Positions 1 to 64,000 of a stretch of DNA of 64,000 nucleotides are shown here, one piece after another. The notes under the pieces were generated by a model. It had not been told where the DNA came from. It made no database searches and was given only the letters and a program-made list of their open reading frames with translations. Each line of letters opens with the position of its first letter. The first letter of the stretch is position 1. The translations under genes and the position numbers were made by a program. Source of the DNA: Spirochaetae bacterium HGW-Spirochaetae-2 (GTDB lineage Bacteria > Spirochaetota > Spirochaetia > Sphaerochaetales > Sphaerochaetaceae); contig PGXW01000018.1 of NCBI GenBank assembly GCA_002839355.1, positions 1 to 64,000 on the forward strand. The letters run 5' to 3'.

Positions 1-405
1 CAGGGAACGGCCGAACTTTACGCCGGTTGCAAGTTTCGCATATCCGATACCGTCGGCATCGTCAATCGATCCAAGCACATCGTTCGTATGTGCAATGTAC
101 AGGTCGAACTCGTTGAAACGATCGTTCGACTTCACCACCATATCTTCCGTGGGGGCCTTGCGCTCGACAACTGCAGGTGCAGGTGCGGCAACAGCTTCCA
201 CTGGTGGACTTACTACAGGTTCCTTGACTGGAGCCGGTGCTTCTACTACAGCGGCTGCAGGTGCAACTACTGGAGCGGCAGGCTCGACAACTGGCGGTGC
301 CGGTTCAATCGCCTCAACTTTCGGGGTTGTTTGACAACCTATGAACGCAAAGGCAAGTAGTGCGACCAGCAGTGTCGTGATTAGACTTCTTGAAAGACGT
401 TTCAC
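1..405 (-). CDS. 5'-nucleotidase-like lipoprotein, N-terminal part (runs off the window)
   Basis: The leftward reading frame gives 135 codons and is open at the window edge. It starts with a lipoprotein signal (VKRLSR, a hydrophobic stretch, then AFIGC, where the Cys would be lipidated). A linker of about 50 residues rich in Ala, Pro, Val and Glu follows. Then comes a segment beginning YIAHTNDVLGSI, which resembles the first metal-binding block of UshA-type 5'-nucleotidases and UDP-sugar hydrolases. I chose the GTG at 405 because the AGGAGG at about 411-417 precedes it with good spacing; an in-frame ATG at 420 would place that ribosome site inside the gene. The usual second ligand in HTNDxH is Leu here, so activity is uncertain. 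It would act outside the inner membrane on nucleotides or sugar nucleotides. Confidence 0.6.
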   Translation of the reverse strand, partial: MKRLSRSLITTLLVALLAFAFIGCQTTPKVEAIEPAPPVVEPAAPVVAPAAAVVEAPAPVKEPVVSPPVEAVAAPAPAVVERKAPTEDMVVKSNDRFNEFDLYIAHTNDVLGSIDDADGIGYAKLATGVKFGRSL

Positions 406-533
406 GTGTTTCCTCCTCATGGACATTCTTTTGAGTCATTATACATCACCACTATAACACACAGTATAAATTCTGGATACAGAAAAAATGTGAATATCCC
501 ACTTGTTATAGGCCGATTCCATATGCAAACACC

Positions 534-1775
534 TCACAGGACCAAGAAAATGAATCCTTTCAAATATTCGGACTCGGGAAACGAGAGCCGTATCGGGTGG
601 TCGGACGATTGCCCAAGTGTTTCGAGAATCTGGACTTCCCTCCGCGCATCCTTTGCTGCCCAGGCGATCGCGGTGCGCAACATGTCCCTGGTGACACCCG
701 AAGAACAGGAGAAGGTCGCCACGATTCCACCACGTGTCGACTTCTGGATCGCCAACCTGTTCAAATCCTTGTATGCGCGCAATGCTCCGTCGACCTGGGC
801 TTTCGTATGGGCCAGTTTGGGAGGGTCGAGGACAATCAGGTCATAGGAATTCGCCTGCATGTCACGCAAATACTGGAACACATCGGCCTGCTCGACATGC
901 AACCGGTCCATGGCATCGGCCGGAAGCCTTCCCTTCCCGACATTCAGCGCCAATTGTGTGGCAAGCCGCTCCAACGCCGGTGCGGAACTATCGACAGCGG
1001 TGACCGAGCGGGCCCCTTGGGCCAGCATATTGAATGAGAATGCGCCGGTATAGGAGAAGGCATCGAGGACATTCCTGTCCCGCGCGTACGCCGCGACGCG
1101 ACTACGATTGTCCCGCTGGTCGCAAAAGAAACCGCTCTTCTGCCCTGTTCCGGGCTGGAACGAATAGTAGAGTCCATGTTCCCTGAATATGACTTCGGTA
1201 TCCTCCCGGTCGGCGACAAGGAGGCCCCCAACATAGCGTTCGGTCGTCTCCTGAAGTTTCTCGACACCGCAAAAGGTAGGATCTGTCGTCACCAGTACCA
1301 CCAGTGGGTTCAGCAGCTTCTGCAGCGTTTGGACCACCACGAGACGATGGTCCCATGCGACCCGCGCCGAAATCATGCACATGATCGTGCTACCATATAT
1401 ATCTATGGCGATTCCCGGAAGGAAATCGGCTTCCCCATGGACAAGCCGGAACGTATTGGTTTTCTTGGAGGTTTGGAAGAAATGCATTCTCCGTTGAATG
1501 GATGCCGACAAGGTCTCGACCCACCAATTGGTATTCGGAACCGTCTCGGGATTCCAACTGAGCAGTCGGATCAGGATATGGCTGTCGGTATCGTACCATC
1601 CGTAGGCAATGAAGCTTCCCGTCGAATCCTCGACCCTGACAATACCCGGACGACTCGGGACTGTTTTCTTGGAGGACGGTTCGACTGCCCCGCTGAACAC
1701 CCACGGGTGGTGTCTCACCAGCTGCTTTTCCTTGCCCTCTTTGATACGGACTGTTGCCATAGGTGATTCATCCAT
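534..1775 (-). CDS. rlmI: 23S rRNA cytosine C5-methyltransferase, RlmI family
   Basis: This 413-residue protein has an N-terminal PUA-like RNA-binding domain (about residues 5-80, with HPWVFSGAV) and a class I SAM-dependent methyltransferase domain. Visible motifs are GQKSGFFCDQRDNR (211-224), the SAM-binding loop VLDAFSYTGAFS (near 236-247), DLIVLDPPK (312-320) and a late FSCSS segment that holds the likely catalytic cysteine. Length and motif order match RlmI/YccW, which makes m5C in 23S rRNA. The ATG at 1775 has GGGAG upstream; a second in-frame ATG five codons later has no such site. Methylating the same base as the E. coli enzyme is assumed from the family. Confidence 0.85.
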   Translation of the reverse strand: MDESPMATVRIKEGKEKQLVRHHPWVFSGAVEPSSKKTVPSRPGIVRVEDSTGSFIAYGWYDTDSHILIRLLSWNPETVPNTNWWVETLSASIQRRMHFFQTSKKTNTFRLVHGEADFLPGIAIDIYGSTIMCMISARVAWDHRLVVVQTLQKLLNPLVVLVTTDPTFCGVEKLQETTERYVGGLLVADREDTEVIFREHGLYYSFQPGTGQKSGFFCDQRDNRSRVAAYARDRNVLDAFSYTGAFSFNMLAQGARSVTAVDSSAPALERLATQLALNVGKGRLPADAMDRLHVEQADVFQYLRDMQANSYDLIVLDPPKLAHTKAQVDGALRAYKDLNRLAIQKSTRGGIVATFSCSSGVTRDMLRTAIAWAAKDARREVQILETLGQSSDHPIRLSFPESEYLKGFIFLVL

Positions 1776-1836
1776 GCCGCATAACTCCCATTGGATTCAA
1801 TCTAACGCATCGTCGGACTAGAGACAAGAGCAAACA

Positions 1837-1860
1837 AAAAACCTGTGCTATTCGCACAGG
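1837..1860 (-). terminator. Rho-independent terminator of the 56-residue protein gene
   Basis: On the minus strand a 7-bp perfect stem (CCTGTGC/GCACAGG, five-base loop, 1842-1860) runs directly into a run of six T. It starts 24 bases after the stop codon of the small gene at 1884-2054, as expected of an intrinsic terminator. Confidence 0.85.
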
Positions 1861-1883
1861 ATCCGTTGCACAGTGTCAAAAAC

Positions 1884-2054
1884 CTACATGAGGTCTTTGG
1901 GTTTGCGTGCCGTGTTGCCGCTCTTCTCGCAGTAGGCGACATGTCGAAGCTTACCGTTCTCGAAAACGGACTTCATTTTGATAGCTCCGCCCCAGCGGCT
2001 AGTAAGAACCTTTTCGCCACCACGACGTGCGTTCTTGGAAATTGCACCTGCCAT
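1884..2054 (-). CDS. Small basic conserved-looking protein, 56 residues, unknown function
   Basis: A short gene (MAGAISKNARRGGEKVLTSR at the start) with a clear ribosome site, GGAGGG eight bases before the ATG at 2054, and its own intrinsic terminator after the stop. The product is very basic with a single Cys (VAYCEKSG) and ends ARKPKDLM. Composition and size are like a small ribosomal or nucleic-acid-binding protein, but it does not match L28, L31, L33, S21 or THX as I know them, so I assign no function. Good translation signals plus a private terminator argue that it is a real, probably well-expressed gene. Confidence 0.75.
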   Translation of the reverse strand: MAGAISKNARRGGEKVLTSRWGGAIKMKSVFENGKLRHVAYCEKSGNTARKPKDLM

Positions 2055-2190
2055 ATTGGTATCCCTCCATCATATACATTCATAACATCTGACGATGAAC
2101 TATAGCAAATCCCCGATGTTTCGTCAAAGGTGCAAACCGCTTCTGGCCGAAAATATTGTAAAGACCGCTCCTTTGACGTACACTCGGCAT

Positions 2191-2568
2191 ATGGAAAAAC
2201 TCCGTCGGATCCTCCGCAAGGCAACCAGAGAACTGTTTCTCTTCCCCACCCATCTCTACCGTGTGGTCATTTCGCCTTGGTTGCCGCCCTCCTGCATCTA
2301 TACCCCATCCTGTTCGGCATACATGGTCGAATCTGTCCGACGTCATGGTATCCTCAAGGGAACTGCGCTCGGTCTGGCCAGGATCGGACGCTGCCACCAC
2401 ACGTTTTTCTACGGAGGACCAGATCCGGTACCCGAGGAATTCTCCTGCAAGGCAGTGAAGACACCCTATACGATTTTCCGACGGCACCGCCACAAGAACC
2501 ACGACGAGGGGAATGCGGAACAACCATCGGAAGAGACGGGCAGGAAGTCCGAACACCTCAACGGGTAA
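2191..2568 (+). CDS. yidD: Membrane protein insertion efficiency factor YidD
   Basis: This 125-residue protein carries the YidD (UPF0161) core: PWLPPSCIYTPSCSAYMVES, then HGILKG, LARIGRCHH and GGPDPVP, with the family's conserved cysteines. An amphipathic N-terminus fits its known place on the inner face of the membrane beside YidC. A basic, charged tail of about 40 residues follows the core. The ATG at 2191 is chosen because the family starts about ten residues before the core helix; the reading frame stays open upstream but with no family resemblance. The ribosome site is weak. Its 3' end overlaps the convergent udk gene by 11 bases. Confidence 0.85.
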   Translation: MEKLRRILRKATRELFLFPTHLYRVVISPWLPPSCIYTPSCSAYMVESVRRHGILKGTALGLARIGRCHHTFFYGGPDPVPEEFSCKAVKTPYTIFRRHRHKNHDEGNAEQPSEETGRKSEHLNG

Positions 2569-3166
2569 TGTCCTTCACAAACGTTATCAAAACCCGCAAG
2601 GCATTCTCGTTATGCCCGCCTTCGGGAATCACGATATCGGCAAACTCCTTTGTCGGTTCGATAAAGCTGAAATGCCCTGGACGGACAACCTCGAGGTACT
2701 GGCGGACAACCGATTCCACTGTCCTTCCCCGCTCGGTCATATCACGGTTGAGGCGACGGATGAACCGTATGTCATCGGGAGTGTCGACATAGAGCTTCAA
2801 ATCGAGCAGGTCCCGGATCTGCCTGTCGTACAGCACCATGAGACCTTCGATGATCACCAGCGGACGGGGTTCGACATGTATCGAATCCTCCCGTCTCCTG
2901 TGGTGGACAAAATCATACTGGGGCATCTCTATGGAACGCCCTGCCTTGAGTTCACTCAACTGCTTGTGGAGCAGCGGTGTATCGAACGCGTCGGGGTGGT
3001 CGAAATTGTAGGCGGTGATATTCTCGTTGCTGATATACTCGGCCGAGTGGTAATAGTTGTCCTGTGGAATAAATACGAAATCGCTCACAACCTCGCTGAT
3101 CTTCCTGACAATGGTCGACTTGCCCGACCCGGAACCACCCGTGATCCCTATGATTCGCACATCCAT
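2558..3166 (-). CDS. udk: Uridine kinase
   Basis: A 202-residue P-loop kinase of the Udk/phosphoribulokinase family, which phosphorylates uridine or cytidine to the monophosphate in the cytoplasm. The Walker A loop GGSGSGKST lies at residues 10-18. It is followed by the family's FIPQDNYYHS, the NFDHPDAFD substrate segment and VIIEGLMVLYD. The length is typical. The ATG at 3166 has GAGGGG seven bases upstream; the GTG two codons earlier would be too close to that site. The 3' end overlaps yidD on the other strand. Confidence 0.9.
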   Translation of the reverse strand: MDVRIIGITGGSGSGKSTIVRKISEVVSDFVFIPQDNYYHSAEYISNENITAYNFDHPDAFDTPLLHKQLSELKAGRSIEMPQYDFVHHRRREDSIHVEPRPLVIIEGLMVLYDRQIRDLLDLKLYVDTPDDIRFIRRLNRDMTERGRTVESVVRQYLEVVRPGHFSFIEPTKEFADIVIPEGGHNENALRVLITFVKDITR

Positions 3167-3232
3167 GCCCACACCCCTCGCCTATCGATTTTATCCATGG
3201 TACCGCTTGGGATACGAAACGACAAGTGGGAA

Positions 3233-3628
3233 CTAGTGGATGGCGAGCAGATTCTTCACACCCCAGGCCAGCATATGGGGATCTTCGACGACATACCACC
3301 GTCTGCCGAAAATCTCTTCGGGGTGTATGCCGTCCAGTTTCTCGGGAGGATCGAAGATATCGTGGAATGGAACCGGAGGTTGGCTTGAAAACAGGACATG
3401 GTGGGTTACCGGACCACCGTCAACCGTGTACCACTCCTCCCAGAAGGCCTCGTCCAGCTTGTCGGCGGGTGGAACCGCATGGATGATATGATGCGTATCG
3501 GTTCGGACTACCTTCCACCGGTAATCGGCATATCCGTGCGTACGCTCGATGGGATCGGGAAAAACGGCACGAAGGGACAAGCCCATTTCTCCAAATGCCA
3601 TGGCTACCAGTGTATGATCAGAACCCAT
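3233..3628 (-). CDS. Unknown protein, 131 residues, behind a palindromic operator
   Basis: I do not recognise the family. The protein begins MGSDHTLVAMAFGEMGLSLR and has no signal peptide or membrane segment. It is rich in aromatic and acidic residues (YADYRWKVVRTDTHHII, EAFWEEWYTVDGG, EEIFGRRWYVVEDP), suggesting a compact soluble alpha/beta domain. The ATG at 3628 is preferred because AAGGAG lies eight bases upstream; the ATG three codons earlier would be only three bases from it. A perfect 14-bp palindrome lies 17 bases before the start, so transcription is probably controlled by a LacI-type protein. Confidence 0.65.
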   Translation of the reverse strand: MGSDHTLVAMAFGEMGLSLRAVFPDPIERTHGYADYRWKVVRTDTHHIIHAVPPADKLDEAFWEEWYTVDGGPVTHHVLFSSQPPVPFHDIFDPPEKLDGIHPEEIFGRRWYVVEDPHMLAWGVKNLLAIH

Positions 3629-3644
3629 CGCATGCACTCCTTGG

Positions 3645-3658
3645 TGAAAACGTTTTCA
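3645..3658. promoter_or_regulatory. LacI-type operator candidate TGAAAACGTTTTCA
   Basis: A perfect 14-bp palindrome centred on CG, the usual shape of LacI/GalR/CcpA-family sites. It lies between an extended -10-like TGGTACACT on the minus strand (about 3673-3681) and the start codon at 3628, where a bound repressor would block the gene at 3233-3628. No LacI gene lies nearby, so the cognate regulator is not identified. Confidence 0.6.
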
Positions 3659-3793
3659 ACCTCTGTCGGGATTGCGAGTGTACCACAAATCGACACATGG
3701 TGGCCATTAAAAATGTCGGAAGTTTGGAGGAAGTTCCAAAATAGTTACTTCCACAAGAGAAATGCGATTCCACCAGAAGAACCATTGAAAGCG

Positions 3794-4078
3794 TTATCCG
3801 TTGCGTCGCAAACGTTCGGCCCGATGTTTGATCCTGCTAATGCGCGCATCGAGGTGGTGCATGGTCACGACAATCTCGGAAATCCGTTTCTGCAGTTCTT
3901 CGGTCTGCCTGACCAGTGGTCCCGAGGCAGGAGATGAATCGAGTCTCTTTCCGGCATCGAAAAGTGCCAACTGCAGCTTTTCATGGGAAACCCGCATCTT
4001 TGCCAAATCCTTTTCGAGACGGACCGCTTCCGCCTCCATATGTTCCACCGCATGCTTGCGGATGTCGCGCAATGTCAT
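3794..4078 (-). CDS. Small coiled-coil protein, 94 residues, unknown function
   Basis: The sequence is almost wholly charged heptad-like helix: MTLRDIRKHAVEHMEAEAVR, two further coiled segments, and a basic C-terminus (KHRAERLRRNG). It has no signal or membrane segment. The ATG at 4078 follows GGAGG by eight bases; the frame extends upstream but with non-coding-like composition. It lies downstream of the epimerase gene on the same strand, with a gap of about 125 bases. It is probably a structural or DNA/RNA-associated helper; no family is recognised. Confidence 0.6.
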   Translation of the reverse strand: MTLRDIRKHAVEHMEAEAVRLEKDLAKMRVSHEKLQLALFDAGKRLDSSPASGPLVRQTEELQKRISEIVVTMHHLDARISRIKHRAERLRRNG

Positions 4079-4203
4079 CAACGGATCCTCCAGTCGAAAA
4101 GCCCGTGCCACGAACGAACGCCATATCGGGATGACAGTATAGCATGGCCACGGACAACCCGATACAGTTTTCCACCAATCCCACAACCCATCCACCAAAA
4201 TCG

Positions 4204-5067
4204 TCACATGAGGTTGTTCCGCACGAACTCCGCCGAGACGGCAGCCATGGAATCGAGATCGGGGTCCTTCACCAGTTCCCTCCACACACCGATATCGCGA
4301 CCGACCTGCCCGCCTTGCATCACAAACGGCTCCATCACCATGGGGCCATCGAATCCTATATCGTCCAAAGCCAGCTTAATCTCACTCCAGGGGATCCTTC
4401 CTGTGCCAGGCATCTTCCTGTTGGTCTCACCCAGATGGAATGCGGCGAGATATGGACCTACCCTCCGGATCGCATCACCGAAGGAATCCTCCTCGATATT
4501 CATGTGGAACGTATCCAGCAGGATACGGCATGCGGGATGGTCGACCTGTTGCATGTAGGCCACAGCCTCATGGCTATCGTTCACGATGAACTGCTCGAAC
4601 CGGTTCAGGACCTCAACGTTCAACAGTACTTCCCGTTGCGCGGCGTAGGGAGCCAACTCGCGCATGCTTTTCACGCTCTGGTCCCAGAAAGGCTGCTTGG
4701 AGTCCATTCCCACCGGCATGCTTGCAGGCCAGTATCCATGGATGGTGCCCCCGATCATCCCACCGCCCATAATGGCGACAGCATCGATCATACGTTGCAT
4801 GAAATCGAGACCCTTCCGCCTGACCGATTCGTCCAACGAGGCGACATCGAATGGTTTTTGCAATCCGATCCCGTAGGAAAGTGTCAATCCCTCTTCGTCG
4901 GCCATTGCTTTCAATTCCCGTTGCTTGCCCGCACCCAAGGTAACGATCGTACCACCGTTCAATTCGAGCTGGTCGAAGCCCAGCTTGCCTACCTTCCGAA
5001 TGAACGGAATGAAATCCACATCCCATTCATGTGTCCAAAATGCGTAATAGATCCCTACCTTTCTCAC
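4204..5067 (-). CDS. D-allulose (D-psicose)/D-tagatose 3-epimerase
   Basis: A 287-residue TIM-barrel epimerase that interconverts ketoses at C3. The start KVGIYYAFWTHEWDVDF is typical of the family. The metal ligands fall at E152 (NVEVLNRFE), D185 (LLDTFH), H211 (HLGETNR) and E246 (VMEPF), the same numbering known for the Agrobacterium and Pseudomonas cichorii enzymes. Residues H188 and R217 are also in place. The gene is last in an operon after a GntR/AraR-type regulator and an FGGY kinase, so the epimerised ketose is probably phosphorylated by that kinase. Which ketose is used in the cell cannot be told from sequence. Confidence 0.85.
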   Translation of the reverse strand: MRKVGIYYAFWTHEWDVDFIPFIRKVGKLGFDQLELNGGTIVTLGAGKQRELKAMADEEGLTLSYGIGLQKPFDVASLDESVRRKGLDFMQRMIDAVAIMGGGMIGGTIHGYWPASMPVGMDSKQPFWDQSVKSMRELAPYAAQREVLLNVEVLNRFEQFIVNDSHEAVAYMQQVDHPACRILLDTFHMNIEEDSFGDAIRRVGPYLAAFHLGETNRKMPGTGRIPWSEIKLALDDIGFDGPMVMEPFVMQGGQVGRDIGVWRELVKDPDLDSMAAVSAEFVRNNLM

Positions 5068-5082
5068 AGATACACCTCCACA

Positions 5083-6444
5083 TCAAGTTCCCAACATCCC
5101 ATGCACGACTGTGCGGGATGCATCGATATCGATATCACCTGTCGCCACCGCGCCGATCAGCGCAGAGCCGAAACCGGCCCCATCGTCGACTTGTGCAATA
5201 CCAACCGGCATGTCGAATACCCGGTTCAAGGATTCGCTGAACAGCTGGTTCTTGCGCACCGAGCTACCGGTCGCGACAATCCGAGATACTGACGAGAACA
5301 CATCCGCCGCATCGGATCGGAACGCTTCCAGTTCACCTATGATTCCATCCACGGTAGATCCGACCAGATTGCCCAATGTGAAGTTGTCCAACCCGATATT
5401 CCGGATGGATCCCCGTACCGAGGGGTCCCTTCGGGTTCCTGTCAATCGTGTATCGACAACCAGAGGTTCCCCCCCTGTGGATGCGACCGCCGCCAGCTTC
5501 ATCAGGTCGAACACTTCTTCATCCGTTATCGACACCTGCGCCGCCTGGTATACCGACATGAGAAACTTCTGCAGTGTCTCATAGGCCTTTCCGGCGGTGA
5601 GCGTCGCACCCACATGCAGATACCCCTGTCCCAGGAATGGACGCAACTCCATCGAATCGGGGCATGCCGGGGATTGGCTGAACAGGGATATCTGTCCGCT
5701 CGTCCCCAAGCTGATCAGGGCGGAGGATTCCCATTGCGAGACCATACCGAAGAACCCTGCCTGGTTATCACCCACCGGAAAAGTCACAGGAATTCCCTGT
5801 GCCGTATGTCCGGCAATCGCAAACGGTTGGCTCGCCTCGAGGAACCGGTGACCGGACGTGCCGAAGACTTCCTGCAACACAGCGGGATCGAATTCGGACG
5901 AGACAGGATCGAATGCACCATATGTGCCAAGACAACTCGGATCGGAACGGGTGCAGGTGGAACCGGTCAACCGGTTGGCGATGTATTCGAGTATCCCACA
6001 GAACCCAACCGAATTTTCGGGAACTGTCCCCAGCCGACGGTTCGCATAATGGGCGAGCAACCCGTATCCGGAAGGCAGCAGGAAACCGGTTTCCTCGAAC
6101 AGCGCATCCTGCGAGGTCTTTCCCCCGACCGGCACCATGGCCCGCTGGTCCAGCCAAGTATAGAGCGGAGACACCGCCTTTCCCCCCGCATCGTAGTAGA
6201 CGATTCCGTGGACTTGCCCGGTAATGGAGATCGATCCGATCGGCTTGTCGATGCGCGAAAGCAACGAATCGACCGATTGTTCTATCGCATGCGGATCTTG
6301 GGCATAGGCATAGGACTCACCGGTCGGGACCCGTTTGTTCGGAACCGACTGGCACCGGGGGACAGCCTTTTCTTTGAGGTCCAGGATCGTTGTGGTGATA
6401 TTTGTTGTCCCGATATCAATTCCGACATGTACGTTGTGTTCCAT
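5083..6444 (-). CDS. FGGY-family carbohydrate kinase (sedoheptulokinase-like)
   Basis: A 453-residue two-domain sugar kinase. The N-terminal phosphate loop reads VGIDIGTTNITTTILD, followed by ITGQVHG. The second domain has FPVGDNQAGFFG and SLGTSGQI, then ATGSSVRKN near the C-terminus. The spacing of the DIGTTN and GDNQA blocks is like sedoheptulokinase rather than xylulokinase or glycerol kinase. It lies 15 bases before the 3-epimerase gene and 17 bases after the regulator, so one operon is likely. Context suggests a ketose substrate made by the epimerase, such as D-allulose, D-tagatose or D-fructose; this is inference. Confidence 0.8.
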   Translation of the reverse strand: MEHNVHVGIDIGTTNITTTILDLKEKAVPRCQSVPNKRVPTGESYAYAQDPHAIEQSVDSLLSRIDKPIGSISITGQVHGIVYYDAGGKAVSPLYTWLDQRAMVPVGGKTSQDALFEETGFLLPSGYGLLAHYANRRLGTVPENSVGFCGILEYIANRLTGSTCTRSDPSCLGTYGAFDPVSSEFDPAVLQEVFGTSGHRFLEASQPFAIAGHTAQGIPVTFPVGDNQAGFFGMVSQWESSALISLGTSGQISLFSQSPACPDSMELRPFLGQGYLHVGATLTAGKAYETLQKFLMSVYQAAQVSITDEEVFDLMKLAAVASTGGEPLVVDTRLTGTRRDPSVRGSIRNIGLDNFTLGNLVGSTVDGIIGELEAFRSDAADVFSSVSRIVATGSSVRKNQLFSESLNRVFDMPVGIAQVDDGAGFGSALIGAVATGDIDIDASRTVVHGMLGT

Positions 6445-6461
6445 GGCAAGTCTCCTGTAGT

Positions 6462-7589
6462 TTAGTCCGACTCGGCACCGTATCTGGTCGAGCGTCGGAT
6501 TATGAGGGTTCCGGGAAATCGAACTGTCCTGAAGGGGCGCTGGGGATGCTTGACCCGTGCCAACATCAGTCTGACCGCTTCCTGGCTAATCAATTCGGTG
6601 GGTTGGGAAATGCTGGTCAATGGAGTCCGTATTTGTGACAGATAGCTCAGATTGTCGAATCCCGCCACCACCATATCCCTGGGTACAGCCACTTCTAGCC
6701 GACGGAGCGTATCGAGCAGGGTGATCGCAGTCCCGTCGTTCGAACAGAGGATTCCCTGGGCTCCAAGAGAAATGATGGACCTGACTGCTGTCGAATCCCT
6801 CGGGTCGGCCTGGTGGAAAACCAGGGAATCGATCGGCAGACCACAATCGAACAGGGCCTCCCTAAACCCGATCTGCCGCAACTTGATGGTCTTCGCCGAC
6901 ATGGGTGGTGAAAGGAAGTGGATATTCCGGATTTTCTGTTCGATCATGTGCTTGGTGATGATGTAGCTCGCCTGCACATGGTCCAGACTGACCAGGTCGT
7001 GGTGGCTCTGCTTGGGAAATTCCACCACATCGGAGTCGATCAGGACCACTGGAATCCGGGCATGGGAGAACGTGTCGAGGATATACTCGTTCACCGCCGT
7101 GCTGATAGTCGAATATTCGATGGGAGAGAAGAATACCCCGTCGACTTGCAATTCCACATATTTTGCACAAATCTTGTGCACCTCGTCCATGAGTGTGGGG
7201 GAATTCGGCATGACCGTCCCACCCCAGACAAGGGAACAGTTGCTCTGGGCCAGTATCCGGGTCACCTCGTTGCAGATGATATCGAACACATAGTTTACCC
7301 CAAGCCCGGGAAAGACGATACCGAACAATGACGTCTTGATGGTTGGTATTTCGGTTGTTTGGGCGATACTGAGACCTTTTTCCGTGAGAAAGGAACCTGC
7401 TCCCTGCCGTTGTACAATAAGCCCGTCGGAAACCAGTACCTCCAACGCCTTGCGCAGTGTCGGTCTGGAACAGGCATAGAATGCCGATAATTCCGTTTCA
7501 GACGGTAGTCGTCCGGCACTGTTGAATTCACCGGAATATATCCGGTATTTGAGATCATCGTATATGGCGTCGCTTTTAATCGTTTTCAA
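6462..7589 (-). CDS. GntR-type HTH regulator with LacI-type sugar-binding domain (AraR-like)
   Basis: A 375-residue regulator. Residues 1-70 form a GntR winged helix (YDDLKYRIYSGEF, LPSETELSAFYACSRPTLRKALEVL). The rest is a periplasmic-binding-protein-like effector domain as in LacI and AraR (FGIVFPGLG, DGVFFSP, VVLIDSD, VVAGFDNLSYLS). This domain order is that of Bacillus AraR. The start appears to be TTG at 7589, with GGAGAAGG just upstream. It heads the operon with the kinase and epimerase and probably represses it until a ketose or its phosphate binds. Confidence 0.85.
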   Translation of the reverse strand: MKTIKSDAIYDDLKYRIYSGEFNSAGRLPSETELSAFYACSRPTLRKALEVLVSDGLIVQRQGAGSFLTEKGLSIAQTTEIPTIKTSLFGIVFPGLGVNYVFDIICNEVTRILAQSNCSLVWGGTVMPNSPTLMDEVHKICAKYVELQVDGVFFSPIEYSTISTAVNEYILDTFSHARIPVVLIDSDVVEFPKQSHHDLVSLDHVQASYIITKHMIEQKIRNIHFLSPPMSAKTIKLRQIGFREALFDCGLPIDSLVFHQADPRDSTAVRSIISLGAQGILCSNDGTAITLLDTLRRLEVAVPRDMVVAGFDNLSYLSQIRTPLTSISQPTELISQEAVRLMLARVKHPQRPFRTVRFPGTLIIRRSTRYGAESD

Positions 7590-7609
7590 GACGGCCTTCT
7601 CCCGACTCC

Positions 7610-7638
7610 ATACTAGATGAGCCCCGTGGGGTTGTCAA
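7610..7638 (-). promoter_or_regulatory. Sigma-70-type promoter of the AraR-like/kinase/epimerase operon
   Basis: On the minus strand a perfect -35 TTGACA (7633-7638) is separated by 17 bases from TAGTAT (7610-7615), a good -10. The spacer holds CCCCACGGGG, a near-palindrome that could be an autoregulatory site. The TTG start codon lies about 20 bases further on, giving a short leader. Confidence 0.65.
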
Positions 7639-7782
7639 ATAAAAATGCGAGGATTCTTACATAACCTATACAGATTATTTTACAATTACTTTACAAGTTT
7701 GGCCAGTCAAACCAGCGGATACACCGCAATCTGCACGGCATCCCCCGGAGGTTCAACCATCGCTTTGTTGGACCGACCCGCC

Positions 7783-8985
7783 CTACTCCTTGATCGAGTA
7801 GGGTTTCACTACCAATAGATAGGGAATGCAGAGCAACGATGCAGCAACAGCCATGACCACGAAGGCAGTGGGAATCGACCAGGCCTCGCCTATAGCTCCG
7901 ACAGCAGGGAATACCACGATCATGAACAGGCTGAAGGCCATGCTCTGGAATGAGAGGATCGTCGCCCGCTGTGCACTGGGGATGAGCCTGTTGATATAGG
8001 TTCCGACCGCCGTGATCAGAATACCCTCCACACACCCCACCAGGATGAAGAACACCTGACCGAAGGGAGTTGTGGCGACTCCCCACAGGCAAAACAGCAT
8101 CAACAACGGCATGAACGTCAACACACCACGTTCGCCGATACGTTGTTCGATCTTCGCAGCCTTCACCGCTGTGATTCCCGCAACCACCGCATTCGCCGCG
8201 AAAACCAAACCAATATCGAATTCCGTCCATCCCAAGGCTATCCAATGGTTCTGCAAGTAGAAGAATTGCACGGTGATCAAACAGAACAACAATTCGGAGA
8301 ACACGATGAAGAATGCGATCCGTCCCCGCTTGCGCATGATGGCGAGACTCTCGACCAGTTGCATACGCATCGAATTGCCGATTTTCCCCAGCAAGCCCCC
8401 GTGCCTTCCAAAGGCTTCGTTCCGCTCGATATGCGGCTCCCGGAACAGGAACGCGCACACCGCGGCTGCCGTGAAAAACCCCATCGACAAACCGAATACG
8501 GCTGCATACGAGCGCAAGGCAAGATAGCCTCCGAGCGCGAAAGAGACGATCAAGGTTGCCTGATACACAAGTTCCTGCTTTCCCGCGACCTTCATGTACT
8601 TGTGTTCCCTACCGTCGAGCAGCAACGAATCGTATACCAGGGCATCTCCAGCCCCCGATTCCAAATTGTTGCCCAATGCCGTTGCCACGAACGCGATTGC
8701 CTGGAGAGGAAAACTGCGTGCGTAGAACATGATCGCTAAACTGGCGACCGAGACTATCCTTCCCGCAATCCGGCTGACCTTCCTACCCCAAAGGTCGGCG
8801 ACCACACCGGTCGGCACTTCCATGAGGAAACTGGTGATATGGTAGATACCCTCGAGAATTCCCAGTTGGACCAGGTTGAACCCTCGGGAAGCGAGATAGA
8901 TCATCCACAGTCCATGGGTCAAGTTCATGGATCCGAGTGATACATAGAGATAATTCAAGCCAATGTTCCGACCGTACCGCTTCAC
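7783..8985 (-). CDS. MFS family transporter, 12 membrane segments
   Basis: A 400-residue major facilitator. The loop after helix 2 carries the MFS signature as EVPTGVVADLWGRKVS, and hydrophobic segments continue to the basic C-terminus (VVKPYSIKE). I chose the GTG at 8985 because AGGAGG lies five bases upstream; the longer frame adds 51 residues without MFS resemblance. There is no enzyme partner in an operon. The subgroup resembles small drug or unknown-substrate carriers rather than the sugar/proton symporters with known motifs, so the substrate is open. Confidence 0.8.
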   Translation of the reverse strand: MKRYGRNIGLNYLYVSLGSMNLTHGLWMIYLASRGFNLVQLGILEGIYHITSFLMEVPTGVVADLWGRKVSRIAGRIVSVASLAIMFYARSFPLQAIAFVATALGNNLESGAGDALVYDSLLLDGREHKYMKVAGKQELVYQATLIVSFALGGYLALRSYAAVFGLSMGFFTAAAVCAFLFREPHIERNEAFGRHGGLLGKIGNSMRMQLVESLAIMRKRGRIAFFIVFSELLFCLITVQFFYLQNHWIALGWTEFDIGLVFAANAVVAGITAVKAAKIEQRIGERGVLTFMPLLMLFCLWGVATTPFGQVFFILVGCVEGILITAVGTYINRLIPSAQRATILSFQSMAFSLFMIVVFPAVGAIGEAWSIPTAFVVMAVAASLLCIPYLLVVKPYSIKE

Positions 8986-9096
8986 CCCAGCCTCCTTTTG
9001 CAGCCGCACTATTGTACTCCCGCCCGACAGCGAAGGCAAGCGGCCACTCTTGGCAGGGAAACCCGTCTTGGGGTAAGGTTGGTGTGGAGGTATCCA

Positions 9097-9609
9097 ATGA
9101 TCGTTCCCTACAGAGACCACCAACCTGACATCGAACAAGCCGCATATATCGCCCCAAGTGCCGATATTGTCGGAAATGTCGTCCTAGGAGCCGAGTGCAC
9201 GATCTGGTTCAATGCTACTGTCCGTGGGGATATGGCCCGGATCACCATTGGCGGTGGTACCAATATCCAGGACAACGCCGTGGTGCATGTGAACGACGGC
9301 ATGCCCACCGTAATCGGCGAAGCGGTGACTGTCGGACATGGGGCGATCATCCATGCCTGTACCATTGGCAACAGGTGTCTGGTGGGCATGGGTGCGATAA
9401 TCTTGGATGAAGCGGTGATCGGAGAGGAGTGCCTGGTAGCTGCCGGTGCTCTGGTCCCACCCCGCAAGCAGTTCCCTCCGCGATCGCTTATCGTCGGCTC
9501 CCCTGCGAAGGTCGCCAGGTCGCTGACCGACCGTGAAGTGACGGACTTGCAGGAAAATGCTCGCCACTATGTGCAGTATGGCAAGGAATATGCTTCCCAG
9601 AAATCTTGA
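9097..9609 (+). CDS. Gamma-class carbonic anhydrase family protein (YrdA/PaaY-like)
   Basis: A 170-residue left-handed beta-helix protein made of hexapeptide repeats (for example IVGNVVLGAECTIW, TVIGEAVTVG, AIIHACTIG). Three histidines, H64 in VVHVND and H81 and H86 in GHGAIIH, sit where the gamma-carbonic anhydrase zinc ligands do. The Arg of TVRGD and the NIQDN segment are also present. The ATG at 9097 follows GGAGG by six bases. Members of this group are either carbonic anhydrases or acyl-group hydrolases, so I leave the reaction open. Confidence 0.8.
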   Translation: MIVPYRDHQPDIEQAAYIAPSADIVGNVVLGAECTIWFNATVRGDMARITIGGGTNIQDNAVVHVNDGMPTVIGEAVTVGHGAIIHACTIGNRCLVGMGAIILDEAVIGEECLVAAGALVPPRKQFPPRSLIVGSPAKVARSLTDREVTDLQENARHYVQYGKEYASQKS

Positions 9610-9656
9610 CAAGTAGTTTTACAACTTGATGGTTGCATAGCCATGTGAATAGGTAC

Positions 9657-10307
9657 CTAAGCGTACGTCAAAAGCGCGGAGGGCTCGTCGATCATACCGA
9701 GCACATGCTCGACCGGCGGCGCCTCATGGCCCCGTGAAAAGCCGAATCCCCAATCGACTCCGACGAAATCGACACCGACAGCCAAAGCTCCATCCAAATC
9801 GTGGGGAGTGTCACCAACCATCAATACTTGATCGAGGTCGGTTTCGCCCAATCGAGCGAGGGCTCTGGTTATGATATCGGCCTTGGTCAACGTCCCCGCC
9901 AAATCTGCACCCGAGACAATGGAAAAATACTGGGAAAGGCCGAAATGTTCGAGGATAGTCGCGGCCAACGGTTCCAACTTCAATGTCGCCACACCGAGGA
10001 CGATACCCTGCCCTTTCAATTTCTCCAGCAACCCGGGAATCCCTGCATAGACCTGTGCCTGGAACATGGCCCCGTCATTGGCATACTTGGCCCGGTAAAT
10101 TTCGCAAGCCTTGGGAATGAGGGACTCTTCGAGACCACAGGCAACCCGGAAACAGGCAGCCAAGGGAGGCCCGACGAATTTCCGCAATTGGGATGCGGGC
10201 AGAGTCTTCAAACCAAGGACCTCCATGGTATGGTTGGCCGTAGCAAAAATCCCTGGGGAGGTATCCACCAGGGTTCCATCCAAATCGAACAATATGATAG
10301 ATCGCAT
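9657..10307 (-). CDS. gph: HAD-superfamily phosphatase, phosphoglycolate phosphatase-like
   Basis: A 216-residue HAD hydrolase with all four motifs: DLDGTLVDT (8-16, nucleophile Asp), VATLK (motif II), the Lys of TLTKADII (motif III) and MVGDTPHDLDGA (motif IV). The helical cap between motifs I and II is of the Gph/PGP type (FVGPPLAACF). It would remove phosphate from a small sugar or glycolate phosphate in the cytoplasm. Specificity is not visible. It converges toward the carbonic anhydrase-like gene, with 47 bases between the stops. Confidence 0.75.
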   Translation of the reverse strand: MRSIILFDLDGTLVDTSPGIFATANHTMEVLGLKTLPASQLRKFVGPPLAACFRVACGLEESLIPKACEIYRAKYANDGAMFQAQVYAGIPGLLEKLKGQGIVLGVATLKLEPLAATILEHFGLSQYFSIVSGADLAGTLTKADIITRALARLGETDLDQVLMVGDTPHDLDGALAVGVDFVGVDWGFGFSRGHEAPPVEHVLGMIDEPSALLTYA

Positions 10308-10348
10308 GCAGCGACCATAGAATATTTAGCGGTTTTTCACAAGATGCC

Positions 10349-10870
10349 TCAACGTCGGCGACTGTGGATCAGCTTCCTTCTGACTCCATTTCCCAAGATT
10401 CCCACCAGGGCCATCGCCAGGCAGAGGAATTTCAACGTGGTCGCGGCACTTACCACCAACGGCATCCAGGACGATTGCAGCGGGTACATCAACAACATGA
10501 CATCTATCCAGATATTCTCCAGCAAGTCCATCAGGCCGGCTGCCAACACGAGGTTCGGCAATACCGTCCCTCCACCACCGATGCGCAGGGCAAACTGCCG
10601 TAGGAGGGGATAGAAGAATACGATGAACAGATAGTCGATGAGATGGAACACCAGATACCCATCGCGCCCGGTGGCGACCTGACTTTCGATATCCTGCCAG
10701 ACGAGCGAACTGTCGAAGCGGATCTTCAAATCCATGACATGTTCCATGACGATAGGCAACATGCCGAACACCCTGGTGACCATGAGCACGTACAACGCGG
10801 CCACAATGACGGAACGCACTACCAGCGGTCTACGCCCCAAACGATGAAGCAAGTCCTTCTGTTGTTCCAT
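10349..10870 (-). CDS. Integral membrane protein, 173 residues, unknown function
   Basis: Four hydrophobic segments are visible: VVRSVIVAALYVLMVT near the start, YLFIVFFYPLLRQFAL, LPNLVLAAGLMDLLENIWIDVMLL, and VVSAATTLKFLCLAMALVGIL near the end. A basic tail (RRKLIHSRRR) probably faces the cytoplasm. The ATG at 10870 has GGAGG a few bases upstream; an ATG 17 codons earlier lacks it. No family motif is recognised. Confidence 0.65.
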   Translation of the reverse strand: MEQQKDLLHRLGRRPLVVRSVIVAALYVLMVTRVFGMLPIVMEHVMDLKIRFDSSLVWQDIESQVATGRDGYLVFHLIDYLFIVFFYPLLRQFALRIGGGGTVLPNLVLAAGLMDLLENIWIDVMLLMYPLQSSWMPLVVSAATTLKFLCLAMALVGILGNGVRRKLIHSRRR

Positions 10871-10968
10871 GGATCCTCCGTTGTACCAGTATAGTCCTCC
10901 CACAATCAGTTGGCAATCCAATCGGACGCATGGTATTCTGGGAAGAAACCTAGGGGAGGGACTTTGGC

Positions 10969-11724
10969 ATGCGGTATATTCGTTTCGAACATGAAGGCAC
11001 TATCGGGTATGGAATCGTGGAGGCTGATCGGGTGATGTTCATGGACGGCTCTCCGTTCGCCGAATATTCTTTGACAGGAACATCCATGGCGTTTGGGGAG
11101 GTGACCCCGCTCAGCCCATGCGAACCGACCAAGGGTGTCTGCATCGGATTGAACTACCGGGACCATGCAGAGGAAGTGCATGCCGCGATCCCGACCAGTC
11201 CGGTCGTATTCATAAAGCCATCGGGTTGCGTCATTGGACCTGAGCAACAAATCGTCTACCCACCTCTTTCCAAACGGGTCGACTTCGAGGCGGAACTGGC
11301 CATTGTCATCGGCCGCACAGCTTCAAAAGTCAGCGAGGCCGATGCCAATTCGTACATCCTCGGCTATACCTGTGCCAACGATGTGACCGCCCGGGACCTG
11401 CAACCGCACGATGGCCAATGGACAGTAGCCAAGGGCTTCGACACTTTCCTGCCACTCGGACCGGTGATCACCGACGAGGTCGACCCGACCAGTCTAGTGA
11501 TTACGAGCCGGTTGAACGGAACCGTTTGCCAGAACTCGAACACACGGAACCTGATCTTCGGGTGCGCCTACCTGGTCAGCTACCTTTCGCACATCATGAC
11601 CCTCTACCCTGGCGATGTCATCCTCACGGGAACACCGTCGGGTATCGGGCCGATGCAACCAGGCGACACGATAGAAGTGGAGATCGAAGGAGTCGGTATC
11701 CTGAGGAACACCGTTACCTGCTGA
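10969..11724 (+). CDS. Fumarylacetoacetate hydrolase family protein
   Basis: A 251-residue FAH-family enzyme. The family hallmark CIGLNYRDHAEEV (58-70) is followed by the metal ligands E107 and E109 (VDFEAELAI) and D138 (CANDVTARDLQ). Then come KGFDTFLPLGP and the C-terminal GDVILTGTPSGIGP. Members cleave or decarboxylate 2-oxo acids, including acylpyruvates, 2-keto-3-deoxy sugar acids and oxaloacetate. Next to the Tct carboxylate transporter, a sugar-acid or dicarboxylate product is plausible. Its 3' end overlaps convergent tctA by 11 bases. Confidence 0.85.
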   Translation: MRYIRFEHEGTIGYGIVEADRVMFMDGSPFAEYSLTGTSMAFGEVTPLSPCEPTKGVCIGLNYRDHAEEVHAAIPTSPVVFIKPSGCVIGPEQQIVYPPLSKRVDFEAELAIVIGRTASKVSEADANSYILGYTCANDVTARDLQPHDGQWTVAKGFDTFLPLGPVITDEVDPTSLVITSRLNGTVCQNSNTRNLIFGCAYLVSYLSHIMTLYPGDVILTGTPSGIGPMQPGDTIEVEIEGVGILRNTVTC

Positions 11725-13204
11725 CTCCACGTTTGAACAACTTCTGCTTGAACAGACTGGAGACGATGGTGAATATAGCCAACGACAGGAACACAACCGT
11801 GATCGGACGGTTGTAGAGGAACGAGTAGTTGCCGTCGAACATGATCAGTGCCCTCCGGTAGTTGGTTTCGGCCATGGGTCCCAGAATAACCGCCAGGACG
11901 ATGGGTGAAACGATGACGTCGGCCTTCAGCATCACATATCCGATGATACCGAACACGATGGTGACGAAAACGTCGAAAATGCTATTGTTCATCGAATACG
12001 AACCGACCACCGAAAGGGTAAGCACGACGGGAACGATAATCTGTTTCGGTACACTCAACGCCTTCACGAAGAATCGGATTCCGGCAAGCCCGATGATACC
12101 CATGAAAACGTTCGCGAGCAACATGATCGCAAAAATACTGTTGACGATATCCGATTGCTGGGTGAACAACAGGGGTCCGGGCTGGAGCCCCATGATGATC
12201 AATCCACCCAACAGCACCGCGGTATTGGAGTCGCCGGGAACCGCAAGGGACAACAACGGAATCATCGCACCGCCGGTGCTCGCATTGTTCGCGGCCTCGG
12301 GGGCAGCGATTCCCTTCAACTCTCCCGTACCGAAATTCTCATTCTTCTTCGCATTGCGTTTGGCTTCGTTGTATGCGGTGAATGCGGCGATATCACCACC
12401 GGCTCCCGGAACAGCCCCGATAAAGGCTCCCATGAGCGCCGATTTGATGATGGTCGGCAGTATGCTGAGGAATTCCTTGAAGTTGATCAACTTGCTGTGG
12501 ACACCTTTCAGGATCGTCTTCTCCTTGAACATCGATTCCATTTCGACGAAACATTGCGGAAGTGCGAACAGGCCGACCATGAGGGGAATGAACGCGACTC
12601 CACTGAGCAATTCGGTACGTCCGAAGGTAAATCGGGGAATCGCCGAGATCGGATCCAGCCCTATCGAGGCGATGATCAATCCGAAGAAACCTGCCATGAG
12701 GCCCTTCACGATATTCTTGTTTGATATGCTTGCGATGATGGAAAGCCCGAACACTGCGAGAGCGAAGAATTCGGGAGCGGCGAACCGCAAGGTGAATTTG
12801 GCGAGAATCGGTGCAATCGTAGTCAACAGGAGTACGCTGATGATACCACCGATTGAGGAAGACAATGTGGAAGTCGCCAGAGCCTTGCCGGCTTGGCCCC
12901 GTTTTGCCAGGGCATAACCGTCGAACGTCGTCGCGGCCGCCGAAGGTGTTCCGGGGGTATTTATGAGTATCGCTGTGATGGATCCTCCGTAGATCGCGCC
13001 ACAATAGACGCTCAACAGGAGTGCGAAGCTCATCTTTGCTTCCATGCCGAAGGTTACGGGTAGCAATACCGCCATCGCCATGGTCGAAGTGAGCCCTGGC
13101 AATGCACCGATGGTGATACCCGAGACCACCCCGAAAATCATGAGGAGGAACACCATGGGATTGCTGAAGACAGACATGAGACCTTGCATAAGGTTACTAA
13201 ACAT
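11714..13204 (-). CDS. tctA: Tripartite tricarboxylate transporter, large membrane subunit TctA
   Basis: A 496-residue protein with about 12 membrane helices and the TctA signature GALPGLTSTMAMAVLLPVTFGM near residues 33-55. The symmetrical second loop GAVPGAGGDIAAF and AAPEAANNA are also present. With TctB and the binding protein TctC it makes a secondary, ion-driven importer of carboxylates such as citrate, tartrate or sugar acids. The order here is tctC-tctB-tctA on one strand, with nine bases between tctB and tctA. Confidence 0.92.
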   Translation of the reverse strand: MFSNLMQGLMSVFSNPMVFLLMIFGVVSGITIGALPGLTSTMAMAVLLPVTFGMEAKMSFALLLSVYCGAIYGGSITAILINTPGTPSAAATTFDGYALAKRGQAGKALATSTLSSSIGGIISVLLLTTIAPILAKFTLRFAAPEFFALAVFGLSIIASISNKNIVKGLMAGFFGLIIASIGLDPISAIPRFTFGRTELLSGVAFIPLMVGLFALPQCFVEMESMFKEKTILKGVHSKLINFKEFLSILPTIIKSALMGAFIGAVPGAGGDIAAFTAYNEAKRNAKKNENFGTGELKGIAAPEAANNASTGGAMIPLLSLAVPGDSNTAVLLGGLIIMGLQPGPLLFTQQSDIVNSIFAIMLLANVFMGIIGLAGIRFFVKALSVPKQIIVPVVLTLSVVGSYSMNNSIFDVFVTIVFGIIGYVMLKADVIVSPIVLAVILGPMAETNYRRALIMFDGNYSFLYNRPITVVFLSLAIFTIVSSLFKQKLFKRGVSR

Positions 13205-13212
13205 ATAACACC

Positions 13213-13683
13213 TCAGTAGAATAGTAGGCCGCTGGGTAGCGGGATATTGAGTACATTTTGGAACATGAAGTAGATGAGCAGGGGAGTAACGATCGGTTCT
13301 ACGATCAAGACCACCTTGTTCTTTACCTTGAAATAGAACAGGAAGGCTACATTCATCGCAACCATCGCAATGATGAATCCGACAAAAACCATCAGGACCA
13401 CGGACAGGAATACTATCAGCAGGCCGATACCGACCATCTTGATGCTATCGGGTTCGAACATCCTCTTCCTGTCTTCCTTCTTCTCCGTACGTGCTTCATG
13501 GAAATTCGTGACGATCAGGATAAGACTCAAGACAATAATCCCATAACTCAACATCCGGGGAAACGTGGGTGTACCCATGGTCAGCGGCTGACTCTCTGAA
13601 ACGGGGATTCCTGCCGAGAGGACCAGCACCAAGGCCGCGAACAGGATAAAAAACAGGGCCACTATGATATTTATTCTTGCCAT
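13213..13683 (-). CDS. tctB: Tripartite tricarboxylate transporter, small membrane subunit TctB
   Basis: A 156-residue protein with four hydrophobic segments: an N-terminal helix (IIVALFFILFAALVLVLS), one near residues 45-60 (YGIIVLSLILIV), a long pair in the middle (IGLLIVFLSVVLMVFVGFIIAMVAM) and a C-terminal segment ending PSGLLFY. Size, topology and position between tctC and tctA identify it; TctB has little sequence conservation. It completes the membrane part of the importer. Confidence 0.85.
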   Translation of the reverse strand: MARINIIVALFFILFAALVLVLSAGIPVSESQPLTMGTPTFPRMLSYGIIVLSLILIVTNFHEARTEKKEDRKRMFEPDSIKMVGIGLLIVFLSVVLMVFVGFIIAMVAMNVAFLFYFKVKNKVVLIVEPIVTPLLIYFMFQNVLNIPLPSGLLFY

Positions 13684-13708
13684 ATACCTACCTTCTCACA
13701 TAGATAAT

Positions 13709-13740
13709 GCGATACCTTGCGTCAAACCGCAAGGTATCGC
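13709..13740 (-). other. Intercistronic hairpin after tctC
   Basis: A perfect 13-bp inverted repeat (GCGATACCTTGCG and its complement) with a six-base loop lies between the tctC stop at 13757 and the tctB start at 13683. It has no T-run, so it is unlikely to be a full terminator. It more likely protects the 3' end of the binding-protein message or lowers read-through to tctBA. Confidence 0.75.
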
Positions 13741-13756
13741 TTGAATCCAACAGTAC

Positions 13757-14677
13757 TTATTTCGACAACATCTTTGTGGTCGCGACATCCTGCTCTTCCA
13801 TGAAGGTCCAGAAATCGGCGCTTGACTTGAAGTCGATGTTGAAAGCTGCCTTCTTCATGAAGTCCTTGAAGCCCTGTTCGTTGGCGGCTTTGGTGAAGGC
13901 GTCCTCAAGAATGGCGATGACTTCCTTCGGAGTTCCCTTGGGAGCGGCAAGACCTCTCCACGAACCCATCTGTGCATCGATTCCCAATTCTTTCAAAGTC
14001 GGAACATTGGGGACCGCATCGAGTCTCTTCTCGGACATGACTGCGAGGGGAACGAGTTCGCCGGCATCGATCTGGCCCTTGGCCTCTCCGACGTTGACGA
14101 TCGCGAAATCGACGTGGCCACCGAGGACAGCAGGAACACGCTCAGCTGCACCACCATATGGAATATCCTGGTGGATGACACCGGTCTGGGCTTGGATGGT
14201 CAACAGGTAGAAGTTGGGGTTCTCGCCACCGGACTTGTACTTGTTGTCGTTCAACATCTCGACAACGTTCAGGTTGGCGTTCTTCTTGGCGACGACAATC
14301 GTTCCGGGATCGTTGTTGAACATGAGGATCGGTTCGAATTCCTTGTATCCGACAGGACTCAGGTTCATGATCGAAAGGTTGACGATATTGGGTGCGAACA
14401 TGGTGAGGGTATATCCGTCGGGACGTGCCTTCGCCGCTTCTGCCCAACCGACCGCTCCACCACCACCAGTCTTGTTGATGATTGTGATGGGTTGTCCCAA
14501 ATGGGGTTCCGCGAATTGTGCGATAGCACGTGCTACAGCATCCGTTCCGCCACCAGCCGCATAGGGGACGATGATTTGGATGTTTCTTTCAGGAAATGCC
14601 GCTTCTTTGGTTCCACTGGCGAACACAGATACTGAAACAAGTGCAATACAGATGAAAAGAACTAACAATTTTCTCAT
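13757..14677 (-). CDS. tctC: Tripartite tricarboxylate transporter, periplasmic binding protein TctC
   Basis: A 306-residue solute-binding protein. Residues 1-21 are a signal peptide (MRKLLVLFICIALVSVSVFA), followed by SGTKEA. The mature part shows the TctC pattern: PERNIQIIVPYAAGGGTDAVAR, then TIINKTGGGGAVGW, and late VPNVPTLKELG. It captures the carboxylate for TctAB. The ATG at 14677 follows AGGAG by seven bases. The same frame stays open about 50 codons upstream, but the signal peptide fixes the start. Confidence 0.9.
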   Translation of the reverse strand: MRKLLVLFICIALVSVSVFASGTKEAAFPERNIQIIVPYAAGGGTDAVARAIAQFAEPHLGQPITIINKTGGGGAVGWAEAAKARPDGYTLTMFAPNIVNLSIMNLSPVGYKEFEPILMFNNDPGTIVVAKKNANLNVVEMLNDNKYKSGGENPNFYLLTIQAQTGVIHQDIPYGGAAERVPAVLGGHVDFAIVNVGEAKGQIDAGELVPLAVMSEKRLDAVPNVPTLKELGIDAQMGSWRGLAAPKGTPKEVIAILEDAFTKAANEQGFKDFMKKAAFNIDFKSSADFWTFMEEQDVATTKMLSK

Positions 14678-14945
14678 GATTCCGCTCCTAATAATTTTTT
14701 TGGATTCTATGAATCCTTTTCCTCGATATGACCACAGCAACCCTGTGGTCCCTTTTGCAGACATACCGTCTACAGATTCGAACCGTTTGAAAAACCTCTC
14801 CATTAACGATGCATACCTCCTTTTCATGTGGCAGGACCGTAATTCCGGTGATGCCAGGATGAATGGTATCTCACCCTACGTTCCCTGCACTCACTCGGTA
14901 ATGGACCAATTGTAATTGTTCCGCTACCCTCGTTTCGTTGGGGAA
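14678..14945. other. tctC leader region with hairpins, SD-like site and one copy of a repeat
   Basis: This 268-base gap has no recognisable gene. A GGATTC/GAATCC stem lies at 14702-14716 and an 8-bp perfect stem GACCACAG/CTGTGGTC at 14730-14750, both in the presumed tctC leader. A strong ribosome-binding-like AAAAGGAGGT occurs near 14817-14826 on the minus strand, followed by a three-codon ATG-CAT-CGT-TAA and by an ATG in frame with tctC. The upstream part holds repeat copy A. Confidence 0.5.
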
Positions 14946-14948
14946 TCA
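14865..14948. repeat. Intergenic repeat, copy A
   Basis: About 80 bases that align with 50550-50634 at roughly three quarters identity. Shared blocks are TACGTT-CCTGCACTC-CTCGG, then TGGACCA, a hairpin and CTCG-TTCGTT-GG. The inner stem GGACCAATTG/TAATTGTTCC differs in sequence from copy B but keeps its pairing. The element ends inside the stop codon of the hydroxyacid dehydrogenase gene at 14946. Confidence 0.6.
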
Positions 14949-15905
14949 GACGGGGTGGCGATTCCCCCTTCCCTCCAATACCGATTGGATATTGTCTATC
15001 GCCATGCCGAGCATGGTCAGGATCGCTTCTTTCGTAGCAGCCCCGATGTGGGGAAGGACGATGAACCGGTCGTCCTCCAAAAATGGCGAGTCGAATGGCG
15101 GTTCCTTTTCGAAAACATCGGTGGCTACCTGGGAAACCTGGCCGGATTGGACTGCGGCGTACAACGCGGCCTCATCGGCTATACCGCCCCTGGCCATGTT
15201 CAACACATACACACCCCGTTTTGTCTTCGCCAGGAATTCGGCATCGACGACATGCCGTGTCGAAGGAAGGAGCGGAAGGTGTATGGAGATGAAGTCCGAT
15301 TTCGCGGCGATTTCATCCAACGAAGCATAGGCAACCCCATACTCCTTGGCCATCTCTTCGTTCGGGAAGGCATCGTAGGCGAGGATTTCCACACCGAAAG
15401 GTTGCAGATACCGGGCCAATTGCTTGCCCACGTTACCGAAGCCCAACAGTCCGACACACTTTCCACGCAATTCGAATCCGACCTCGGGCGCCCACATCTT
15501 TTTGCGCAAGTCGTTGCACAGGTTTTGTGTGTTCCGAGCCATGCCCAACATGAGTCCGAGTGTGAGCTCGGCGACAGCATTGCTGTTGGATCCAGGACAA
15601 TTGGATACTTCGATTCCATACTTGCGTGCCGCTTCGCGATCGATGTTGTCGACTCCGACTCCAAGCTTGCTCACCGACTTCAGGTTCTTCCCAGCTGCGA
15701 AGACAGCTTCGGTCACCTTTTCAAGATTGATGACATATCCGTCAACGTGCGCGATCGCTTCACATACCGCCTGCTCTTCCATCGGTTCATCCCGGTATAC
15801 GGTCTTGAACGAATAGCCCACATCCTGTGCGCGTAGCGCAAGATATGGAGAGACGATCTCCTTCAGGTCGGTCGGTAGAACAATCAGAATTTCCTTAACA
15901 GCCAT
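14946..15905 (-). CDS. NAD-dependent D-2-hydroxyacid dehydrogenase (phosphoglycerate dehydrogenase-like)
   Basis: A 319-residue enzyme of the SerA-like family. The NAD-binding fold shows GLLGFGNVGKQLARYLQPFG near the middle, then IHLPLLPSTRHVVD, VLNMARGGIADEAAL (catalytic Arg region), the Glu of VATDVFEKEPPF, and the catalytic His in LPHIGAATKEA. The N-terminal SVSKLGVGVDNIDREAARKYG is typical. It oxidises or reduces a 2-hydroxy acid. It lies near the Tct transporter and two TTAA-CG-TTTAA operators lie upstream, so a hydroxy or sugar-acid role is more likely than serine synthesis. Confidence 0.85.
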   Translation of the reverse strand: MAVKEILIVLPTDLKEIVSPYLALRAQDVGYSFKTVYRDEPMEEQAVCEAIAHVDGYVINLEKVTEAVFAAGKNLKSVSKLGVGVDNIDREAARKYGIEVSNCPGSNSNAVAELTLGLMLGMARNTQNLCNDLRKKMWAPEVGFELRGKCVGLLGFGNVGKQLARYLQPFGVEILAYDAFPNEEMAKEYGVAYASLDEIAAKSDFISIHLPLLPSTRHVVDAEFLAKTKRGVYVLNMARGGIADEAALYAAVQSGQVSQVATDVFEKEPPFDSPFLEDDRFIVLPHIGAATKEAILTMLGMAIDNIQSVLEGRGNRHPV

Positions 15906-15981
15906 ATAACATCCCCATATTTTCTTTGAATTTCTTTGAATTTTCCGATCCTTGTTGCCATCCAGGATCATTTGGCGCGAT

Positions 15982-16015
15982 TTAAACGTTTAACACTCAA
16001 TATTTAATCGTTTAA
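15982..16015. promoter_or_regulatory. Two LacI-type operators, TTAAACGTTTAA and TTAATCGTTTAA
   Basis: A perfect 12-bp palindrome at 15982-15993 and a one-mismatch copy at 16004-16015, both centred on CG. Their centres are 22 bases apart, about two helix turns, which suits co-operative binding on one DNA face. They sit between the LacI gene at 16062 and the start of the dehydrogenase gene at 15905. The same motif occurs before the LacI gene itself at 17084-17095 and twice more at 18496-18672. Confidence 0.75.
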
Positions 16016-16061
16016 CTCTTACACCTATAAAAGCCAACTACTTCTCCCTGTTATACTTGGA

Positions 16062-17060
16062 TCAACACCCGCAAGATTTCCGAACCACCAACTCGGGTTC
16101 GAAGGCGATGGTCCGGGAGGGTTCTTGCCCCCGGCTCCTCACCAGACCGATGATCATTGCCCCGATTGCCTGCCCCATCTCGTACATCGGATACCGTACG
16201 ACAGAAATCGGGGGGTCCACGATTGTCGCCCACTGGGTATCGTCATATCCCAAGAATGCGATATCCTGTGGAATCCGATAACCCGCATCCTTGAGGAATT
16301 GGAAGGCTCCTAACGTCAAGGCGTTGTTGCTGGTGAATACCGCATCCGGTTTCGGATCCTGGTTCATCAGCTCCTTCATCCCCTGGTAGCCTTCGGCAAC
16401 GGTAAATTCCCTGATGCTTATATAGTTGGAATCGACCTCACGGCCACTTTCCAACAATGCTTCCTTGTAACCGAACAACCTGTCACGTCCGACGTTCAGA
16501 TGTTGGGGTCCGGCCAGTATGGCTACCCTCTTGTAGTCATGTCCGATCAGATGGGTAGTTCCGACATACGCCGCCTTGAAGTTCTTCACCTGCACCTTGT
16601 TGTACTGGTCCGAGACGGGAACCCGGTTGAAGAAAACCAACGGCGTATCGATATTCTCGAAATGCGATTCCTCGCTTCCAGCCAGCGAGACCATGAGTCC
16701 CTCGATCCGCCGGCTGAGCAGGACCCGCAGGTTCTCGCGCTCAAGGTTCGAATCGGAATTTGTCTCGCACAAGATCAGGTTGTAGCCGTTTTCGGCGAGA
16801 GAGTCTTCGATTCCCCGAACCACCGGAGGGAAGAACGGGTTGGCGATGTCGGAAATCAGCAGACCGATCAATTTCGTGTCCCGCATCTTCAGACTCTTGG
16901 CAAGATTGTTCGGAATATAATCGAGCGATTCGATTACCTCGAGAATTTTCCGTTTTGTCCCTTCGCTCACATTTTTCGTGTTGTTGATCACATTCGAAAC
17001 GGTGGCAGTCGATACTCCGGCAATTGCGGCCACATCCTGCATCGTGGGCTTTTTCTTCAC
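16062..17060 (-). CDS. LacI-family transcriptional regulator
   Basis: A 332-residue regulator. The N-terminal helix-turn-helix reads MQDVAAIAGVSTATVSNVIN, with the hinge helix LAKSLKM near residue 58. The effector domain begins LIGLLISDIANPFFPPVVRG and has AVFTSNNALTLGAFQFL and FLGYDDTQWATIVDPPISVV. A TTAATCGTTTAA site 24 bases before its start suggests self-control, and two more sites control the neighbouring dehydrogenase gene. The likely effector is a sugar acid or its breakdown product. Confidence 0.9.
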   Translation of the reverse strand: MKKKPTMQDVAAIAGVSTATVSNVINNTKNVSEGTKRKILEVIESLDYIPNNLAKSLKMRDTKLIGLLISDIANPFFPPVVRGIEDSLAENGYNLILCETNSDSNLERENLRVLLSRRIEGLMVSLAGSEESHFENIDTPLVFFNRVPVSDQYNKVQVKNFKAAYVGTTHLIGHDYKRVAILAGPQHLNVGRDRLFGYKEALLESGREVDSNYISIREFTVAEGYQGMKELMNQDPKPDAVFTSNNALTLGAFQFLKDAGYRIPQDIAFLGYDDTQWATIVDPPISVVRYPMYEMGQAIGAMIIGLVRSRGQEPSRTIAFEPELVVRKSCGC

Positions 17061-17083
17061 ATCAACTCCCCTGTCGCTTCGTG

Positions 17084-17095
17084 TTAATCGTTTAA
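17084..17095. promoter_or_regulatory. LacI-type operator TTAATCGTTTAA
   Basis: The same 12-base motif as at 16004-16015, placed 24 bases upstream of the LacI start codon at 17060, where it would allow autoregulation. An overlapping AAATCGATT extends the symmetry to the right. Confidence 0.65.
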
Positions 17096-17183
17096 ATCGA
17101 TTGTAAGTCGGGAATTTTCAGTTGTCAAGGAATATTTTCATCTATTTTTTTCGCACCGGGAGCAGTACAAATACATGTCCACC

Positions 17184-17235
17184 CAAAAAGGCTGTAGGCG
17201 GGAATCGAAACGGCAGGATCGTTTCCAATCCCGCC
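17184..17235 (-). terminator. Probable intrinsic terminator after the GarR-like reductase gene
   Basis: On the minus strand a long imperfect stem (GGCGGGA, two mismatches, GAAACG and complements; 17197-17235) is followed within a few bases by TTTTT. It starts about 50 bases after the stop codon of the reductase gene at 17287. Confidence 0.6.
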
Positions 17236-17286
17236 GCCTGTTCAAGAAATCCCGGGCGATATGCCCGAATCGGTCTGTATGGGAAT

Positions 17287-18183
17287 CTATTTGGAGCTAC
17301 CCTTCATCGTATCGCCGAGGCTGAAGTAGATGGCTCCCACATCCTTGTCGCCATATCCGGCTTCATCGGCTTGGTGGAAATTCTCTGTAAGGGCATCGAG
17401 GATCGGGAATCCCCCGACCGATGCGAACAGGTCCCTGTTGTAGCGAAGGTCCTTGTATGCGAGGCCAAGGGAAAAGTTCACATCGAACTTGTCCTGCATG
17501 ATCCGACTCATCATCATGTTGAAGCCCCAACTGTTGCCACCGCTACTGCCGATGTATTCGTTCACCGCTTCACGTGAGACACCCATCTTTTCCATCAGGA
17601 TATCCACCCCGGCGGTCGCGGCCTGACTCAGGATGGCGAGAAAATTGTTCATCAACTTGACGGCATTCCCGCTACCATGGTTTCCCGCATATACGATCTT
17701 CGCCGAGATCTTCTCGAGCAAGGCCCGGTGCTTCTCCAAGACTTCCTTTCTTCCGCCGACGACAAGCTTGATCGTGCCTTCGTCCGCCTGAAGCGGTCCA
17801 CCTGTCATGGGTGTGTCCAACATCTCGATTCCAAGCTGCTCCAACTTCGCCGCCACGCTCCGGGTCGAATCGGGGTGTGCCGTGGAGAAGTCCAGGACGC
17901 ATCCGACCTTCCTGTCGGCACAAGCGACCAAACCAGACGCGCCGAGAAGGGTCTGCTCAACGGTGGGAGAATCGGGCAGGCATGTAACCAGTATATCGGC
18001 CGATACGAAGACCTTTTGAAGGTCCCCGGTCAATTCTACGTTGGCTTCCCTCAGGTATTTCACCACAGGGTCCGCCTCGTCGATCCTCCGTTTGTACACA
18101 AGGACTGCGTATCCGGCTTTCTTGAGATTCTTCGCAATTCCCTTCCCCATCGCACCTGCGCCTATCACTCCAACTGTTTGCAT
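17287..18183 (-). CDS. Beta-hydroxyacid dehydrogenase (tartronate semialdehyde reductase/GarR-like)
   Basis: A 298-residue NAD(P)-dependent enzyme of the 3-hydroxyisobutyrate dehydrogenase family. It has the nucleotide fold VGVIGAGAMGKGIAKNLKKAG at the start. The substrate motif lies near residue 120 as DTPMTGGPLQADEGT, and the catalytic Lys is in GSGNAVKLMNN (about residue 172). Family members act on tartronate semialdehyde, 3-hydroxyisobutyrate or 4-hydroxybutyrate. Next to a Tct importer and a 2-hydroxyacid dehydrogenase, a role in sugar-acid breakdown fits best. Confidence 0.85.
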   Translation of the reverse strand: MQTVGVIGAGAMGKGIAKNLKKAGYAVLVYKRRIDEADPVVKYLREANVELTGDLQKVFVSADILVTCLPDSPTVEQTLLGASGLVACADRKVGCVLDFSTAHPDSTRSVAAKLEQLGIEMLDTPMTGGPLQADEGTIKLVVGGRKEVLEKHRALLEKISAKIVYAGNHGSGNAVKLMNNFLAILSQAATAGVDILMEKMGVSREAVNEYIGSSGGNSWGFNMMMSRIMQDKFDVNFSLGLAYKDLRYNRDLFASVGGFPILDALTENFHQADEAGYGDKDVGAIYFSLGDTMKGSSK

Positions 18184-18495
18184 ACTCTATTCTCCTCATT
18201 CCATTGTGGTCCATGTGCATCGATGTCCACCATATGAGGACACACTGATATACAAGACCTGATCTTTCCAAAATACAGCAAAAACCAAATCATTTACAGT
18301 GGCTTCCCAACGCAAAGTCCAAATCGCCGGTATCCGGCGGATTATCTTGAAGACCGCCCCCTCTTCCATCGGATATGGCAACGGCTTCATTTCTGCCTGC
18401 CGAATCGTGATAGTTTACAAGTTGGCACCATCTGTCCGGCCAATTTTCCATTTGGGGATAGCCCGGGAAACCATGATGCCGCTTAAACGTACAGG

Positions 18496-18507
18496 ATAAT
18501 CGTTTAA
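18496..18507. promoter_or_regulatory. LacI-type operator ATAATCGTTTAA
   Basis: One of five copies of the TTAA-CG-TTTAA motif in 15.9-18.7 kb. It lies between the divergent reductase and LacI genes, 13 bases (centre to centre) from a weaker CTTAAACGT site. Confidence 0.6.
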
Positions 18508-18589
18508 CCTAATATATTAGATTTCAAACAAGTAATTTATTGACTTGTAAAATATGTCACACTCCAACCTATTCCTATTCACTAATAGG

Positions 18590-18612
18590 ATTTGGTTAAA
18601 ATTTAACCAAAT
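18590..18612. promoter_or_regulatory. Perfect 23-base inverted repeat upstream of the LacI-transporter operon
   Basis: Two 11-base arms, ATTTGGTTAAA and its complement, flank a single central A. It ends eight bases before the -35 box at 18620. Odd symmetry and arm length differ from the CG-centred LacI sites around it, so another regulator or a second binding mode is likely. Confidence 0.6.
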
Positions 18613-18619
18613 ATTTTTC

Positions 18620-18648
18620 TTGACTGGCTTGGATTTGGCCCCTAGGAT
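18620..18648 (+). promoter_or_regulatory. Promoter of the LacI-binding protein-permease operon
   Basis: TTGACT (18620-18625), a 17-base spacer and TAGGAT (18643-18648). ATAACCGTTTAA (18661-18672) follows near the expected transcription start, an ideal place for repression. The ribosome site AGGGGGAG leads into the ATG at 18692. Confidence 0.6.
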
Positions 18649-18660
18649 GCTTAGTAGGTG

Positions 18661-18672
18661 ATAACCGTTTAA
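18661..18672. promoter_or_regulatory. LacI-type operator ATAACCGTTTAA at the transcription start
   Basis: This copy of the CG-centred motif begins 13 bases after the -10 box and 20 bases before the LacI start codon at 18692. A bound repressor here would block initiation of the whole rightward operon. Confidence 0.6.
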
Positions 18673-18691
18673 CCAATAGATAGGGGGAGCG

Positions 18692-19717
18692 ATGAAATCG
18701 TCGATCAAAGAAGTTGCACACCTCGCGGGTGTCTCTGTAGCGACAGTTTCATATGTGCTCAACGGAACCAAGAGGGTTCGCCCCGAAACGGAAAGACGGG
18801 TCATGGATGCCGTACGGAAATTGGATTACCAGATCAATCCGTTGGCACGCAATTTCCGCAAGGGCGAATCGAAACTCATCGGATTTGTCGTGTGCGACCT
18901 TTCCAACTCCTTTTTTCAGGATGTCGCACATGGTCTGGAGACCCAGTTGGCGAAACATGGTTACCGGTTGATCCTCATCGATTCCAAGGAGGAGAAGTCG
19001 ATAGAAATGGAGAACGTGCGAAACCTCTTGGCCAGTTCCGTCGATGGCCTGGTCATTGCTCCGACAACCGAGGACTGCTCCTATTTGAAGTTCATGCTTG
19101 CGAACCACCCCATACCTGTCGCTTTCGTCGACCGCAAACCGATCGGATTCGAGAGCGACATGGTCCTCTCGACGAATGAGGATGGAGCGTATGAAGCGGT
19201 GAAGCACCTGATCGCCAAAGGACACCGGGAAATCGCGTTCGTTGGTTCGCGGCTCGACTCCACCATGGCGGAACGTGCCGAAGGATACCGGAAGGCATTG
19301 CGGGAAGCCGGCATACCGGTGAACGCCAACTATATACGTTTCGGTGACAGCCTATCGGTATCGCAAAGGGACCATCGCCACGGGGCTGTCTACAAGCATA
19401 CCTTGGACCTGCTCACCAAACACGATATCACCGCCCTGTTTTCTGGTAATACCTTGGCTACGGTGGGTGCCTTCACCTGTCTCATGGAGCTGAACATCAA
19501 GATCCCGCAGGATATCGCATTCATTACGTTCGACGATTCGTTTTGGTTCACCATGACCACTCCCGCACTTACAGCCATCTCGCAGTATCCCGACCAGATC
19601 GGTGATGTCGCGGGAAAAATGATATGCGAACGGTTGACGGACTTCCGCAACGGAGTCGACAGGCCCCACCAGTTGCAGAGGATCGCAACACAAATGATCA
19701 TTCGCAGCTCTTGTTGA
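18692..19717 (+). CDS. LacI-family transcriptional regulator
   Basis: A 341-residue LacI protein. The DNA-binding domain is SSIKEVAHLAGVSVATVSYV (residues 3-22), with the hinge helix LARNFRKGE. The effector domain starts LIGFVVCDLSNSFFQDVAHG and shows FSGNTLATVGAF and ITFDDSFWFTMTTPALTAI. It is the first gene of an operon with a binding protein, two permeases and an FGGY kinase, so it is probably a local repressor relieved by the imported sugar. Its recognition helix (VATVSY) is close to that of the 16062 regulator (TATVSN), which fits the nearly shared operators. Confidence 0.9.
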   Translation: MKSSIKEVAHLAGVSVATVSYVLNGTKRVRPETERRVMDAVRKLDYQINPLARNFRKGESKLIGFVVCDLSNSFFQDVAHGLETQLAKHGYRLILIDSKEEKSIEMENVRNLLASSVDGLVIAPTTEDCSYLKFMLANHPIPVAFVDRKPIGFESDMVLSTNEDGAYEAVKHLIAKGHREIAFVGSRLDSTMAERAEGYRKALREAGIPVNANYIRFGDSLSVSQRDHRHGAVYKHTLDLLTKHDITALFSGNTLATVGAFTCLMELNIKIPQDIAFITFDDSFWFTMTTPALTAISQYPDQIGDVAGKMICERLTDFRNGVDRPHQLQRIATQMIIRSSC

Positions 19718-19770
19718 ACTATCGGTTGAACCTGGTCCGTATGGACTGGAATATCATAAGGAGGGAACAT

Positions 19771-21083
19771 ATGAAAAGGAATGCATTTGTTCTGGTTTTG
19801 ATTGTCTCGTTCCTCGCAATAGGTACGATGGCATTCGCCGGCGGTGCTCGCAGGCCATGGCCAAACTCGTACAGAGTGAGTACAGGGCAGAGGGCGTTGT
19901 CGTCAACGTTTCGGTCTTGCCCGAAAACGACCTTCGCCAACGACTGACCACTGAGGCCTCGACCGGTGGAACAACGTACGATATCTTCTACATCGGCCCC
20001 TACGAAGCACAGACCTGGGCGCGCAACGGCTGGTTGGAAAACCTGGAACCGTACTTCGCCAAGCTTTCGCCGGATAAGGCTGCCTGGTACGATCGTGACG
20101 ATCTGATCAAGGGTATGGCCGATTCGCTTGCGCTCAACGGCGAATCCTTCGGTCTTCCATTCTACGGTGAAAGCTCCTTCATCATGTACAACAAGGAATT
20201 GTTCGCACAGAAGGGTCTCACCATGCCGATGGAACCGACTTGGGACCAGATCTATGAACTCGCCAAGAAGATCCACGACCCATCCAAGGGAATCGTCGGC
20301 ATGACCATGCGCGGCGCTCCAGGTTGGGGAATGAGTGGAGCACCGTTCGTGACCATGGTCAACGCATTCGGTGGTCGGTTCTACGACATGAATTGGAATG
20401 CGACAGTCGACACACCGCAGCAGCGTGCCGCTTGGCAGATGTACAAGAAGATCCTTCGTGAAGCTGGACAAGCCGACATCCTTTCCTACACCTACAACGA
20501 GTGTATCGCCCTCATGGCTTCCGGCAACGCCGGTATCTATTACGACGCGACTTCCATCGCTCCTCCACTCGAAGCGGCGGATTCCAAGATCCGGGGAAAA
20601 GTCGGTTACGTGATGGCCCCCCACCAGGCACTCAAGTCCAACACCGCATGGTTGTGGAACTGGTCCATGGGAATCAACCCGAAGTCTTCCGCTGCCAAGA
20701 AAGCCGCGGCTTTCGACTTCATGCTCTGGGCCACAAGCAAGGACTATGTGAAGAAGACCGTCGATCTCGATCCGACCGGCTCCAGCACACCACCCGCTTC
20801 CCGCTCATCCACGTATGAATTGCCGGTCTATGCAAAGGCTCCATATGCAGCCATGACCCTCAAGACCTTGGAAGGCATGGACTTCACCAAGCCGACATTG
20901 GAACCTGTTCCCTATGTCGGATTGCAGTACATCGCTATTCCTGAATTCGCCGATGCAGGAACCAAGATGACCGAATATCTCGCCGACTATGTGGTCGACA
21001 AGATTTCCCTCGACGAAGCAATCCGAAGGACACAAGAAGTCTTCGAAAAGGTCGCAATCGACGGTAACTACAAGAAGAAGTAG
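19771..21083 (+). pseudogene. Sugar ABC transporter binding protein (family 1), N-terminus disrupted
   Basis: A strong ribosome site (AAGGAGG) precedes the ATG at 19771, which encodes a full signal peptide (MKRNAFVLVLIVSFLAIGTM, then AFAGG). That frame then runs into unrelated residues and stops near 19947. The mature binding protein is read in another frame from about 19857 (AMAKLVQSEYRAEG, then LPENDLRQRL, YDIFYIGPYEAQTWARNGW) to the stop at 21083, about 408 residues. The join lacks the usual first beta strand after the signal peptide, so both bases and frame appear lost near 19840-19857. The ATG at 19857 has no ribosome site. As sequenced, no exported protein would be made. A sequencing or assembly error is possible. 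Confidence 0.75.
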
Positions 21084-21117
21084 TCGGTCTTCCCTTCCGG
21101 GGGAATCGCATAATCGT

Positions 21118-21143
21118 CCGGAGTCCCCACAAGGGGGCTCCGG
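21118..21143 (+). other. Intercistronic hairpin after the binding-protein gene
   Basis: An 11-bp stem (CCGGAGTCCCC paired with GGGGGCTCCGG, one G-T pair) with loop ACAA lies 34 bases after the binding-protein stop and before the first permease. No T-run follows. It probably stabilises the upstream message or dampens permease expression. Confidence 0.75.
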
Positions 21144-21169
21144 AAACTGTGTCCTATGGAAATAACTCT

Positions 21170-22060
21170 ATGAAAACACGAAAGACTGAATATAGATTCC
21201 TGATGCCAGCCATAGTAGTGGTCGCTATCATGACGCAATTTCCATTCCTGCTCACGGTGATCTTCTCCACGTTGCGTTGGAACCTTTCCCGTCCCGACCT
21301 GCCACGGACTTTCAACGGATTCGACAACTACCTGAACTTCTTGAAAATCGAATCCTTACAGCATATACCCGAATTCTACAGCATCCTCTGGCAAACGGTA
21401 CTGATCACCGGAGTGACACTGCTGCTCTGTTCAGTGGTCGGGTTTATCCTGGCGCTGTTGCTGGACCATGACATTCCCGGTGTCAATATCGCCAGGACAC
21501 TCATGTTGGGACCTTTCTTCGTCATGTCCACAGCGAGCGGGGTCATTTGGAAAACCACCATCTTCAACACCACGTTCGGCTGGTATGGTGTCATTGCCAA
21601 GGCACTGGGAGCCACTCCCATCGATTTGGTAAGCTACCATCCCATTGGAGTGATAATCGTGCTCTTCACGTGGCAGTGGATGCCGTTCTTCATATTGGTA
21701 CTGTTGGCCGGATTGCAGGGAATTCCCCAGGATCTGGTCGACAGCATGCGCATCGACGGAGTCAATTGGCTCCAAGGGGTATTCAAGATCAAACTGCCGC
21801 TGATCATGAACCACATGCGTGTGGCGATCATGCTCGGGTTGGTATTCTTGATCAAGGAGTTCGGATTGATCCTCGTCACCACCGCCGGTGGACCAGGAAC
21901 CAGATCCTACACCCTCCCCTACGCAGTGTACATGCAGGTCTTCAGTGCCAACAACGTTGGCCGCGCGAGCGCCTTGGCCGTTATGACAGTCGTGTTGACC
22001 CTGATCCTGGTCAATCTGCTGTACCGGTCCATAGTCAAGCGCAACGCCCGATATAGCTGA
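21170..22060 (+). CDS. Sugar ABC transporter permease, MalF/UgpA type
   Basis: A 296-residue inner-membrane protein with six hydrophobic segments, the first at residues 10-30 (FLMPAIVVVAIMTQFPFLLTV). The loop that contacts the ATPase (EAA motif) reads QGIPQDLVDSMRIDGVNWLQ, as in carbohydrate uptake family 1. The ATG at 21170 is preferred; a GTG seven codons earlier (21149) is possible, and neither has a strong ribosome site, perhaps because the upstream hairpin plays a part. It pairs with the permease that follows. No ATPase gene lies in the operon, so a shared MsmK/UgpC-type ATPase encoded elsewhere is needed. Confidence 0.88.
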   Translation: MKTRKTEYRFLMPAIVVVAIMTQFPFLLTVIFSTLRWNLSRPDLPRTFNGFDNYLNFLKIESLQHIPEFYSILWQTVLITGVTLLLCSVVGFILALLLDHDIPGVNIARTLMLGPFFVMSTASGVIWKTTIFNTTFGWYGVIAKALGATPIDLVSYHPIGVIIVLFTWQWMPFFILVLLAGLQGIPQDLVDSMRIDGVNWLQGVFKIKLPLIMNHMRVAIMLGLVFLIKEFGLILVTTAGGPGTRSYTLPYAVYMQVFSANNVGRASALAVMTVVLTLILVNLLYRSIVKRNARYS

Positions 22061-22077
22061 CCGAGGAGGTACCCGGC

Positions 22078-22944
22078 ATGTCAGAAAGAACACTAGTACA
22101 AGTACAGAGATCCATACGGATGCGACATGTGTGGAAAAAGGTCCTTATGACGGCACTCGTCTATGGAATTGCCATCGCCTACTTCTTTCCGATCCTCTAC
22201 ATGTTCCTCTCTGGATTCAAGACCGAGCAACAGGCGGTCATGCCTGCCATCTTCTTCAAACCGACCCTCGAGACCTATAGGAAAGTCCTCAGCGACCCGA
22301 CCATGTACCAGTACCTGCGCAATTCCCTGTTCCAGGTACTCGTGGGAACCGGTGTCAGTCTCCTGCTCGGAGTACCCGCATCGTTCGCCCTGGTTTTCGG
22401 ACGGCTGAAGCACCCCGAATCGAACGGCAAGTTCTACCTCTGGTTCATCACCACCATCCTGCTGCCACCGGTCGCCGTGTTGATACCGCTGTTCACCTGG
22501 TACCAGCAGTTGAATCTGATCAACACACCGTACGGACTCATGATGGCCTACGTAGGATTCCACACTCCGATCGTCGTATGGATGGTCCACTCCTTCTTCT
22601 CCGATCTTCCGGGAGAGATATTCGAGGCCGCGGAGATCGACGGGTGTTCGAAACTCCAACAACTCACCCGCATTGCGATTCCATTGGCTCGAACGGGCAT
22701 CATCTCCGCCGGATTGCTTGTCGCAGTATTCATTTGGAACGAATTCTTCCTCGGGTTCAATCTGACCGGCAATCCGACGGCAACACTTCCCGTCTACATG
22801 TCCCGGTTCAGGGAGCAGCAGGGCATGTTCGTCGCCCAGCTCTCGGCATCGTCGACCATAGCGGTGTTGCCCGCAATCATCCTGGGTTGGATGACCCAAA
22901 AAGCATTGGTCAAAGGTCTCACCATGGGAGCGGTCAAGGGATGA
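22078..22944 (+). CDS. Sugar ABC transporter permease, MalG/UgpE type
   Basis: A 288-residue permease with six membrane segments and the EAA loop SDLPGEIFEAAEIDGCSKLQ. The start follows GAGGAGG with good spacing. Its stop overlaps the kinase start (ATGA at 22941-22944), so translation of the two is coupled. With the preceding permease it forms the channel for the sugar handled by the kinase and dehydrogenases downstream. Confidence 0.9.
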   Translation: MSERTLVQVQRSIRMRHVWKKVLMTALVYGIAIAYFFPILYMFLSGFKTEQQAVMPAIFFKPTLETYRKVLSDPTMYQYLRNSLFQVLVGTGVSLLLGVPASFALVFGRLKHPESNGKFYLWFITTILLPPVAVLIPLFTWYQQLNLINTPYGLMMAYVGFHTPIVVWMVHSFFSDLPGEIFEAAEIDGCSKLQQLTRIAIPLARTGIISAGLLVAVFIWNEFFLGFNLTGNPTATLPVYMSRFREQQGMFVAQLSASSTIAVLPAIILGWMTQKALVKGLTMGAVKG

Positions 22945-24473
22945 CAACAGCTATCCTGGTCTTCGATATCGGTACCACGAGTGTCAAGGCTGCCCTGTTC
23001 GACGATTCGGGCAGCCCCACAGCCTCCGCATCGGTACCGTACGAAACCGAATATCCCCAGTCCGGTTGGGCCCAACAACATCCGAACAGGTTCTGGGAAG
23101 CCGCGGTTGCGGCAACGAGATTGTTGATGGAAAGGACCGCGGCAACAACCTCCTCGATCGTGGCGATCGGTTTGACCGGACACATGAACGGCTGTGTGCT
23201 TGTGGACCAGCAGGGGGAACCTACCCATCCTGCGCTTATCCATGCCGATTCCCGAAGCACACGGGAATGCGATCGGCTCGACAGGCTTTGGGGACAACAG
23301 GAGATGTATCGACGGACAGGAAACCGTATCGACGAACACCTGTCCCTTCCCAAACTCATGTGGTTGCAGAAGCATCGCCAGTCGGCGTTTTCCAAGAGTT
23401 CCTGGTTCCTCAACGCCAAGGACTACCTCCGATTCAAACTGACCGGCCGGCTGGGAACAACCGACTACTCGGACGCCTCGCTCACCGGTGCCTTCGACCA
23501 ACAGCGGCACGAATGGGATACCGAAATCATCGAATCGCTCGAACTGCCGCCGCACCTGTTTCCCATTCCAAAAGCCTCCACAGAACTGGATGGTTCCCTT
23601 TCCAAGGAATCGGCTGTGCTGTTGGGTCTGACCGAGGGGATTCCTATCTCCGTCGGTGGCGGCGATGCGGCTTGTGCAACACGGGGTGCGGGGGTATTGG
23701 GATCCCGACAGGCCTATGGTGCAATCGGATCGAGCGCGTGGATCTCCACCTTGACCGAAAAACCGGTGCCCGACCAACTCATGCGGATGCAGCATTTTCT
23801 CGACCTCGAGGGGCTCTTGTACAATGTCTGCGGTACCGTTCAGAGTGCGGGAATCGCTCTCGACTGGATCCGCCACCTGCTCGGAGAAACTCCTACGGAA
23901 ACCATGAACTCCTACGAGATGGCCGAAGAGCTTCTCCGGGCTGTTCCGATCGGAAGTTCGGGAGTCCTGTTCATACCCTACCTCATGGGAGAACGGACAC
24001 CCTATTGGGATGCGAATGCGCGAGGTGCCTATATCGGACTGTCGCTGTCGACCGACAAACCGACACTGCTTAGGGCGACCTATGAAGGTGTCGCATTCGC
24101 TTTGCGCGATTGCATGCATGTGTATGGGGAACTCGGCATCGATATACGGAGCTTCACACTGCTTGGCGGTGGAGTCCGCAGTCCCTTCTGGCAAGAGATC
24201 ATTGGAGAAACATTGGGAATCCCACTGTACCGGCATCCGTTCCCCACCCAGGCCACCGCACTTGGAGCGGCGCTGGCCGCCGGAGTCTCGGTCGGTATAT
24301 GGAAAGATATCCCCGAAGCGATAGCCATGACGAGCAGGGATTGCGCACAAGTCTTGCTGGACCATGACCGTATGCGTTCATACGGCAGGGTGTATCGGGT
24401 GTATGAACGGGTATATCCTTCCCTGAAATCGATATACAGGGATTTGGGTACCTTTCGCGATACGTTGGTTTAG
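22941..24473 (+). CDS. FGGY-family carbohydrate kinase, xylulokinase-like
   Basis: A 510-residue kinase. The phosphate loop is VFDIGTTSVKAALFD, followed by IGLTGHMNGCVLVD and the substrate Asp region ALIHADSRS. The C-terminal domain has SVGGGDAACATRGAG, GAIGSSAWIS and TLLGGGVRSPFWQEI, where the last is the FGGY signature 2 region. The overall pattern matches xylulokinases. It follows the permease with a four-base overlap and precedes three dehydrogenases, which suggests that polyols or aldoses are first oxidised to a ketose and then phosphorylated. The exact ketose is not known. Confidence 0.85.
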   Translation: MTTAILVFDIGTTSVKAALFDDSGSPTASASVPYETEYPQSGWAQQHPNRFWEAAVAATRLLMERTAATTSSIVAIGLTGHMNGCVLVDQQGEPTHPALIHADSRSTRECDRLDRLWGQQEMYRRTGNRIDEHLSLPKLMWLQKHRQSAFSKSSWFLNAKDYLRFKLTGRLGTTDYSDASLTGAFDQQRHEWDTEIIESLELPPHLFPIPKASTELDGSLSKESAVLLGLTEGIPISVGGGDAACATRGAGVLGSRQAYGAIGSSAWISTLTEKPVPDQLMRMQHFLDLEGLLYNVCGTVQSAGIALDWIRHLLGETPTETMNSYEMAEELLRAVPIGSSGVLFIPYLMGERTPYWDANARGAYIGLSLSTDKPTLLRATYEGVAFALRDCMHVYGELGIDIRSFTLLGGGVRSPFWQEIIGETLGIPLYRHPFPTQATALGAALAAGVSVGIWKDIPEAIAMTSRDCAQVLLDHDRMRSYGRVYRVYERVYPSLKSIYRDLGTFRDTLV

Positions 24474-24496
24474 GAAACGAAGAAGGAGGTCTTCAT

Positions 24497-25492
24497 ATGA
24501 ACATGCGGGCATTGGTCATCGACAAGCCGGGTTTGGCGACAGTAAAAACGGTACCTGTTCCCCCAGTTACCGACAATGATGTGAAAATCCGTGTTATTGC
24601 GTCGGGGATTTGTGGAACGGATATCCATATCTACCGGGGAGAGTACTTGGGAACCTATCCGGTGATCCCCGGCCATGAATTCTCTGGGATTGTCGAGGAA
24701 GTCGGCAAGAACGTCACCAGGTTCAAGGTGGGCGACCACGTTGCGATCGAACCCAACATCAGTTGCGACAACTGCAACAGTTGCCTGAACAACAGGCAGA
24801 ATTTCTGTGAACATTGGAACGGTGTAGGAGTGACACTCCCGGGTGGTATGGCTGAATATGCGGTCGTACCCGAGAAGGCAACCTTCCCTATCGGCACCAT
24901 GCCATTCGAGACCGGAGCGTTTGTCGAACCCCTCTCCTGCGTGCTGTATGGAGTCGAACGTGCTCGATTCAGGATCGCGGATTCCGTGCTTATCCTCGGG
25001 GCCGGACCCATCGGGCTGCTCCTCTCCCAAGCCATCCAGTTGCAGGGAGCCAGTAGTATCACACAAGTCGACAGGAACGAAAAACGTCTGGAACTCGCCA
25101 AGGCGTGCGGTGCGGCCAGGGTCGAGAGCTCGCTCGATTCGCTCCAGGAGGATGCCTACGATGTCGTGGTGGATGCCTCCGGTGCGACATTCCTTATGGA
25201 ACAATCGATCCGGTTCGTACGCAAAGGCGGTACGATACTGCTTTTTGGAGTGCCGAACAAGGATGCCCGACTCTGCCTGCCCGCTTTCACGATCTTCGAG
25301 AAGGGACTTTATATCCTCTCCAGCTTCACCTCGGTGCGCAATTCCACTCAAGCGACCGCCTTGCTGGAAACCGGAAGGATCGATGTCTCGAAATTGGTCT
25401 CGCACCAATTGCCGTTGGAGGACTTCGCCCGGGGTATAGACATCCTGGAGAAGGGAAGCGAAGGGGTTTTGAAAGTGCTGATAAAACCATAA
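24497..25492 (+). CDS. Zinc-dependent medium-chain alcohol (polyol) dehydrogenase
   Basis: A 331-residue enzyme of the sorbitol/threonine dehydrogenase family. Catalytic zinc ligands are the Cys of SGICGTDIH (about residue 38) and the His and Glu of GHEFSG. Structural zinc cysteines are in CDNCNSCLNNRQNFC. The NAD fold is VLILGAGPIGLLLSQ. It oxidises a secondary alcohol of a polyol to a ketose. AAGAAGGAGG precedes the start. The operon context with an FGGY kinase and two SDRs supports a polyol route. Confidence 0.88.
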   Translation: MNMRALVIDKPGLATVKTVPVPPVTDNDVKIRVIASGICGTDIHIYRGEYLGTYPVIPGHEFSGIVEEVGKNVTRFKVGDHVAIEPNISCDNCNSCLNNRQNFCEHWNGVGVTLPGGMAEYAVVPEKATFPIGTMPFETGAFVEPLSCVLYGVERARFRIADSVLILGAGPIGLLLSQAIQLQGASSITQVDRNEKRLELAKACGAARVESSLDSLQEDAYDVVVDASGATFLMEQSIRFVRKGGTILLFGVPNKDARLCLPAFTIFEKGLYILSSFTSVRNSTQATALLETGRIDVSKLVSHQLPLEDFARGIDILEKGSEGVLKVLIKP

Positions 25493-25526
25493 TGGTGCAG
25501 ATTGCCAGGACTAGAGAGGAAAGGAA

Positions 25527-26315
25527 ATGGAAACCAAAAGATTTTCGGGAAAGAGTATCGTGGTCACCGGAGGGGCGGGTGATATCGGACTGGCCACAGC
25601 GGTTCGGTTCGGAAACGAAGGAGCCGATGTCGCGCTGATCGATGTGAAGGATATGGCTACAGCCAAGGCGAAGGTGCAGCAGACAGGAGCGACTGTGCGA
25701 ACCTATACGTGCGATGTGACCGAATACGCGCAGGTCGAACGGACCGTGGCGACCATAGCCCTCGATTTCGGTGGTATCGACATGCTTTTCAACAACGCCG
25801 GCATACAAGGACAGTTCAAGCAATTGCACACCTACCCTGTCGATGATTTTGCCCAGGTGATCAACATCAATCTGATTGGAGCGTTCCATGTCCTCCGTGC
25901 TGTCGCGATCCACATGGTTGCACAGAAGAGCGGAACCATTGTGAACACGGCGAGCATGGCCGGAGTCGACGGACCGGTGAACATGGTGGCCTACGGAGCA
26001 TCCAAGTTCGCCATGATCGGCATGACACAAACCGCGGCGAAGGATCTCGCACCGTACGGTATCCGGGTCAATTCGATCTCTCCCGGATTCATGGGTCCTG
26101 GATTCATGTGGGATCGTCAAGTCGACTTGCAGGCGGCTGTCGGCTCGCAATATTACGATACGGACAGGAATGTGGTCGCCAAGCAGATGATTGGTGCGGT
26201 TCCGTTGCGGAGATACGGGAGTATCGAAGAAATTCCCGGAACCGTGGCATACCTCATGAGCGGGGATTCCAGTTATGTGACTGGAGTGAACATCAAGCTT
26301 TCCGGCGGTATCTGA
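25527..26315 (+). CDS. Short-chain dehydrogenase/reductase (SDR)
   Basis: A 262-residue classical SDR with [18 protein letters not shown] (cofactor loop), LFNNAGIQG, the catalytic Ser in [10 protein letters not shown] and Tyr-Lys in AYGASKFAM, and the C-terminal [11 protein letters not shown]. The Asp at the end of the second strand (LIDVKD) favours NAD. It is probably one of two polyol or sugar dehydrogenases in this operon. Confidence 0.85.
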
Positions 26316-26328
26316 TAGGAGGAATGGA

Positions 26329-27114
26329 ATGGCAAATATCATGAAGAGATTTGGACTTGAGGGACGTACCGCATTGGTGACCGGGGGTGCCCAAGGCATC
26401 GGCAAGGCCTTTTGCGAGGCATTGGGAGAAGCTGGAGCCAAAGTGGCGGTCGTCGATATCAACTTGGCCGCAGCCGAGGAGACTGCCCACGAACTGGAGA
26501 AACGGGGAATTGTCACCATTGCCATCGGAACCGATGTGACAAACCCCGATCAGGTGGCCAAGATGGTCAAGACGGTGGTGGAGAGCTGGGGCAGCCTCAC
26601 CATCGGTGTGAACAACGCGGGTATGGGTCTCTGGCGCGAAGCGTTGACGATGCCCTTCGACCAGTGGCGCAAGATACTCTCGCTGAACCTGGATGCGGTA
26701 TTTCTCTGCGCACAAGCGGAGGCACGGGAAATGGCTCGCAACGGATACGGCAAGATCATCAATACCGCATCCATGTCCGCCCATATCTCCAACACACCCC
26801 AAAACCAATGTGCCTACAACGCATCGAAGGCAGGAGTATTGCATTTGACAAGGAGTCTTGCAGCCGAATGGGCTCCCAAACAGATATGCGTCAACAGCAT
26901 CAGTCCCGGCTATACGAAAACCGACCTGGTGGACAAATTGCTCGAGACTCCAGAAGGTAAGACGATCCTGCCACAGTGGTTGGAACGGATCCCGATGGGT
27001 CGGATGGCGACTACTGGAGACTTGCAGGGTGCGGTCGTCTACCTGGCTTCCGAGGCGAGCGATTATATGACCGGTGCGGACATATTGATCGACGGGGGCT
27101 ATTGCGCCTGGTGA
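26329..27114 (+). CDS. Short-chain dehydrogenase/reductase (sugar-alcohol dehydrogenase-like)
   Basis: A 261-residue classical SDR with [28 protein letters not shown], the catalytic Ser in [10 protein letters not shown], and Tyr-Lys in AYNASKAG. It ends [14 protein letters not shown]. The VVDIN after strand 2 points to NAD. The pattern is close to D-arabinitol, sorbitol and gluconate dehydrogenases of the SDR type. It lies 13 bases after the previous SDR and is last in the operon, before a weak terminator. Confidence 0.85.
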
Positions 27115-27115
27115 C

Positions 27116-27139
27116 GGGGATTCTACCCCTCGTTTTTTT
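27116..27139 (+). terminator. Probable terminator of the transporter-kinase-dehydrogenase operon
   Basis: A short GGGG/CCCC stem with a six-base loop, three further bases, then seven T, starting two bases after the SDR stop. The stem is short, so termination may be partial. Confidence 0.5.
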
Positions 27140-27312
27140 ACGGTAGAAGAAGACTGGCTCCACCACGAGGTGGATGCCGGTCCAAATTTTCATTTTCACC
27201 CTTCTTTCCTCCCCCGTTATCGCCTATAATCAAACTTGTGGCCGATGCAGCCGTTGCCCGGAGCAAAGAAGGCATGGACTCGGTGTTTGCTGACAGCCAG
27301 GAGGGACAAGCC

Positions 27313-28494
27313 ATGCGCATCGCCGGAGCCGGTTGTTGTCTGATCGACTCGATCTACATGCATTGCTCATACAAGGACGAAGCTTTCAAGAAGCTTTGGA
27401 CCCGACAACGGGGAGACGGAGGCCTGATCGAAGGCGGTTTGGTCTTCAGTGAAGATCTTGAGCAGTTTGCCAACAAACCGTATAGGCAGATTCTATCCGA
27501 GCTTGTCGGCGACCGGCAGCCCGATGTCGTAAATCTCGGCGGTCCCGCGGTTGTCGCACTTGTCCACGCGGCCCAGATATTGGCCACCCACCATGTCGAG
27601 GTCTCGTTCTATGGAGCGGTCGGAACCGATACCCTCGCCAAGAAGGTGCGGGATACCACTGACCCCAGCCCATTGCATATGCATCTGAAGGAGATTCCCG
27701 ACCAGCGCACCGCGACGACCGAGGTATTCGACGATCCCTCGGCACGACACGGCAAAGGCGACCGTTCGTTCATAAACACCATTGGAGCCGCAGGCTTCTT
27801 CGGTCCCGACGATATTCCCGAGACTTTTTATGACGCCGAGGTTGTGTTGCTCGGAGGAACCGCCCTTGTACCCCGGCTGCATGACGGGATGCATACCATC
27901 CTGGAGAAAGCGAAACAACGGGGATGCATCACGGTGGTGGGAACAGTCTACGACTTCCGTAACGAGAAGGCGGATCCAAACCAACCTTGGCCACTTGGAG
28001 ACGAACCGTCGTATCGGAACATAGACCTGTTGATTACCGATGAGGAGGAGGCGTTGCGTTTGACCGGGACCCATCATGTCGAACAGGCCTCGCAACAGCT
28101 CATTTCCTATGGTGTGGGGGCACTGGTCATTACTCGGGGAGCCTTGGACATGCTCGTCTGGTCATCTGGGACAACGATACGTGCCTGCAAGCTCCAGCAT
28201 CTGCCGGTAAGTGCTTATATGGATGAAAAAATGGCAGCCGACCCTTCGATTCGCAAGGATACGACCGGCTGCGGTGACAATTTTGTGGGTGGGGTTCTCG
28301 TCTCCCTGGCAATGCAACTGGTCAAGGGAAAGGATATCGATATGGTGGACTTGTGCGCATGGGGTGCGGCATCGGGCGGATTCGCCTGCACGTACCATGG
28401 AGGGACCTACCATGAACAGCAGCAGGGCGAAAAGGCCCGATTGCTGGAACCGGTGGTACATGCATACCGTGAATCGGTGGGAGCAGCAAGGTGA
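27313..28494 (+). CDS. PfkB-family carbohydrate kinase
   Basis: A 393-residue ribokinase-fold kinase. The start is MRIAGAGCCLIDSIYMHCSY; the second PfkB signature is present as DTTGCGDNFVGGVLVS, with the catalytic Asp. The body is longer than ribokinase (about 310), with insertions. The ATG at 27313 has AGGAGGG at good distance; the open frame upstream lacks family resemblance. It is translationally coupled (GTGA overlap) to a mannitol-1-phosphate dehydrogenase-like gene, so a polyol or hexose phosphate is the likely product. Confidence 0.8.
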   Translation: MRIAGAGCCLIDSIYMHCSYKDEAFKKLWTRQRGDGGLIEGGLVFSEDLEQFANKPYRQILSELVGDRQPDVVNLGGPAVVALVHAAQILATHHVEVSFYGAVGTDTLAKKVRDTTDPSPLHMHLKEIPDQRTATTEVFDDPSARHGKGDRSFINTIGAAGFFGPDDIPETFYDAEVVLLGGTALVPRLHDGMHTILEKAKQRGCITVVGTVYDFRNEKADPNQPWPLGDEPSYRNIDLLITDEEEALRLTGTHHVEQASQQLISYGVGALVITRGALDMLVWSSGTTIRACKLQHLPVSAYMDEKMAADPSIRKDTTGCGDNFVGGVLVSLAMQLVKGKDIDMVDLCAWGAASGGFACTYHGGTYHEQQQGEKARLLEPVVHAYRESVGAAR

Positions 28495-29600
28495 AACCCC
28501 TGTTTGTCCAGTGGGGAGCAGGAAATATCGGACGATCCTTCATAGGACAGGTATTTTCCCGCAACGGATATCGTGTCGTGTTCATCGACATCGATGAGAA
28601 CGACTCGGTCTCCGCACTACATGTCAACCAAAAAGCCGAGATCGCCGAGGCTATCGCCGAAGCCGCCCTCATGGGAGTCTCTGTTGGCAAGAACGCTTGG
28701 CCAGGTATCGCACCACAACTGGCTCATGCGATCGCACACCGTCATACAAGCCGTCCCGACCACCCGATCGATATCATCCTTGCCGAAAATATCCACAACG
28801 GAGCAACCTTCACCTCATCGCTGTTGTCATCCCACCTCCCCAAAGGATTCCCCTTGGATTCCTACGTGGGTCTCGTAGAGGCCAGTATCGGAAAAATGGT
28901 ACCAATACAGAAGGCATCCACTCCATTGCTGTTGCGCGCGGAACCGTACAACGAATTGATTGTGGACAGGAATGGTTTCCGCAATACGATTCCCGATATG
29001 AAGGACCTTCATCCGGTCGAACCGATGCAGGCCTACATGGACAGGAAGCTGTTCATACACAATCTCGGGCATGCGGCGAGCGCATACTTCGGCTACCTGG
29101 CCCACCCCGATCAACCGCTGGTCGCACAAGTGCTGGAAGACCCCAGGGTCTTTACCCACGTGCGCAAGACCATGATCCAATCCATGGAGGTGCTTCTGCA
29201 TCTCTATCCGGACGTATTCACCCGCCAGGCATTGGAACGTCACATCGACGACTTGCTGCTGCGGTTCGGCAACCGCGCGTTGGGCGACACGGTATTCCGC
29301 GTCGGCCGGGATTTGAGAAGGAAACTTCGTTTCGACGACCGGATCATGGGAATCATTATCCAGGCACAACGGATCGGTATGGCATGGGACCGTATCGGGC
29401 ATGTATATCTGGCGGCGCTCTCGTTCACCGCAAGCGATACGGATGGCAAGCAACTGCAAGCGGATCAGGCATTCCTGAAGGAGTTGGAGAATCTGAAACG
29501 TCCGGAGATGATTTGCCACGCCTCGGGATGGAAGGACTCGGATTTGCCCCAAGACTTGTGCCGGACCATTTCGCAAGCTTTCGACCTGATCGCCCAGTGA
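28491..29600 (+). CDS. Mannitol dehydrogenase-family protein (mannitol-1-phosphate 5-dehydrogenase-like)
   Basis: A 369-residue enzyme of the long-chain mannitol dehydrogenase family. The N-terminal nucleotide loop is WGAGNIGRSFIGQVF (8-22) with FIDIDE after it. Later segments include ILAENIHNG, GLVEASIGKMVP, and the family's Lys/Asn/His region DRKLFIHNLGHAASAYFGYL. It probably oxidises mannitol-1-phosphate or a similar polyol phosphate to fructose-6-phosphate. It starts with GTG at 28491, overlapping the stop of the PfkB kinase, so the kinase may supply its substrate. Confidence 0.8.
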   Translation: MKPLFVQWGAGNIGRSFIGQVFSRNGYRVVFIDIDENDSVSALHVNQKAEIAEAIAEAALMGVSVGKNAWPGIAPQLAHAIAHRHTSRPDHPIDIILAENIHNGATFTSSLLSSHLPKGFPLDSYVGLVEASIGKMVPIQKASTPLLLRAEPYNELIVDRNGFRNTIPDMKDLHPVEPMQAYMDRKLFIHNLGHAASAYFGYLAHPDQPLVAQVLEDPRVFTHVRKTMIQSMEVLLHLYPDVFTRQALERHIDDLLLRFGNRALGDTVFRVGRDLRRKLRFDDRIMGIIIQAQRIGMAWDRIGHVYLAALSFTASDTDGKQLQADQAFLKELENLKRPEMICHASGWKDSDLPQDLCRTISQAFDLIAQ

Positions 29601-29624
29601 TCTGTACCAACAGGAACCATAGCC

Positions 29625-30209
29625 TCAGATTTCATCTTCCCATTGGCTGGAGCCAAGGGTGAGGTGGTCGAACACAAAGTCGCAACCCTCACCGTTCGAG
29701 GGGGAGCAGGCATAGACGCCGACCGATATCCTTCCCGGATAGGCATGCAGATGGGCCATGCGCATCTGGTTCCAGCTCTTCCCATTTTCCGAACTCTCTA
29801 TGAGAAAATCGGCCCCTTTGCCCTGTACGCGGTACCACATGCTCTGGATGGTGGCATCGATATCGACGGTAGCCCAATCCGAATACCCCAGGTTGGTCAC
29901 GACCGAACCTAGGCGGGAAACGGTTCTCGATTCGGCCTCGATACCGATCTTTATCCAGTTCTCCGTATCGATACGAAGCATGATGCCACCCTGGTCATAC
30001 CTGTTGCAGGGTTCGGCGGAACAGCGCACGACCAGAGAGAAGTCCTCCTCCACGTCCGTGAGCAGACAGTGCCCGTTGTCCCGTCTGAAACCATAATGGG
30101 TCCCCTGCCAGAAATCGGTCTCCGCTTGGGTGGAAATCCGTAATACGGCATCGTTCCATTCATGTTTCGGTTCGTGCAACCAGATCCAGGCTCTCCTCTT
30201 GTCGAACAT
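29625..30209 (-). CDS. DUF1349 family protein (concanavalin A-like fold)
   Basis: A 194-residue beta-rich protein with the DUF1349 pattern: TDFWQGTHYGFRRDNGH, FSLVVRCSAEPCNRYDQGGI, WIKIGIEAE, SVVTNLGYSDWAT and VGVYACSPSNGEG. Members are related to the small beta-sandwich once called regulation of enolase 1 and to beta-xylosidase accessory domains, so sugar binding is possible. There is no signal peptide. It faces the convergent mannitol-phosphate dehydrogenase gene. Confidence 0.8.
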   Translation of the reverse strand: MFDKRRAWIWLHEPKHEWNDAVLRISTQAETDFWQGTHYGFRRDNGHCLLTDVEEDFSLVVRCSAEPCNRYDQGGIMLRIDTENWIKIGIEAESRTVSRLGSVVTNLGYSDWATVDIDATIQSMWYRVQGKGADFLIESSENGKSWNQMRMAHLHAYPGRISVGVYACSPSNGEGCDFVFDHLTLGSSQWEDEI

Positions 30210-30313
30210 GGCGGCCTTCCTCCTTGCCAGCTACAAGTTTTGACTATCACATCACCAACAAGACTACAATGCCTTCAGCACTCTGTAAACATATATCCTT
30301 CGCAAGTGAATGG

Positions 30314-32161
30314 TTACAGCTTTTGAACGAGCGTGAGGAAAAACTGCGTCGGGCGGATATCGTACGTTCCCCAGAACTTCTGGTCTGCCGAAGGTCGAGC
30401 CCTTACCTCGACAACCGCATGGGTACGCAATTTTCGGTACACGAACTCGCTGAATCGGGTGGCGAACACATCGGCATCATCATCCCCAATCTCCTTGAGG
30501 TATGGAAACAGCAGTCTCAACAGTTCTATGGCAAACGTCCGGACAGGAGTCCATTGGTGTCCACTATGCAACAGCAGGAGAAACAGGTAGTTCATCATGA
30601 CCAAAGGTATCGTATCGATCTCGTCGAAGAACGCATAGAACAAATCCTCCAGACTCTCCAGCAAATCCGCTACCCCGATATGTTGTGATCCGTTGGTCAA
30701 TATCTCGAACACGGGAAAAGCAGCCATGGCATCTATCGCGAACAATTCGCTTTCTTCCAATGGCAGGCTCAAGAATTCGTATTCCCGTGATGCGAGCGGC
30801 ACCAATCCAGACAGCTCGAAATCACCCTCGATGGTGGTGATATCGAACATGCCATCGGGAATCTCAGCCCTCCGACTCATATTCTCAATGACGTTCGCCA
30901 ACTCGACCACCAACGCGGCATTCACATCCATGCGTTTGCAACGCGAGTCCAGGTCAAACCGCAACGAGAGTTCCTGTGCGTCGAGGTACTCGTTCAATAC
31001 AGCCCGGGATTTGGCCACATGCTCCAACTCATTGAACAAGTCCTTTGCCATGGGGGTGAATTTCTGTTGCCACGCTCGCCAAGGGCAAGCGAAATCCCTG
31101 ATCTGAGCCGATACGGCAAAAACCGGCAGCGATACACTATTCTGGGGATCGAGGATCTCTTCAGGCTCGACGGCGGGAACAGTCGCAGCCACCAGATGCA
31201 TAAGCGAAATCCACGCCGATTGCGTGCTCGCCAATAGGGCGATGCGTCGGCGCTCGGAATCGATGTACAATGCCGCAATGGCAAACTCGGGAAACTGCCA
31301 ACCGTTTCCCGATTCGTTCGCGAATCGTTGCAACTCGGACGGCACAGGCAATGAACGCATCCGCTTGTCCGGACTATCGAACACCATGCAATGGAAGTTC
31401 CCGCTGCGCGAATGGCGCCATTTCCCCGGTATTTGCTTGGAGTCGAAGCCATCACCAATCGGATACTCATCCCAATAGATATCGATATATTCGTCCTCGA
31501 TCATCGATTCGTTGTGGAATGCGATGGAGTCCAACAGGAGGAAATCGGTGAAGCGTCGGTTTATGGTCTCGGTCATCGAAGTCATATCGAGCGGCGCACC
31601 GGCGTCCAAACCCCCGAAGAAGAACCTGATATCGTCGGAATAGACCGCTGAGAAGGCATGGTGGTAGCCGATCGTCTGGTACTCCTCACCGTTGTGCAGC
31701 ACCAAAGCGATGCGATAGGGAAGCAAGAGGTATTCCTGCTCGTCCACCAGCTTGTGCCTGACGACAAACGGTGTGTCGGTGAAGTCTTCGACCGAAATTT
31801 CGGTCATGGGGAACGATTCCTCCATCGCCACCATGCCATACACCCATTTGGCGGGATTATCGACCAGATGAGACAACAATTCCGCTTGTTCGGAGGACAA
31901 TGCTGATTGGTTCTCCTGCAGGAATACGCCTATCATTGCGGGATTGGCCAGTATCCTTGAAACCACGAATTCGATCCGCTTCTCTGCATACCATTCGGGA
32001 TAGAAGCGGGGCGAACCGGCATCGAATGCCAATGCACCGATCTTCTGGAGACTTGGCGTGAAAAAATCGCGGTCTTCGGCCCAGGCCATCATGAGGGGGA
32101 CCAAGGACCTAACCAGTTCGGAATACCGCTCATATGTTTCGGACGATTGTTTTGGTTTCAT
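30314..32161 (-). CDS. Large unknown protein, about 615 residues
   Basis: I do not recognise the family. The protein is acidic and mostly helical in appearance, with no signal peptide and no clear membrane segment; IPLVMMNYLFLLLLHS near the C-terminus is hydrophobic but short. The middle has a beta-rich part (FHNESMIEDEYIDIYWDEYPIGDG, FAIAALYIDSERRRIALLAS). The C-terminus ends RPTQFFLTLVQKL. The start is uncertain: ATG at 32161, or TTG five codons earlier; the AAGGG seen is too close to the ATG. It stands alone between unrelated genes. Confidence 0.7.
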   Translation of the reverse strand: MKPKQSSETYERYSELVRSLVPLMMAWAEDRDFFTPSLQKIGALAFDAGSPRFYPEWYAEKRIEFVVSRILANPAMIGVFLQENQSALSSEQAELLSHLVDNPAKWVYGMVAMEESFPMTEISVEDFTDTPFVVRHKLVDEQEYLLLPYRIALVLHNGEEYQTIGYHHAFSAVYSDDIRFFFGGLDAGAPLDMTSMTETINRRFTDFLLLDSIAFHNESMIEDEYIDIYWDEYPIGDGFDSKQIPGKWRHSRSGNFHCMVFDSPDKRMRSLPVPSELQRFANESGNGWQFPEFAIAALYIDSERRRIALLASTQSAWISLMHLVAATVPAVEPEEILDPQNSVSLPVFAVSAQIRDFACPWRAWQQKFTPMAKDLFNELEHVAKSRAVLNEYLDAQELSLRFDLDSRCKRMDVNAALVVELANVIENMSRRAEIPDGMFDITTIEGDFELSGLVPLASREYEFLSLPLEESELFAIDAMAAFPVFEILTNGSQHIGVADLLESLEDLFYAFFDEIDTIPLVMMNYLFLLLLHSGHQWTPVRTFAIELLRLLFPYLKEIGDDDADVFATRFSEFVYRKLRTHAVVEVRARPSADQKFWGTYDIRPTQFFLTLVQKL

Positions 32162-32282
32162 ACCCTTGTATAACAATACGGACAGCCATATGCAACAGTC
32201 CGATTCTGTTTTTTTGTCCGAATCTTCCGCAACCGGCGAATATCACTTGTACAGGAGCGGCCTTCTCTGTCATTATCGGGCC

Positions 32283-33188
32283 ATGGAACTCATCATAGGC
32301 CAACTGCTCGCCCTGGTCACCGCGCTTTGTTGGGCACAAAATTCCTTGATATATGCACATGTCGGGGCACAAGTCAGCTCCAACACCACCGCCCACATCC
32401 GAATCTGGATCGCCTTGCCGCTCATGCTGCTGGTGCACCTGGTATTCGAGGGCACGTTGTTTCCCATTGGCATGGATACCTATTCATTCGTGTTGATCGG
32501 ATTGTCGGGTGTGTTGGGATTTTGCATCGCCGACTTGTTCATTTTCAGTTCGTTTGTCCATATCGGTGCCCGCCAGACCATGGTGATCATGACCACCAGT
32601 CCCCTTTTCGGGGCCTTGCTCGCGTGGGTTTTTACGAATGAAGTGCTCACTCCGCTACAGATAACCGGCATGGTGGTGACATTGCTCGGTGTCGCGTGGG
32701 TTGTGCTCGCCGACCGCAGTTCCGGAGTCGCAGGCGACCGGCGCAAGATATTCAAGGGAATTGCGATAGCCCTGGGTGGTTCGTTGACACAGGCAATCGC
32801 CTATGTCATGGCCGACAAGGGAATGACCGAGAGTATCCCCGCAGTCTCGGCGAATGTGGTGCGGTTGACGTTCGGTTTGGGTGCACTCATCGTGTTCGCT
32901 ACCGCACGCAAATCGTTTGTGCGCGACTTCTCGCGTTTCACCGGCAAGGCAGGCCACAAGGCGTTGGTGCTGATCTTGCTGGCGGCGATCGTGGGTCCGG
33001 TCCTCGGTATCATATTGAATCTCCAGGCATTGAAGATGGCTCCGGTCGGGGTGGTGACAACCCTCTCCCAATTGACTCCGGTCATGCTGTTGCCACTGGA
33101 GAAATTCGTCATGAAACGGCATATAACCCTCTCTGCGGTCATCGGTACGCTGGTCGCAGTCGCAGGCTCGGCCCTTCTGTTTATCTGA
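32283..33188 (+). CDS. EamA-family (DMT) membrane transporter
   Basis: A 301-residue protein with ten hydrophobic segments arranged as two EamA repeats. The first begins MELIIGQLLALVTALCWAQN; the second starts near IFKGIAIALGGSLTQAIAYV. Repeat ends show the typical P-L-F-G-A-L-L-A-W-V-F and LSQLTPVMLLPLEKF patterns. The ATG at 32283 opens the first repeat; upstream frame is not DMT-like. It probably exports a metabolite or amino acid. No partner gene is visible. Confidence 0.85.
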   Translation: MELIIGQLLALVTALCWAQNSLIYAHVGAQVSSNTTAHIRIWIALPLMLLVHLVFEGTLFPIGMDTYSFVLIGLSGVLGFCIADLFIFSSFVHIGARQTMVIMTTSPLFGALLAWVFTNEVLTPLQITGMVVTLLGVAWVVLADRSSGVAGDRRKIFKGIAIALGGSLTQAIAYVMADKGMTESIPAVSANVVRLTFGLGALIVFATARKSFVRDFSRFTGKAGHKALVLILLAAIVGPVLGIILNLQALKMAPVGVVTTLSQLTPVMLLPLEKFVMKRHITLSAVIGTLVAVAGSALLFI

Positions 33189-33247
33189 GATGGACAAACC
33201 GTCCACAGTGATTTATCATTGACTATCCACCAGGAGAATGCATTATT

Positions 33248-34435
33248 ATGGAACACACGCTCTCGTACGTCTTCGTAACCCCGTACACGATTGCAAAGAG
33301 TAGGACAGGCGGCGTTGTCAGCCGTCTGCTCAGCCGACTCGACCTGGAGCTGGTCGGAGCCCAGATGATCGCGGCCGACGCTTCGTTCACCTCGGCATAT
33401 GCAAAAATCCTCAAGGACCAGGACGACCCATTGAACCCGGGAGCTTCAACACTTTTAAGCACGTATGTGGAGAACAATATCGGACCTACGGGAACGAGGG
33501 CCCACAGGACACTCATGCTGCTGTTCAGGGGAACCGATGCGTGCAAGAAATTGAGCGACATCTGCGGAGCGTTGTATCCGGAGAACCGTAGCGTCGAATC
33601 GTTGACCGGTGAGACCATCCGCGACACCTATGCCGATTTGATCGTGGATCCGAAGAATCCCAAAAAGGTCACGTACTTCGAACCGGCGGTATTCACTCCC
33701 CGCAACCAGGTGCACGCCGACAAGGTGCTCACCTTGCTCGCGGATTGGCTTCCGGGACAACCGAACATCATCGAGAACGTGATATATCCGAATCCGGAGC
33801 ATATCGAACGGACGTTGGTGATCATAAAACCGGACAACTGGAAATTCGCATCGTCCAAACCGGGTACCATCATCGACATGTTCAGCAGGACAGGCCTGCG
33901 GATCGTGGGCATCAAGGTCCACCGCATGTCGATTTCCGAGGCTCTTGAATTCTACGGTCCGATGCGCGAGTCGTTGAAGCAGCGGCTCGCCCCGGTGTTC
34001 GGCCACAAGGCCAAGGACCTGCTGGAGGAACAGTTCAAGATCCGCCTTTCCGAACAGACCGAAACGGTGCTCGCCAACACTGTCGGTACCGAATATGCCG
34101 CGGACCAATTCGAACAGATTGTCGAGTTCATGAGCGGCCAGCGTCCATCGGTGTGCAAGTTGGAGGAGATGATCGAGCCCGGTACAGTCAAATGCCTGAT
34201 CATGGTCTACGAAGGCGAGCATGCGACCCAGAAGATTCGCGACGTGTTGGGTCCAACCGACCCATTGAAAGCTCCCAGCGGAACGGTACGGCGCGAATTC
34301 GGCAGCAATATCATGGAGAATACGGCACACGCTTCGGCCTCGGTCGAAAAGGCCTTGCGGGAGATGGGTGTGGTCCGCTTCCACTCGAATCCATGCGCCG
34401 AGATCATCCGCTCCTACCTGAACATGCGCAAGTGA
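33248..34435 (+). CDS. Two-domain nucleoside diphosphate kinase (degenerate N-terminal copy, intact C-terminal copy)
   Basis: A 395-residue protein. Residues about 187-370 hold an NDK domain: ERTLVIIKPDNW with the ATP-binding Lys near 194, a central helical insertion, and GTVRREFGSNIMENTAHASA with the phospho-His near 360. Residues about 5-150 repeat the same plan (SYVFVTPYTIAKSRTG, HRTLMLLFRG, LTGETIRDTYADL), but the Lys and His are gone, so this half looks catalytically dead. Normal NDKs are about 140 residues. The enzyme balances NTP pools; the first half may be regulatory or structural. Confidence 0.8.
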   Translation: MEHTLSYVFVTPYTIAKSRTGGVVSRLLSRLDLELVGAQMIAADASFTSAYAKILKDQDDPLNPGASTLLSTYVENNIGPTGTRAHRTLMLLFRGTDACKKLSDICGALYPENRSVESLTGETIRDTYADLIVDPKNPKKVTYFEPAVFTPRNQVHADKVLTLLADWLPGQPNIIENVIYPNPEHIERTLVIIKPDNWKFASSKPGTIIDMFSRTGLRIVGIKVHRMSISEALEFYGPMRESLKQRLAPVFGHKAKDLLEEQFKIRLSEQTETVLANTVGTEYAADQFEQIVEFMSGQRPSVCKLEEMIEPGTVKCLIMVYEGEHATQKIRDVLGPTDPLKAPSGTVRREFGSNIMENTAHASASVEKALREMGVVRFHSNPCAEIIRSYLNMRK

Positions 34436-34459
34436 GCTGTTACAACATACACTCGTGAC

Positions 34460-35158
34460 CTACTTCTTCTGCCCGTAATAGGCGTTCGGACCATGCTTGC
34501 GCTGGTAATGCTTGTCGGTCAGGTATGACGGCAACGGCTGGGCAAGTGGATTTACCGCCAGCGTGATCCAAGCCATCCTGCAAACTTCCTCCAATACCAC
34601 GGCATTGTAGACGGAAGCGGAGGCGTCCTTCCCCCAGGCAAATGGACCGTGACCGGCGACCAACACCATCGGCTGTTCCACGGGATTGATCTGTTCGAAC
34701 ACCTTGATGATCAGAACTCCGGTCTCGTATTCGTAATTGCCCTCAACCTGGTTTCGGCTCATCATGGGCGTACACGGAATCGGCAAGTGGCTATGGTCGG
34801 CATGGGTGGTTCCAAAGACAGGAACCGATTTGCCAGCTTGTGCCCAACCGACCGCATGGGGCGAGTGCGTGTGGGTAATCCCACCGATCTTGGAGAAAGC
34901 CCGGTAGAGGACTAGATGTGTCTGCATATCGCTCGAAGGGCGCATGGAACCTTCCACAACCTCCCCGTCCATATCCAGAACGACGATATCCTCGACCTGC
35001 AGTTTCTCGTAGGGGACACCGGAAGGTTTGATGGCGAATACTCCGGCCGTCCGATCGATCGCCGAGACATTTCCCCATGTATAGAGTGCCAGGTTCCTCT
35101 GGGGAATCTCCATATTGGCTTCCCAAACCGCTTGCTTCAGAGCTTCGTACTGTCCCAT
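34460..35158 (-). CDS. araD: L-ribulose-5-phosphate 4-epimerase
   Basis: A 232-residue class II aldolase-fold epimerase. Zinc ligands are H96 and H98 (THTHSPHAVGW) and H170 (VLVAGHGPFAWGKD), and D77 (SSDMQTHL) is in the place of the E. coli catalytic Asp. The start MGQYEALKQAVWEANMEIPQ and GNVSAIDR are typical. It converts L-ribulose-5-phosphate to D-xylulose-5-phosphate, feeding the pentose phosphate pathway. The ATG at 35158 has AGGAGG six bases upstream. It would be the last step after UlaE and the LyxK-like kinase encoded at 36-46 kb. Confidence 0.92.
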   Translation of the reverse strand: MGQYEALKQAVWEANMEIPQRNLALYTWGNVSAIDRTAGVFAIKPSGVPYEKLQVEDIVVLDMDGEVVEGSMRPSSDMQTHLVLYRAFSKIGGITHTHSPHAVGWAQAGKSVPVFGTTHADHSHLPIPCTPMMSRNQVEGNYEYETGVLIIKVFEQINPVEQPMVLVAGHGPFAWGKDASASVYNAVVLEEVCRMAWITLAVNPLAQPLPSYLTDKHYQRKHGPNAYYGQKK

Positions 35159-35186
35159 ATCGTGCCTCCTGTCTTGTGTATGCACA

Positions 35187-35879
35187 TTAAAAACGTATAT
35201 TCATGGCCATCATGGTAGGCCCGACCGCAACACTGATACGATCGTTTTGCCACGATGGAAGGAACTTCCAGGCAAGATACGGGACGGCGAAGCCGAAGAA
35301 CGAACCGATGGCGGCGCCTGCAAGCACATCGGTGATAAAATGGTTGCCGCTTGCCACCCGCAAGGCTGCGGTAGCTGAGGCGAAAGTCCACGCCGCGATG
35401 GTCACGGGCATCCGGTAACGGCTGTCGGGATATCGCAGCGCGAAGAGCGCGTGGGTGAACGCCGCTCCCGTGAAAGCCATGATCGAGTGTCCCGAGGGAA
35501 AGGATTCGTCATGGTCGTCCTCTCCCATGGGAGGATATTCCGGCGATTCCGGGAAATATTCGTACGGCCGAACCCGTTCGATCGTCTTCTTCAACAGTGT
35601 CCTGGTCCCAAAGGAAAGCAGCGCGCTTGTTCCATACAGCAGGGAAATTTCCAGCCATTCGGAAGAAGGTGCGACCAGGGCGAACGCTGCGGGAGCGAAG
35701 AAGGAGAGGTACTGGGTCACATCGCTGGTAACGGACAACGGCTCCGAATAGGGGAACATGAGCACGCTGTCGAAGCTGTTGACCGGTGGAGGCGGAGGCG
35801 TTGGATCGGCGCCCAAGTGTCCGACCGCGACGACAAACAGTACGAACAGGAGGATAAGGAAACGGCTGCTCTTGCCCAC
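35187..35879 (-). CDS. PAP2-family phosphatase, exported or membrane-bound
   Basis: A 230-residue protein with a signal peptide or anchor (SRFLILLFVLFVVAVGHLGA) and a proline run (PTPPPPPV). The three phosphatase motifs are KKTIERVRP, PSGHS and RVASGNHFITD. Several hydrophobic helices separate them. It would remove phosphate from a lipid phosphate such as undecaprenyl or phosphatidylglycerol phosphate on the outer face of the membrane. It lies 28 bases upstream of araD on the same strand, probably unrelated in function. Confidence 0.85.
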   Translation of the reverse strand: MGKSSRFLILLFVLFVVAVGHLGADPTPPPPPVNSFDSVLMFPYSEPLSVTSDVTQYLSFFAPAAFALVAPSSEWLEISLLYGTSALLSFGTRTLLKKTIERVRPYEYFPESPEYPPMGEDDHDESFPSGHSIMAFTGAAFTHALFALRYPDSRYRMPVTIAAWTFASATAALRVASGNHFITDVLAGAAIGSFFGFAVPYLAWKFLPSWQNDRISVAVGPTMMAMNIRF

Positions 35880-35993
35880 AGGGAACCTCCGAAAATTGGT
35901 GTGTACACGGATTCGTGCATAGACAATCTAGCATATTTATCGCGTCGCACAAAGTGGTATATCGTGGTACAATCGGGACAGGAGGAGCATACC

Positions 35994-36455
35994 ATGGAAT
36001 ATGTGATAGAATTGGTCGAGACCGAGAGGATGCCGTCGCTTTCGATTCGCAAGACCGTCACAGCGGACCATCTGCCACACGAGATCGGCTCCGCCTATGC
36101 GAGCATCACCTCATACCTGGCCGACCTGGGAATCAAGGAACCCGGACAGCCCTACATTGCCTACTACAACATGGACATGCAGAATCTCGATGTCGAGATG
36201 GGATTCGTCACCAACGCGGAGTATCCGGGGTACGGCGATATCAACGCCGAGACCATTCCCGCGGGCAAATGGGTCTCTTTCATCCACAAGGGACCGTACA
36301 AGGAAATGGGCCACGGCTATACTGCCGCCACCAGATGGATGCAGGAACATGGGTACCACGCGACAGGGATTGTCTATGAATACTACTTGAATTCACCCGA
36401 AGCGGTACCCGAGAGCGAGCTCGTGACGAAAGTGGAATTCCTGTTGCAGGCATAG
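35994..36455 (+). CDS. GyrI-like small-molecule-binding domain protein
   Basis: A 153-residue protein made of one GyrI/AraC-effector-binding domain (SOUL/GyrI-like fold). It has paired halves: SIRKTVTADHLPHEIGSAYA, then GFVTNAEYPGYGDINAETIP, FIHKGPYKEMGHGYTAATRW and YEYYLNSPEAVPESELVTKV. There is no DNA-binding domain, so it is a free-standing binding or hydrolysing module. A GGAGGA site precedes the ATG at 35994. Confidence 0.75.
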   Translation: MEYVIELVETERMPSLSIRKTVTADHLPHEIGSAYASITSYLADLGIKEPGQPYIAYYNMDMQNLDVEMGFVTNAEYPGYGDINAETIPAGKWVSFIHKGPYKEMGHGYTAATRWMQEHGYHATGIVYEYYLNSPEAVPESELVTKVEFLLQA

Positions 36456-36490
36456 GTGAACCAGAGGGGCAAGGAAAGGCATGGAAACCA

Positions 36491-37360
36491 TCAATCCTCG
36501 AGGAATCCTGCCTTCCGCATGTGTGAGAGGAGAAAGTCGCGGGCTTGTGCGATAGCACCTTCGGGATCGCGTTCCTTGCCCGTCCACATCTCGATCAACA
36601 GCGGTCCGTGGTAATCGAGGTCACGCAATACGGAGAACACCAGGTGGAAATCTACACAGCCCGTGCCGAAGGAAACTTCCTTGAATACACCTTCCGTAGT
36701 GGCGGTCACAGCTATCGTGTCCTTCAGATGGATCGCGGTGATCCAATCGTAGCCCAACCACAATTGCTGTGAAATATCGTTGCCCCAGGCCGACAGGTTG
36801 CCGACATCGGGATAGACCGACGTCCAGCATGAACGGAACTCCCGCTTCAACTCCATGAACCGGTCGATCGTCGAAAGGTACGGGGTATCCATAATCTCGA
36901 AAGAGAGCATCACCTGGTATTTTTTCGCTATCTGCTCGCAAAGGGCGAACTGCTCGCGGAACAACCTGTCCGTCTCGCTATCCGACGGGGAGTAGTACTC
37001 GTCATATCCGGCGATCTGGATTACCCTGATACCCAGGTCGAGCGCAAGCTGCAAGGATTGTTCCATGATCTGCATCGCTGTAGCACGAACCTTCGGATCC
37101 TTGCTGCCCAAGGGGAACCGACGGTGCCCGCTCAAGCACATGCTGGGGACCGACACGCCACTTTCCAGCACGTCCCGTACAAATTGCAACCGTCTTTTCT
37201 TCGACCATGTCAGACGCGCCAAGCGTTCGTCGGTCTCGTCGATAGACATTTCGACAAAATCGAAGCCCAATCTTTTTGCCATGCCCAGGCGTTCGCGCCA
37301 CGAAAGGTCGTGGGGCAATGCCTTTTCGTAGATTCCGAGACGGAGGTCGGTTCGTGTCAT
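36491..37360 (-). CDS. ulaE: L-ribulose-5-phosphate/L-xylulose-5-phosphate 3-epimerase
   Basis: A 289-residue TIM-barrel epimerase. The start (LGIYEKALPHDLSWRERLGM) and FDFVEMSIDETDERLARLTW match UlaE/SgaU closely. Other segments are SMCLSGHRRFPLGS, LSFEIMDTPYLST (metal Glu), YPDVGNLSAWG (metal Asp), AIHLKDT (His) and LLIEMWTG (Glu). It converts L-xylulose-5-phosphate to L-ribulose-5-phosphate. Its start overlaps the stop of a LacI gene by four bases, placing it at the end of the transporter-isomerase-LacI operon. Its product is the substrate of AraD encoded 1.3 kb away. Confidence 0.88.
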   Translation of the reverse strand: MTRTDLRLGIYEKALPHDLSWRERLGMAKRLGFDFVEMSIDETDERLARLTWSKKRRLQFVRDVLESGVSVPSMCLSGHRRFPLGSKDPKVRATAMQIMEQSLQLALDLGIRVIQIAGYDEYYSPSDSETDRLFREQFALCEQIAKKYQVMLSFEIMDTPYLSTIDRFMELKREFRSCWTSVYPDVGNLSAWGNDISQQLWLGYDWITAIHLKDTIAVTATTEGVFKEVSFGTGCVDFHLVFSVLRDLDYHGPLLIEMWTGKERDPEGAIAQARDFLLSHMRKAGFLED

Positions 37361-38364
37361 GCTTGTTTCCTTGGACAGGTCGATTCCCGCACCACCAAAC
37401 GGGGAGGCAACAGGACCTGGAACGGGTCGATCCTTTCACCACTGGTAAGTTTGTCGATATAGTCGACTGCCTTCTCGCACAGCTCCTGGTACGGCTGGGC
37501 TATGGTGGTCAGGCTCGGATAGTACATCTCGGCGAATTGGACATCGTCCATTCCCATGACCGCGATATCCTTGGGGACGCGTATACCACGGCGGCACAAG
37601 GTGGATATCGCACCGGCTGCAATCAGATCGTTATGTCCCCACAGACCGTCGAATCCAACCTGCTCATCCAAAAACCTGGTCACTCCGGCCACACCATTCT
37701 CGTAGGTGAACTCGCCTTCGTGGACCATGGAGCGGTCCAAGTCCATCCCATGCTTTTCGAGTGTATCGCGGAATCCCTGGTGCCGTTCGCGGCTCAAGCC
37801 GATCTTGAAGCTTCCGGTAATGGTGGCGATCCTCTTGCATCCGCACCCGAGCAGATGCTCGGCGGCAATCACTCCAGCCTGATAGTTGTCCAGGATGACA
37901 TTGGGTATCTTCTCATTGTGGAAGGCGCGGTCGATCACGACCATGGGAGTGTTCGAGGAGCGGGACATGTTCACCACATGGCTTTCATCGGATACGCGGG
38001 AGAATATGATTCCATTTATCCTCTGGCGCAACAACATATCGATGGCGACAGCCTCACGCGTATAATTGTTGTGCGTATTTATGATGAACAGGTTCAAGCC
38101 CCGTTTGGAAGCGCTCTCCTCGATATACTTTATCACGAGGTTGAACGAGGGGTGCGCGATCTCGGGAACGAGAAGACCGATATTCTTGGTTGCCTTCAAC
38201 CGCAGGCTTTGCGCCAGAAGATTTGGCCGGTAATTTACGGATGCGATCGCCTCCTCGACACGTTGCTTTGTCTCCTCGTTCACAAACATGGTACCATTTA
38301 TGACACGGGAAACCGTCGACGGAGATACACCCGCCAACGCAGCAACATCTTTCAAAGAAGTCAT
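37357..38364 (-). CDS. LacI-family transcriptional regulator
   Basis: A 335-residue LacI protein. The helix-turn-helix is MTSLKDVAALAGVSPSTVSR; the hinge helix is LAQSLRLKA. The effector domain starts IGLLVPEIAHPSFNLVIKYI and has GLWGHNDLIAAGAISTL and MGMDDVQFAEMYYPSLTTI. It sits inside the operon with the Rbs-type transporter and UlaE and is probably the repressor of the 24-bp palindrome at 43195-43218 that serves both divergent operons. Confidence 0.9.
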   Translation of the reverse strand: MTSLKDVAALAGVSPSTVSRVINGTMFVNEETKQRVEEAIASVNYRPNLLAQSLRLKATKNIGLLVPEIAHPSFNLVIKYIEESASKRGLNLFIINTHNNYTREAVAIDMLLRQRINGIIFSRVSDESHVVNMSRSSNTPMVVIDRAFHNEKIPNVILDNYQAGVIAAEHLLGCGCKRIATITGSFKIGLSRERHQGFRDTLEKHGMDLDRSMVHEGEFTYENGVAGVTRFLDEQVGFDGLWGHNDLIAAGAISTLCRRGIRVPKDIAVMGMDDVQFAEMYYPSLTTIAQPYQELCEKAVDYIDKLTSGERIDPFQVLLPPRLVVRESTCPRKQA

Positions 38365-38388
38365 GCAATCTACCTGCCTTTGTGCCAA

Positions 38389-38412
38389 GGGACAGGGCGG
38401 TCACCCTGTCCC
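38389..38412 (-). other. Intercistronic hairpin between the cupin isomerase and LacI genes
   Basis: A perfect 9-bp stem (GGGACAGGG/CCCTGTCCC) with a six-base loop, starting 14 bases after the isomerase stop. It lacks a T-run. It may reduce expression of the LacI and ulaE genes relative to the upstream part of the operon. Confidence 0.7.
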
Positions 38413-38425
38413 CCGAACTTTTCCA

Positions 38426-39637
38426 CTAGAGTTTCAGGTCGGGATTCCCAGCACCGAAATGCTTGAGGATCACGATCGGGTCAGACTTGGACGGGTTGGT
38501 GATCCGTACCCCGGCCTTCGCCGCATCCTCGCTGACGAAGTACTCGTCGTAGGTCAGTTGTCCGAACCTGATCAGCGCTGGAGTCTCTATGTCCCACGTG
38601 CCGAACGTCCCGTGCCCCTGTACCAAGTACATGCCGTAGGCGGCACTGTCGGTTATGGTCACAGATGTTCCCGGAAACACCGTCAGCTCCTTCGCGCTGA
38701 ACGCACCCGATTTGTACACGACCCACTTCTCTTCATACCCCAATTCACGCATTTCCTCAATGGGTCGTACTGGCTTGGGTGCCATGAACCGGTGTTCGGC
38801 GAACAGCGGATCGACGTTCACCTCCCAGTCGATCACATCCAGCAGGTAGTCGTAGTCGCCAACCTTATCCTGCGGAGTATTCTTCCATAGCAAATCCTCC
38901 CCGATAATCGCATCGTTGACCAAGGACTGGTACATCGCGAACACGTCCGAAGCCATCTGCGGTTCATAGGTGCACAAGCTGCCCGGCGCGTGCAATACCC
39001 CCGGCGGTACGTCCCAACCGGTGCCGGGCACCAAACGGTACGCCGTCGACAGGTCGGTGATCTTGTTGTCCCCGTGGGTGAAGTTCATCAGCGCCTCCTT
39101 CACCTGCTCCCGGGTCACCCCGGGTTGCAATCCGAAGAAGGTATAGGGGAAATCGCCTCCGTGGTTGTTCAATTGGGGCGGGAAATAATAGGCCTCGGGT
39201 TTGCCCATGGCCCCCACCTTTGCGGCGTGCTCGTCGCGGTGGTGGATATGGTGCGGTAGCGGTCCCTTGTTGTCGAAGAACTTGGAGAACATCGGCCACT
39301 TGCCGAACTGTTTCCAAAGACGATCCCCGATCAGGGCTCCCTTGAGTTCGTCGACCGCATCCCGTAGCAGGAATTGCTTCGTCTGGCCCTTGTCCTCGAA
39401 CACACAGAAGCTCAGTCCCTCGAACTCGCCGGTCAGCGGACCGTTGTCCGCGGGTGTCGTGGAGCTGAACCAACGCTCGTCGATACCGCCACGGTTCCCT
39501 CCCAACGCATAATAATCGTCCGGATGCAGCTTGATCCGCCGCCCGGGCACACAGAACGAACGGGGAACCCAGTTCGGTGCCAACCTGAATATGCCCTTGC
39601 CTTGCTCGAATGCCGCTTGAATGTCACTTTTACTCAT
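38426..39637 (-). CDS. Cupin-fold sugar isomerase-like protein (phosphomannose isomerase superfamily)
   Basis: A 403-residue protein with two cupin-like halves. The first has the metal-site pattern [14 protein letters not shown] (near residues 126-139), followed by [11 protein letters not shown] and [20 protein letters not shown], as in type I mannose-6-phosphate isomerases. The second half ([24 protein letters not shown]) is a typical C-terminal cupin barrel. It lies between the sugar ABC permease gene and the LacI-ulaE pair, so it most likely isomerises the imported aldose, perhaps to L-xylulose or L-ribulose. This is inference from context; no member with this architecture is known to me by function. 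Confidence 0.65.
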
Positions 39638-39665
39638 ACTATAGTACCTCTCTGTATGTAAATGT

Positions 39666-40613
39666 TCAATTTGTCTCGTCCCGGAGCCTGTCGAGGATGA
39701 CTGCTCCGATAATCAGGGCGCCCTTGACCACCTGTTGGAAATATGGAGAGATTCCCAGCAGGTTCATGCCGTTGTTGATCACGCCGATCAACAGTGCGCC
39801 TATCAAGGTGCCGATAATGCTTCCCCGACCTCCTGAAAGGCTTGTACCGCCGATAACCACAGCGGCGATAACGTCCAGTTCATACCCCTGCCCCGCGATC
39901 GCCTCCGCCGAATTCAAACGGCTGGTAAGTATCAGGGCACTGAGGGAAGAGGCGATTCCGACTATCACATAGACCATGGTCTTGTAGAAGTTGACATTGA
40001 TACCGGAAAGCTTCACCGTCTCCTCGTTGCCGCCGATAGCATAGGTATATCGTCCCAACCGAGTATGGTTGAGAATAAACCAAGCCAGTGCCACCGTGGC
40101 GATGAAAATGATCACCGGAATGGGAATCCCAAGGAAATACCCTCCGCCGAGTTGTCTGAACTCAGGTGAAAACCCGCTCACCGGATAGCCTTTGCTGTAT
40201 ATGAGTGTAAGACCACGCGCTATGGTGACCATACCGAGTGTCACGACGAAGGGGGCGATCTTACCCTTGGTGATCAACACACCGTTTATCAAACCGATTC
40301 CACCACCTACAAGAATCGCAGCCACCGAAGCGATGAACACTCCTATCCCGTTGTTTTTCATCAAACCTGCCGCGATCATCCCCGACAAGGCCAAGATGGA
40401 ACCGACCGAGAGGTCGATGCCTCCGGTAAGGATGACGAAGGTCATACCTACCGCAATAATGCCATAGATCGACGTCTGCCTGAAGATATTCAGAATATTG
40501 TTTGTTGTCATGAAATAGGGCGACAGGATCGACAGCCCTATGCAGATAAGGAAAAATACTATGAGAATTCCATTGTTCTTCAACAATTGCTTGTAATCGA
40601 TTTTCTTCTCCAT
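39666..40613 (-). CDS. Sugar ABC transporter permease, RbsC type
   Basis: A 315-residue permease of the ribose/galactose family with eight to ten membrane segments. It has [18 protein letters not shown], typical of this family, and [21 protein letters not shown] as the loop that meets the ATPase. [22 protein letters not shown] stretch follows. It lies between the ATPase and the isomerase genes and completes the importer. Confidence 0.92.
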
Positions 40614-40645
40614 GGTCTCAACCCTGCTCCTTTGCATCATCCATC

Positions 40646-42148
40646 TCAAGCCCCTTTCTTATCGAACAGGCCAAGAGAGTATTCCATCACTTGCTCTTCG
40701 CTCAACTCGCCTTTCTTGAATTCCCTGACTATCCGTCCCTCGAACACGACCGCGGCCCGATCGCTGATATTCATGACTTCGGGCAATTCGGAACTGATCA
40801 TGATGACCGCGGCGCCCCGCTTGGCAAGATTCTGCATGAGCCGGTATATCTCGACCTTGGCACCCACATCGATACCGCGTGTCGGTTCATCAAAGATATA
40901 CACCTTGCAGTGGCGGATGAACCATTTCGCCAGGACCACCTTCTGTTGGTTTCCACCCGAGAGGTTCCGCACCAACTGCCTGACCGACGGAGTCTTAATG
41001 TTCATGCTGTCCACCATGGTGTTCACTTCCGCATTGATCTTCTTGCGATGCAGGACCCCCGCGGTGGAATACAGGTCCAGGACACTGAGCGCGGCATTGT
41101 CGAACACACTCATGCCGAGGACCAGACCTTGCTGCTTGCGTTCCTCGGGAATCAGTCCGATACCCTTCATGACAGCATCCTGACAATTCCGTATGGTCAC
41201 CTGCTCTCCGTCCAACAGGACTTCACCCGAGTCCATCTTGCGGTATCCATAGACAGTCTGCATGATCTCTGTCCTTCCGGCACCGACCAAACCGACGAAA
41301 CCAAAGATTTCCCCTGCCCTCGCCGTAAACGAGACATCCTCACAGATGCCTTTCTTGGTAAGACCCTTCACTTCAAGCACCACATCACCGGGAACCGATT
41401 CATATTGTGGATATTGTTCTTCCAGAACACGGCCAACCATATATTTTATCATTTCATCGTTGGACATCTCGCCACGATTCTTGGTGATCACACGCTCGCC
41501 GTCGCGGAGGATGGTTATGCGGTCGGCCAGATGGTGGACCTCCTCAAGACGGTGGGAAATATAGATGATCGATACGCCGTCGTTCTTCAGTTGCTTGATG
41601 ATCTCGAACAACCGGTCGACTTCATTGCCGGTCAACGCTGCCGTAGGCTCGTCCATGACCAGGATCTCGGCTTTCAACGATAACGCCTTCGCTATCTCGA
41701 CGATCTGTTGATGCGCCGCGCCCAGCGATTTGACCTTCTGTTGTGGACTGATGTCGAGCTTGAAGGGAGCAAGCGCCTCGCGGGTCATCTTGCGCATCTT
41801 GGACCAATCGATGGTACCGATTGAGGTTTTCGGTTCACGACCCAAGAAGATATTCTCGGACACCGAAAGGTAGGGAATCAGGTTCAGCTCTTGGTATATG
41901 ACACCGATTCCCAACTTGATCATCTCCCGGAGTCCCGTGGAAACAATCTTTTCCCCTTTGAGAAAGAGCTCCCCACTATCGGCTTTATACAAACCGGAAA
42001 GAATCTTCATCAAAGTGGATTTCCCGGCACCGTTTTCTCCGACCAATGCGTGCAGTTCTCCTTTGTGCAGGTCGAAACCGACATCGGACAGGGCACGGAC
42101 ACCAGGAAACGATTTGGTTATACCGGACATTTTCAGCAATGGTTCCAT
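40646..42148 (-). CDS. Sugar ABC transporter ATPase, RbsA/MglA type with two nucleotide-binding domains
   Basis: A 500-residue protein. The first domain has Walker A GENGAGKST (near 37) and VMDEPTAAL; the second has the degenerate GLVGAGRTE, the signature LSGGNQQKV and FDEPTRGID, as usual for this family. It powers uptake of a monosaccharide. The ATG at 42148 follows GAGGAG by six bases; an in-frame start 17 codons earlier is not supported. Confidence 0.92.
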   Translation of the reverse strand: MEPLLKMSGITKSFPGVRALSDVGFDLHKGELHALVGENGAGKSTLMKILSGLYKADSGELFLKGEKIVSTGLREMIKLGIGVIYQELNLIPYLSVSENIFLGREPKTSIGTIDWSKMRKMTREALAPFKLDISPQQKVKSLGAAHQQIVEIAKALSLKAEILVMDEPTAALTGNEVDRLFEIIKQLKNDGVSIIYISHRLEEVHHLADRITILRDGERVITKNRGEMSNDEMIKYMVGRVLEEQYPQYESVPGDVVLEVKGLTKKGICEDVSFTARAGEIFGFVGLVGAGRTEIMQTVYGYRKMDSGEVLLDGEQVTIRNCQDAVMKGIGLIPEERKQQGLVLGMSVFDNAALSVLDLYSTAGVLHRKKINAEVNTMVDSMNIKTPSVRQLVRNLSGGNQQKVVLAKWFIRHCKVYIFDEPTRGIDVGAKVEIYRLMQNLAKRGAAVIMISSELPEVMNISDRAAVVFEGRIVREFKKGELSEEQVMEYSLGLFDKKGA

Positions 42149-42171
42149 GGAAGGCTCCTCACGATAAAATC

Positions 42172-42200
42172 CATGGGGCCGGGGGTTACCCAGCCCCATG
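42172..42200 (-). other. Intercistronic hairpin after the binding-protein gene
   Basis: An 8-bp stem CATGGGGC/GCCCCATG encloses a smaller GGG/CCC stem. It lies 15 bases after the stop of the binding-protein gene (42216) and before the ATPase start at 42148. There is no T-run. Its place matches the hairpins after the other three binding-protein genes. Confidence 0.7.
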
Positions 42201-42215
42201 ATCGGAAACTGTCGG

Positions 42216-43130
42216 TTATTTGGTAACCGGAAGCGGGTTGATGTAATCTACAGGAGATGCGGGTTTCTTGCCGGTCCTGATGAATTCGACCAACACATCG
42301 AGAGCCTTGGAAGCCTGCTGGCCGGGGAACTGGTCGATGGTCGCATCAAGCTTGCCTTCCTTCATGTAGGCGAAAGCATCGGTGGTCGCATCGAAACCGA
42401 TGGTGACCTTGGAAGCAGGATTGATACCAGCCGATTGCATGGCTTCGATTGCGCCGATGATCATCTCATCGTTCGCACCGAACACTGCGTCAAAGTTGGG
42501 ATATGCCTGCATGAGGTTTTCCATGACGTTCTGTGCACGCGAGCGGGAGAATTCGGCAGTCTGGCTGACGATTATCTTCACGTTGGAGGCATTGATGACT
42601 TCATCGAATCCGGCTTTGCGGTCGAGTGCGGCCGAGGCTCCGGGTGTTCCCTCAAGCTCAATTACCGTACCCTTGTTTCCCAACTGCTCGATGATGTAGC
42701 GGGCAGCGGCCCTTCCACCTTCGACGTTGTCAGCGCCGACATGGATGAGCACCTTGTCGGTATTGGCCTTGCGGTCGACGGTCGCCACTGGAATTCCAGC
42801 CGCTACTGCTGCTTCGATCGCAGGAACGAGGGAATCGGTGGTGATTGGCGAAATGAGGATCGCATCGACTTTCTGGGCGATGAAATTCTCAACTGCGGCC
42901 ATTTGGATCGACGATTGGTTCTGCGCATCGTGGGTGATCAGTTGCACCCCAAGTTTGTCGGCATATGCGACAGCTTCGTCGAACATGGTCACGAAGAATG
43001 GGAACTGCAGTCCGGGAACGGTAAATCCGATGGTGATCTTACCATCGGTCTTCGCCTCGGTCCTACCAGCCGCAAAGAGCGTGGCTCCGAGAAGTACCAG
43101 GACCAATGTGAGAACAAGAAATTTTTTCAT
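42216..43130 (-). CDS. Sugar ABC transporter binding protein, RbsB type
   Basis: A 304-residue periplasmic binding protein. The signal peptide is MKKFLVLTLVLVLLGATLFA, then AGRTEA, with no lipobox Cys. The mature part follows the ribose-binding pattern: ITIGFTVPGLQFPFFVTM, VDAILISPITTDSLVPAI, IPVATVDRKAN, GTVIELEGTPGASAALDRKAGF, DAVFGANDEMIIGAIEAM and IGFDATTDAFAYM. It starts the leftward operon, with AAGGAGAGG upstream. Confidence 0.92.
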   Translation of the reverse strand: MKKFLVLTLVLVLLGATLFAAGRTEAKTDGKITIGFTVPGLQFPFFVTMFDEAVAYADKLGVQLITHDAQNQSSIQMAAVENFIAQKVDAILISPITTDSLVPAIEAAVAAGIPVATVDRKANTDKVLIHVGADNVEGGRAAARYIIEQLGNKGTVIELEGTPGASAALDRKAGFDEVINASNVKIIVSQTAEFSRSRAQNVMENLMQAYPNFDAVFGANDEMIIGAIEAMQSAGINPASKVTIGFDATTDAFAYMKEGKLDATIDQFPGQQASKALDVLVEFIRTGKKPASPVDYINPLPVTK

Positions 43131-43162
43131 ATTACACCTCTCCTTTATTTGGATGTACCTAA

Positions 43163-43190
43163 AGCCTAGCACAGAAAATTGAGTTGTCAA
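43163..43190 (-). promoter_or_regulatory. Promoter of the leftward transporter-isomerase operon
   Basis: On the minus strand TTGACA (43185-43190), a 16-base spacer and TAGGCT (43163-43168). The -10 is weak, which suits a regulated promoter. The 24-bp palindrome begins five bases upstream of the -35 box. Confidence 0.55.
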
Positions 43191-43194
43191 GCAT

Positions 43195-43218
43195 GAAATC
43201 GTTTGCGCAATCGATTTC
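43195..43218. promoter_or_regulatory. 24-bp operator palindrome between divergent operons
   Basis: Arms GAAATCG and CGATTTC flank TTGCGCAA, with one mismatched pair between each arm and the core, so 22 of 24 positions are symmetrical. It lies between the -35 boxes of the leftward and rightward promoters and could control both. The LacI gene at 37357-38364 is the obvious candidate to bind it. Confidence 0.75.
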
Positions 43219-43232
43219 CTGGACTATTTTCC

Positions 43233-43261
43233 TTGACAGCGACCAATTTCAGCTCTACCGT
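43233..43261 (+). promoter_or_regulatory. Promoter of the rightward M24/LyxK/dehydrogenase operon
   Basis: TTGACA (43233-43238), a 17-base spacer and TACCGT (43256-43261). A perfect -35 with a poor -10 suggests control by the nearby palindrome. The start codon at 43282 follows GGAGA. Confidence 0.5.
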
Positions 43262-43281
43262 GGTAGATGTAGGAGAGACGT

Positions 43282-44463
43282 ATGCGACGACCCATGCCTA
43301 TCACAAAAGTAGAATTTTGCGCGAAGGTAAAACAGCTCGAGGATATCTTGGAATCTCATGGCTACACGGGGGCATACCTGTGCAGCGAGGGCGCCATGCG
43401 CTGGTTCACGGGCATGCGCCACCAGGTGGTCGACATAAGTCCCAATGCTCCCACGACAGTCCAAGCGATCGTCACGGTACATCCCCAACGGTCCATATCC
43501 TTCTTCAGCGAACCGTGGGAAGCTGCTCGGGTAGGCGATATCATGGCCAAGGGAATCTGGAACGATTGTGGTATCGCCGTTTCCTACGGCGGGTCTTCTC
43601 CCGACTTTTCCAGACCTGGACTACTTTCCCCCACCCTTGCCGGTTACGCCGAACTGGAACGGACTATCGTATCCCCGTTGTCCGAAGGTACTGCAGGCAA
43701 CCAATGGGACAAACTCATGTGGCTCATCGGAGAATCCCGCCAGGCTTTGGTCGAAGTGGCACGGCTGCTCCGTCCCGGCATGACCGGCTGGGATGTGCGT
43801 TCGGCTATCTACGAAGCATACCACAGGCGCCATATCGAGCTGAATCTGGTGATGCTCGGACTTTCGGGCATGCAAAAGCATGCGCATCCGGTAATCGATG
43901 ACGATTCGGTCGTCGAGGACGGAAGTATGGTCAAACTGGTTGTCGGTGCCCGCTATTTCGACATGATCCACTCGGCCAGCCAATTGGTTGCGATCGGCAG
44001 GAAGCCGAGCGAGCGGGAATTGCATGTGCACCGCGCATTGCAAGAGGCGACCCTCGCCTATGCAGACCAGTATCGGAGCGATGCGGTGGAATCGGACCTG
44101 TACCATTGTCTTGGTCCGATATTCCTATCGGTCGCAAAAAAGCAGGCGTTGGCAGGTTTCGAAAAATCCGCATACCTGCACCATGGTGGTGGTCCATTGA
44201 GTCCTCTGGGTAGTCGGGACTTCGTCGTGACCGAACGGGGGACACGAAGCATATTTCCCTATGCACAATTCGCACTCAATCCGGTCGATGCCCTCCACTA
44301 CCTGAAATTTGAACTGCAGGGGGTCACCCTTCCCTCGGGTCCTCCCCTGATCCTCGACGAATTCACCTGGTGCGACGATGCCAGGTTGTACCAGACGGTG
44401 CAATGGCAATCGGAATCGTTGCGATTGCCCACCATAATCACCAATGGAGACCATCCGCAATGA
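43282..44463 (+). CDS. M24-fold (creatinase/aminopeptidase P-like) protein, metal site apparently lost
   Basis: A 393-residue protein with the two-domain plan of Xaa-Pro aminopeptidases and creatinase: an N-terminal domain (GYTGAYLCSEGAMRWFTGMR) and a pita-bread domain (ARLLRPGMTGWDVRSAIYEA). In active M24 enzymes the next block is D-x-G-A-x-x-x-G-x-x-S-D; here it reads VKLVVGARYFDMIHSASQL, so both Asp ligands are absent. A late HHGGGPL and an ordinary C-terminus follow. It may be a creatinase-like non-metal enzyme or a binding protein. Translation is coupled (ATGA overlap) to the LyxK-like kinase. Confidence 0.7.
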   Translation: MRRPMPITKVEFCAKVKQLEDILESHGYTGAYLCSEGAMRWFTGMRHQVVDISPNAPTTVQAIVTVHPQRSISFFSEPWEAARVGDIMAKGIWNDCGIAVSYGGSSPDFSRPGLLSPTLAGYAELERTIVSPLSEGTAGNQWDKLMWLIGESRQALVEVARLLRPGMTGWDVRSAIYEAYHRRHIELNLVMLGLSGMQKHAHPVIDDDSVVEDGSMVKLVVGARYFDMIHSASQLVAIGRKPSERELHVHRALQEATLAYADQYRSDAVESDLYHCLGPIFLSVAKKQALAGFEKSAYLHHGGGPLSPLGSRDFVVTERGTRSIFPYAQFALNPVDALHYLKFELQGVTLPSGPPLILDEFTWCDDARLYQTVQWQSESLRLPTIITNGDHPQ

Positions 44464-45949
44464 AAAGTTACTTCCTAGGCATAGACAACGGAGGAACGGT
44501 GAGCAAGGCCGCTATCTTCGATGAAACAGGGATGCAGATCGCCCAGGCATCATCCAGTGTTCGCATGCTGACGCCGAAGGCGGGTCATACCGAACGCGAT
44601 ATGGATGAGCTGTGGCACGTGACAGCCTCGGTGATCCGCAACGCTGTGGGAAAAAGCGGGATACAGGCAGAACGGATCAAGGGTGTTGCCTGTACCGGAC
44701 ACGGCAAGGGACTCTACCTGTGGGGCAAGGACGGCAAACCGTGCGGCAACGGCATCATCTCGACCGATACCCGGGCGTGGGAGTATCCGGTGAAATGGGC
44801 CATGGACGGAACCGCGGACAAGGTGTTCGCCAAGACATTCCAGAGCATCCTATGGACCATGAACCCAAGCGCCTGGAGCAGGTCCAATGGATATTCGAAG
44901 TGAAGGACTACATCCGTTTCCGGCTGACCGGAACCGCAGCGGCCGAGATCACCGACTATTCGGGGAGCAATCTGCTCAATTGCGCGACCAAGACATTCGA
45001 CAAGGACCTGCTCGATGATTTCAACCTCGGGCACCTGTCCCATGCCTTGCCTCCCCTGGTCACATCTTCACAAATGTGTGGAACCATTTCGAAACAGGCC
45101 GCCGCGGACACGGGTTTGGCCGAGGGAACTCCTGTTGCTGGTGGCATGTTCGATATCGACGCCTGCGCCGTCGCCATGGATATCACCAACGAGGACCATG
45201 TGGCGGTGATCGCCGGCACCTGGAGCATCAACGAATACATCAGTAAACGGCCGGTACTCGACCGCAGCGTCATGATGAACTCCCTATACTGCATGGACGA
45301 CTATTACCTGATCGAAGAGAGTTCTCCGACTTCGGCGAGCAACCATGCATGGTTTGTCGATACCTTCCTCGCCGAGGAACGTGCAGAGGCCAAGCGTTTG
45401 GGGAAACATCCCTATGCCTATTGCGACGAATTGGCCGCAAGCATACCACCGGACGGACAACGGATCGTATTCCTCCCCTACCTCTACGGTTCCAACTACA
45501 ACGCCCAAGCCAAAGCTTCCCTGCTGGGTATGGATAGCCACCATACCCGAGCGCACATGGTCCGGGCAGTCTTGGAAGGAATCGCATTCGGCCACAAGGT
45601 ACACCTGAACCGCCTGTTGGCGAACCGCGAAAGCACCGCATCGATCCGTCTTGCAGGAGGGGTGACAGCTTCGGAGCTATGGACCCGGATATTCTGCGAT
45701 GTCTTCGAATTGCCGGTGCAGACGATCGATACGTCGGAATTGGGAGCCTTGGGTTGCGCCATGGCCGCAGCCGTGGCCAGCGGAATCTACAAGGACCTGC
45801 CCGAAGCTGCCGCCCACATGGTGCATGTCGGCGAGACACACCAACCCGACCTGGCAAACAGCGCGATATACCGCGACAAGTTCGCACTGTACGAATCGGT
45901 CGGTGCGGCATTGGAACCAACCTGGAAAGACTTCAACGAGAAAACCTGA
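44460..45949 (+). pseudogene. lyxK: L-xylulose kinase (LyxK-like) FGGY kinase, frame-disrupted
   Basis: The first frame begins MKSYFLGIDNGGTVSKAAIF and shows VACTGHGKGLYLWGKDGKP and STDTRAWEY, a close match to LyxK, then stops at 44903. The rest continues in another frame from about 44865 (HEPKRLEQVQWIFEVKDYIR, then TGLAEGTPVAGGMFDIDACA, GTWSINEY, LAGGVTASELWTRIF) to 45949. At the join, family members have a segment like PVALLxWL that is missing here, so about 30-40 bases plus the frame seem to be lost near 44855-44868. As read, the kinase is broken. If intact it would make L-xylulose-5-phosphate for UlaE. Confidence 0.75.
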
Positions 45950-45962
45950 AAGAGAGGATAGT

Positions 45963-46988
45963 ATGGCAGAGAAGAAGCACTTGATTATCGCAGATCCATT
46001 TCCACAAACATTGGAGAGGATATTCACGAAAGAGACCTTCGAGCGGCTGGAACGCATGGCCAGGGTGGTCTCCAGCGATTCGGACCATATGGATCCGGCG
46101 CAGTTCGACGCCCTGCTTCCCGAAGCGGTCGCCGTGATCGGCCAGAGCCCCATGCCAAAGGAGCGGTTGGACAAGGCCCCGAATCTACGGGTGATTTTCA
46201 ACGTGGAGGGCAACTTCTACCAGAACATCGATTACACCGAGTGTTTCAAGCGCAATATCCGCGTCCTCAACTGTGGAGCGGTGTATGCCAGGCCGGTTGC
46301 GGAAATGGCCCTTGGCATGGCCATAGACCTTGCGCGGGGAATTACCTGGGAGCACATGCGCTTCCGTGAGGGAACCGAGCGCTATGTCTTGGAGGGAAAC
46401 AGGGAAGCCCGCTTGCTCACCGGATCCACAGTCGGCTTGATAGGCTTCGGTCTGCTCGGCCGCAGTTTGCGCCCCCTGCTCGCTCCATTCGGATGCACGG
46501 TGAAGGTCTACGATCCGTGGCTCCCCGAGAGTGTGGTGCGCGAGCATGATTGTATTCCGGCTTCGCTTGACGAAGTCCTCTCCAGCTGTCCGTTCATCTT
46601 CATCCTCGCCGGGGTGACCAACGAGAACAAGGGCTTCTTGGGGAAACGGGAATTCGACATGATCCTACCTGGAGCCAATGTCATGCTCATGAGCCGTGCG
46701 GCGATCGTCGATTTCGACGAATTCACCGACCAGGTTGCCAGAGGCCGTTTCAAGGCGGCGACCGACGTGTTCCCGACCGAACCGTGCGACAAAACCCATC
46801 GCATACGTTCAGTGGGCAATGTCATTCTCTCACCCCACCGGGCCGGAGGCATACCACAAGCATTCCACATGATCGGCGACATGCTGGTCGACGATTTCGA
46901 GCTTATCATGCGCAATCTCGCCCCGGTGAGGATGCAACCTGCCCAACCCGAGATTGTCTCTCGTTTGGCGAGCAAGCCGGTGAAGTGA
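45963..46988 (+). CDS. D-2-hydroxyacid dehydrogenase family protein
   Basis: A 341-residue NAD-dependent enzyme. The nucleotide fold is VGLIGFGLLGRSLRPLLAPFG. Catalytic blocks differ a little from SerA: VMLMSRAAIVDFDEF (Arg), ATDVFPTEPCD (Glu) and ILSPHRAGGIPQAF (His). The N-terminal half has VIFNVEGNFYQNIDYTECFK in place of the usual KxGxGxDN block. It is third in the rightward operon after the M24-fold protein and the kinase. A hydroxy or sugar acid is a likely substrate. Confidence 0.82.
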   Translation: MAEKKHLIIADPFPQTLERIFTKETFERLERMARVVSSDSDHMDPAQFDALLPEAVAVIGQSPMPKERLDKAPNLRVIFNVEGNFYQNIDYTECFKRNIRVLNCGAVYARPVAEMALGMAIDLARGITWEHMRFREGTERYVLEGNREARLLTGSTVGLIGFGLLGRSLRPLLAPFGCTVKVYDPWLPESVVREHDCIPASLDEVLSSCPFIFILAGVTNENKGFLGKREFDMILPGANVMLMSRAAIVDFDEFTDQVARGRFKAATDVFPTEPCDKTHRIRSVGNVILSPHRAGGIPQAFHMIGDMLVDDFELIMRNLAPVRMQPAQPEIVSRLASKPVK

Positions 46989-47005
46989 CAGGGAAAGAAG
47001 TCGAA

Positions 47006-48508
47006 CTAAGTCAGGAGCACCTTTTCCACCAGTTCGCCATATCGCTTCTGGAGCGTCTCGTAGTGGCTTGTGTGCGCGGGATTCGGCACGAAGTTGCGAT
47101 CGGTTCCTGAAAATGCCGCAACGGCCTCATCGACCGATGCGTATACTCCACTGGCTATTCCAGCCACAATTGCGGCTCCCGCCGTTCCCGATTCTCGGTA
47201 GCGTGCCCTGCGGACCGGCCGCTGGAGCATGTCTGCCTTGATCTGCAACCAAAGGTCCGAGCGGCTGCCACCACCGGTCGCCAGGATATCGTTTATCCGC
47301 ATACCATGCTTCTGGAGCTTCTCGAACGCCTGCAGGAAGAACATCGTCTCCCCCTCCAACAGGGCCCGGTAGAGTTCGCCCCGACCTGTGGTCGCCCCGA
47401 TACCACTGAACAGGCCATTGCCGGAAGGAAGGAACAATGGTGCACCGGACGGCTCCACGAACGGCAGGAATATGGTATCGGTCGGGGATGCCGGGGCTTC
47501 CAAGGTCAGTAGATCGAGAATCTGTTTCTCATTCAAGCCACGGGCGAACAGTTCCGTCGCGAACGCCTTCAGGAACCACGTTTGCAACGCACCGGCCTGG
47601 TTGTGGATGAATGCCACATATTTCCCTGGCACCACATGGTGCTCGATCCCCAGATTCAACGACAGCATGGTACCCGGGTCGGGAATACCATCGAATATGA
47701 TCGTGGTGCACTCGACGGTCCCTATTCCGGTAACCGAGTCCCCACCTTTCACGGCTCCCGCACCCAACGCATTCAAGCATTGGTCATGCCCACCTACTAT
47801 GACCCGGACATCTGCTGGCAAGCCGAGTCGACGGGCCATTTCGGGCAGGATCGGTCCCATATCGGTCGCCGGCGGCACCACCTCCGCCAAGATACGTCCA
47901 TCCACACCCCCTGCCTCCAGCAGTCGGTCGGACCATTGCTCTTTCCACAGGTCGAACAAGAGCGTCCGGTTGGCATGGCAATAGTTTGTCGCTGCGCTCC
48001 CTGACAGCCGGTACACCAGGAAGTCTGCCCACGAGAGGACTTTCCAGATGCGCTCGTGCACCTGCGGAGCATCCTCTTGGTACCATACCAACTTCGGGTA
48101 CGTATAACTGTAACCGAGAATATTGGCATTTATGGTGTAGAAGTCCTCGGTGCCCAGTGCCTCGAGTCGTGAGATAGCATCCTTGCGCCGTTGGTCGTGA
48201 CTGAAGATGCTGGGGCCGAGAATATTCCCGTGCCGATCCAGGGGAACCATGGCTTCGCCGAAGGATCCGACGGAGATCGCTTGGATCGGGTCGTTCACAT
48301 ATATGGAATCCCACCTGTTCCTGTCGGCGGCTTCGCGAATCGCAGTGTATAGTGCCCGTTCAACGGCATGGCAATCGAGCTCGAAACGTCCATGTTCCGC
48401 ACGGGTGACTTCATACGCCGCTTCTGTCGAGGTTACAAGGTGTCCTTGCACCGTATAGACCGCGGCCTTGCACCTGGAGGAGCCGATATCGATTCCCATC
48501 AAACTCAT
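47006..48508 (-). CDS. FGGY-family carbohydrate kinase
   Basis: A 500-residue sugar kinase. The phosphate loop is MGIDIGSSRCKAAVYTV, then SVGSFGEAMVPLD, and the substrate region GPSIFSHDQRRK. The second half has VIVGGHDQCLNALGAG, SVTGIGTVECTTI and ILATGGGSRSDLWLQIKADM. It is last in the leftward mglBAC operon, four bases after the aldolase gene. It should phosphorylate the ketose made by the upstream isomerase, giving a ketose-1-phosphate or similar for the class II aldolase. Confidence 0.85.
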   Translation of the reverse strand: MSLMGIDIGSSRCKAAVYTVQGHLVTSTEAAYEVTRAEHGRFELDCHAVERALYTAIREAADRNRWDSIYVNDPIQAISVGSFGEAMVPLDRHGNILGPSIFSHDQRRKDAISRLEALGTEDFYTINANILGYSYTYPKLVWYQEDAPQVHERIWKVLSWADFLVYRLSGSAATNYCHANRTLLFDLWKEQWSDRLLEAGGVDGRILAEVVPPATDMGPILPEMARRLGLPADVRVIVGGHDQCLNALGAGAVKGGDSVTGIGTVECTTIIFDGIPDPGTMLSLNLGIEHHVVPGKYVAFIHNQAGALQTWFLKAFATELFARGLNEKQILDLLTLEAPASPTDTIFLPFVEPSGAPLFLPSGNGLFSGIGATTGRGELYRALLEGETMFFLQAFEKLQKHGMRINDILATGGGSRSDLWLQIKADMLQRPVRRARYRESGTAGAAIVAGIASGVYASVDEAVAAFSGTDRNFVPNPAHTSHYETLQKRYGELVEKVLLT

Positions 48509-48512
48509 GCGA

Positions 48513-49409
48513 TCAACCCAAGAGGTTCGTTGCGCTGTCGGCAATCCGCAACTCGTCGACGATTTCCACTACCCGTTTGCGCACCGCCTCCTGGGCATGT
48601 TCGACCGACTCCGAAAGGTTCGCCTCGTAGACCTGCCTGATGTCTGTTCCGATATTCAATTTGGCAATCCCGTGCCGGAACGATTCGTGCAGGTACGAAA
48701 GTGCGATCCCAGAACCTCCATGCAAAACCAAAGGAACCCCCAACGCCTCATCCAACTCGGTCAATCGACCGATATGCACCCTGGCAGTCACCTTCCGCTT
48801 ATCCCGAGCCGAGGGACTGATAGCCCCATGTACCGATCCGACCGCCACACTGAGCCAATCGACGCCTGTCCTTTTGACAAACTCCTTGGCCTCCTGCACG
48901 TCAGTGAACCCCTTGCCGGTTGCGAAAAGCTCCTCATAACTTGGCATCGGACCATCCTCATGCCCGAGTACCGCCCCCAGTTCGGCTTCAACCGGAACTC
49001 CCTTCGCGTGGGCGTACCGGACAACCTCCGAAACCGCAGCCATATTCTTCTGCAGGTCCAAACGGGAGCCGTCGATCATGACCGACTGGTACCCGACCTT
49101 GATAGCGGTCTTGATATCGTACATATAGTCGACCAGCAGGTGGTCCTCGTCGATCACCGGCACGTGGTCAAGGTGCAGCCGGGTTACCGAGGCATCACCC
49201 ACCCGTTCATATTCGGCGGCCACGGCCGCCACACTCTGGGCGGCGAACTTCATCCATTCCAATCGGGCGACCGCGATGAGCCCGAACGATCGGGTCTCCC
49301 GCAACGCAAGGACCACCGGTTCCATCATGGGCAGATGGGGAACGTTGAAGGCAGGGATGATGATGTGCTTTTCATAGGCCTTACGCATGATTCGTGCAAT
49401 GTCATTCAT
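48513..49409 (-). CDS. Class II (zinc) fructose/tagatose-bisphosphate aldolase family protein
   Basis: A 298-residue class II aldolase. The catalytic Asp and zinc His are in LHLDHVP (79-85). Further motifs are VMIDGS, VEAELGAVLGHEDG, the second zinc His in VAVGSVHGAI, the third in VLHGGSG, and the phosphate-binding KLNIGTD. The pattern matches fructose- or tagatose-bisphosphate aldolases. In this operon it likely cleaves the product of the FGGY kinase into dihydroxyacetone phosphate and an aldehyde. It lies between LacI and the kinase. Confidence 0.88.
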   Translation of the reverse strand: MNDIARIMRKAYEKHIIIPAFNVPHLPMMEPVVLALRETRSFGLIAVARLEWMKFAAQSVAAVAAEYERVGDASVTRLHLDHVPVIDEDHLLVDYMYDIKTAIKVGYQSVMIDGSRLDLQKNMAAVSEVVRYAHAKGVPVEAELGAVLGHEDGPMPSYEELFATGKGFTDVQEAKEFVKRTGVDWLSVAVGSVHGAISPSARDKRKVTARVHIGRLTELDEALGVPLVLHGGSGIALSYLHESFRHGIAKLNIGTDIRQVYEANLSESVEHAQEAVRKRVVEIVDELRIADSATNLLG

Positions 49410-49430
49410 TGGTTTCTCTCCTCGATGTCC

Positions 49431-50441
49431 TTACTTCTTATACGTATCCCGCACCACCAGGTGTGTTTCGATTTTCACCATATAGGGTGTGACCGGGTGT
49501 GTCGCAACCATCTGTTCGTGCAACATGTGTAGAATGCAGTGCGCCTCGTGCTTCTTGTCCGCACCGACAGATGTCAATCGGATGGGCAAATTGAGGTTCG
49601 ACAGGATATCGTCGACACCGACAACGGGAAGGTTGAGACCCAAGGTCTCCAGCGTTTCCAGTGCGGCCAGCGCGATGAAGTCGGAAAAGGCGAAAATTCC
49701 ATCGAACTGTACATGGGCTTCCAGAATCGGTTTGATACAACTGCAATGGTCGGTTTCCAAGATATCGGCTTCCACCACCAGTGCCGGGTCGTAGGGAATA
49801 CCATACGCCCTCAGACAGGCACAGTACCCGGTGAACCGGTCCACCGAGGATGAGATATGGGGAGGTCCGTTCAGAAATAGGATACGCCGCCCTCCCAGCG
49901 ACAGCAGGTGTTCGGTCGCCTGGTAACCGGATTGGACATCGTCCCACGCCACGGTAAAGAAATTCCTGAGGGGAAATCTCCGTGCAAAGATCACATAGGG
50001 AAGCGCATTGTCGGTAATAAGCTTGAAAATATCCTCACGGAGTTGTGTCGGGCAAATGATGATGCCGTCCACTTTACGGATGATGGCGGTCTTGACCGCT
50101 TCCAGTTCGATCTCGCCATCCTCGTCGGTATTCAGGATGATGGAGGTATATCCCTTGGCACGCAGCAGACCGTCCAGTTCCTTCAGTTGTGTGGAGAAGA
50201 ATGGGTTCGCGATATCGGGAATGATTATCGCGACCGTGTTGGTCTTTCCCGAGCGCATCGAGGCGGCGACCATGTCGGTCAGATACCCCATTTCATTCGC
50301 CTTTTCCCGGACGAGCTTCTTGGTCTGTTCGGAAATATCCTCACGATCCTTCAGTGCACGGCTGATGGTATTCACCGAAAATCCGGTTGCTTGGGCAATG
50401 TCTTTCAGAGTCACGCGTTTCGAGACTATGGAACTTGACAC
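49431..50441 (-). CDS. LacI-family transcriptional regulator of the mgl cluster
   Basis: A 336-residue LacI protein. The DNA-binding part is VTLKDIAQATGFSVNTISRA, with the hinge MVAASMRSGKT. The effector domain starts VAIIIPDIANPFFSTQLKEL, then FNGPPHISSSVDRF-like FLNGPPHIS and FAFSDFIALAALETL. It sits within the leftward operon between the isomerase and aldolase genes, and probably represses the operon through the site at 55890-55907. Confidence 0.9.
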   Translation of the reverse strand: MSSSIVSKRVTLKDIAQATGFSVNTISRALKDREDISEQTKKLVREKANEMGYLTDMVAASMRSGKTNTVAIIIPDIANPFFSTQLKELDGLLRAKGYTSIILNTDEDGEIELEAVKTAIIRKVDGIIICPTQLREDIFKLITDNALPYVIFARRFPLRNFFTVAWDDVQSGYQATEHLLSLGGRRILFLNGPPHISSSVDRFTGYCACLRAYGIPYDPALVVEADILETDHCSCIKPILEAHVQFDGIFAFSDFIALAALETLETLGLNLPVVGVDDILSNLNLPIRLTSVGADKKHEAHCILHMLHEQMVATHPVTPYMVKIETHLVVRDTYKK

Positions 50442-50492
50442 GAATTCATCTCCATCGATCTATATTCTGCACCTATGAAAGGTATCAATACC

Positions 50493-50547
50493 CCCAGGAC
50501 AAGCCCTGAACCTGGGAGGCTTTGCCTCCTTTGCCGCCCCAAGGGGC
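50493..50547. other. Cluster of three short hairpins downstream of the isomerase gene
   Basis: Three small inverted repeats follow one another: CCCAGG/CCTGGG (50493-50516), GGAGGC/GCCTCC (50515-50529) and GCCCC/GGGGC (50536-50547). With repeat copy B they fill the 190-base gap between the isomerase stop and the LacI start. They may limit transcription into the LacI-aldolase-kinase part of the operon. Confidence 0.55.
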
Positions 50548-50549
50548 GA

Positions 50550-50634
50550 GGTATGGATCCTTACGTTGCCTGCACTCGCTCGGGAAAGTGGACCATTGCA
50601 TGGTTCCCTCTCCTCTCGCTTCGTTTGGCAATTA
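50550..50634. repeat. Intergenic repeat, copy B
   Basis: Aligns with 14865-14948. The inner hairpin is GGACCAT-TGC-ATGGTTCC, with flanking GGGAA/TTCCC pairs. The element runs into the stop codon of the isomerase gene at 50632, as copy A runs into the stop of the dehydrogenase gene. Confidence 0.6.
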
Positions 50635-52035
50635 TGGCAATTCTACCACATCATAGCCTAGATATGTTGAGAAAGCTTCTTTCAGAATCTTTCCGACCGT
50701 GCCATACGTTACCGCGACATGGTGCCTGAATCCGTTTCGGCCGATCGCAACCAGCTTTTCCTGCAACTTATCGATTTTTACCACTCCGCATGTTCCGAAA
50801 TAATCGGATTCGATCTCGTCGGGCAACACATCTCCCACTCCAAGGTATGTCACGAACTTGCCGTTGTCGGTCTTGCTGCTGGCGAACGTGAAGGCCCCGG
50901 GTTTGAGCCGGCCAACCACCGGACCCCATCCGCAGTTGGGACCATAGCTCTTGGCGAACATGGGATGCTCCACCATCTTGCCCTTACCGGTGAGCATCTT
51001 GCTTGGAACTGGTCCACAATGGAACAGGATACAGGAATCGGGATCGTCTCCGGCGTTGTTGTTCCAATCCAACAACGTGGCAGGGGTATCCGAAGCCAAA
51101 TGGAGCGCAAACATCATGATCGCATTGCAGACGTCGACCTCGCATGCTACCGGGACACCCAAGTCCCCGAGCATACCGGCAAGAGCGCACGGTGTGCATC
51201 CGTACAGCACCTCCAACTCGTTCCAGCAGCGGATCGCCACCATGTCGAGATCGAGTTCCTCGATGTACCGGTCGATCACAATCCGCAACCGTGCCATCTT
51301 GACCAGCGACTCCTCGGGTGTATCGGAACAGTTGGTGAAGGAACGCAAGGCCGCGACCTGCTGGTGGACTTCGGGAGTATCGTCGGCTATCGCTTCGATA
51401 CGACCGAGCACCTCGCTCATATCGACTGTCTCGACGGTAATGCCGTACTTTTGCAACGCTCCCTCGTCATACCGGACTGTCTTGAAGGCACTGGTCCGTG
51501 CCCCCAACGCACCTACGGTACAACGACGCATCCCGTTGACCACGCGGCACACACCTCCGAACTCCTTCAACTGTTGGATGAACCGGGGATGGGAGGGGTG
51601 GATGACATGGGGGACGTCGATGGTGAAAGGAATACCATATTGCAAGAACACGTCCATGATGGATAGTTTTCCACAGAAGGCATCGCGCCGGTGGGCAGGA
51701 TCCATCTCCCCCGCCTTGTCGGGATACGCCTGTATCAAGATAGGCACCCGGGCGTCCTGACACGCAATGGCCGCTGCGGTCTCGTCTCCGAAATTCGGCA
51801 GGCAGACTACAACTCCATCGGGCTTTTCCCGAGCAATGAAGGCGGCGAACTTCTTGGCTTCATCCATGCTTTCCACAGCCCCGAACCTGGTCAGGGAGGA
51901 ATCCATGAGCACCGGTTCGAATCCAGCCCTTGCGATGGCATCGCCCATTTCTTTCCTTGCCTGGGCTACCACTTCGCCAGGAAAGAATCCCCTATTTCCA
52001 AAGAATACGGCGAAACGCAATTTCTTGTTCATCAT
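50632..52035 (-). CDS. L-fucose/L-arabinose isomerase family protein
   Basis: A 467-residue protein of the fucose isomerase-like family. The start is KLRFAVFFGNRGFFPGEVVA. Later landmarks are VVVCLPNFGDETAAA, IQAYPDKAGEM, AIRCWNELEVLYGCTPCALAGMLGD, CEVDVCNA, LDWNNNAGDDPDSCILFHCGPVP and the C-terminal RNGFRHHVAVTYGTVG. The Glu of CWNELE, the Asp of LDWNN and the His of GFRHH probably bind the metal, as in this fold. It converts an imported aldose to a ketose for the kinase at 47006. The sugar is not fixed by sequence. Confidence 0.82.
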   Translation of the reverse strand: MMNKKLRFAVFFGNRGFFPGEVVAQARKEMGDAIARAGFEPVLMDSSLTRFGAVESMDEAKKFAAFIAREKPDGVVVCLPNFGDETAAAIACQDARVPILIQAYPDKAGEMDPAHRRDAFCGKLSIMDVFLQYGIPFTIDVPHVIHPSHPRFIQQLKEFGGVCRVVNGMRRCTVGALGARTSAFKTVRYDEGALQKYGITVETVDMSEVLGRIEAIADDTPEVHQQVAALRSFTNCSDTPEESLVKMARLRIVIDRYIEELDLDMVAIRCWNELEVLYGCTPCALAGMLGDLGVPVACEVDVCNAIMMFALHLASDTPATLLDWNNNAGDDPDSCILFHCGPVPSKMLTGKGKMVEHPMFAKSYGPNCGWGPVVGRLKPGAFTFASSKTDNGKFVTYLGVGDVLPDEIESDYFGTCGVVKIDKLQEKLVAIGRNGFRHHVAVTYGTVGKILKEAFSTYLGYDVVELP

Positions 52036-52067
52036 GACACTCCCTTGTATAGGTCCATTGAGAAATT

Positions 52068-53084
52068 TTACTTCTTCACCAGGTATTTACGTACATCGAT
52101 AGCAACCGCGAGCACGATGATGAGCCCACGTATGATGTATTGCAAGTAGGCGTTGACGCCGAGGAAATACAATGAATAGTTGATGGCCTGCAGGATTACC
52201 GCACCAATGACGACACCTTGTATGGTACCCACACCACCAGTGAACGAGACTCCACCGATTACACAGGCGGATATCGCATCGAGCTCGTAGTTGATTCCCG
52301 TATTGGCTCCGACCGATTGGATCCGTGCCGCCTCAAGGAAGCTGGCTATGCCATAGAGTACGCCTGCAAGCAAATAGACGTACATGATCGTCTTGGTGAC
52401 ACTGACACCGGAAACTGCCGCCGCTTCGGTATTGCCACCAACGGCGAACATGTTTTTTCCAAGCCGGGTCTTGTTCCAGACTACCCACATGATTATCGAC
52501 AGAGCGGCAAAGTAGATGATCACATAGGGAATCCGCACCGTTCCGATCATCAGATTCCCCGCCGCCTTGTTCAGAAAATTGCGGTCGAAGGTCGACAATG
52601 CCTGGGCGGACCCTGACGGTTGGGACTCGATATAGATGCAGTTCGCACCGTAGGCGATCAACTGGGTCCCCAAGGTTATGATGAACGCGTGCATATGCAG
52701 CTTGGATACACCGAATCCATTGATAGCCGAAAGCAGCACACACACGGCGATTGCCGCGAGCAACGGCACTATCAACGGCAATTGCTCGGTCATGCCCGTG
52801 TAATAACGTGAAGCGTAGGTCACCGATTGGACCAGCGATGCGGTCACCGCGGCCGCCAATCCGAGCATCCGTCCTATGGACAGGTCGGTACCACCCAAGA
52901 CAATGATGCCGGCACATCCCAATGCAAGTATCCCCTTGGTGGACGCCTGTTTCATGATATTCAGGATGTTGTTTATCGCTATGAAATTGGGTTTGATGAT
53001 GCTGACGGTCACCAAGATCGCACCCAACAAGATATAGAGCGCGTAATTGAGTAAGAATTCGCCGATCTTTTTACTTTTTTCCAT
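52068..53084 (-). CDS. mglC: Galactose-type sugar ABC transporter permease
   Basis: A 338-residue permease of the MglC group with about ten membrane segments. It has IIVLGGTDLSIGRMLGLAAA, MHAFIITLGTQLIAYGANCIYI, GKNMFAVGGNTEAAAVSGVSV (ATPase-contact loop) and CVIGGVSFTGGVGTIQGVV. The pattern is MglC rather than RbsC. It is third in mglBAC. Confidence 0.9.
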   Translation of the reverse strand: MEKSKKIGEFLLNYALYILLGAILVTVSIIKPNFIAINNILNIMKQASTKGILALGCAGIIVLGGTDLSIGRMLGLAAAVTASLVQSVTYASRYYTGMTEQLPLIVPLLAAIAVCVLLSAINGFGVSKLHMHAFIITLGTQLIAYGANCIYIESQPSGSAQALSTFDRNFLNKAAGNLMIGTVRIPYVIIYFAALSIIMWVVWNKTRLGKNMFAVGGNTEAAAVSGVSVTKTIMYVYLLAGVLYGIASFLEAARIQSVGANTGINYELDAISACVIGGVSFTGGVGTIQGVVIGAVILQAINYSLYFLGVNAYLQYIIRGLIIVLAVAIDVRKYLVKK

Positions 53085-53095
53085 ATCCGTATTCC

Positions 53096-54613
53096 CTATA
53101 TGTATGTACCAGCAAGCTTGAGAATATGTTCCTGCTCACCTGCGACACCACCGAAATCCTTGCCCCGTTCTACAATTCCAGCCAAGCGTCCGTTGGACAT
53201 GACCAGTATCCGGTCGCAAATACCCAACAATTCGGGCATTTCCGACGAAACCATGACAATCCCCTTTCCCTCGTTCGCCAAATTGATAATCAGTTGGTAT
53301 ATCTCGAATTTTGCCCCCACATCGATACCGCGTGTCGGTTCGTCCAGCAGCAGTATCTCGGGCTTGGTCAACAACCACCGACCGATAATCACCTTCTGCT
53401 GGTTCCCACCCGACAGGCTGCGGATTGCTGTCTTCGCCGATGCGGTCTTCACCTTCAGGCTCTGTATGGAAGATTGTGTATCGCTCGCTATTTTCCGTTG
53501 TGAGAGGATCACCTTCCCATACTTGCCGATATTCGCGATGATCGTGTTGAAATAGATGTTCATGAGAGGAAACAGGCCGGTTGCGCGCCGCTCTTCGGTG
53601 ATGAGCGCGAAACCGTTGCGTTTGGCCATCTCGGGCGATGTTATGTCGATCACCTTGCCATCCACCTCGATCTCGCCCGACTCTTTCGTGAAGACACCGA
53701 ATATGGTATTGAGCAATTCCGTGCGCCGCGAACCCATGAGTCCCGCGACCCCGAGGATCTCCCCCTTGCGCAGCGTGAAGCTGACATCGTGGAAGGTGGG
53801 TTCATACTTGCCCGACAGGTGTGAGACCGACATCATGGTACCGTCCGGCTTGTTGGTCTTTCCGGGAAACCGATGTGTAAGATCCCGGTTGACCATGAGT
53901 CGTATCAACTCGTTGGTATCGAGTTCGTTCGCCGGTTTGGTCGCAATCCACTGTCCGTCCCGCATGACCGTGATATCGTCGGAAATACGCAGTATCTCAT
54001 CCATCCTGTGTGAGATGTAGATGATACCCACCCCTTGGACCGTCAGTTTCCTGATGATCCTGAACAGGTGGTCCACTTCCTTTTCAGTCAGCGACGAGGT
54101 CGGTTCATCCAATACGAGGATCTTCGCATGGTACGAGACAGCCTTCGCTATCTCCACCATTTGCCGTTGCGATACCGACAATGTGCCGATAATCGCAGTC
54201 GGGCTTATGTTGATCTCCAGGTCCCTGAAGGTTTCCATCGTCTCGGCGAACATGAGCTTCGAATCGACCAACCCATACTTCTTCAACGGCAGCCTTCCGA
54301 GCCAGACATTCTCCATGACGTTGCGGTGCAGCACCTGGTTCAATTCCTGGTGCACCATTGCCACGCCATTGTCCAAGGCATGCTTGGGATTTGCGAAATC
54401 GACTTCCTTTCCATCGATACGTATTGTACCGGAATCCTTCTTGTATATCCCGAACAGACATTTCATGAGCGTCGATTTGCCCGCGCCATTCTCCCCCATG
54501 AGGGAATGTATGGTACCGGGCCGCAATTTGAATTGGGCCCGGTCCAAGGCATGGACGCCTGGAAAGGATTTGTCTATGTCGATCATTTCCAACATGTACT
54601 GGTGCTGATCCAT
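53096..54613 (-). CDS. mglA: Galactose-type sugar ABC transporter ATPase, two nucleotide-binding domains
   Basis: A 505-residue protein. Domain 1 has LMGENGAGKSTLMKCLFGIY and LVLDEPTSSL; domain 2 has GVAGLMGSRRTELLNTIFG, RSLSGGNQQKV and LLLDEPTRGID. These match MglA. The ATG at 54613 has GGGG at short distance upstream. It lies 11 bases before mglC and follows the binding-protein gene across a hairpin. Confidence 0.92.
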   Translation of the reverse strand: MDQHQYMLEMIDIDKSFPGVHALDRAQFKLRPGTIHSLMGENGAGKSTLMKCLFGIYKKDSGTIRIDGKEVDFANPKHALDNGVAMVHQELNQVLHRNVMENVWLGRLPLKKYGLVDSKLMFAETMETFRDLEINISPTAIIGTLSVSQRQMVEIAKAVSYHAKILVLDEPTSSLTEKEVDHLFRIIRKLTVQGVGIIYISHRMDEILRISDDITVMRDGQWIATKPANELDTNELIRLMVNRDLTHRFPGKTNKPDGTMMSVSHLSGKYEPTFHDVSFTLRKGEILGVAGLMGSRRTELLNTIFGVFTKESGEIEVDGKVIDITSPEMAKRNGFALITEERRATGLFPLMNIYFNTIIANIGKYGKVILSQRKIASDTQSSIQSLKVKTASAKTAIRSLSGGNQQKVIIGRWLLTKPEILLLDEPTRGIDVGAKFEIYQLIINLANEGKGIVMVSSEMPELLGICDRILVMSNGRLAGIVERGKDFGGVAGEQEHILKLAGTYI

Positions 54614-54645
54614 GGTACCCCACTGTTTCGATACGTTCCAAACCT

Positions 54646-54678
54646 GAAGGAGGTGCGATTTGCATTCGCACCTCCTTC
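54646..54678 (-). other. Intercistronic hairpin after mglB
   Basis: A perfect 13-bp inverted repeat (GAAGGAGGTGCGA and complement) with a seven-base loop, 57 bases after the mglB stop and 32 bases before the mglA start. No T-run follows. It probably keeps binding-protein message levels above those of mglAC. The arm contains AGGAGGT, so it could also hide or mimic a ribosome site. Confidence 0.75.
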
Positions 54679-54735
54679 GTCCATGCATCTTGGCAAGGAG
54701 CAGCGATTAGGAAGCTCCCTAGCCCTCCGCAAGAC

Positions 54736-55785
54736 CTATTTGACTTCGGTGATCATTGCGTACGGAATGCGGATACACTTGAATTCGTCTTCCGTGGTGT
54801 ACTTGTAATCGGTACCATCGAGCCATTCCTTACCCAAGGCGCCATTGTAGGCGATCCGGATATTGGCCTTGCCCATCGCGTCGCCGTCCTGCTGTACGGT
54901 AGCGGTCATACCACCGTTCTTGATGGATTCCAGCGCAGCATCGATCGCATCGACACCGATGACCACGACTTCCTTGTCGCCGGCCCTGCCGGTGTTGTAG
55001 CCGTAAGCGTTGAGAGCCGCCACGGCTCCAAGGGCCATCATGTCGTTGTTGGCGAAGACGACTTCGATCTTATTGCCGACGCTTGCCCATGTGGCTGTCA
55101 TTGCTTCCTGGGCCAAGGCCTGGTCCCAGTTGCAGACGAGGGTGTCGGAAACCGCTTCCAGCTTGAGTCCGAGGGACTTGGCTGTCTCGACGGAGTAGCG
55201 CGAGCGCGCTATGGCTTCGTCGTTGTTGGGTTCGCCCATGAACATGATGTACTGCAGTACGCCGTCGCCGTTCTTGTCGATCGACTTGTCGGCATTGTAC
55301 AGGTCGTACAGGATCTGGCCCTGCATATCGCCGGCCTGGCGTGCCAATGTGCCGATGAAGATCGTTCCTGTATCGACCAGGACCGATTTTGTCGTCTCGG
55401 CTGCGGGCTGCTTGTTGTAGAACAGGTAGGGAATATCGTTAGCATCGAACATGTCGACCAACACCTGCCCGTTCGCGACTTCTGCAAGGTTGATGATGAC
55501 CATATCAGGCTTGTCACCGACTATGATGGTCGCCTGCTCGATCTGCTTGGCCATATCGTCGGCAGCATCGTACATGGTGAGCTTGATTTCCTTTCCAAGT
55601 TCCTTCGAATAGTTGGCCGCCCACTTGTTCATTGCGGCGCGTACCGTCGATCCGTAGGTGTCGTCATATTTCCAGACAAGTACGCGGATGTCCAAGGCAT
55701 CGTCCCCCGCCTTCTCCTTTGCGCCTCCGGCAAACAAACTGAAAGTCACAGCCAACAGACACAATACCAAACCCCACTTTTTCAT
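54736..55785 (-). CDS. mglB: Galactose/glucose-type periplasmic binding protein
   Basis: A 349-residue binding protein. The signal peptide is KKWGLVLCLLAVTFSLFAGG, then AKEKAG. The calcium-binding loop unique to the glucose/galactose-binding protein is present as DKNGDGVLQ (near residue 175). Other parts: ADDMAKQIEQATIIVGDKPD, FANNDMMALGAVAALNAYGY, VIGVDAIDAALESI and TVQQDGDAMGKANI. It captures the sugar for MglAC. AGGAGG precedes the ATG at 55785. Confidence 0.9.
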   Translation of the reverse strand: MKKWGLVLCLLAVTFSLFAGGAKEKAGDDALDIRVLVWKYDDTYGSTVRAAMNKWAANYSKELGKEIKLTMYDAADDMAKQIEQATIIVGDKPDMVIINLAEVANGQVLVDMFDANDIPYLFYNKQPAAETTKSVLVDTGTIFIGTLARQAGDMQGQILYDLYNADKSIDKNGDGVLQYIMFMGEPNNDEAIARSRYSVETAKSLGLKLEAVSDTLVCNWDQALAQEAMTATWASVGNKIEVVFANNDMMALGAVAALNAYGYNTGRAGDKEVVVIGVDAIDAALESIKNGGMTATVQQDGDAMGKANIRIAYNGALGKEWLDGTDYKYTTEDEFKCIRIPYAMITEVK

Positions 55786-55880
55786 CTTCCACCTCCTAGA
55801 AAGATACGTGATACCCGAGTAATGCTTGTACCTTGGAATCCGAAAGGACGTCACTGGTCAAACACATCTTCGTTATCCTG

Positions 55881-55909
55881 ATGATATCTTACATTAACGT
55901 TACTGTAAA
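55881..55909 (-). promoter_or_regulatory. mglBAC promoter with operator in the spacer
   Basis: On the minus strand TTTACA (55904-55909), a 17-base spacer and TATCAT (55881-55886, five of six matches to consensus). The spacer overlaps an 18-bp near-palindrome at 55890-55907 (TACA-x-TAACGTTA-x-TGTA), so a bound LacI protein would sit directly between the two promoter boxes. The regulator at 49431-50441 is the likely ligand. Confidence 0.75.
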
Positions 55910-56043
55910 TCTTTTTTTTCGCGCCGGTCCGGAATGCATGGTAGTATAAGTCATGCACTCGTATGTTGTTATGATTGCACATTCTTGGAGATGCCCGGAT
56001 AGGCGGCAACAGTCGAGTGAATCGATTGAATGGCAGTTTTCCC

Positions 56044-56072
56044 TTGACAGCCGACGGGGAATTGCCCATAGT
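56044..56072 (+). promoter_or_regulatory. Promoter of the rightward SDR gene
   Basis: A perfect -35 TTGACA (56044-56049), a 17-base spacer and CATAGT (56067-56072). The palindrome at 56074-56095 starts one base after the -10, covering the transcription start. The GGAGG ribosome site follows at about 56099. Confidence 0.7.
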
Positions 56073-56073
56073 A

Positions 56074-56095
56074 TATTTGTTGCATGCAACAAATA
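56074..56095. promoter_or_regulatory. 22-bp perfect operator palindrome (core TTGTTGCATGCAACAA)
   Basis: Both halves match exactly: TATTTGTTGCA and its complement. The 16-bp core TTGTTGCATGCAACAA occurs again at 61138-61153 before the other operon of this module. Overlap with the transcription start indicates repression. The LacI-family gene at 58941-59939 is the probable source of the regulator. Confidence 0.85.
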
Positions 56096-56109
56096 CTTGG
56101 AGGATGACG

Positions 56110-56883
56110 ATGGCAAAAACCATACTGGTCACCGGTGGTGGCAGGGGAATCGGACGGGGCATCTGCCTCAACTTGGCAGCGAAAGGATATTCGGTGGTGA
56201 TCAACTACGCCGGCAACCGCGAGACTGCGGTGGAAACCCAACTCTTGTGCCAGGCCGCCGCAACCGACGCCTCGCAAATCTTTGCCATCGTCCAAGCCGA
56301 CATATCCATTGCCCACCAGCGCGACTCATTGGTCGAACAGGCTCTTTCGGCGACAGGATCCTTGGACGCCCTGGTAAACAACGCCGGAGTGGGCCCGAAG
56401 CAACGGACCGACTTCCTCGATATGGCCGAGGAGTCCTATGACCGCCTCATGTTGGTGAACCTGAAGGGACCGCTCATGCTCACCCAGCAAATTGCCCGAC
56501 GCTGGCGGGATACGGATACCCTGGCAGGCAAGACAATCGTATTCGTCTCCTCGGTATCGGCCGACATGGTCTCTATCAACCGTGGGGAGTACTGCATCAG
56601 CAAGGCAGGAGTAGGTATGGCCGCATCGCTGTTCGCCACCCGTCTTGCCGGAGAGGGTACATTGGTATTCGAAGTCCGCCCTGGCATAATAAAGACCGAC
56701 ATGACTTCGGCTGTCTCGGAAAAATACGACACGCTGATTGCCGGGGGGCTGGTTCCCCAGATGCGTTGGGGCACGCCAGACGATATCGGCAGGACCGTCA
56801 CCGCATTGTGCGACGGAGCGCTTCCCTTCTCCTCCGGGGCGGTGATCACTGTGGATGGTGGCCTCCATATTCCCCGGCTGTAA
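56110..56883 (+). CDS. Short-chain dehydrogenase/reductase (3-ketoacyl-ACP reductase-like)
   Basis: A 257-residue SDR with ILVTGGGRGIGRGICLNLA, ALVNNAGVGP, the catalytic Ser in VFVSSVSADM and Tyr-Lys in EYCISKAGVGM, and the end GAVITVDGGLHIPRL. VVINYAGNRE after strand 2 suggests NADP. The ATG at 56110 has GGAGG six bases upstream; the ATG at 56104 would be only one base away. It shares an operator with the divergent flavoenzyme operon, so it probably acts in the same pathway, for example reducing or oxidising a keto/hydroxy group of the same compound. Confidence 0.85.
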   Translation: MAKTILVTGGGRGIGRGICLNLAAKGYSVVINYAGNRETAVETQLLCQAAATDASQIFAIVQADISIAHQRDSLVEQALSATGSLDALVNNAGVGPKQRTDFLDMAEESYDRLMLVNLKGPLMLTQQIARRWRDTDTLAGKTIVFVSSVSADMVSINRGEYCISKAGVGMAASLFATRLAGEGTLVFEVRPGIIKTDMTSAVSEKYDTLIAGGLVPQMRWGTPDDIGRTVTALCDGALPFSSGAVITVDGGLHIPRL

Positions 56884-56906
56884 CAGACTCGAGCCGATGT
56901 GGCAGG

Positions 56907-58940
56907 CTATGGCTTGGGCGGTTGCAGATACGCACCCGACTGATAATCGGACCATACGCGTTCGAACCAGAAAATCTCGCTGGGAACCGGACGGCATTCG
57001 TCCAGACGTTCCAGAAGTTCCCCGTCCTCTCCAGCGGCGATCACCTGGACAACGTTCCGAAGATCCGCCTTCTCCGGTTTGATTCGGTACTCGGCGAGCG
57101 CTGTATGGGCTGGTTCTCCGCTTGCGTCAACCACAAGGTACGAGCCGCGGCTACCGCCACCGTTCCCGAGGTATCTGGTTATCGCATAGAGGTACCATTG
57201 TTGGGCTATAAGCATATGCCGAAGACGCAGGGCCTTCGACAGCAGGACCTTGGGTACGGCGCTATCGGTGGTCAGTGCAGATACGGCTTGTTCCTTCGCC
57301 TCCGCATATGAGCGCCCGACAACAGGGGCCGACCTGATCGGTCCACCGGCCTTGCTCATCCGTTGTTGCATCGCATGGAGAATCGCATCGAGTTGCCCTT
57401 TGGATTGCCGGGGTGTGGTCCGCGCTTGCTCCGCATTGGCAACCCACAGACGTGACAATCCAAGCATTCCGGATACCGCAGGGGCGACCTCGGTAAGCAC
57501 CTGTCCGACGTCCAATGCATCCGCATGCCCATAGCCGGCGATCCGTGTGGCCGCACGTATGGCGCCCACTTGCCCCGAATTCAGGGCACTGCCACCCGGT
57601 CTGCTGACCCCATGGCTACCGTTGACCTCCCCAATGGGATACAGCCGGCGCCTATTGGTGGATTCCCACCAGATATCGGCATACAATCCACCGTTGTTGT
57701 GCTGGGCGCACACATCGACTTCCAGCAATTCGGCAGCTAGGTCGATACCGTTGCTCCGATACATTCCGATGGCACTGGGATTGAGCAGATGCAACCGCCC
57801 GATAGGTGATGATTCCCAAGCTCCCGACGCTTCCAGATACTCGAGGGCCGTCGAATCAACCTGGTCCTTACCGAACGGACCCCAGGAGGGATCACCGGTC
57901 ATGTTGGACCGATAGTCGAGGAATACCCTCCGGCCTCGTATCCGCGTCTCGTGGTACACCAGCAAATCTATCAATGAAGAGCCGTTGTCGGGAACCTTGG
58001 CGGCATCGAACGGCCACTGGTAGCCCTTGAGGAATACCGCACGGGTCAATTCGTGCCAATTGGAGAAATAGGGTACAAGGAATTCGACCGGATCGTTTCC
58101 CTGGGCGTCGGTACTCACATACCGCGGCAACACCTGTTGGTAACTACCGCTGAGATTCCATCGGAATTTCGTGCTGGCCAGACCAAACTGCGATTCGGTC
58201 AGGTTCACCGCCTCCGCTCCGACCTCCATAGCCAAGCCTATGCTTCCCACATGTACCCGTGGATACACCGAGGCGGCATAGAAGGCGGCTGGACCGCCGG
58301 TGCCAAGCACCACATGGTCGGCCAGGACAACGGAAAATCCCAGGGATGGGGAATCGGTATCGAGCTTGTCCAACACCAATGCCCCAACCACCCTATCCGT
58401 ATCGGCAAGCAGGAGTTTGACTACATCACGGTGGTCGAGCAGTGGTATACCCAACCGTGCGACCTCCGCCTGGAGTTGTTTGACCATCACGTTCGACGTG
58501 AATGGCCCCAACGAAATTCCACGGTTGCTCGGGTCGTGGTCGGTCTTGTACCCGGTGTACCCGCCATACGTATTGTGGGGAAACGGTACACCAAGCGATA
58601 TGAGGTTGTAGAACGCCCTCGACGAATTCTGTGCTTCGATGAAGGAGATATCCCCATGGACCGATCCGCCTTGGGTATAGGATTGCACCATGTCGTAGGG
58701 AGAATCGGGAGTCGTCGAGGAATCGCCGAGCCGGTAATAGGTCTGCTTGTCACTACCGGTATTGCGCGAGGTTCCACCGTTGCGGTTGTCGGTCACGATC
58801 AACAGGTCGTCCACACCCATCCGCTTGAGGTGGACTGCGCACGAAAGCGAAGCGCTCCCCGAACCGATTATCAGGACATGGGTATGCACCACGGGTACGG
58901 ACGTATGGTCGATTGGTAGTTCAGCAAGTTCTCTAGGCAT
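56907..58940 (-). CDS. FAD-dependent oxidoreductase, fumarate reductase/succinate dehydrogenase flavoprotein-like
   Basis: A 677-residue flavoprotein. The FAD loop is VLIIGSGSASLSCAVHLKRM (near residues 23-42), followed by SRNTGSDKQTYYRLGD and VVLADHVVLGTGGPAAFY. A HNNGGLYADIWWEST block stands where fumarate reductases have HTxGG. Near the end of the FAD domain are GEVNGSHGVSRPGGSALNSG and the helical tail. The family reduces or dehydrogenates C=C bonds. It starts directly after the LacI stop (no gap) and is third in an operon with an Old Yellow Enzyme. The substrate is unknown. Confidence 0.78.
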   Translation of the reverse strand: MPRELAELPIDHTSVPVVHTHVLIIGSGSASLSCAVHLKRMGVDDLLIVTDNRNGGTSRNTGSDKQTYYRLGDSSTTPDSPYDMVQSYTQGGSVHGDISFIEAQNSSRAFYNLISLGVPFPHNTYGGYTGYKTDHDPSNRGISLGPFTSNVMVKQLQAEVARLGIPLLDHRDVVKLLLADTDRVVGALVLDKLDTDSPSLGFSVVLADHVVLGTGGPAAFYAASVYPRVHVGSIGLAMEVGAEAVNLTESQFGLASTKFRWNLSGSYQQVLPRYVSTDAQGNDPVEFLVPYFSNWHELTRAVFLKGYQWPFDAAKVPDNGSSLIDLLVYHETRIRGRRVFLDYRSNMTGDPSWGPFGKDQVDSTALEYLEASGAWESSPIGRLHLLNPSAIGMYRSNGIDLAAELLEVDVCAQHNNGGLYADIWWESTNRRRLYPIGEVNGSHGVSRPGGSALNSGQVGAIRAATRIAGYGHADALDVGQVLTEVAPAVSGMLGLSRLWVANAEQARTTPRQSKGQLDAILHAMQQRMSKAGGPIRSAPVVGRSYAEAKEQAVSALTTDSAVPKVLLSKALRLRHMLIAQQWYLYAITRYLGNGGGSRGSYLVVDASGEPAHTALAEYRIKPEKADLRNVVQVIAAGEDGELLERLDECRPVPSEIFWFERVWSDYQSGAYLQPPKP

Positions 58941-59939
58941 TCAGATTGTCTCTCCCAGGACATGGATTCCATCCAATGCCTTCTGCAGAGGATCTTCAGA
59001 GCGGTCGATGATTCTGTTCCTGAGCCAGAGGCCCGCCTCCCGACCCAACTTGCGCAACGAGAACTCCACGGTGTCGATGCGTTGGTCCAACAGCTCCAAC
59101 ATGGGGGAATTGTCGAACCCTGAAAGGGAAAAGGCTTCGGGAACACGCCAACCACGGCGTAGGATGGTTTGGTAGACCGAGACGGCCATCAGGTCGTTGA
59201 AGCACAACACACCGTTGTAGCCGCGGTGCTCGATCGCCGGAATGACCTTGTCGCGCAATTCCGTTATCGAATCGACGGTTATTATGTCGCGCTCCACATC
59301 GAAGGGAATCCCCCTGATCCGACAGGCATCCGCAACACCTCTTGCTCGTGGTGGAGAAACCTGCGGGAGTGGAGAGAACCCGATATAGCAAGCCTTGAGC
59401 GATGCCCCCCGACGCTGCCACATGGCCTGGACCAATTTGTCCATCCCCGCGTGGCTGTCTACAATGACGTAGTTGTGTTCGGGATTCGAGCGGTTCAAGA
59501 GCACGAATGGGATTCCCCGTTCCTCCAACACCTCCTCCAACTGGGTGGAGGGTTCGGTGAACGCAAATACACATCCGTCGATATCACCGAGTTTCTTGGA
59601 TTCGAACAGGGTAAGATCACCATCGTTGATACTGGTGATGATATTGATGCGGGTATCGCCAAATCCGGTCTGGATCCCGTCGATCAGCTCGGCGACATCG
59701 TAGAACAGGTGGATGTAGCTGTATTTGGCCGGAGGCAGGTACAACCGGATATTTATGATCGCACGCCCTTTCTGGCGTTTGATGGGCCGTTTCTGGTATT
59801 GCATACGAGCCGCGGTGCTGAGGATTCGTTCCCGCTTCTCTTCGCCGATAAGCGAAGAGTTGTTGAGTACCCGCGAGACGGTGCCGGGAGATATCCCCAA
59901 TTCCTTGGCTATGTCGTATACCGTTACCTTCTTGCCCAT
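58941..59939 (-). CDS. LacI-family transcriptional regulator of the flavoenzyme module
   Basis: A 332-residue LacI protein. The helix-turn-helix is VTVYDIAKELGISPGTVSRV; after it a basic stretch (RPIKRQKGRAI) replaces the usual LAxxL hinge helix. The effector domain starts IINIRLYLPPAKYSYIHLFY and has VLCFNDLMAVSVYQTIL and LSGFDNSPMLELLDQRIDTV. It is the second gene of the operon whose promoter carries TTGTTGCATGCAACAA, and the same palindrome precedes the divergent SDR, so it is the likely regulator of both. Confidence 0.88.
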   Translation of the reverse strand: MGKKVTVYDIAKELGISPGTVSRVLNNSSLIGEEKRERILSTAARMQYQKRPIKRQKGRAIINIRLYLPPAKYSYIHLFYDVAELIDGIQTGFGDTRINIITSINDGDLTLFESKKLGDIDGCVFAFTEPSTQLEEVLEERGIPFVLLNRSNPEHNYVIVDSHAGMDKLVQAMWQRRGASLKACYIGFSPLPQVSPPRARGVADACRIRGIPFDVERDIITVDSITELRDKVIPAIEHRGYNGVLCFNDLMAVSVYQTILRRGWRVPEAFSLSGFDNSPMLELLDQRIDTVEFSLRKLGREAGLWLRNRIIDRSEDPLQKALDGIHVLGETI

Positions 59940-59960
59940 GTTACCTGCCCATTATACCGC

Positions 59961-61085
59961 TTACTGTGGGAAAATGATGCACCCGACCTGCTCCTGTTTC
60001 ACCATCAGCTTGGAACAGCCGGAACACAACTTGCAATAATCGACATCCTCGCCCCCGATTACCCTGGAGGGAAACAGCGGATCGGCGAGGGTCTGACGGC
60101 CCCACCCGATGAAATCGGCATCGCCGCGCACCAGGTTCTCCTCGGCGGCAACCAGGGACTCTTCCTGCAGGACCGTGTATGCGGAACCGAAGACCTTCAT
60201 GTCACCGGCAATGGCTTTCGCACGCCGCGCATAGCGGAACTGATGCAGATAGAACCACTTCGAGGTGTTTGTCGGCCGGGTGATCTCCGAAGTAAGACCC
60301 GGAATACCTGCCGAAACATTGAGGTAATCGAGTTTCATACTGGCCATAAGACGGATCACCTCATCCATCTCGGTCAAATCCTCCACGGCGTCATCGGCCG
60401 ATGCGGTGCCGCAGCCCCCCCGGATGCCTTCGTAATAGGATATCCTGCTGCCGAGGATGAAATCGTCGCGGGTCAGGCGCGCTCGGATCTGTTCCACCGA
60501 TTCGCGCAGCAGGCGGGTCCTGTTCTCGAACGAACCGCCCCACTTGTCGTCGCGGATATTGGCAGGACGGAGCATCTCGCACCCGAGATAGCCGTGGCAC
60601 AACTTGAAGTCCACACCATCCGCCCCGGCTTCCTCTGCCAACAGCACCGCATCCACAAACTTCCGCTGGATCTCGTCCACTTCTTCGGTGGTGAGCAGAT
60701 GCTCTCCTTCCTGGGGCTCGTACAGGGCAGTCGGATGTGAGAAAGCCTTGCCGCTCTTGCGGCCGGAATGGGTTATCTGGAACAGTATGATCGAGTTCGG
60801 ATCTGCCTTCTTCATCTCGGAAACCAAGGTCTTGAATCCGTCCAAGTGCTCCCGGTTTATCACCATCTGGTCTTTTCGGGCAAGGGATTCGGCATCGATG
60901 GACAACGCCTCTATGACTATGATGCCCCACTTGCCCTCGGCCAACTTCACATAGCGCCGGATGGCACGGGGAGAGACAGCCCCGCCGATGCCATCATTAC
61001 CCTCCATGGGTTGGGCGACAAAACGGTTTTGCGCCACGCGTTTGCCAATCGTTTGCGTACTGAACAACGTATCGTAGGTCTTCAT
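59961..61085 (-). CDS. Old Yellow Enzyme/2,4-dienoyl-CoA reductase-type flavoprotein, single-domain form with 4Fe-4S motif
   Basis: A 374-residue FMN barrel enzyme. Landmarks: RFVAQPMEGNDGIGG, LFQITHSGRKSG (His for substrate), DGVDFKLCHGYLGCEMLRPA and KWGGSFENRTRLLRE. Near the end, CKLCSGCSKLMVKQEQVGC has the spacing C-x2-C-x2-C-x11-C, close to the 4Fe-4S site of FadH and BaiCD. It ends just after it, lacking their FAD/NADPH domain, so electrons must come from a partner, perhaps the 677-residue flavoprotein. The ATG at 61085 has GGGAG eight bases upstream. Confidence 0.82.
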   Translation of the reverse strand: MKTYDTLFSTQTIGKRVAQNRFVAQPMEGNDGIGGAVSPRAIRRYVKLAEGKWGIIVIEALSIDAESLARKDQMVINREHLDGFKTLVSEMKKADPNSIILFQITHSGRKSGKAFSHPTALYEPQEGEHLLTTEEVDEIQRKFVDAVLLAEEAGADGVDFKLCHGYLGCEMLRPANIRDDKWGGSFENRTRLLRESVEQIRARLTRDDFILGSRISYYEGIRGGCGTASADDAVEDLTEMDEVIRLMASMKLDYLNVSAGIPGLTSEITRPTNTSKWFYLHQFRYARRAKAIAGDMKVFGSAYTVLQEESLVAAEENLVRGDADFIGWGRQTLADPLFPSRVIGGEDVDYCKLCSGCSKLMVKQEQVGCIIFPQ

Positions 61086-61137
61086 GGATTGTTCTCCCAA
61101 TTCCCTCCGGACGATATCTCCGAACGGCACAACCGGT

Positions 61138-61153
61138 TTGTTGCATGCAACAA
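61138..61153. promoter_or_regulatory. Operator palindrome TTGTTGCATGCAACAA upstream of the flavoenzyme operon
   Basis: A perfect 16-bp palindrome, 53 bases before the start of the Old Yellow Enzyme gene, identical to the core at 56074-56095. The two copies frame the SDR, flavoprotein, LacI and Old Yellow Enzyme genes as one regulon. Confidence 0.85.
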
Positions 61154-61255
61154 TCTAACCTACCCCAAGGATGAAGTCAAGAAAAATTTATGAAAGGTTT
61201 CTTTGCTTGACAGGGGCAGCAATTAGGGGAATCATTGCGCCAGGAGTACCAATCC

Positions 61256-61795
61256 ATGCGTGTGTTCATTGCCATCAATTTTCCCACTCCCGTGCGTCGG
61301 GCTTTGGTGAAACATCAGCAAACAATCAGGAATGCCGCGCAAAGCGGCAATTTCACACACGAGGAAAACCTCCATCTGACACTGGTGTTCCTGGGAGAGG
61401 TACCGGTCGGCGATCTTTCGCGGATCAACGCGATTGTAGATACGGTGGTCTGCCCACCATTTCCCCTTGCCTTCGACGAAATCGGTCGGTTCGACCGCAA
61501 GGGAAAGGACATATGGTGGGTGGGAATCCGCAGGAGCAGGAACTTGTTGGACCTGCAGGCGGCACTTGACGATGCGTTCCGACGCGCCGGATACCGACTC
61601 GATTCCCGCCCGTTCACCGCCCATATCACCCTAGCCCGCGAAGTCAGGATGTCCGATCCCGGGGACAGGAGACACTTGTGTGCCGCTATCGCACCGATCG
61701 AGACCATGGCAACCCGGGTGAGTGTCATGGTATCGACGCGCATCGGCGGTAGATTGAACTATAGGGAAGTGTATGGCAAGGATTTTCCTACCTGA
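61256..61795 (+). CDS. thpR: RNA 2',3'-cyclic phosphodiesterase (2H phosphoesterase)
   Basis: A 179-residue 2H-family protein with the two signature motifs HLTLVFLG (about residue 40) and HITLAREV (about residue 125). It starts MRVFIAINFP, typical of LigT/ThpR, and RRALVKHQQ follows. It opens 2',3'-cyclic phosphates at RNA ends. The ATG at 61256 has AGGAG nine bases upstream. Confidence 0.88.
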   Translation: MRVFIAINFPTPVRRALVKHQQTIRNAAQSGNFTHEENLHLTLVFLGEVPVGDLSRINAIVDTVVCPPFPLAFDEIGRFDRKGKDIWWVGIRRSRNLLDLQAALDDAFRRAGYRLDSRPFTAHITLAREVRMSDPGDRRHLCAAIAPIETMATRVSVMVSTRIGGRLNYREVYGKDFPT

Positions 61796-61819
61796 TGAAT
61801 CCGTTGGAACCGCACGGCA

Positions 61820-63301
61820 TCAGTTCGTTTCGATCCATACCGAGACCGAAGCCCCGTTGCAATGGAATTCCCCGAATCCTTGGGCATCGGTGGTGATGCT
61901 TCCAATCCTGTTTCCAGTACAATCGACGTATGTGGTATCCCGCTTTCCCGTCTCCATGCGTTTGGTACCCTCGTTCCCATTGGACAGGAGGACGGCCATG
62001 GAACCGGGATGCGAGGCATCACCCGAGAAGGTCCACCCTATAGTGTTGGGGTGGTCGAAATAATCCCGTTGCTGGCCAAAGGTACTTGTTTTCCGCTCTT
62101 CGAGCAGCTTGTCCAGAAGTGGCTTGAACGAGGGCATCTCTATATCGTATTGTTGCCCATCGTTACCCCTATCCCTGTAGGAAGCCCCCTCGTAATCGGC
62201 TGCGAAGACACAGGGGTATCCCTCCCGCCTCAAGAGCACCAGGGCATAGGCGAGTGGTTTGAACCACGGCTCCACCACCGATTCCAAAGCTTGTAGGGGT
62301 TGGGAATCATGGTTCGCCACAAATGTAACCGCATGGTGGGGGTCCACCTGCACCAGGGAACCGTCGAAGATGGTGCGCAGGTCGTAATCGGCACGGGCGA
62401 TGCTCGCCGTATGGAACGCAAAGTGTAGCGGCACGTCGAACAGCGAGAGCAACCCTGCCGTCATATCTATGTACCTGCGCAAATTGTCCAGGTCCGGATC
62501 CCAGAATTCGGCAACGGAGAACAAGTCCTTGCGGGCATGGTCGCACATCGCCTTCAACCACTGGGGGAAGAACCATGCGGGAATGTGTTTGACCGCATCG
62601 ATACGGAATCCATCGACACCGGTCGTATCGAGATGCCACCTTCCCCAACGCGTGAGTTCGTCGCGGACCTCGGGCGATCCGAAATCGAGGTCGCAGCCCA
62701 TGAGATAATCATAGTTGCCATATTCACCCGACACCTCGTTGTCGAAATCCTTCCCCTCGAACAAATAGACCGTATCGTGATCGTCGGGATTGCGCTTGTC
62801 GTGGTCCACGGCATCGAAATGCCACCAGTTCCACGTGAACGTCGAGTACTTCCCCCGGCGTCCGGGAAACACGTATCGGGTGAAGGCTTCTATCTCCACC
62901 GCAGGACCTTTCGCCCGTGTACGGTCGTTCCGGGGAAACGGTGTCGCCAAGGCAATTTCGGATGTATCCGCACCCATGCGGTGGTTCAGCACAATATCGG
63001 CATAGACCGAAAGGTTCGCCCGGTGTGCGGCATCGATTGCAGCAAGATACTCCCCTTTCGTCCCATATTTCGTCCCGACCGTTCCCTTTTGGTCGAATTC
63101 GCCGAGATCGTACATGTCGTATACACCGTAACCCGTATCGTATCCGCCCCCGGCACCTTTATACGCGGGAGGTAGCCACAGTGCGGTGAACCCCGCATCG
63201 GCGAGGGCACCGGCGTCCCGGGCGACCGTATGCCAAAGCCGACCATCGGAAGGTGAATACCAATGGAAACATTGCAACATCACTCCCCGCTGCTCATCCA
63301 T
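61820..63301 (-). CDS. amyA: Alpha-amylase, GH13, cytoplasmic type
   Basis: A 493-residue glycoside hydrolase with no signal peptide. It starts MLQCFHWYSPSDGRLW after a short lead. The four GH13 regions are DIVLNHRMGAD, GVDGFRIDAVKHI (nucleophile Asp), FSVAEFWDPD (acid/base Glu) and FVANHDSQP (Asp). A C-terminal beta domain follows (SVWIETN at the end). It matches the AmyA/AmyS cytoplasmic group that cuts maltodextrins or internal glycogen. Its start overlaps the stop of the ACT-domain gene by eight bases. Confidence 0.9.
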   Translation of the reverse strand: MDEQRGVMLQCFHWYSPSDGRLWHTVARDAGALADAGFTALWLPPAYKGAGGGYDTGYGVYDMYDLGEFDQKGTVGTKYGTKGEYLAAIDAAHRANLSVYADIVLNHRMGADTSEIALATPFPRNDRTRAKGPAVEIEAFTRYVFPGRRGKYSTFTWNWWHFDAVDHDKRNPDDHDTVYLFEGKDFDNEVSGEYGNYDYLMGCDLDFGSPEVRDELTRWGRWHLDTTGVDGFRIDAVKHIPAWFFPQWLKAMCDHARKDLFSVAEFWDPDLDNLRRYIDMTAGLLSLFDVPLHFAFHTASIARADYDLRTIFDGSLVQVDPHHAVTFVANHDSQPLQALESVVEPWFKPLAYALVLLRREGYPCVFAADYEGASYRDRGNDGQQYDIEMPSFKPLLDKLLEERKTSTFGQQRDYFDHPNTIGWTFSGDASHPGSMAVLLSNGNEGTKRMETGKRDTTYVDCTGNRIGSITTDAQGFGEFHCNGASVSVWIETN

Positions 63302-63734
63302 GGTTGGAGTCCTCCCTCCCGGTGTTCGTGCACTCCCCCAACTGTTTCAGCAATCCAAGCGCCCGCGCGGCATGTGCGAACGGAATGAACAGATGGTCAT
63401 GGAAATAGCCGGCTACCATATTCGCGCTGATTCCGTTGGTGGCCAGGACACCGGATACGGCGGCTGTGAGTCCGACCGCGTGCAGGCTCGAATGGATGTG
63501 CAAGGTGATGCGGGCCCACTGGTCCCGGTATGCGAGACCGATGCTGTCTGCCTGATCTGTATCCAATATGTACGTGGTCCCTTCCTCTTCACAGATGGTT
63601 GCCCATGGCACTGGTGGCTGTGGCCCCCAAAGGTCTTCACCTCCGAGGTGGAACACGTACCGCCGGGCGGACAAGACCGGTTCGAGGTTCGCGAGCAATA
63701 TGGTAAGGTCGGTCTCTCCCGATGCTGGATCCAT
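63294..63734 (-). CDS. ACT-domain protein, 146 residues
   Basis: The protein has two ACT-like halves: TDLTILLANLEPVLSARRYV with WATICEEEGTTYILD, and ARITLHIHSSLHAVGLTAAVSGVLATNGIS with MVAGYFHDHLFIPFAHAARAL. This is the arrangement of the DUF2241/ACT family of small amino-acid-binding proteins. The ATG at 63734 follows AGGAGG by seven bases. It overlaps the amylase gene by eight bases but a shared function is not evident. Confidence 0.78.
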   Translation of the reverse strand: MDPASGETDLTILLANLEPVLSARRYVFHLGGEDLWGPQPPVPWATICEEEGTTYILDTDQADSIGLAYRDQWARITLHIHSSLHAVGLTAAVSGVLATNGISANMVAGYFHDHLFIPFAHAARALGLLKQLGECTNTGREDSNHG

Positions 63735-64000
63735 GGTACATCCTCCTGCGTTCCGAAACGCGAAAACGTGGTTCAGCATACCATTGGTAGAATTATTTTT
63801 CACATTTTTTTTGATGGAATCATTCCATATATTATTATATGGACCGATGGGTGGTGCCTGATGTTTTCAGATTCTGTCATATCTGTTATAACAGTAATGA
63901 CAATTTTCGATACTATTGCGCCAAGAATTCAACATTGGGTATACTTATGTAAAAGTTTCTATTACAAATACCTATGCGTGACCATGACGAGGAGGAAAGC
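63735..64000. promoter_or_regulatory. Control region at the right edge, leading to an off-window rightward gene
   Basis: This A+T-rich stretch has no complete gene. A perfect 12-bp palindrome CTGTTATAACAG lies at 63883-63894. GAGGAGG at about 63989-63996 looks like the ribosome site of a gene starting just beyond the window. Confidence 0.5.

Follow-up and report, generated by a model that had tools for sequence, protein, structure and literature searches.

The window, a stretch of 64,000 nucleotides from the genome of Spirochaetae bacterium HGW-Spirochaetae-2, carries a gene for a double-length nucleoside diphosphate kinase (NDK). An earlier note on this DNA had placed the coding region here, and it is indeed a genuine open reading frame (ORF), opening with ATG behind a likely ribosome-binding site (Table 1). 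The whole chain scores 101 bits against the Pfam NDK family, while none of the NCBIfam NDK models matches it at cut-off (95 versus 155 bits for the equivalog). A Pfam scan found no DM10 domain in the protein, and the NDK fold of the N-terminal half begins already at residue 3-4. Neighbouring genes in the window were considered as an operon clue and set aside, as they belong mostly to sugar metabolism and transport and include no nucleotide gene. An EamA gene (32058-33188) precedes the tandem gene, and in a Sphaerochaeta genome two adjacent tandem-NDK genes lie downstream of an EamA transporter gene (L138:722-4251). A convergent gene for an FKBP-type isomerase adjoins the tandem gene in many relatives, with no evident meaning. 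Elsewhere in the window, a 620-aa ORF (30314-32176, -) has no Pfam or PHROGs match, and a 403-aa ORF within a sugar-metabolism cluster (38426-39637, -) has no Pfam match at 0.001.

Table 1. Features of the tandem NDK gene (window coordinates; residue numbers refer to the 395-aa chain, K12, H118 and D121 to canonical NDK positions)
Feature	Position	Strand	Basis
Tandem NDK gene, 395 aa + stop	33248..34435	+	ORF and profile matches
AGGAGA, likely ribosome-binding site	33232..33237	+	sequence, 10 nt before ATG
N-terminal pseudo-NDK half, residues 1-170	33248..33757	+	model, fold search, weak Pfam match
Linker, about residues 171-185, variable	33758..33802	+	model and alignment
C-terminal NDK half, full catalytic set, residues 186-395	33803..34432	+	Pfam 89.7 bits, invariant residues
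Thr11 replacing ATP-site Lys (K12)	33278..33280	+	Thr in 53, Ser in 5 of 58
Residues 18-40, equivalent of NDK alpha1/beta2 dimer interface; within the N-half's most conserved stretch	33299..33367	+	alignment, entropy tests
GETIRDTYAD, residues 121-130, near-invariant block at Kpn/beta4 place	33608..33637	+	alignment, conservation
Val133 replacing phospho-His (H118)	33644..33646	+	variable in relatives, His absent
Lys194 (K12)	33827..33829	+	58/58
Lengthened alphaA-alpha2 helical hairpin, helices 229-263 and 269-296, with insertion of about 45 residues	33932..34135	+	model pLDDT mostly 85-95; alignment gap
His361 (H118, phospho-acceptor)	34328..34330	+	58/58
Ala364 at D121 site	34337..34339	+	alignment; Asp in 52 of 58

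Taken alone, the N-terminal half reaches 16.7 bits against Pfam NDK (PF00334), which is under the curated cut-off of 27 bits. Structure prediction had been named as the check on whether this half is an NDK fold at all, and according to its model it is. The AlphaFold model of the N-half, built from 18 sequences, has a pLDDT of 81.4; all 50 best PDB matches of this model in Foldseek are NDKs (E 3e-6), and VIA-align gives Z 14.1 over 129 residues. The elements predicted for it come in the same order as in an NDK (beta1, alpha0, alpha1, beta2, alphaA, alpha2, beta3, alpha3, beta4), after which the model adds an extra strand and a helix. In hhalign the N-half profile is co-linear with canonical NDKs along its whole length, at E 2.7e-5 over 121 columns. 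As the earlier note had claimed, the NDK layout is kept and the ATP-site lysine and the phospho-histidine are lost: in an alignment of 58 sequences all carry Thr or Ser at the K12 position, and the H118 position is variable and never His. R88 and T94 are also missing, and Asp stands at N115. The equivalent of R105 depends on the alignment, as R125 is invariant and yet lies about five positions off when aligned without gaps.

The C-terminal half scores well over the Pfam cut-off, and its residues K12, Y52, R88, T94, R105, N115, H118 and E129 are each invariant in the 58 sequences. The lysine and histidine which had been assigned to this half are Lys194 and His361. From this residue set we infer that the C-half is catalytically active and that the chemistry resides there. 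The helical insertion reported to split the active domain is borne out by the model and by a gap against canonical NDKs: about 45 residues lengthen the alphaA-alpha2 hairpin, so that the predicted helices measure 35 and 28 residues, alphaA and alpha2 being short in a normal NDK. There the hairpin adjoins the nucleotide base. Asp121, which belongs to the active-site loop, is Ala in the window copy. Ala is also found in L019, a 94% relative of the window copy, and in L037 and L040, and Ser in L038 and L065. The second tandem copy of the window genome retains Asp at this position, which points to paralogue divergence.

Of 296 genomes sampled from the phylum, 10 carry full-length homologues, and these 10 belong to a single class; the N-half profile finds homologues in 65 of 296 closer relatives. 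The open frames that hold the profile matches are about 390-430 aa long, and the N-half is fused in complete genes; a few frames are shorter or matches partial, several of them at contig ends. A standalone or divergent N-half was sought, and the sole weak candidate, not counted above, turned out to be an ordinary NDK gene of 171 aa in another genome, G531, which the profile had retrieved with E 1.3e-7. Carriers include Sphaerochaetaceae, termite-gut Treponema MAGs, Gracilinema, Breznakiella and others. The tandem NDK was found only in Spirochaetia, the search outside the phylum being limited; scanning genome contigs with short patterns from the C-half gave spirochaetes only among the best 80 of 392. 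Phage or plasmid carriage was rejected: the matches were ordinary NDKs aligning over the C-half alone, viral contigs gave nothing and there was no PHROG. The tandem NDK is an old family, retained in many of the families that make up the class. In a tree of both halves all N-halves form one clade and all C-halves another, a pattern consistent with a single fusion. The earlier note had spoken of an NDK fused to a dead copy of itself. This holds for the fold; for descent by internal duplication the tree gave an AU p of 0.53 for the sister relation of the halves and a length of 4.8 for the N branch, and we do not treat the relation as established.

The window genome contains two tandem copies (the second at C2:21320-22498, 66% identical), and a canonical NDK gene was not detected in it. 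Among 81 Sphaerochaetaceae genomes that are at least 90% complete, 24 hold the tandem form only, 9 the canonical form only and none both; the remaining 48 show no PF00334 NDK. Chance alone would give this zero overlap with a probability near 0.03, a figure that makes no correction for shared ancestry. The tandem form appears to replace the ordinary NDK in this family. Such replacement is not general, since four of the ten tandem genomes in the phylum sample also hold a canonical NDK and six do not.

Both halves are under purifying selection, with dN/dS of 0.02-0.20 in the N-half and similar values in the C-half; in one pair the C-half of the window copy evolved faster than the N-half (0.125 versus 0.025). 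The dimer-interface positions published for M. tuberculosis NDK (PMC7554756) have N-half equivalents whose conservation exceeds that of randomly chosen positions in this half (entropy 0.49 versus 1.17, P 0.003). The same test gave no excess conservation for the active-site equivalents of the N-half, and the published trimer-interface positions, as a set, are not conserved beyond chance in this half. Within 3-42, the residues outside the interface come close to it in conservation (entropy 0.62), so the effect is partly regional and gives support, not proof. Residues 5-40 exceed the C-half core average in conservation. A near-invariant cluster of the N-half lies outside the dimer interface, made up of P12, Y13, K17 and R19 in alpha0, E122-D130 at the Kpn/beta4 place and E145-P146-A147; it could be a rebuilt pocket or serve other contacts.

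The full-length AlphaFold model, a single chain, has a pLDDT of 84.9 and a pTM of 0.84, with the Kpn-loop of the C-half (residues 338-357) below pLDDT 50. Its best whole-chain match in Foldseek is NME7/FAP67 (7ung_5, E 3.6e-10), a eukaryotic tandem NDK found in cilia and in the gamma-tubulin ring complex, and the match covers both halves. VIA-align scores the full chain against NME7 at Z 22.2, with 269 residues aligned between model residues 1 and 382, and single NDKs at about 15. Because both halves match NME7 together, well above single NDKs, the predicted domain arrangement is NME7-like, and the halves would be packed like a canonical NDK dimer, the unit from which every NDPK oligomer is described as being built (PMC7554756). 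The suggestion that an internal pseudo-copy could replace subunit contacts gains support from this two-domain match and from the partly regional interface conservation of the N-half.

We consider it probable that this double-length bacterial NDK is an internal, covalent pseudo-dimer of one live and one dead half. The C-half would run ping-pong phosphate transfer through His361, together with Lys194, Arg331, Thr337, Arg348 and Asn358. The N-half, its chemistry lost, would stay permanently attached and supply the contacts given by the second subunit in normal NDKs, so that a single active site would serve two folds. This form appears to stand in for the ordinary NDK in Sphaerochaetaceae. Besides acting as permanent partner, the N-half may possibly form a regulatory pocket. 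A regulated NDK, in which the rebuilt dead pocket recognises a nucleotide or some other signal and thereby controls the live half, is compatible with the pseudo-dimer and differs in the main role of the N-half. The near-invariant cluster, unexplained by a dimer interface, and the high conservation of residues 5-40 speak for it, but structural or higher-order contacts could also account for these residues, and we regard control as the main role as a tentative alternative. Somewhat more speculative is the combined proposal of an independent bacterial NME7 layout: an obligate one-site pseudo-heterodimer within one chain that has taken the place of the ordinary homo-oligomeric NDK throughout a bacterial lineage, with a dead half that controls NTP supply as an allosteric sensor.

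It is doubtful that the protein has left nucleotide metabolism to serve mainly as a scaffold or protein-histidine kinase, as proposed for NME7. That NME7 is the closest whole-chain fold would fit such a role, as would the D121A change and the faster C-half of the window copy; many relatives, moreover, show no NDK, so that NDK seems dispensable there. However, the catalytic residues of the C-half are all invariant, even where the tandem protein is the only NDK found. The low Pfam score of the N-half could suggest a decaying gene or a chance resemblance, a reading we regard as practically refuted by the conservation seen in many families of this class, the low dN/dS and the fold match. The reading of the protein as a covalent pseudo-dimer is the one we prefer.

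NDK is usually described as requiring assembly of identical subunits for its function. A naturally occurring pair of folds in one chain, of which one is dead, offers a defined one-site unit for testing the role of the second subunit. It also gives NME7, whose dead domain cannot be dispensed with but is poorly understood, a counterpart in bacteria. Annotation is affected as well: the tandem protein does not reach the cut-offs of the NCBIfam NDK models, and in many Sphaerochaetaceae carriers no other NDK is seen. We found no published description of a bacterial tandem NDK in the open-access literature.

Among known systems NME7/FAP67 is closest in layout. FAP67 consists of a DM10 domain and two covalently linked NDPK monomers (PMC7554756); in NME7 the first NDK domain is active and the second dead (PMC13256974, PMC7024210), and the incompetent domain B is nonetheless indispensable beside the competent domain A (PMC13256974). 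One chain with two NDK folds, one active and one dead, in similar relative placement is also what our predicted model depicts. The order is reversed, however, with the dead half first in the spirochaete chain; DM10 is absent, and the live half carries a long hairpin insertion. An association with microtubules or the gamma-TuRC would not be expected of a bacterial protein. In sequence, the live C-half matches best with the first NDK domain of NME7. Given the reversed order, the missing DM10 and this alignment, we read the likeness as convergence and not as membership, and the tandem layout is probably an invention independent of NME7. The canonical bacterial NDK (PF00334), of about 140 aa and usually a tetramer or hexamer, shares the fold and the catalytic set of the C-half; the tandem protein differs from it in its double length, its dead N-half and its hairpin insertion. 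The NDKs of Borrelia burgdorferi (4di6) and Pyrobaculum aerophilum (1xqi) likewise have longer-than-usual chains among the structural matches, but they are single-domain proteins of 166-195 aa.
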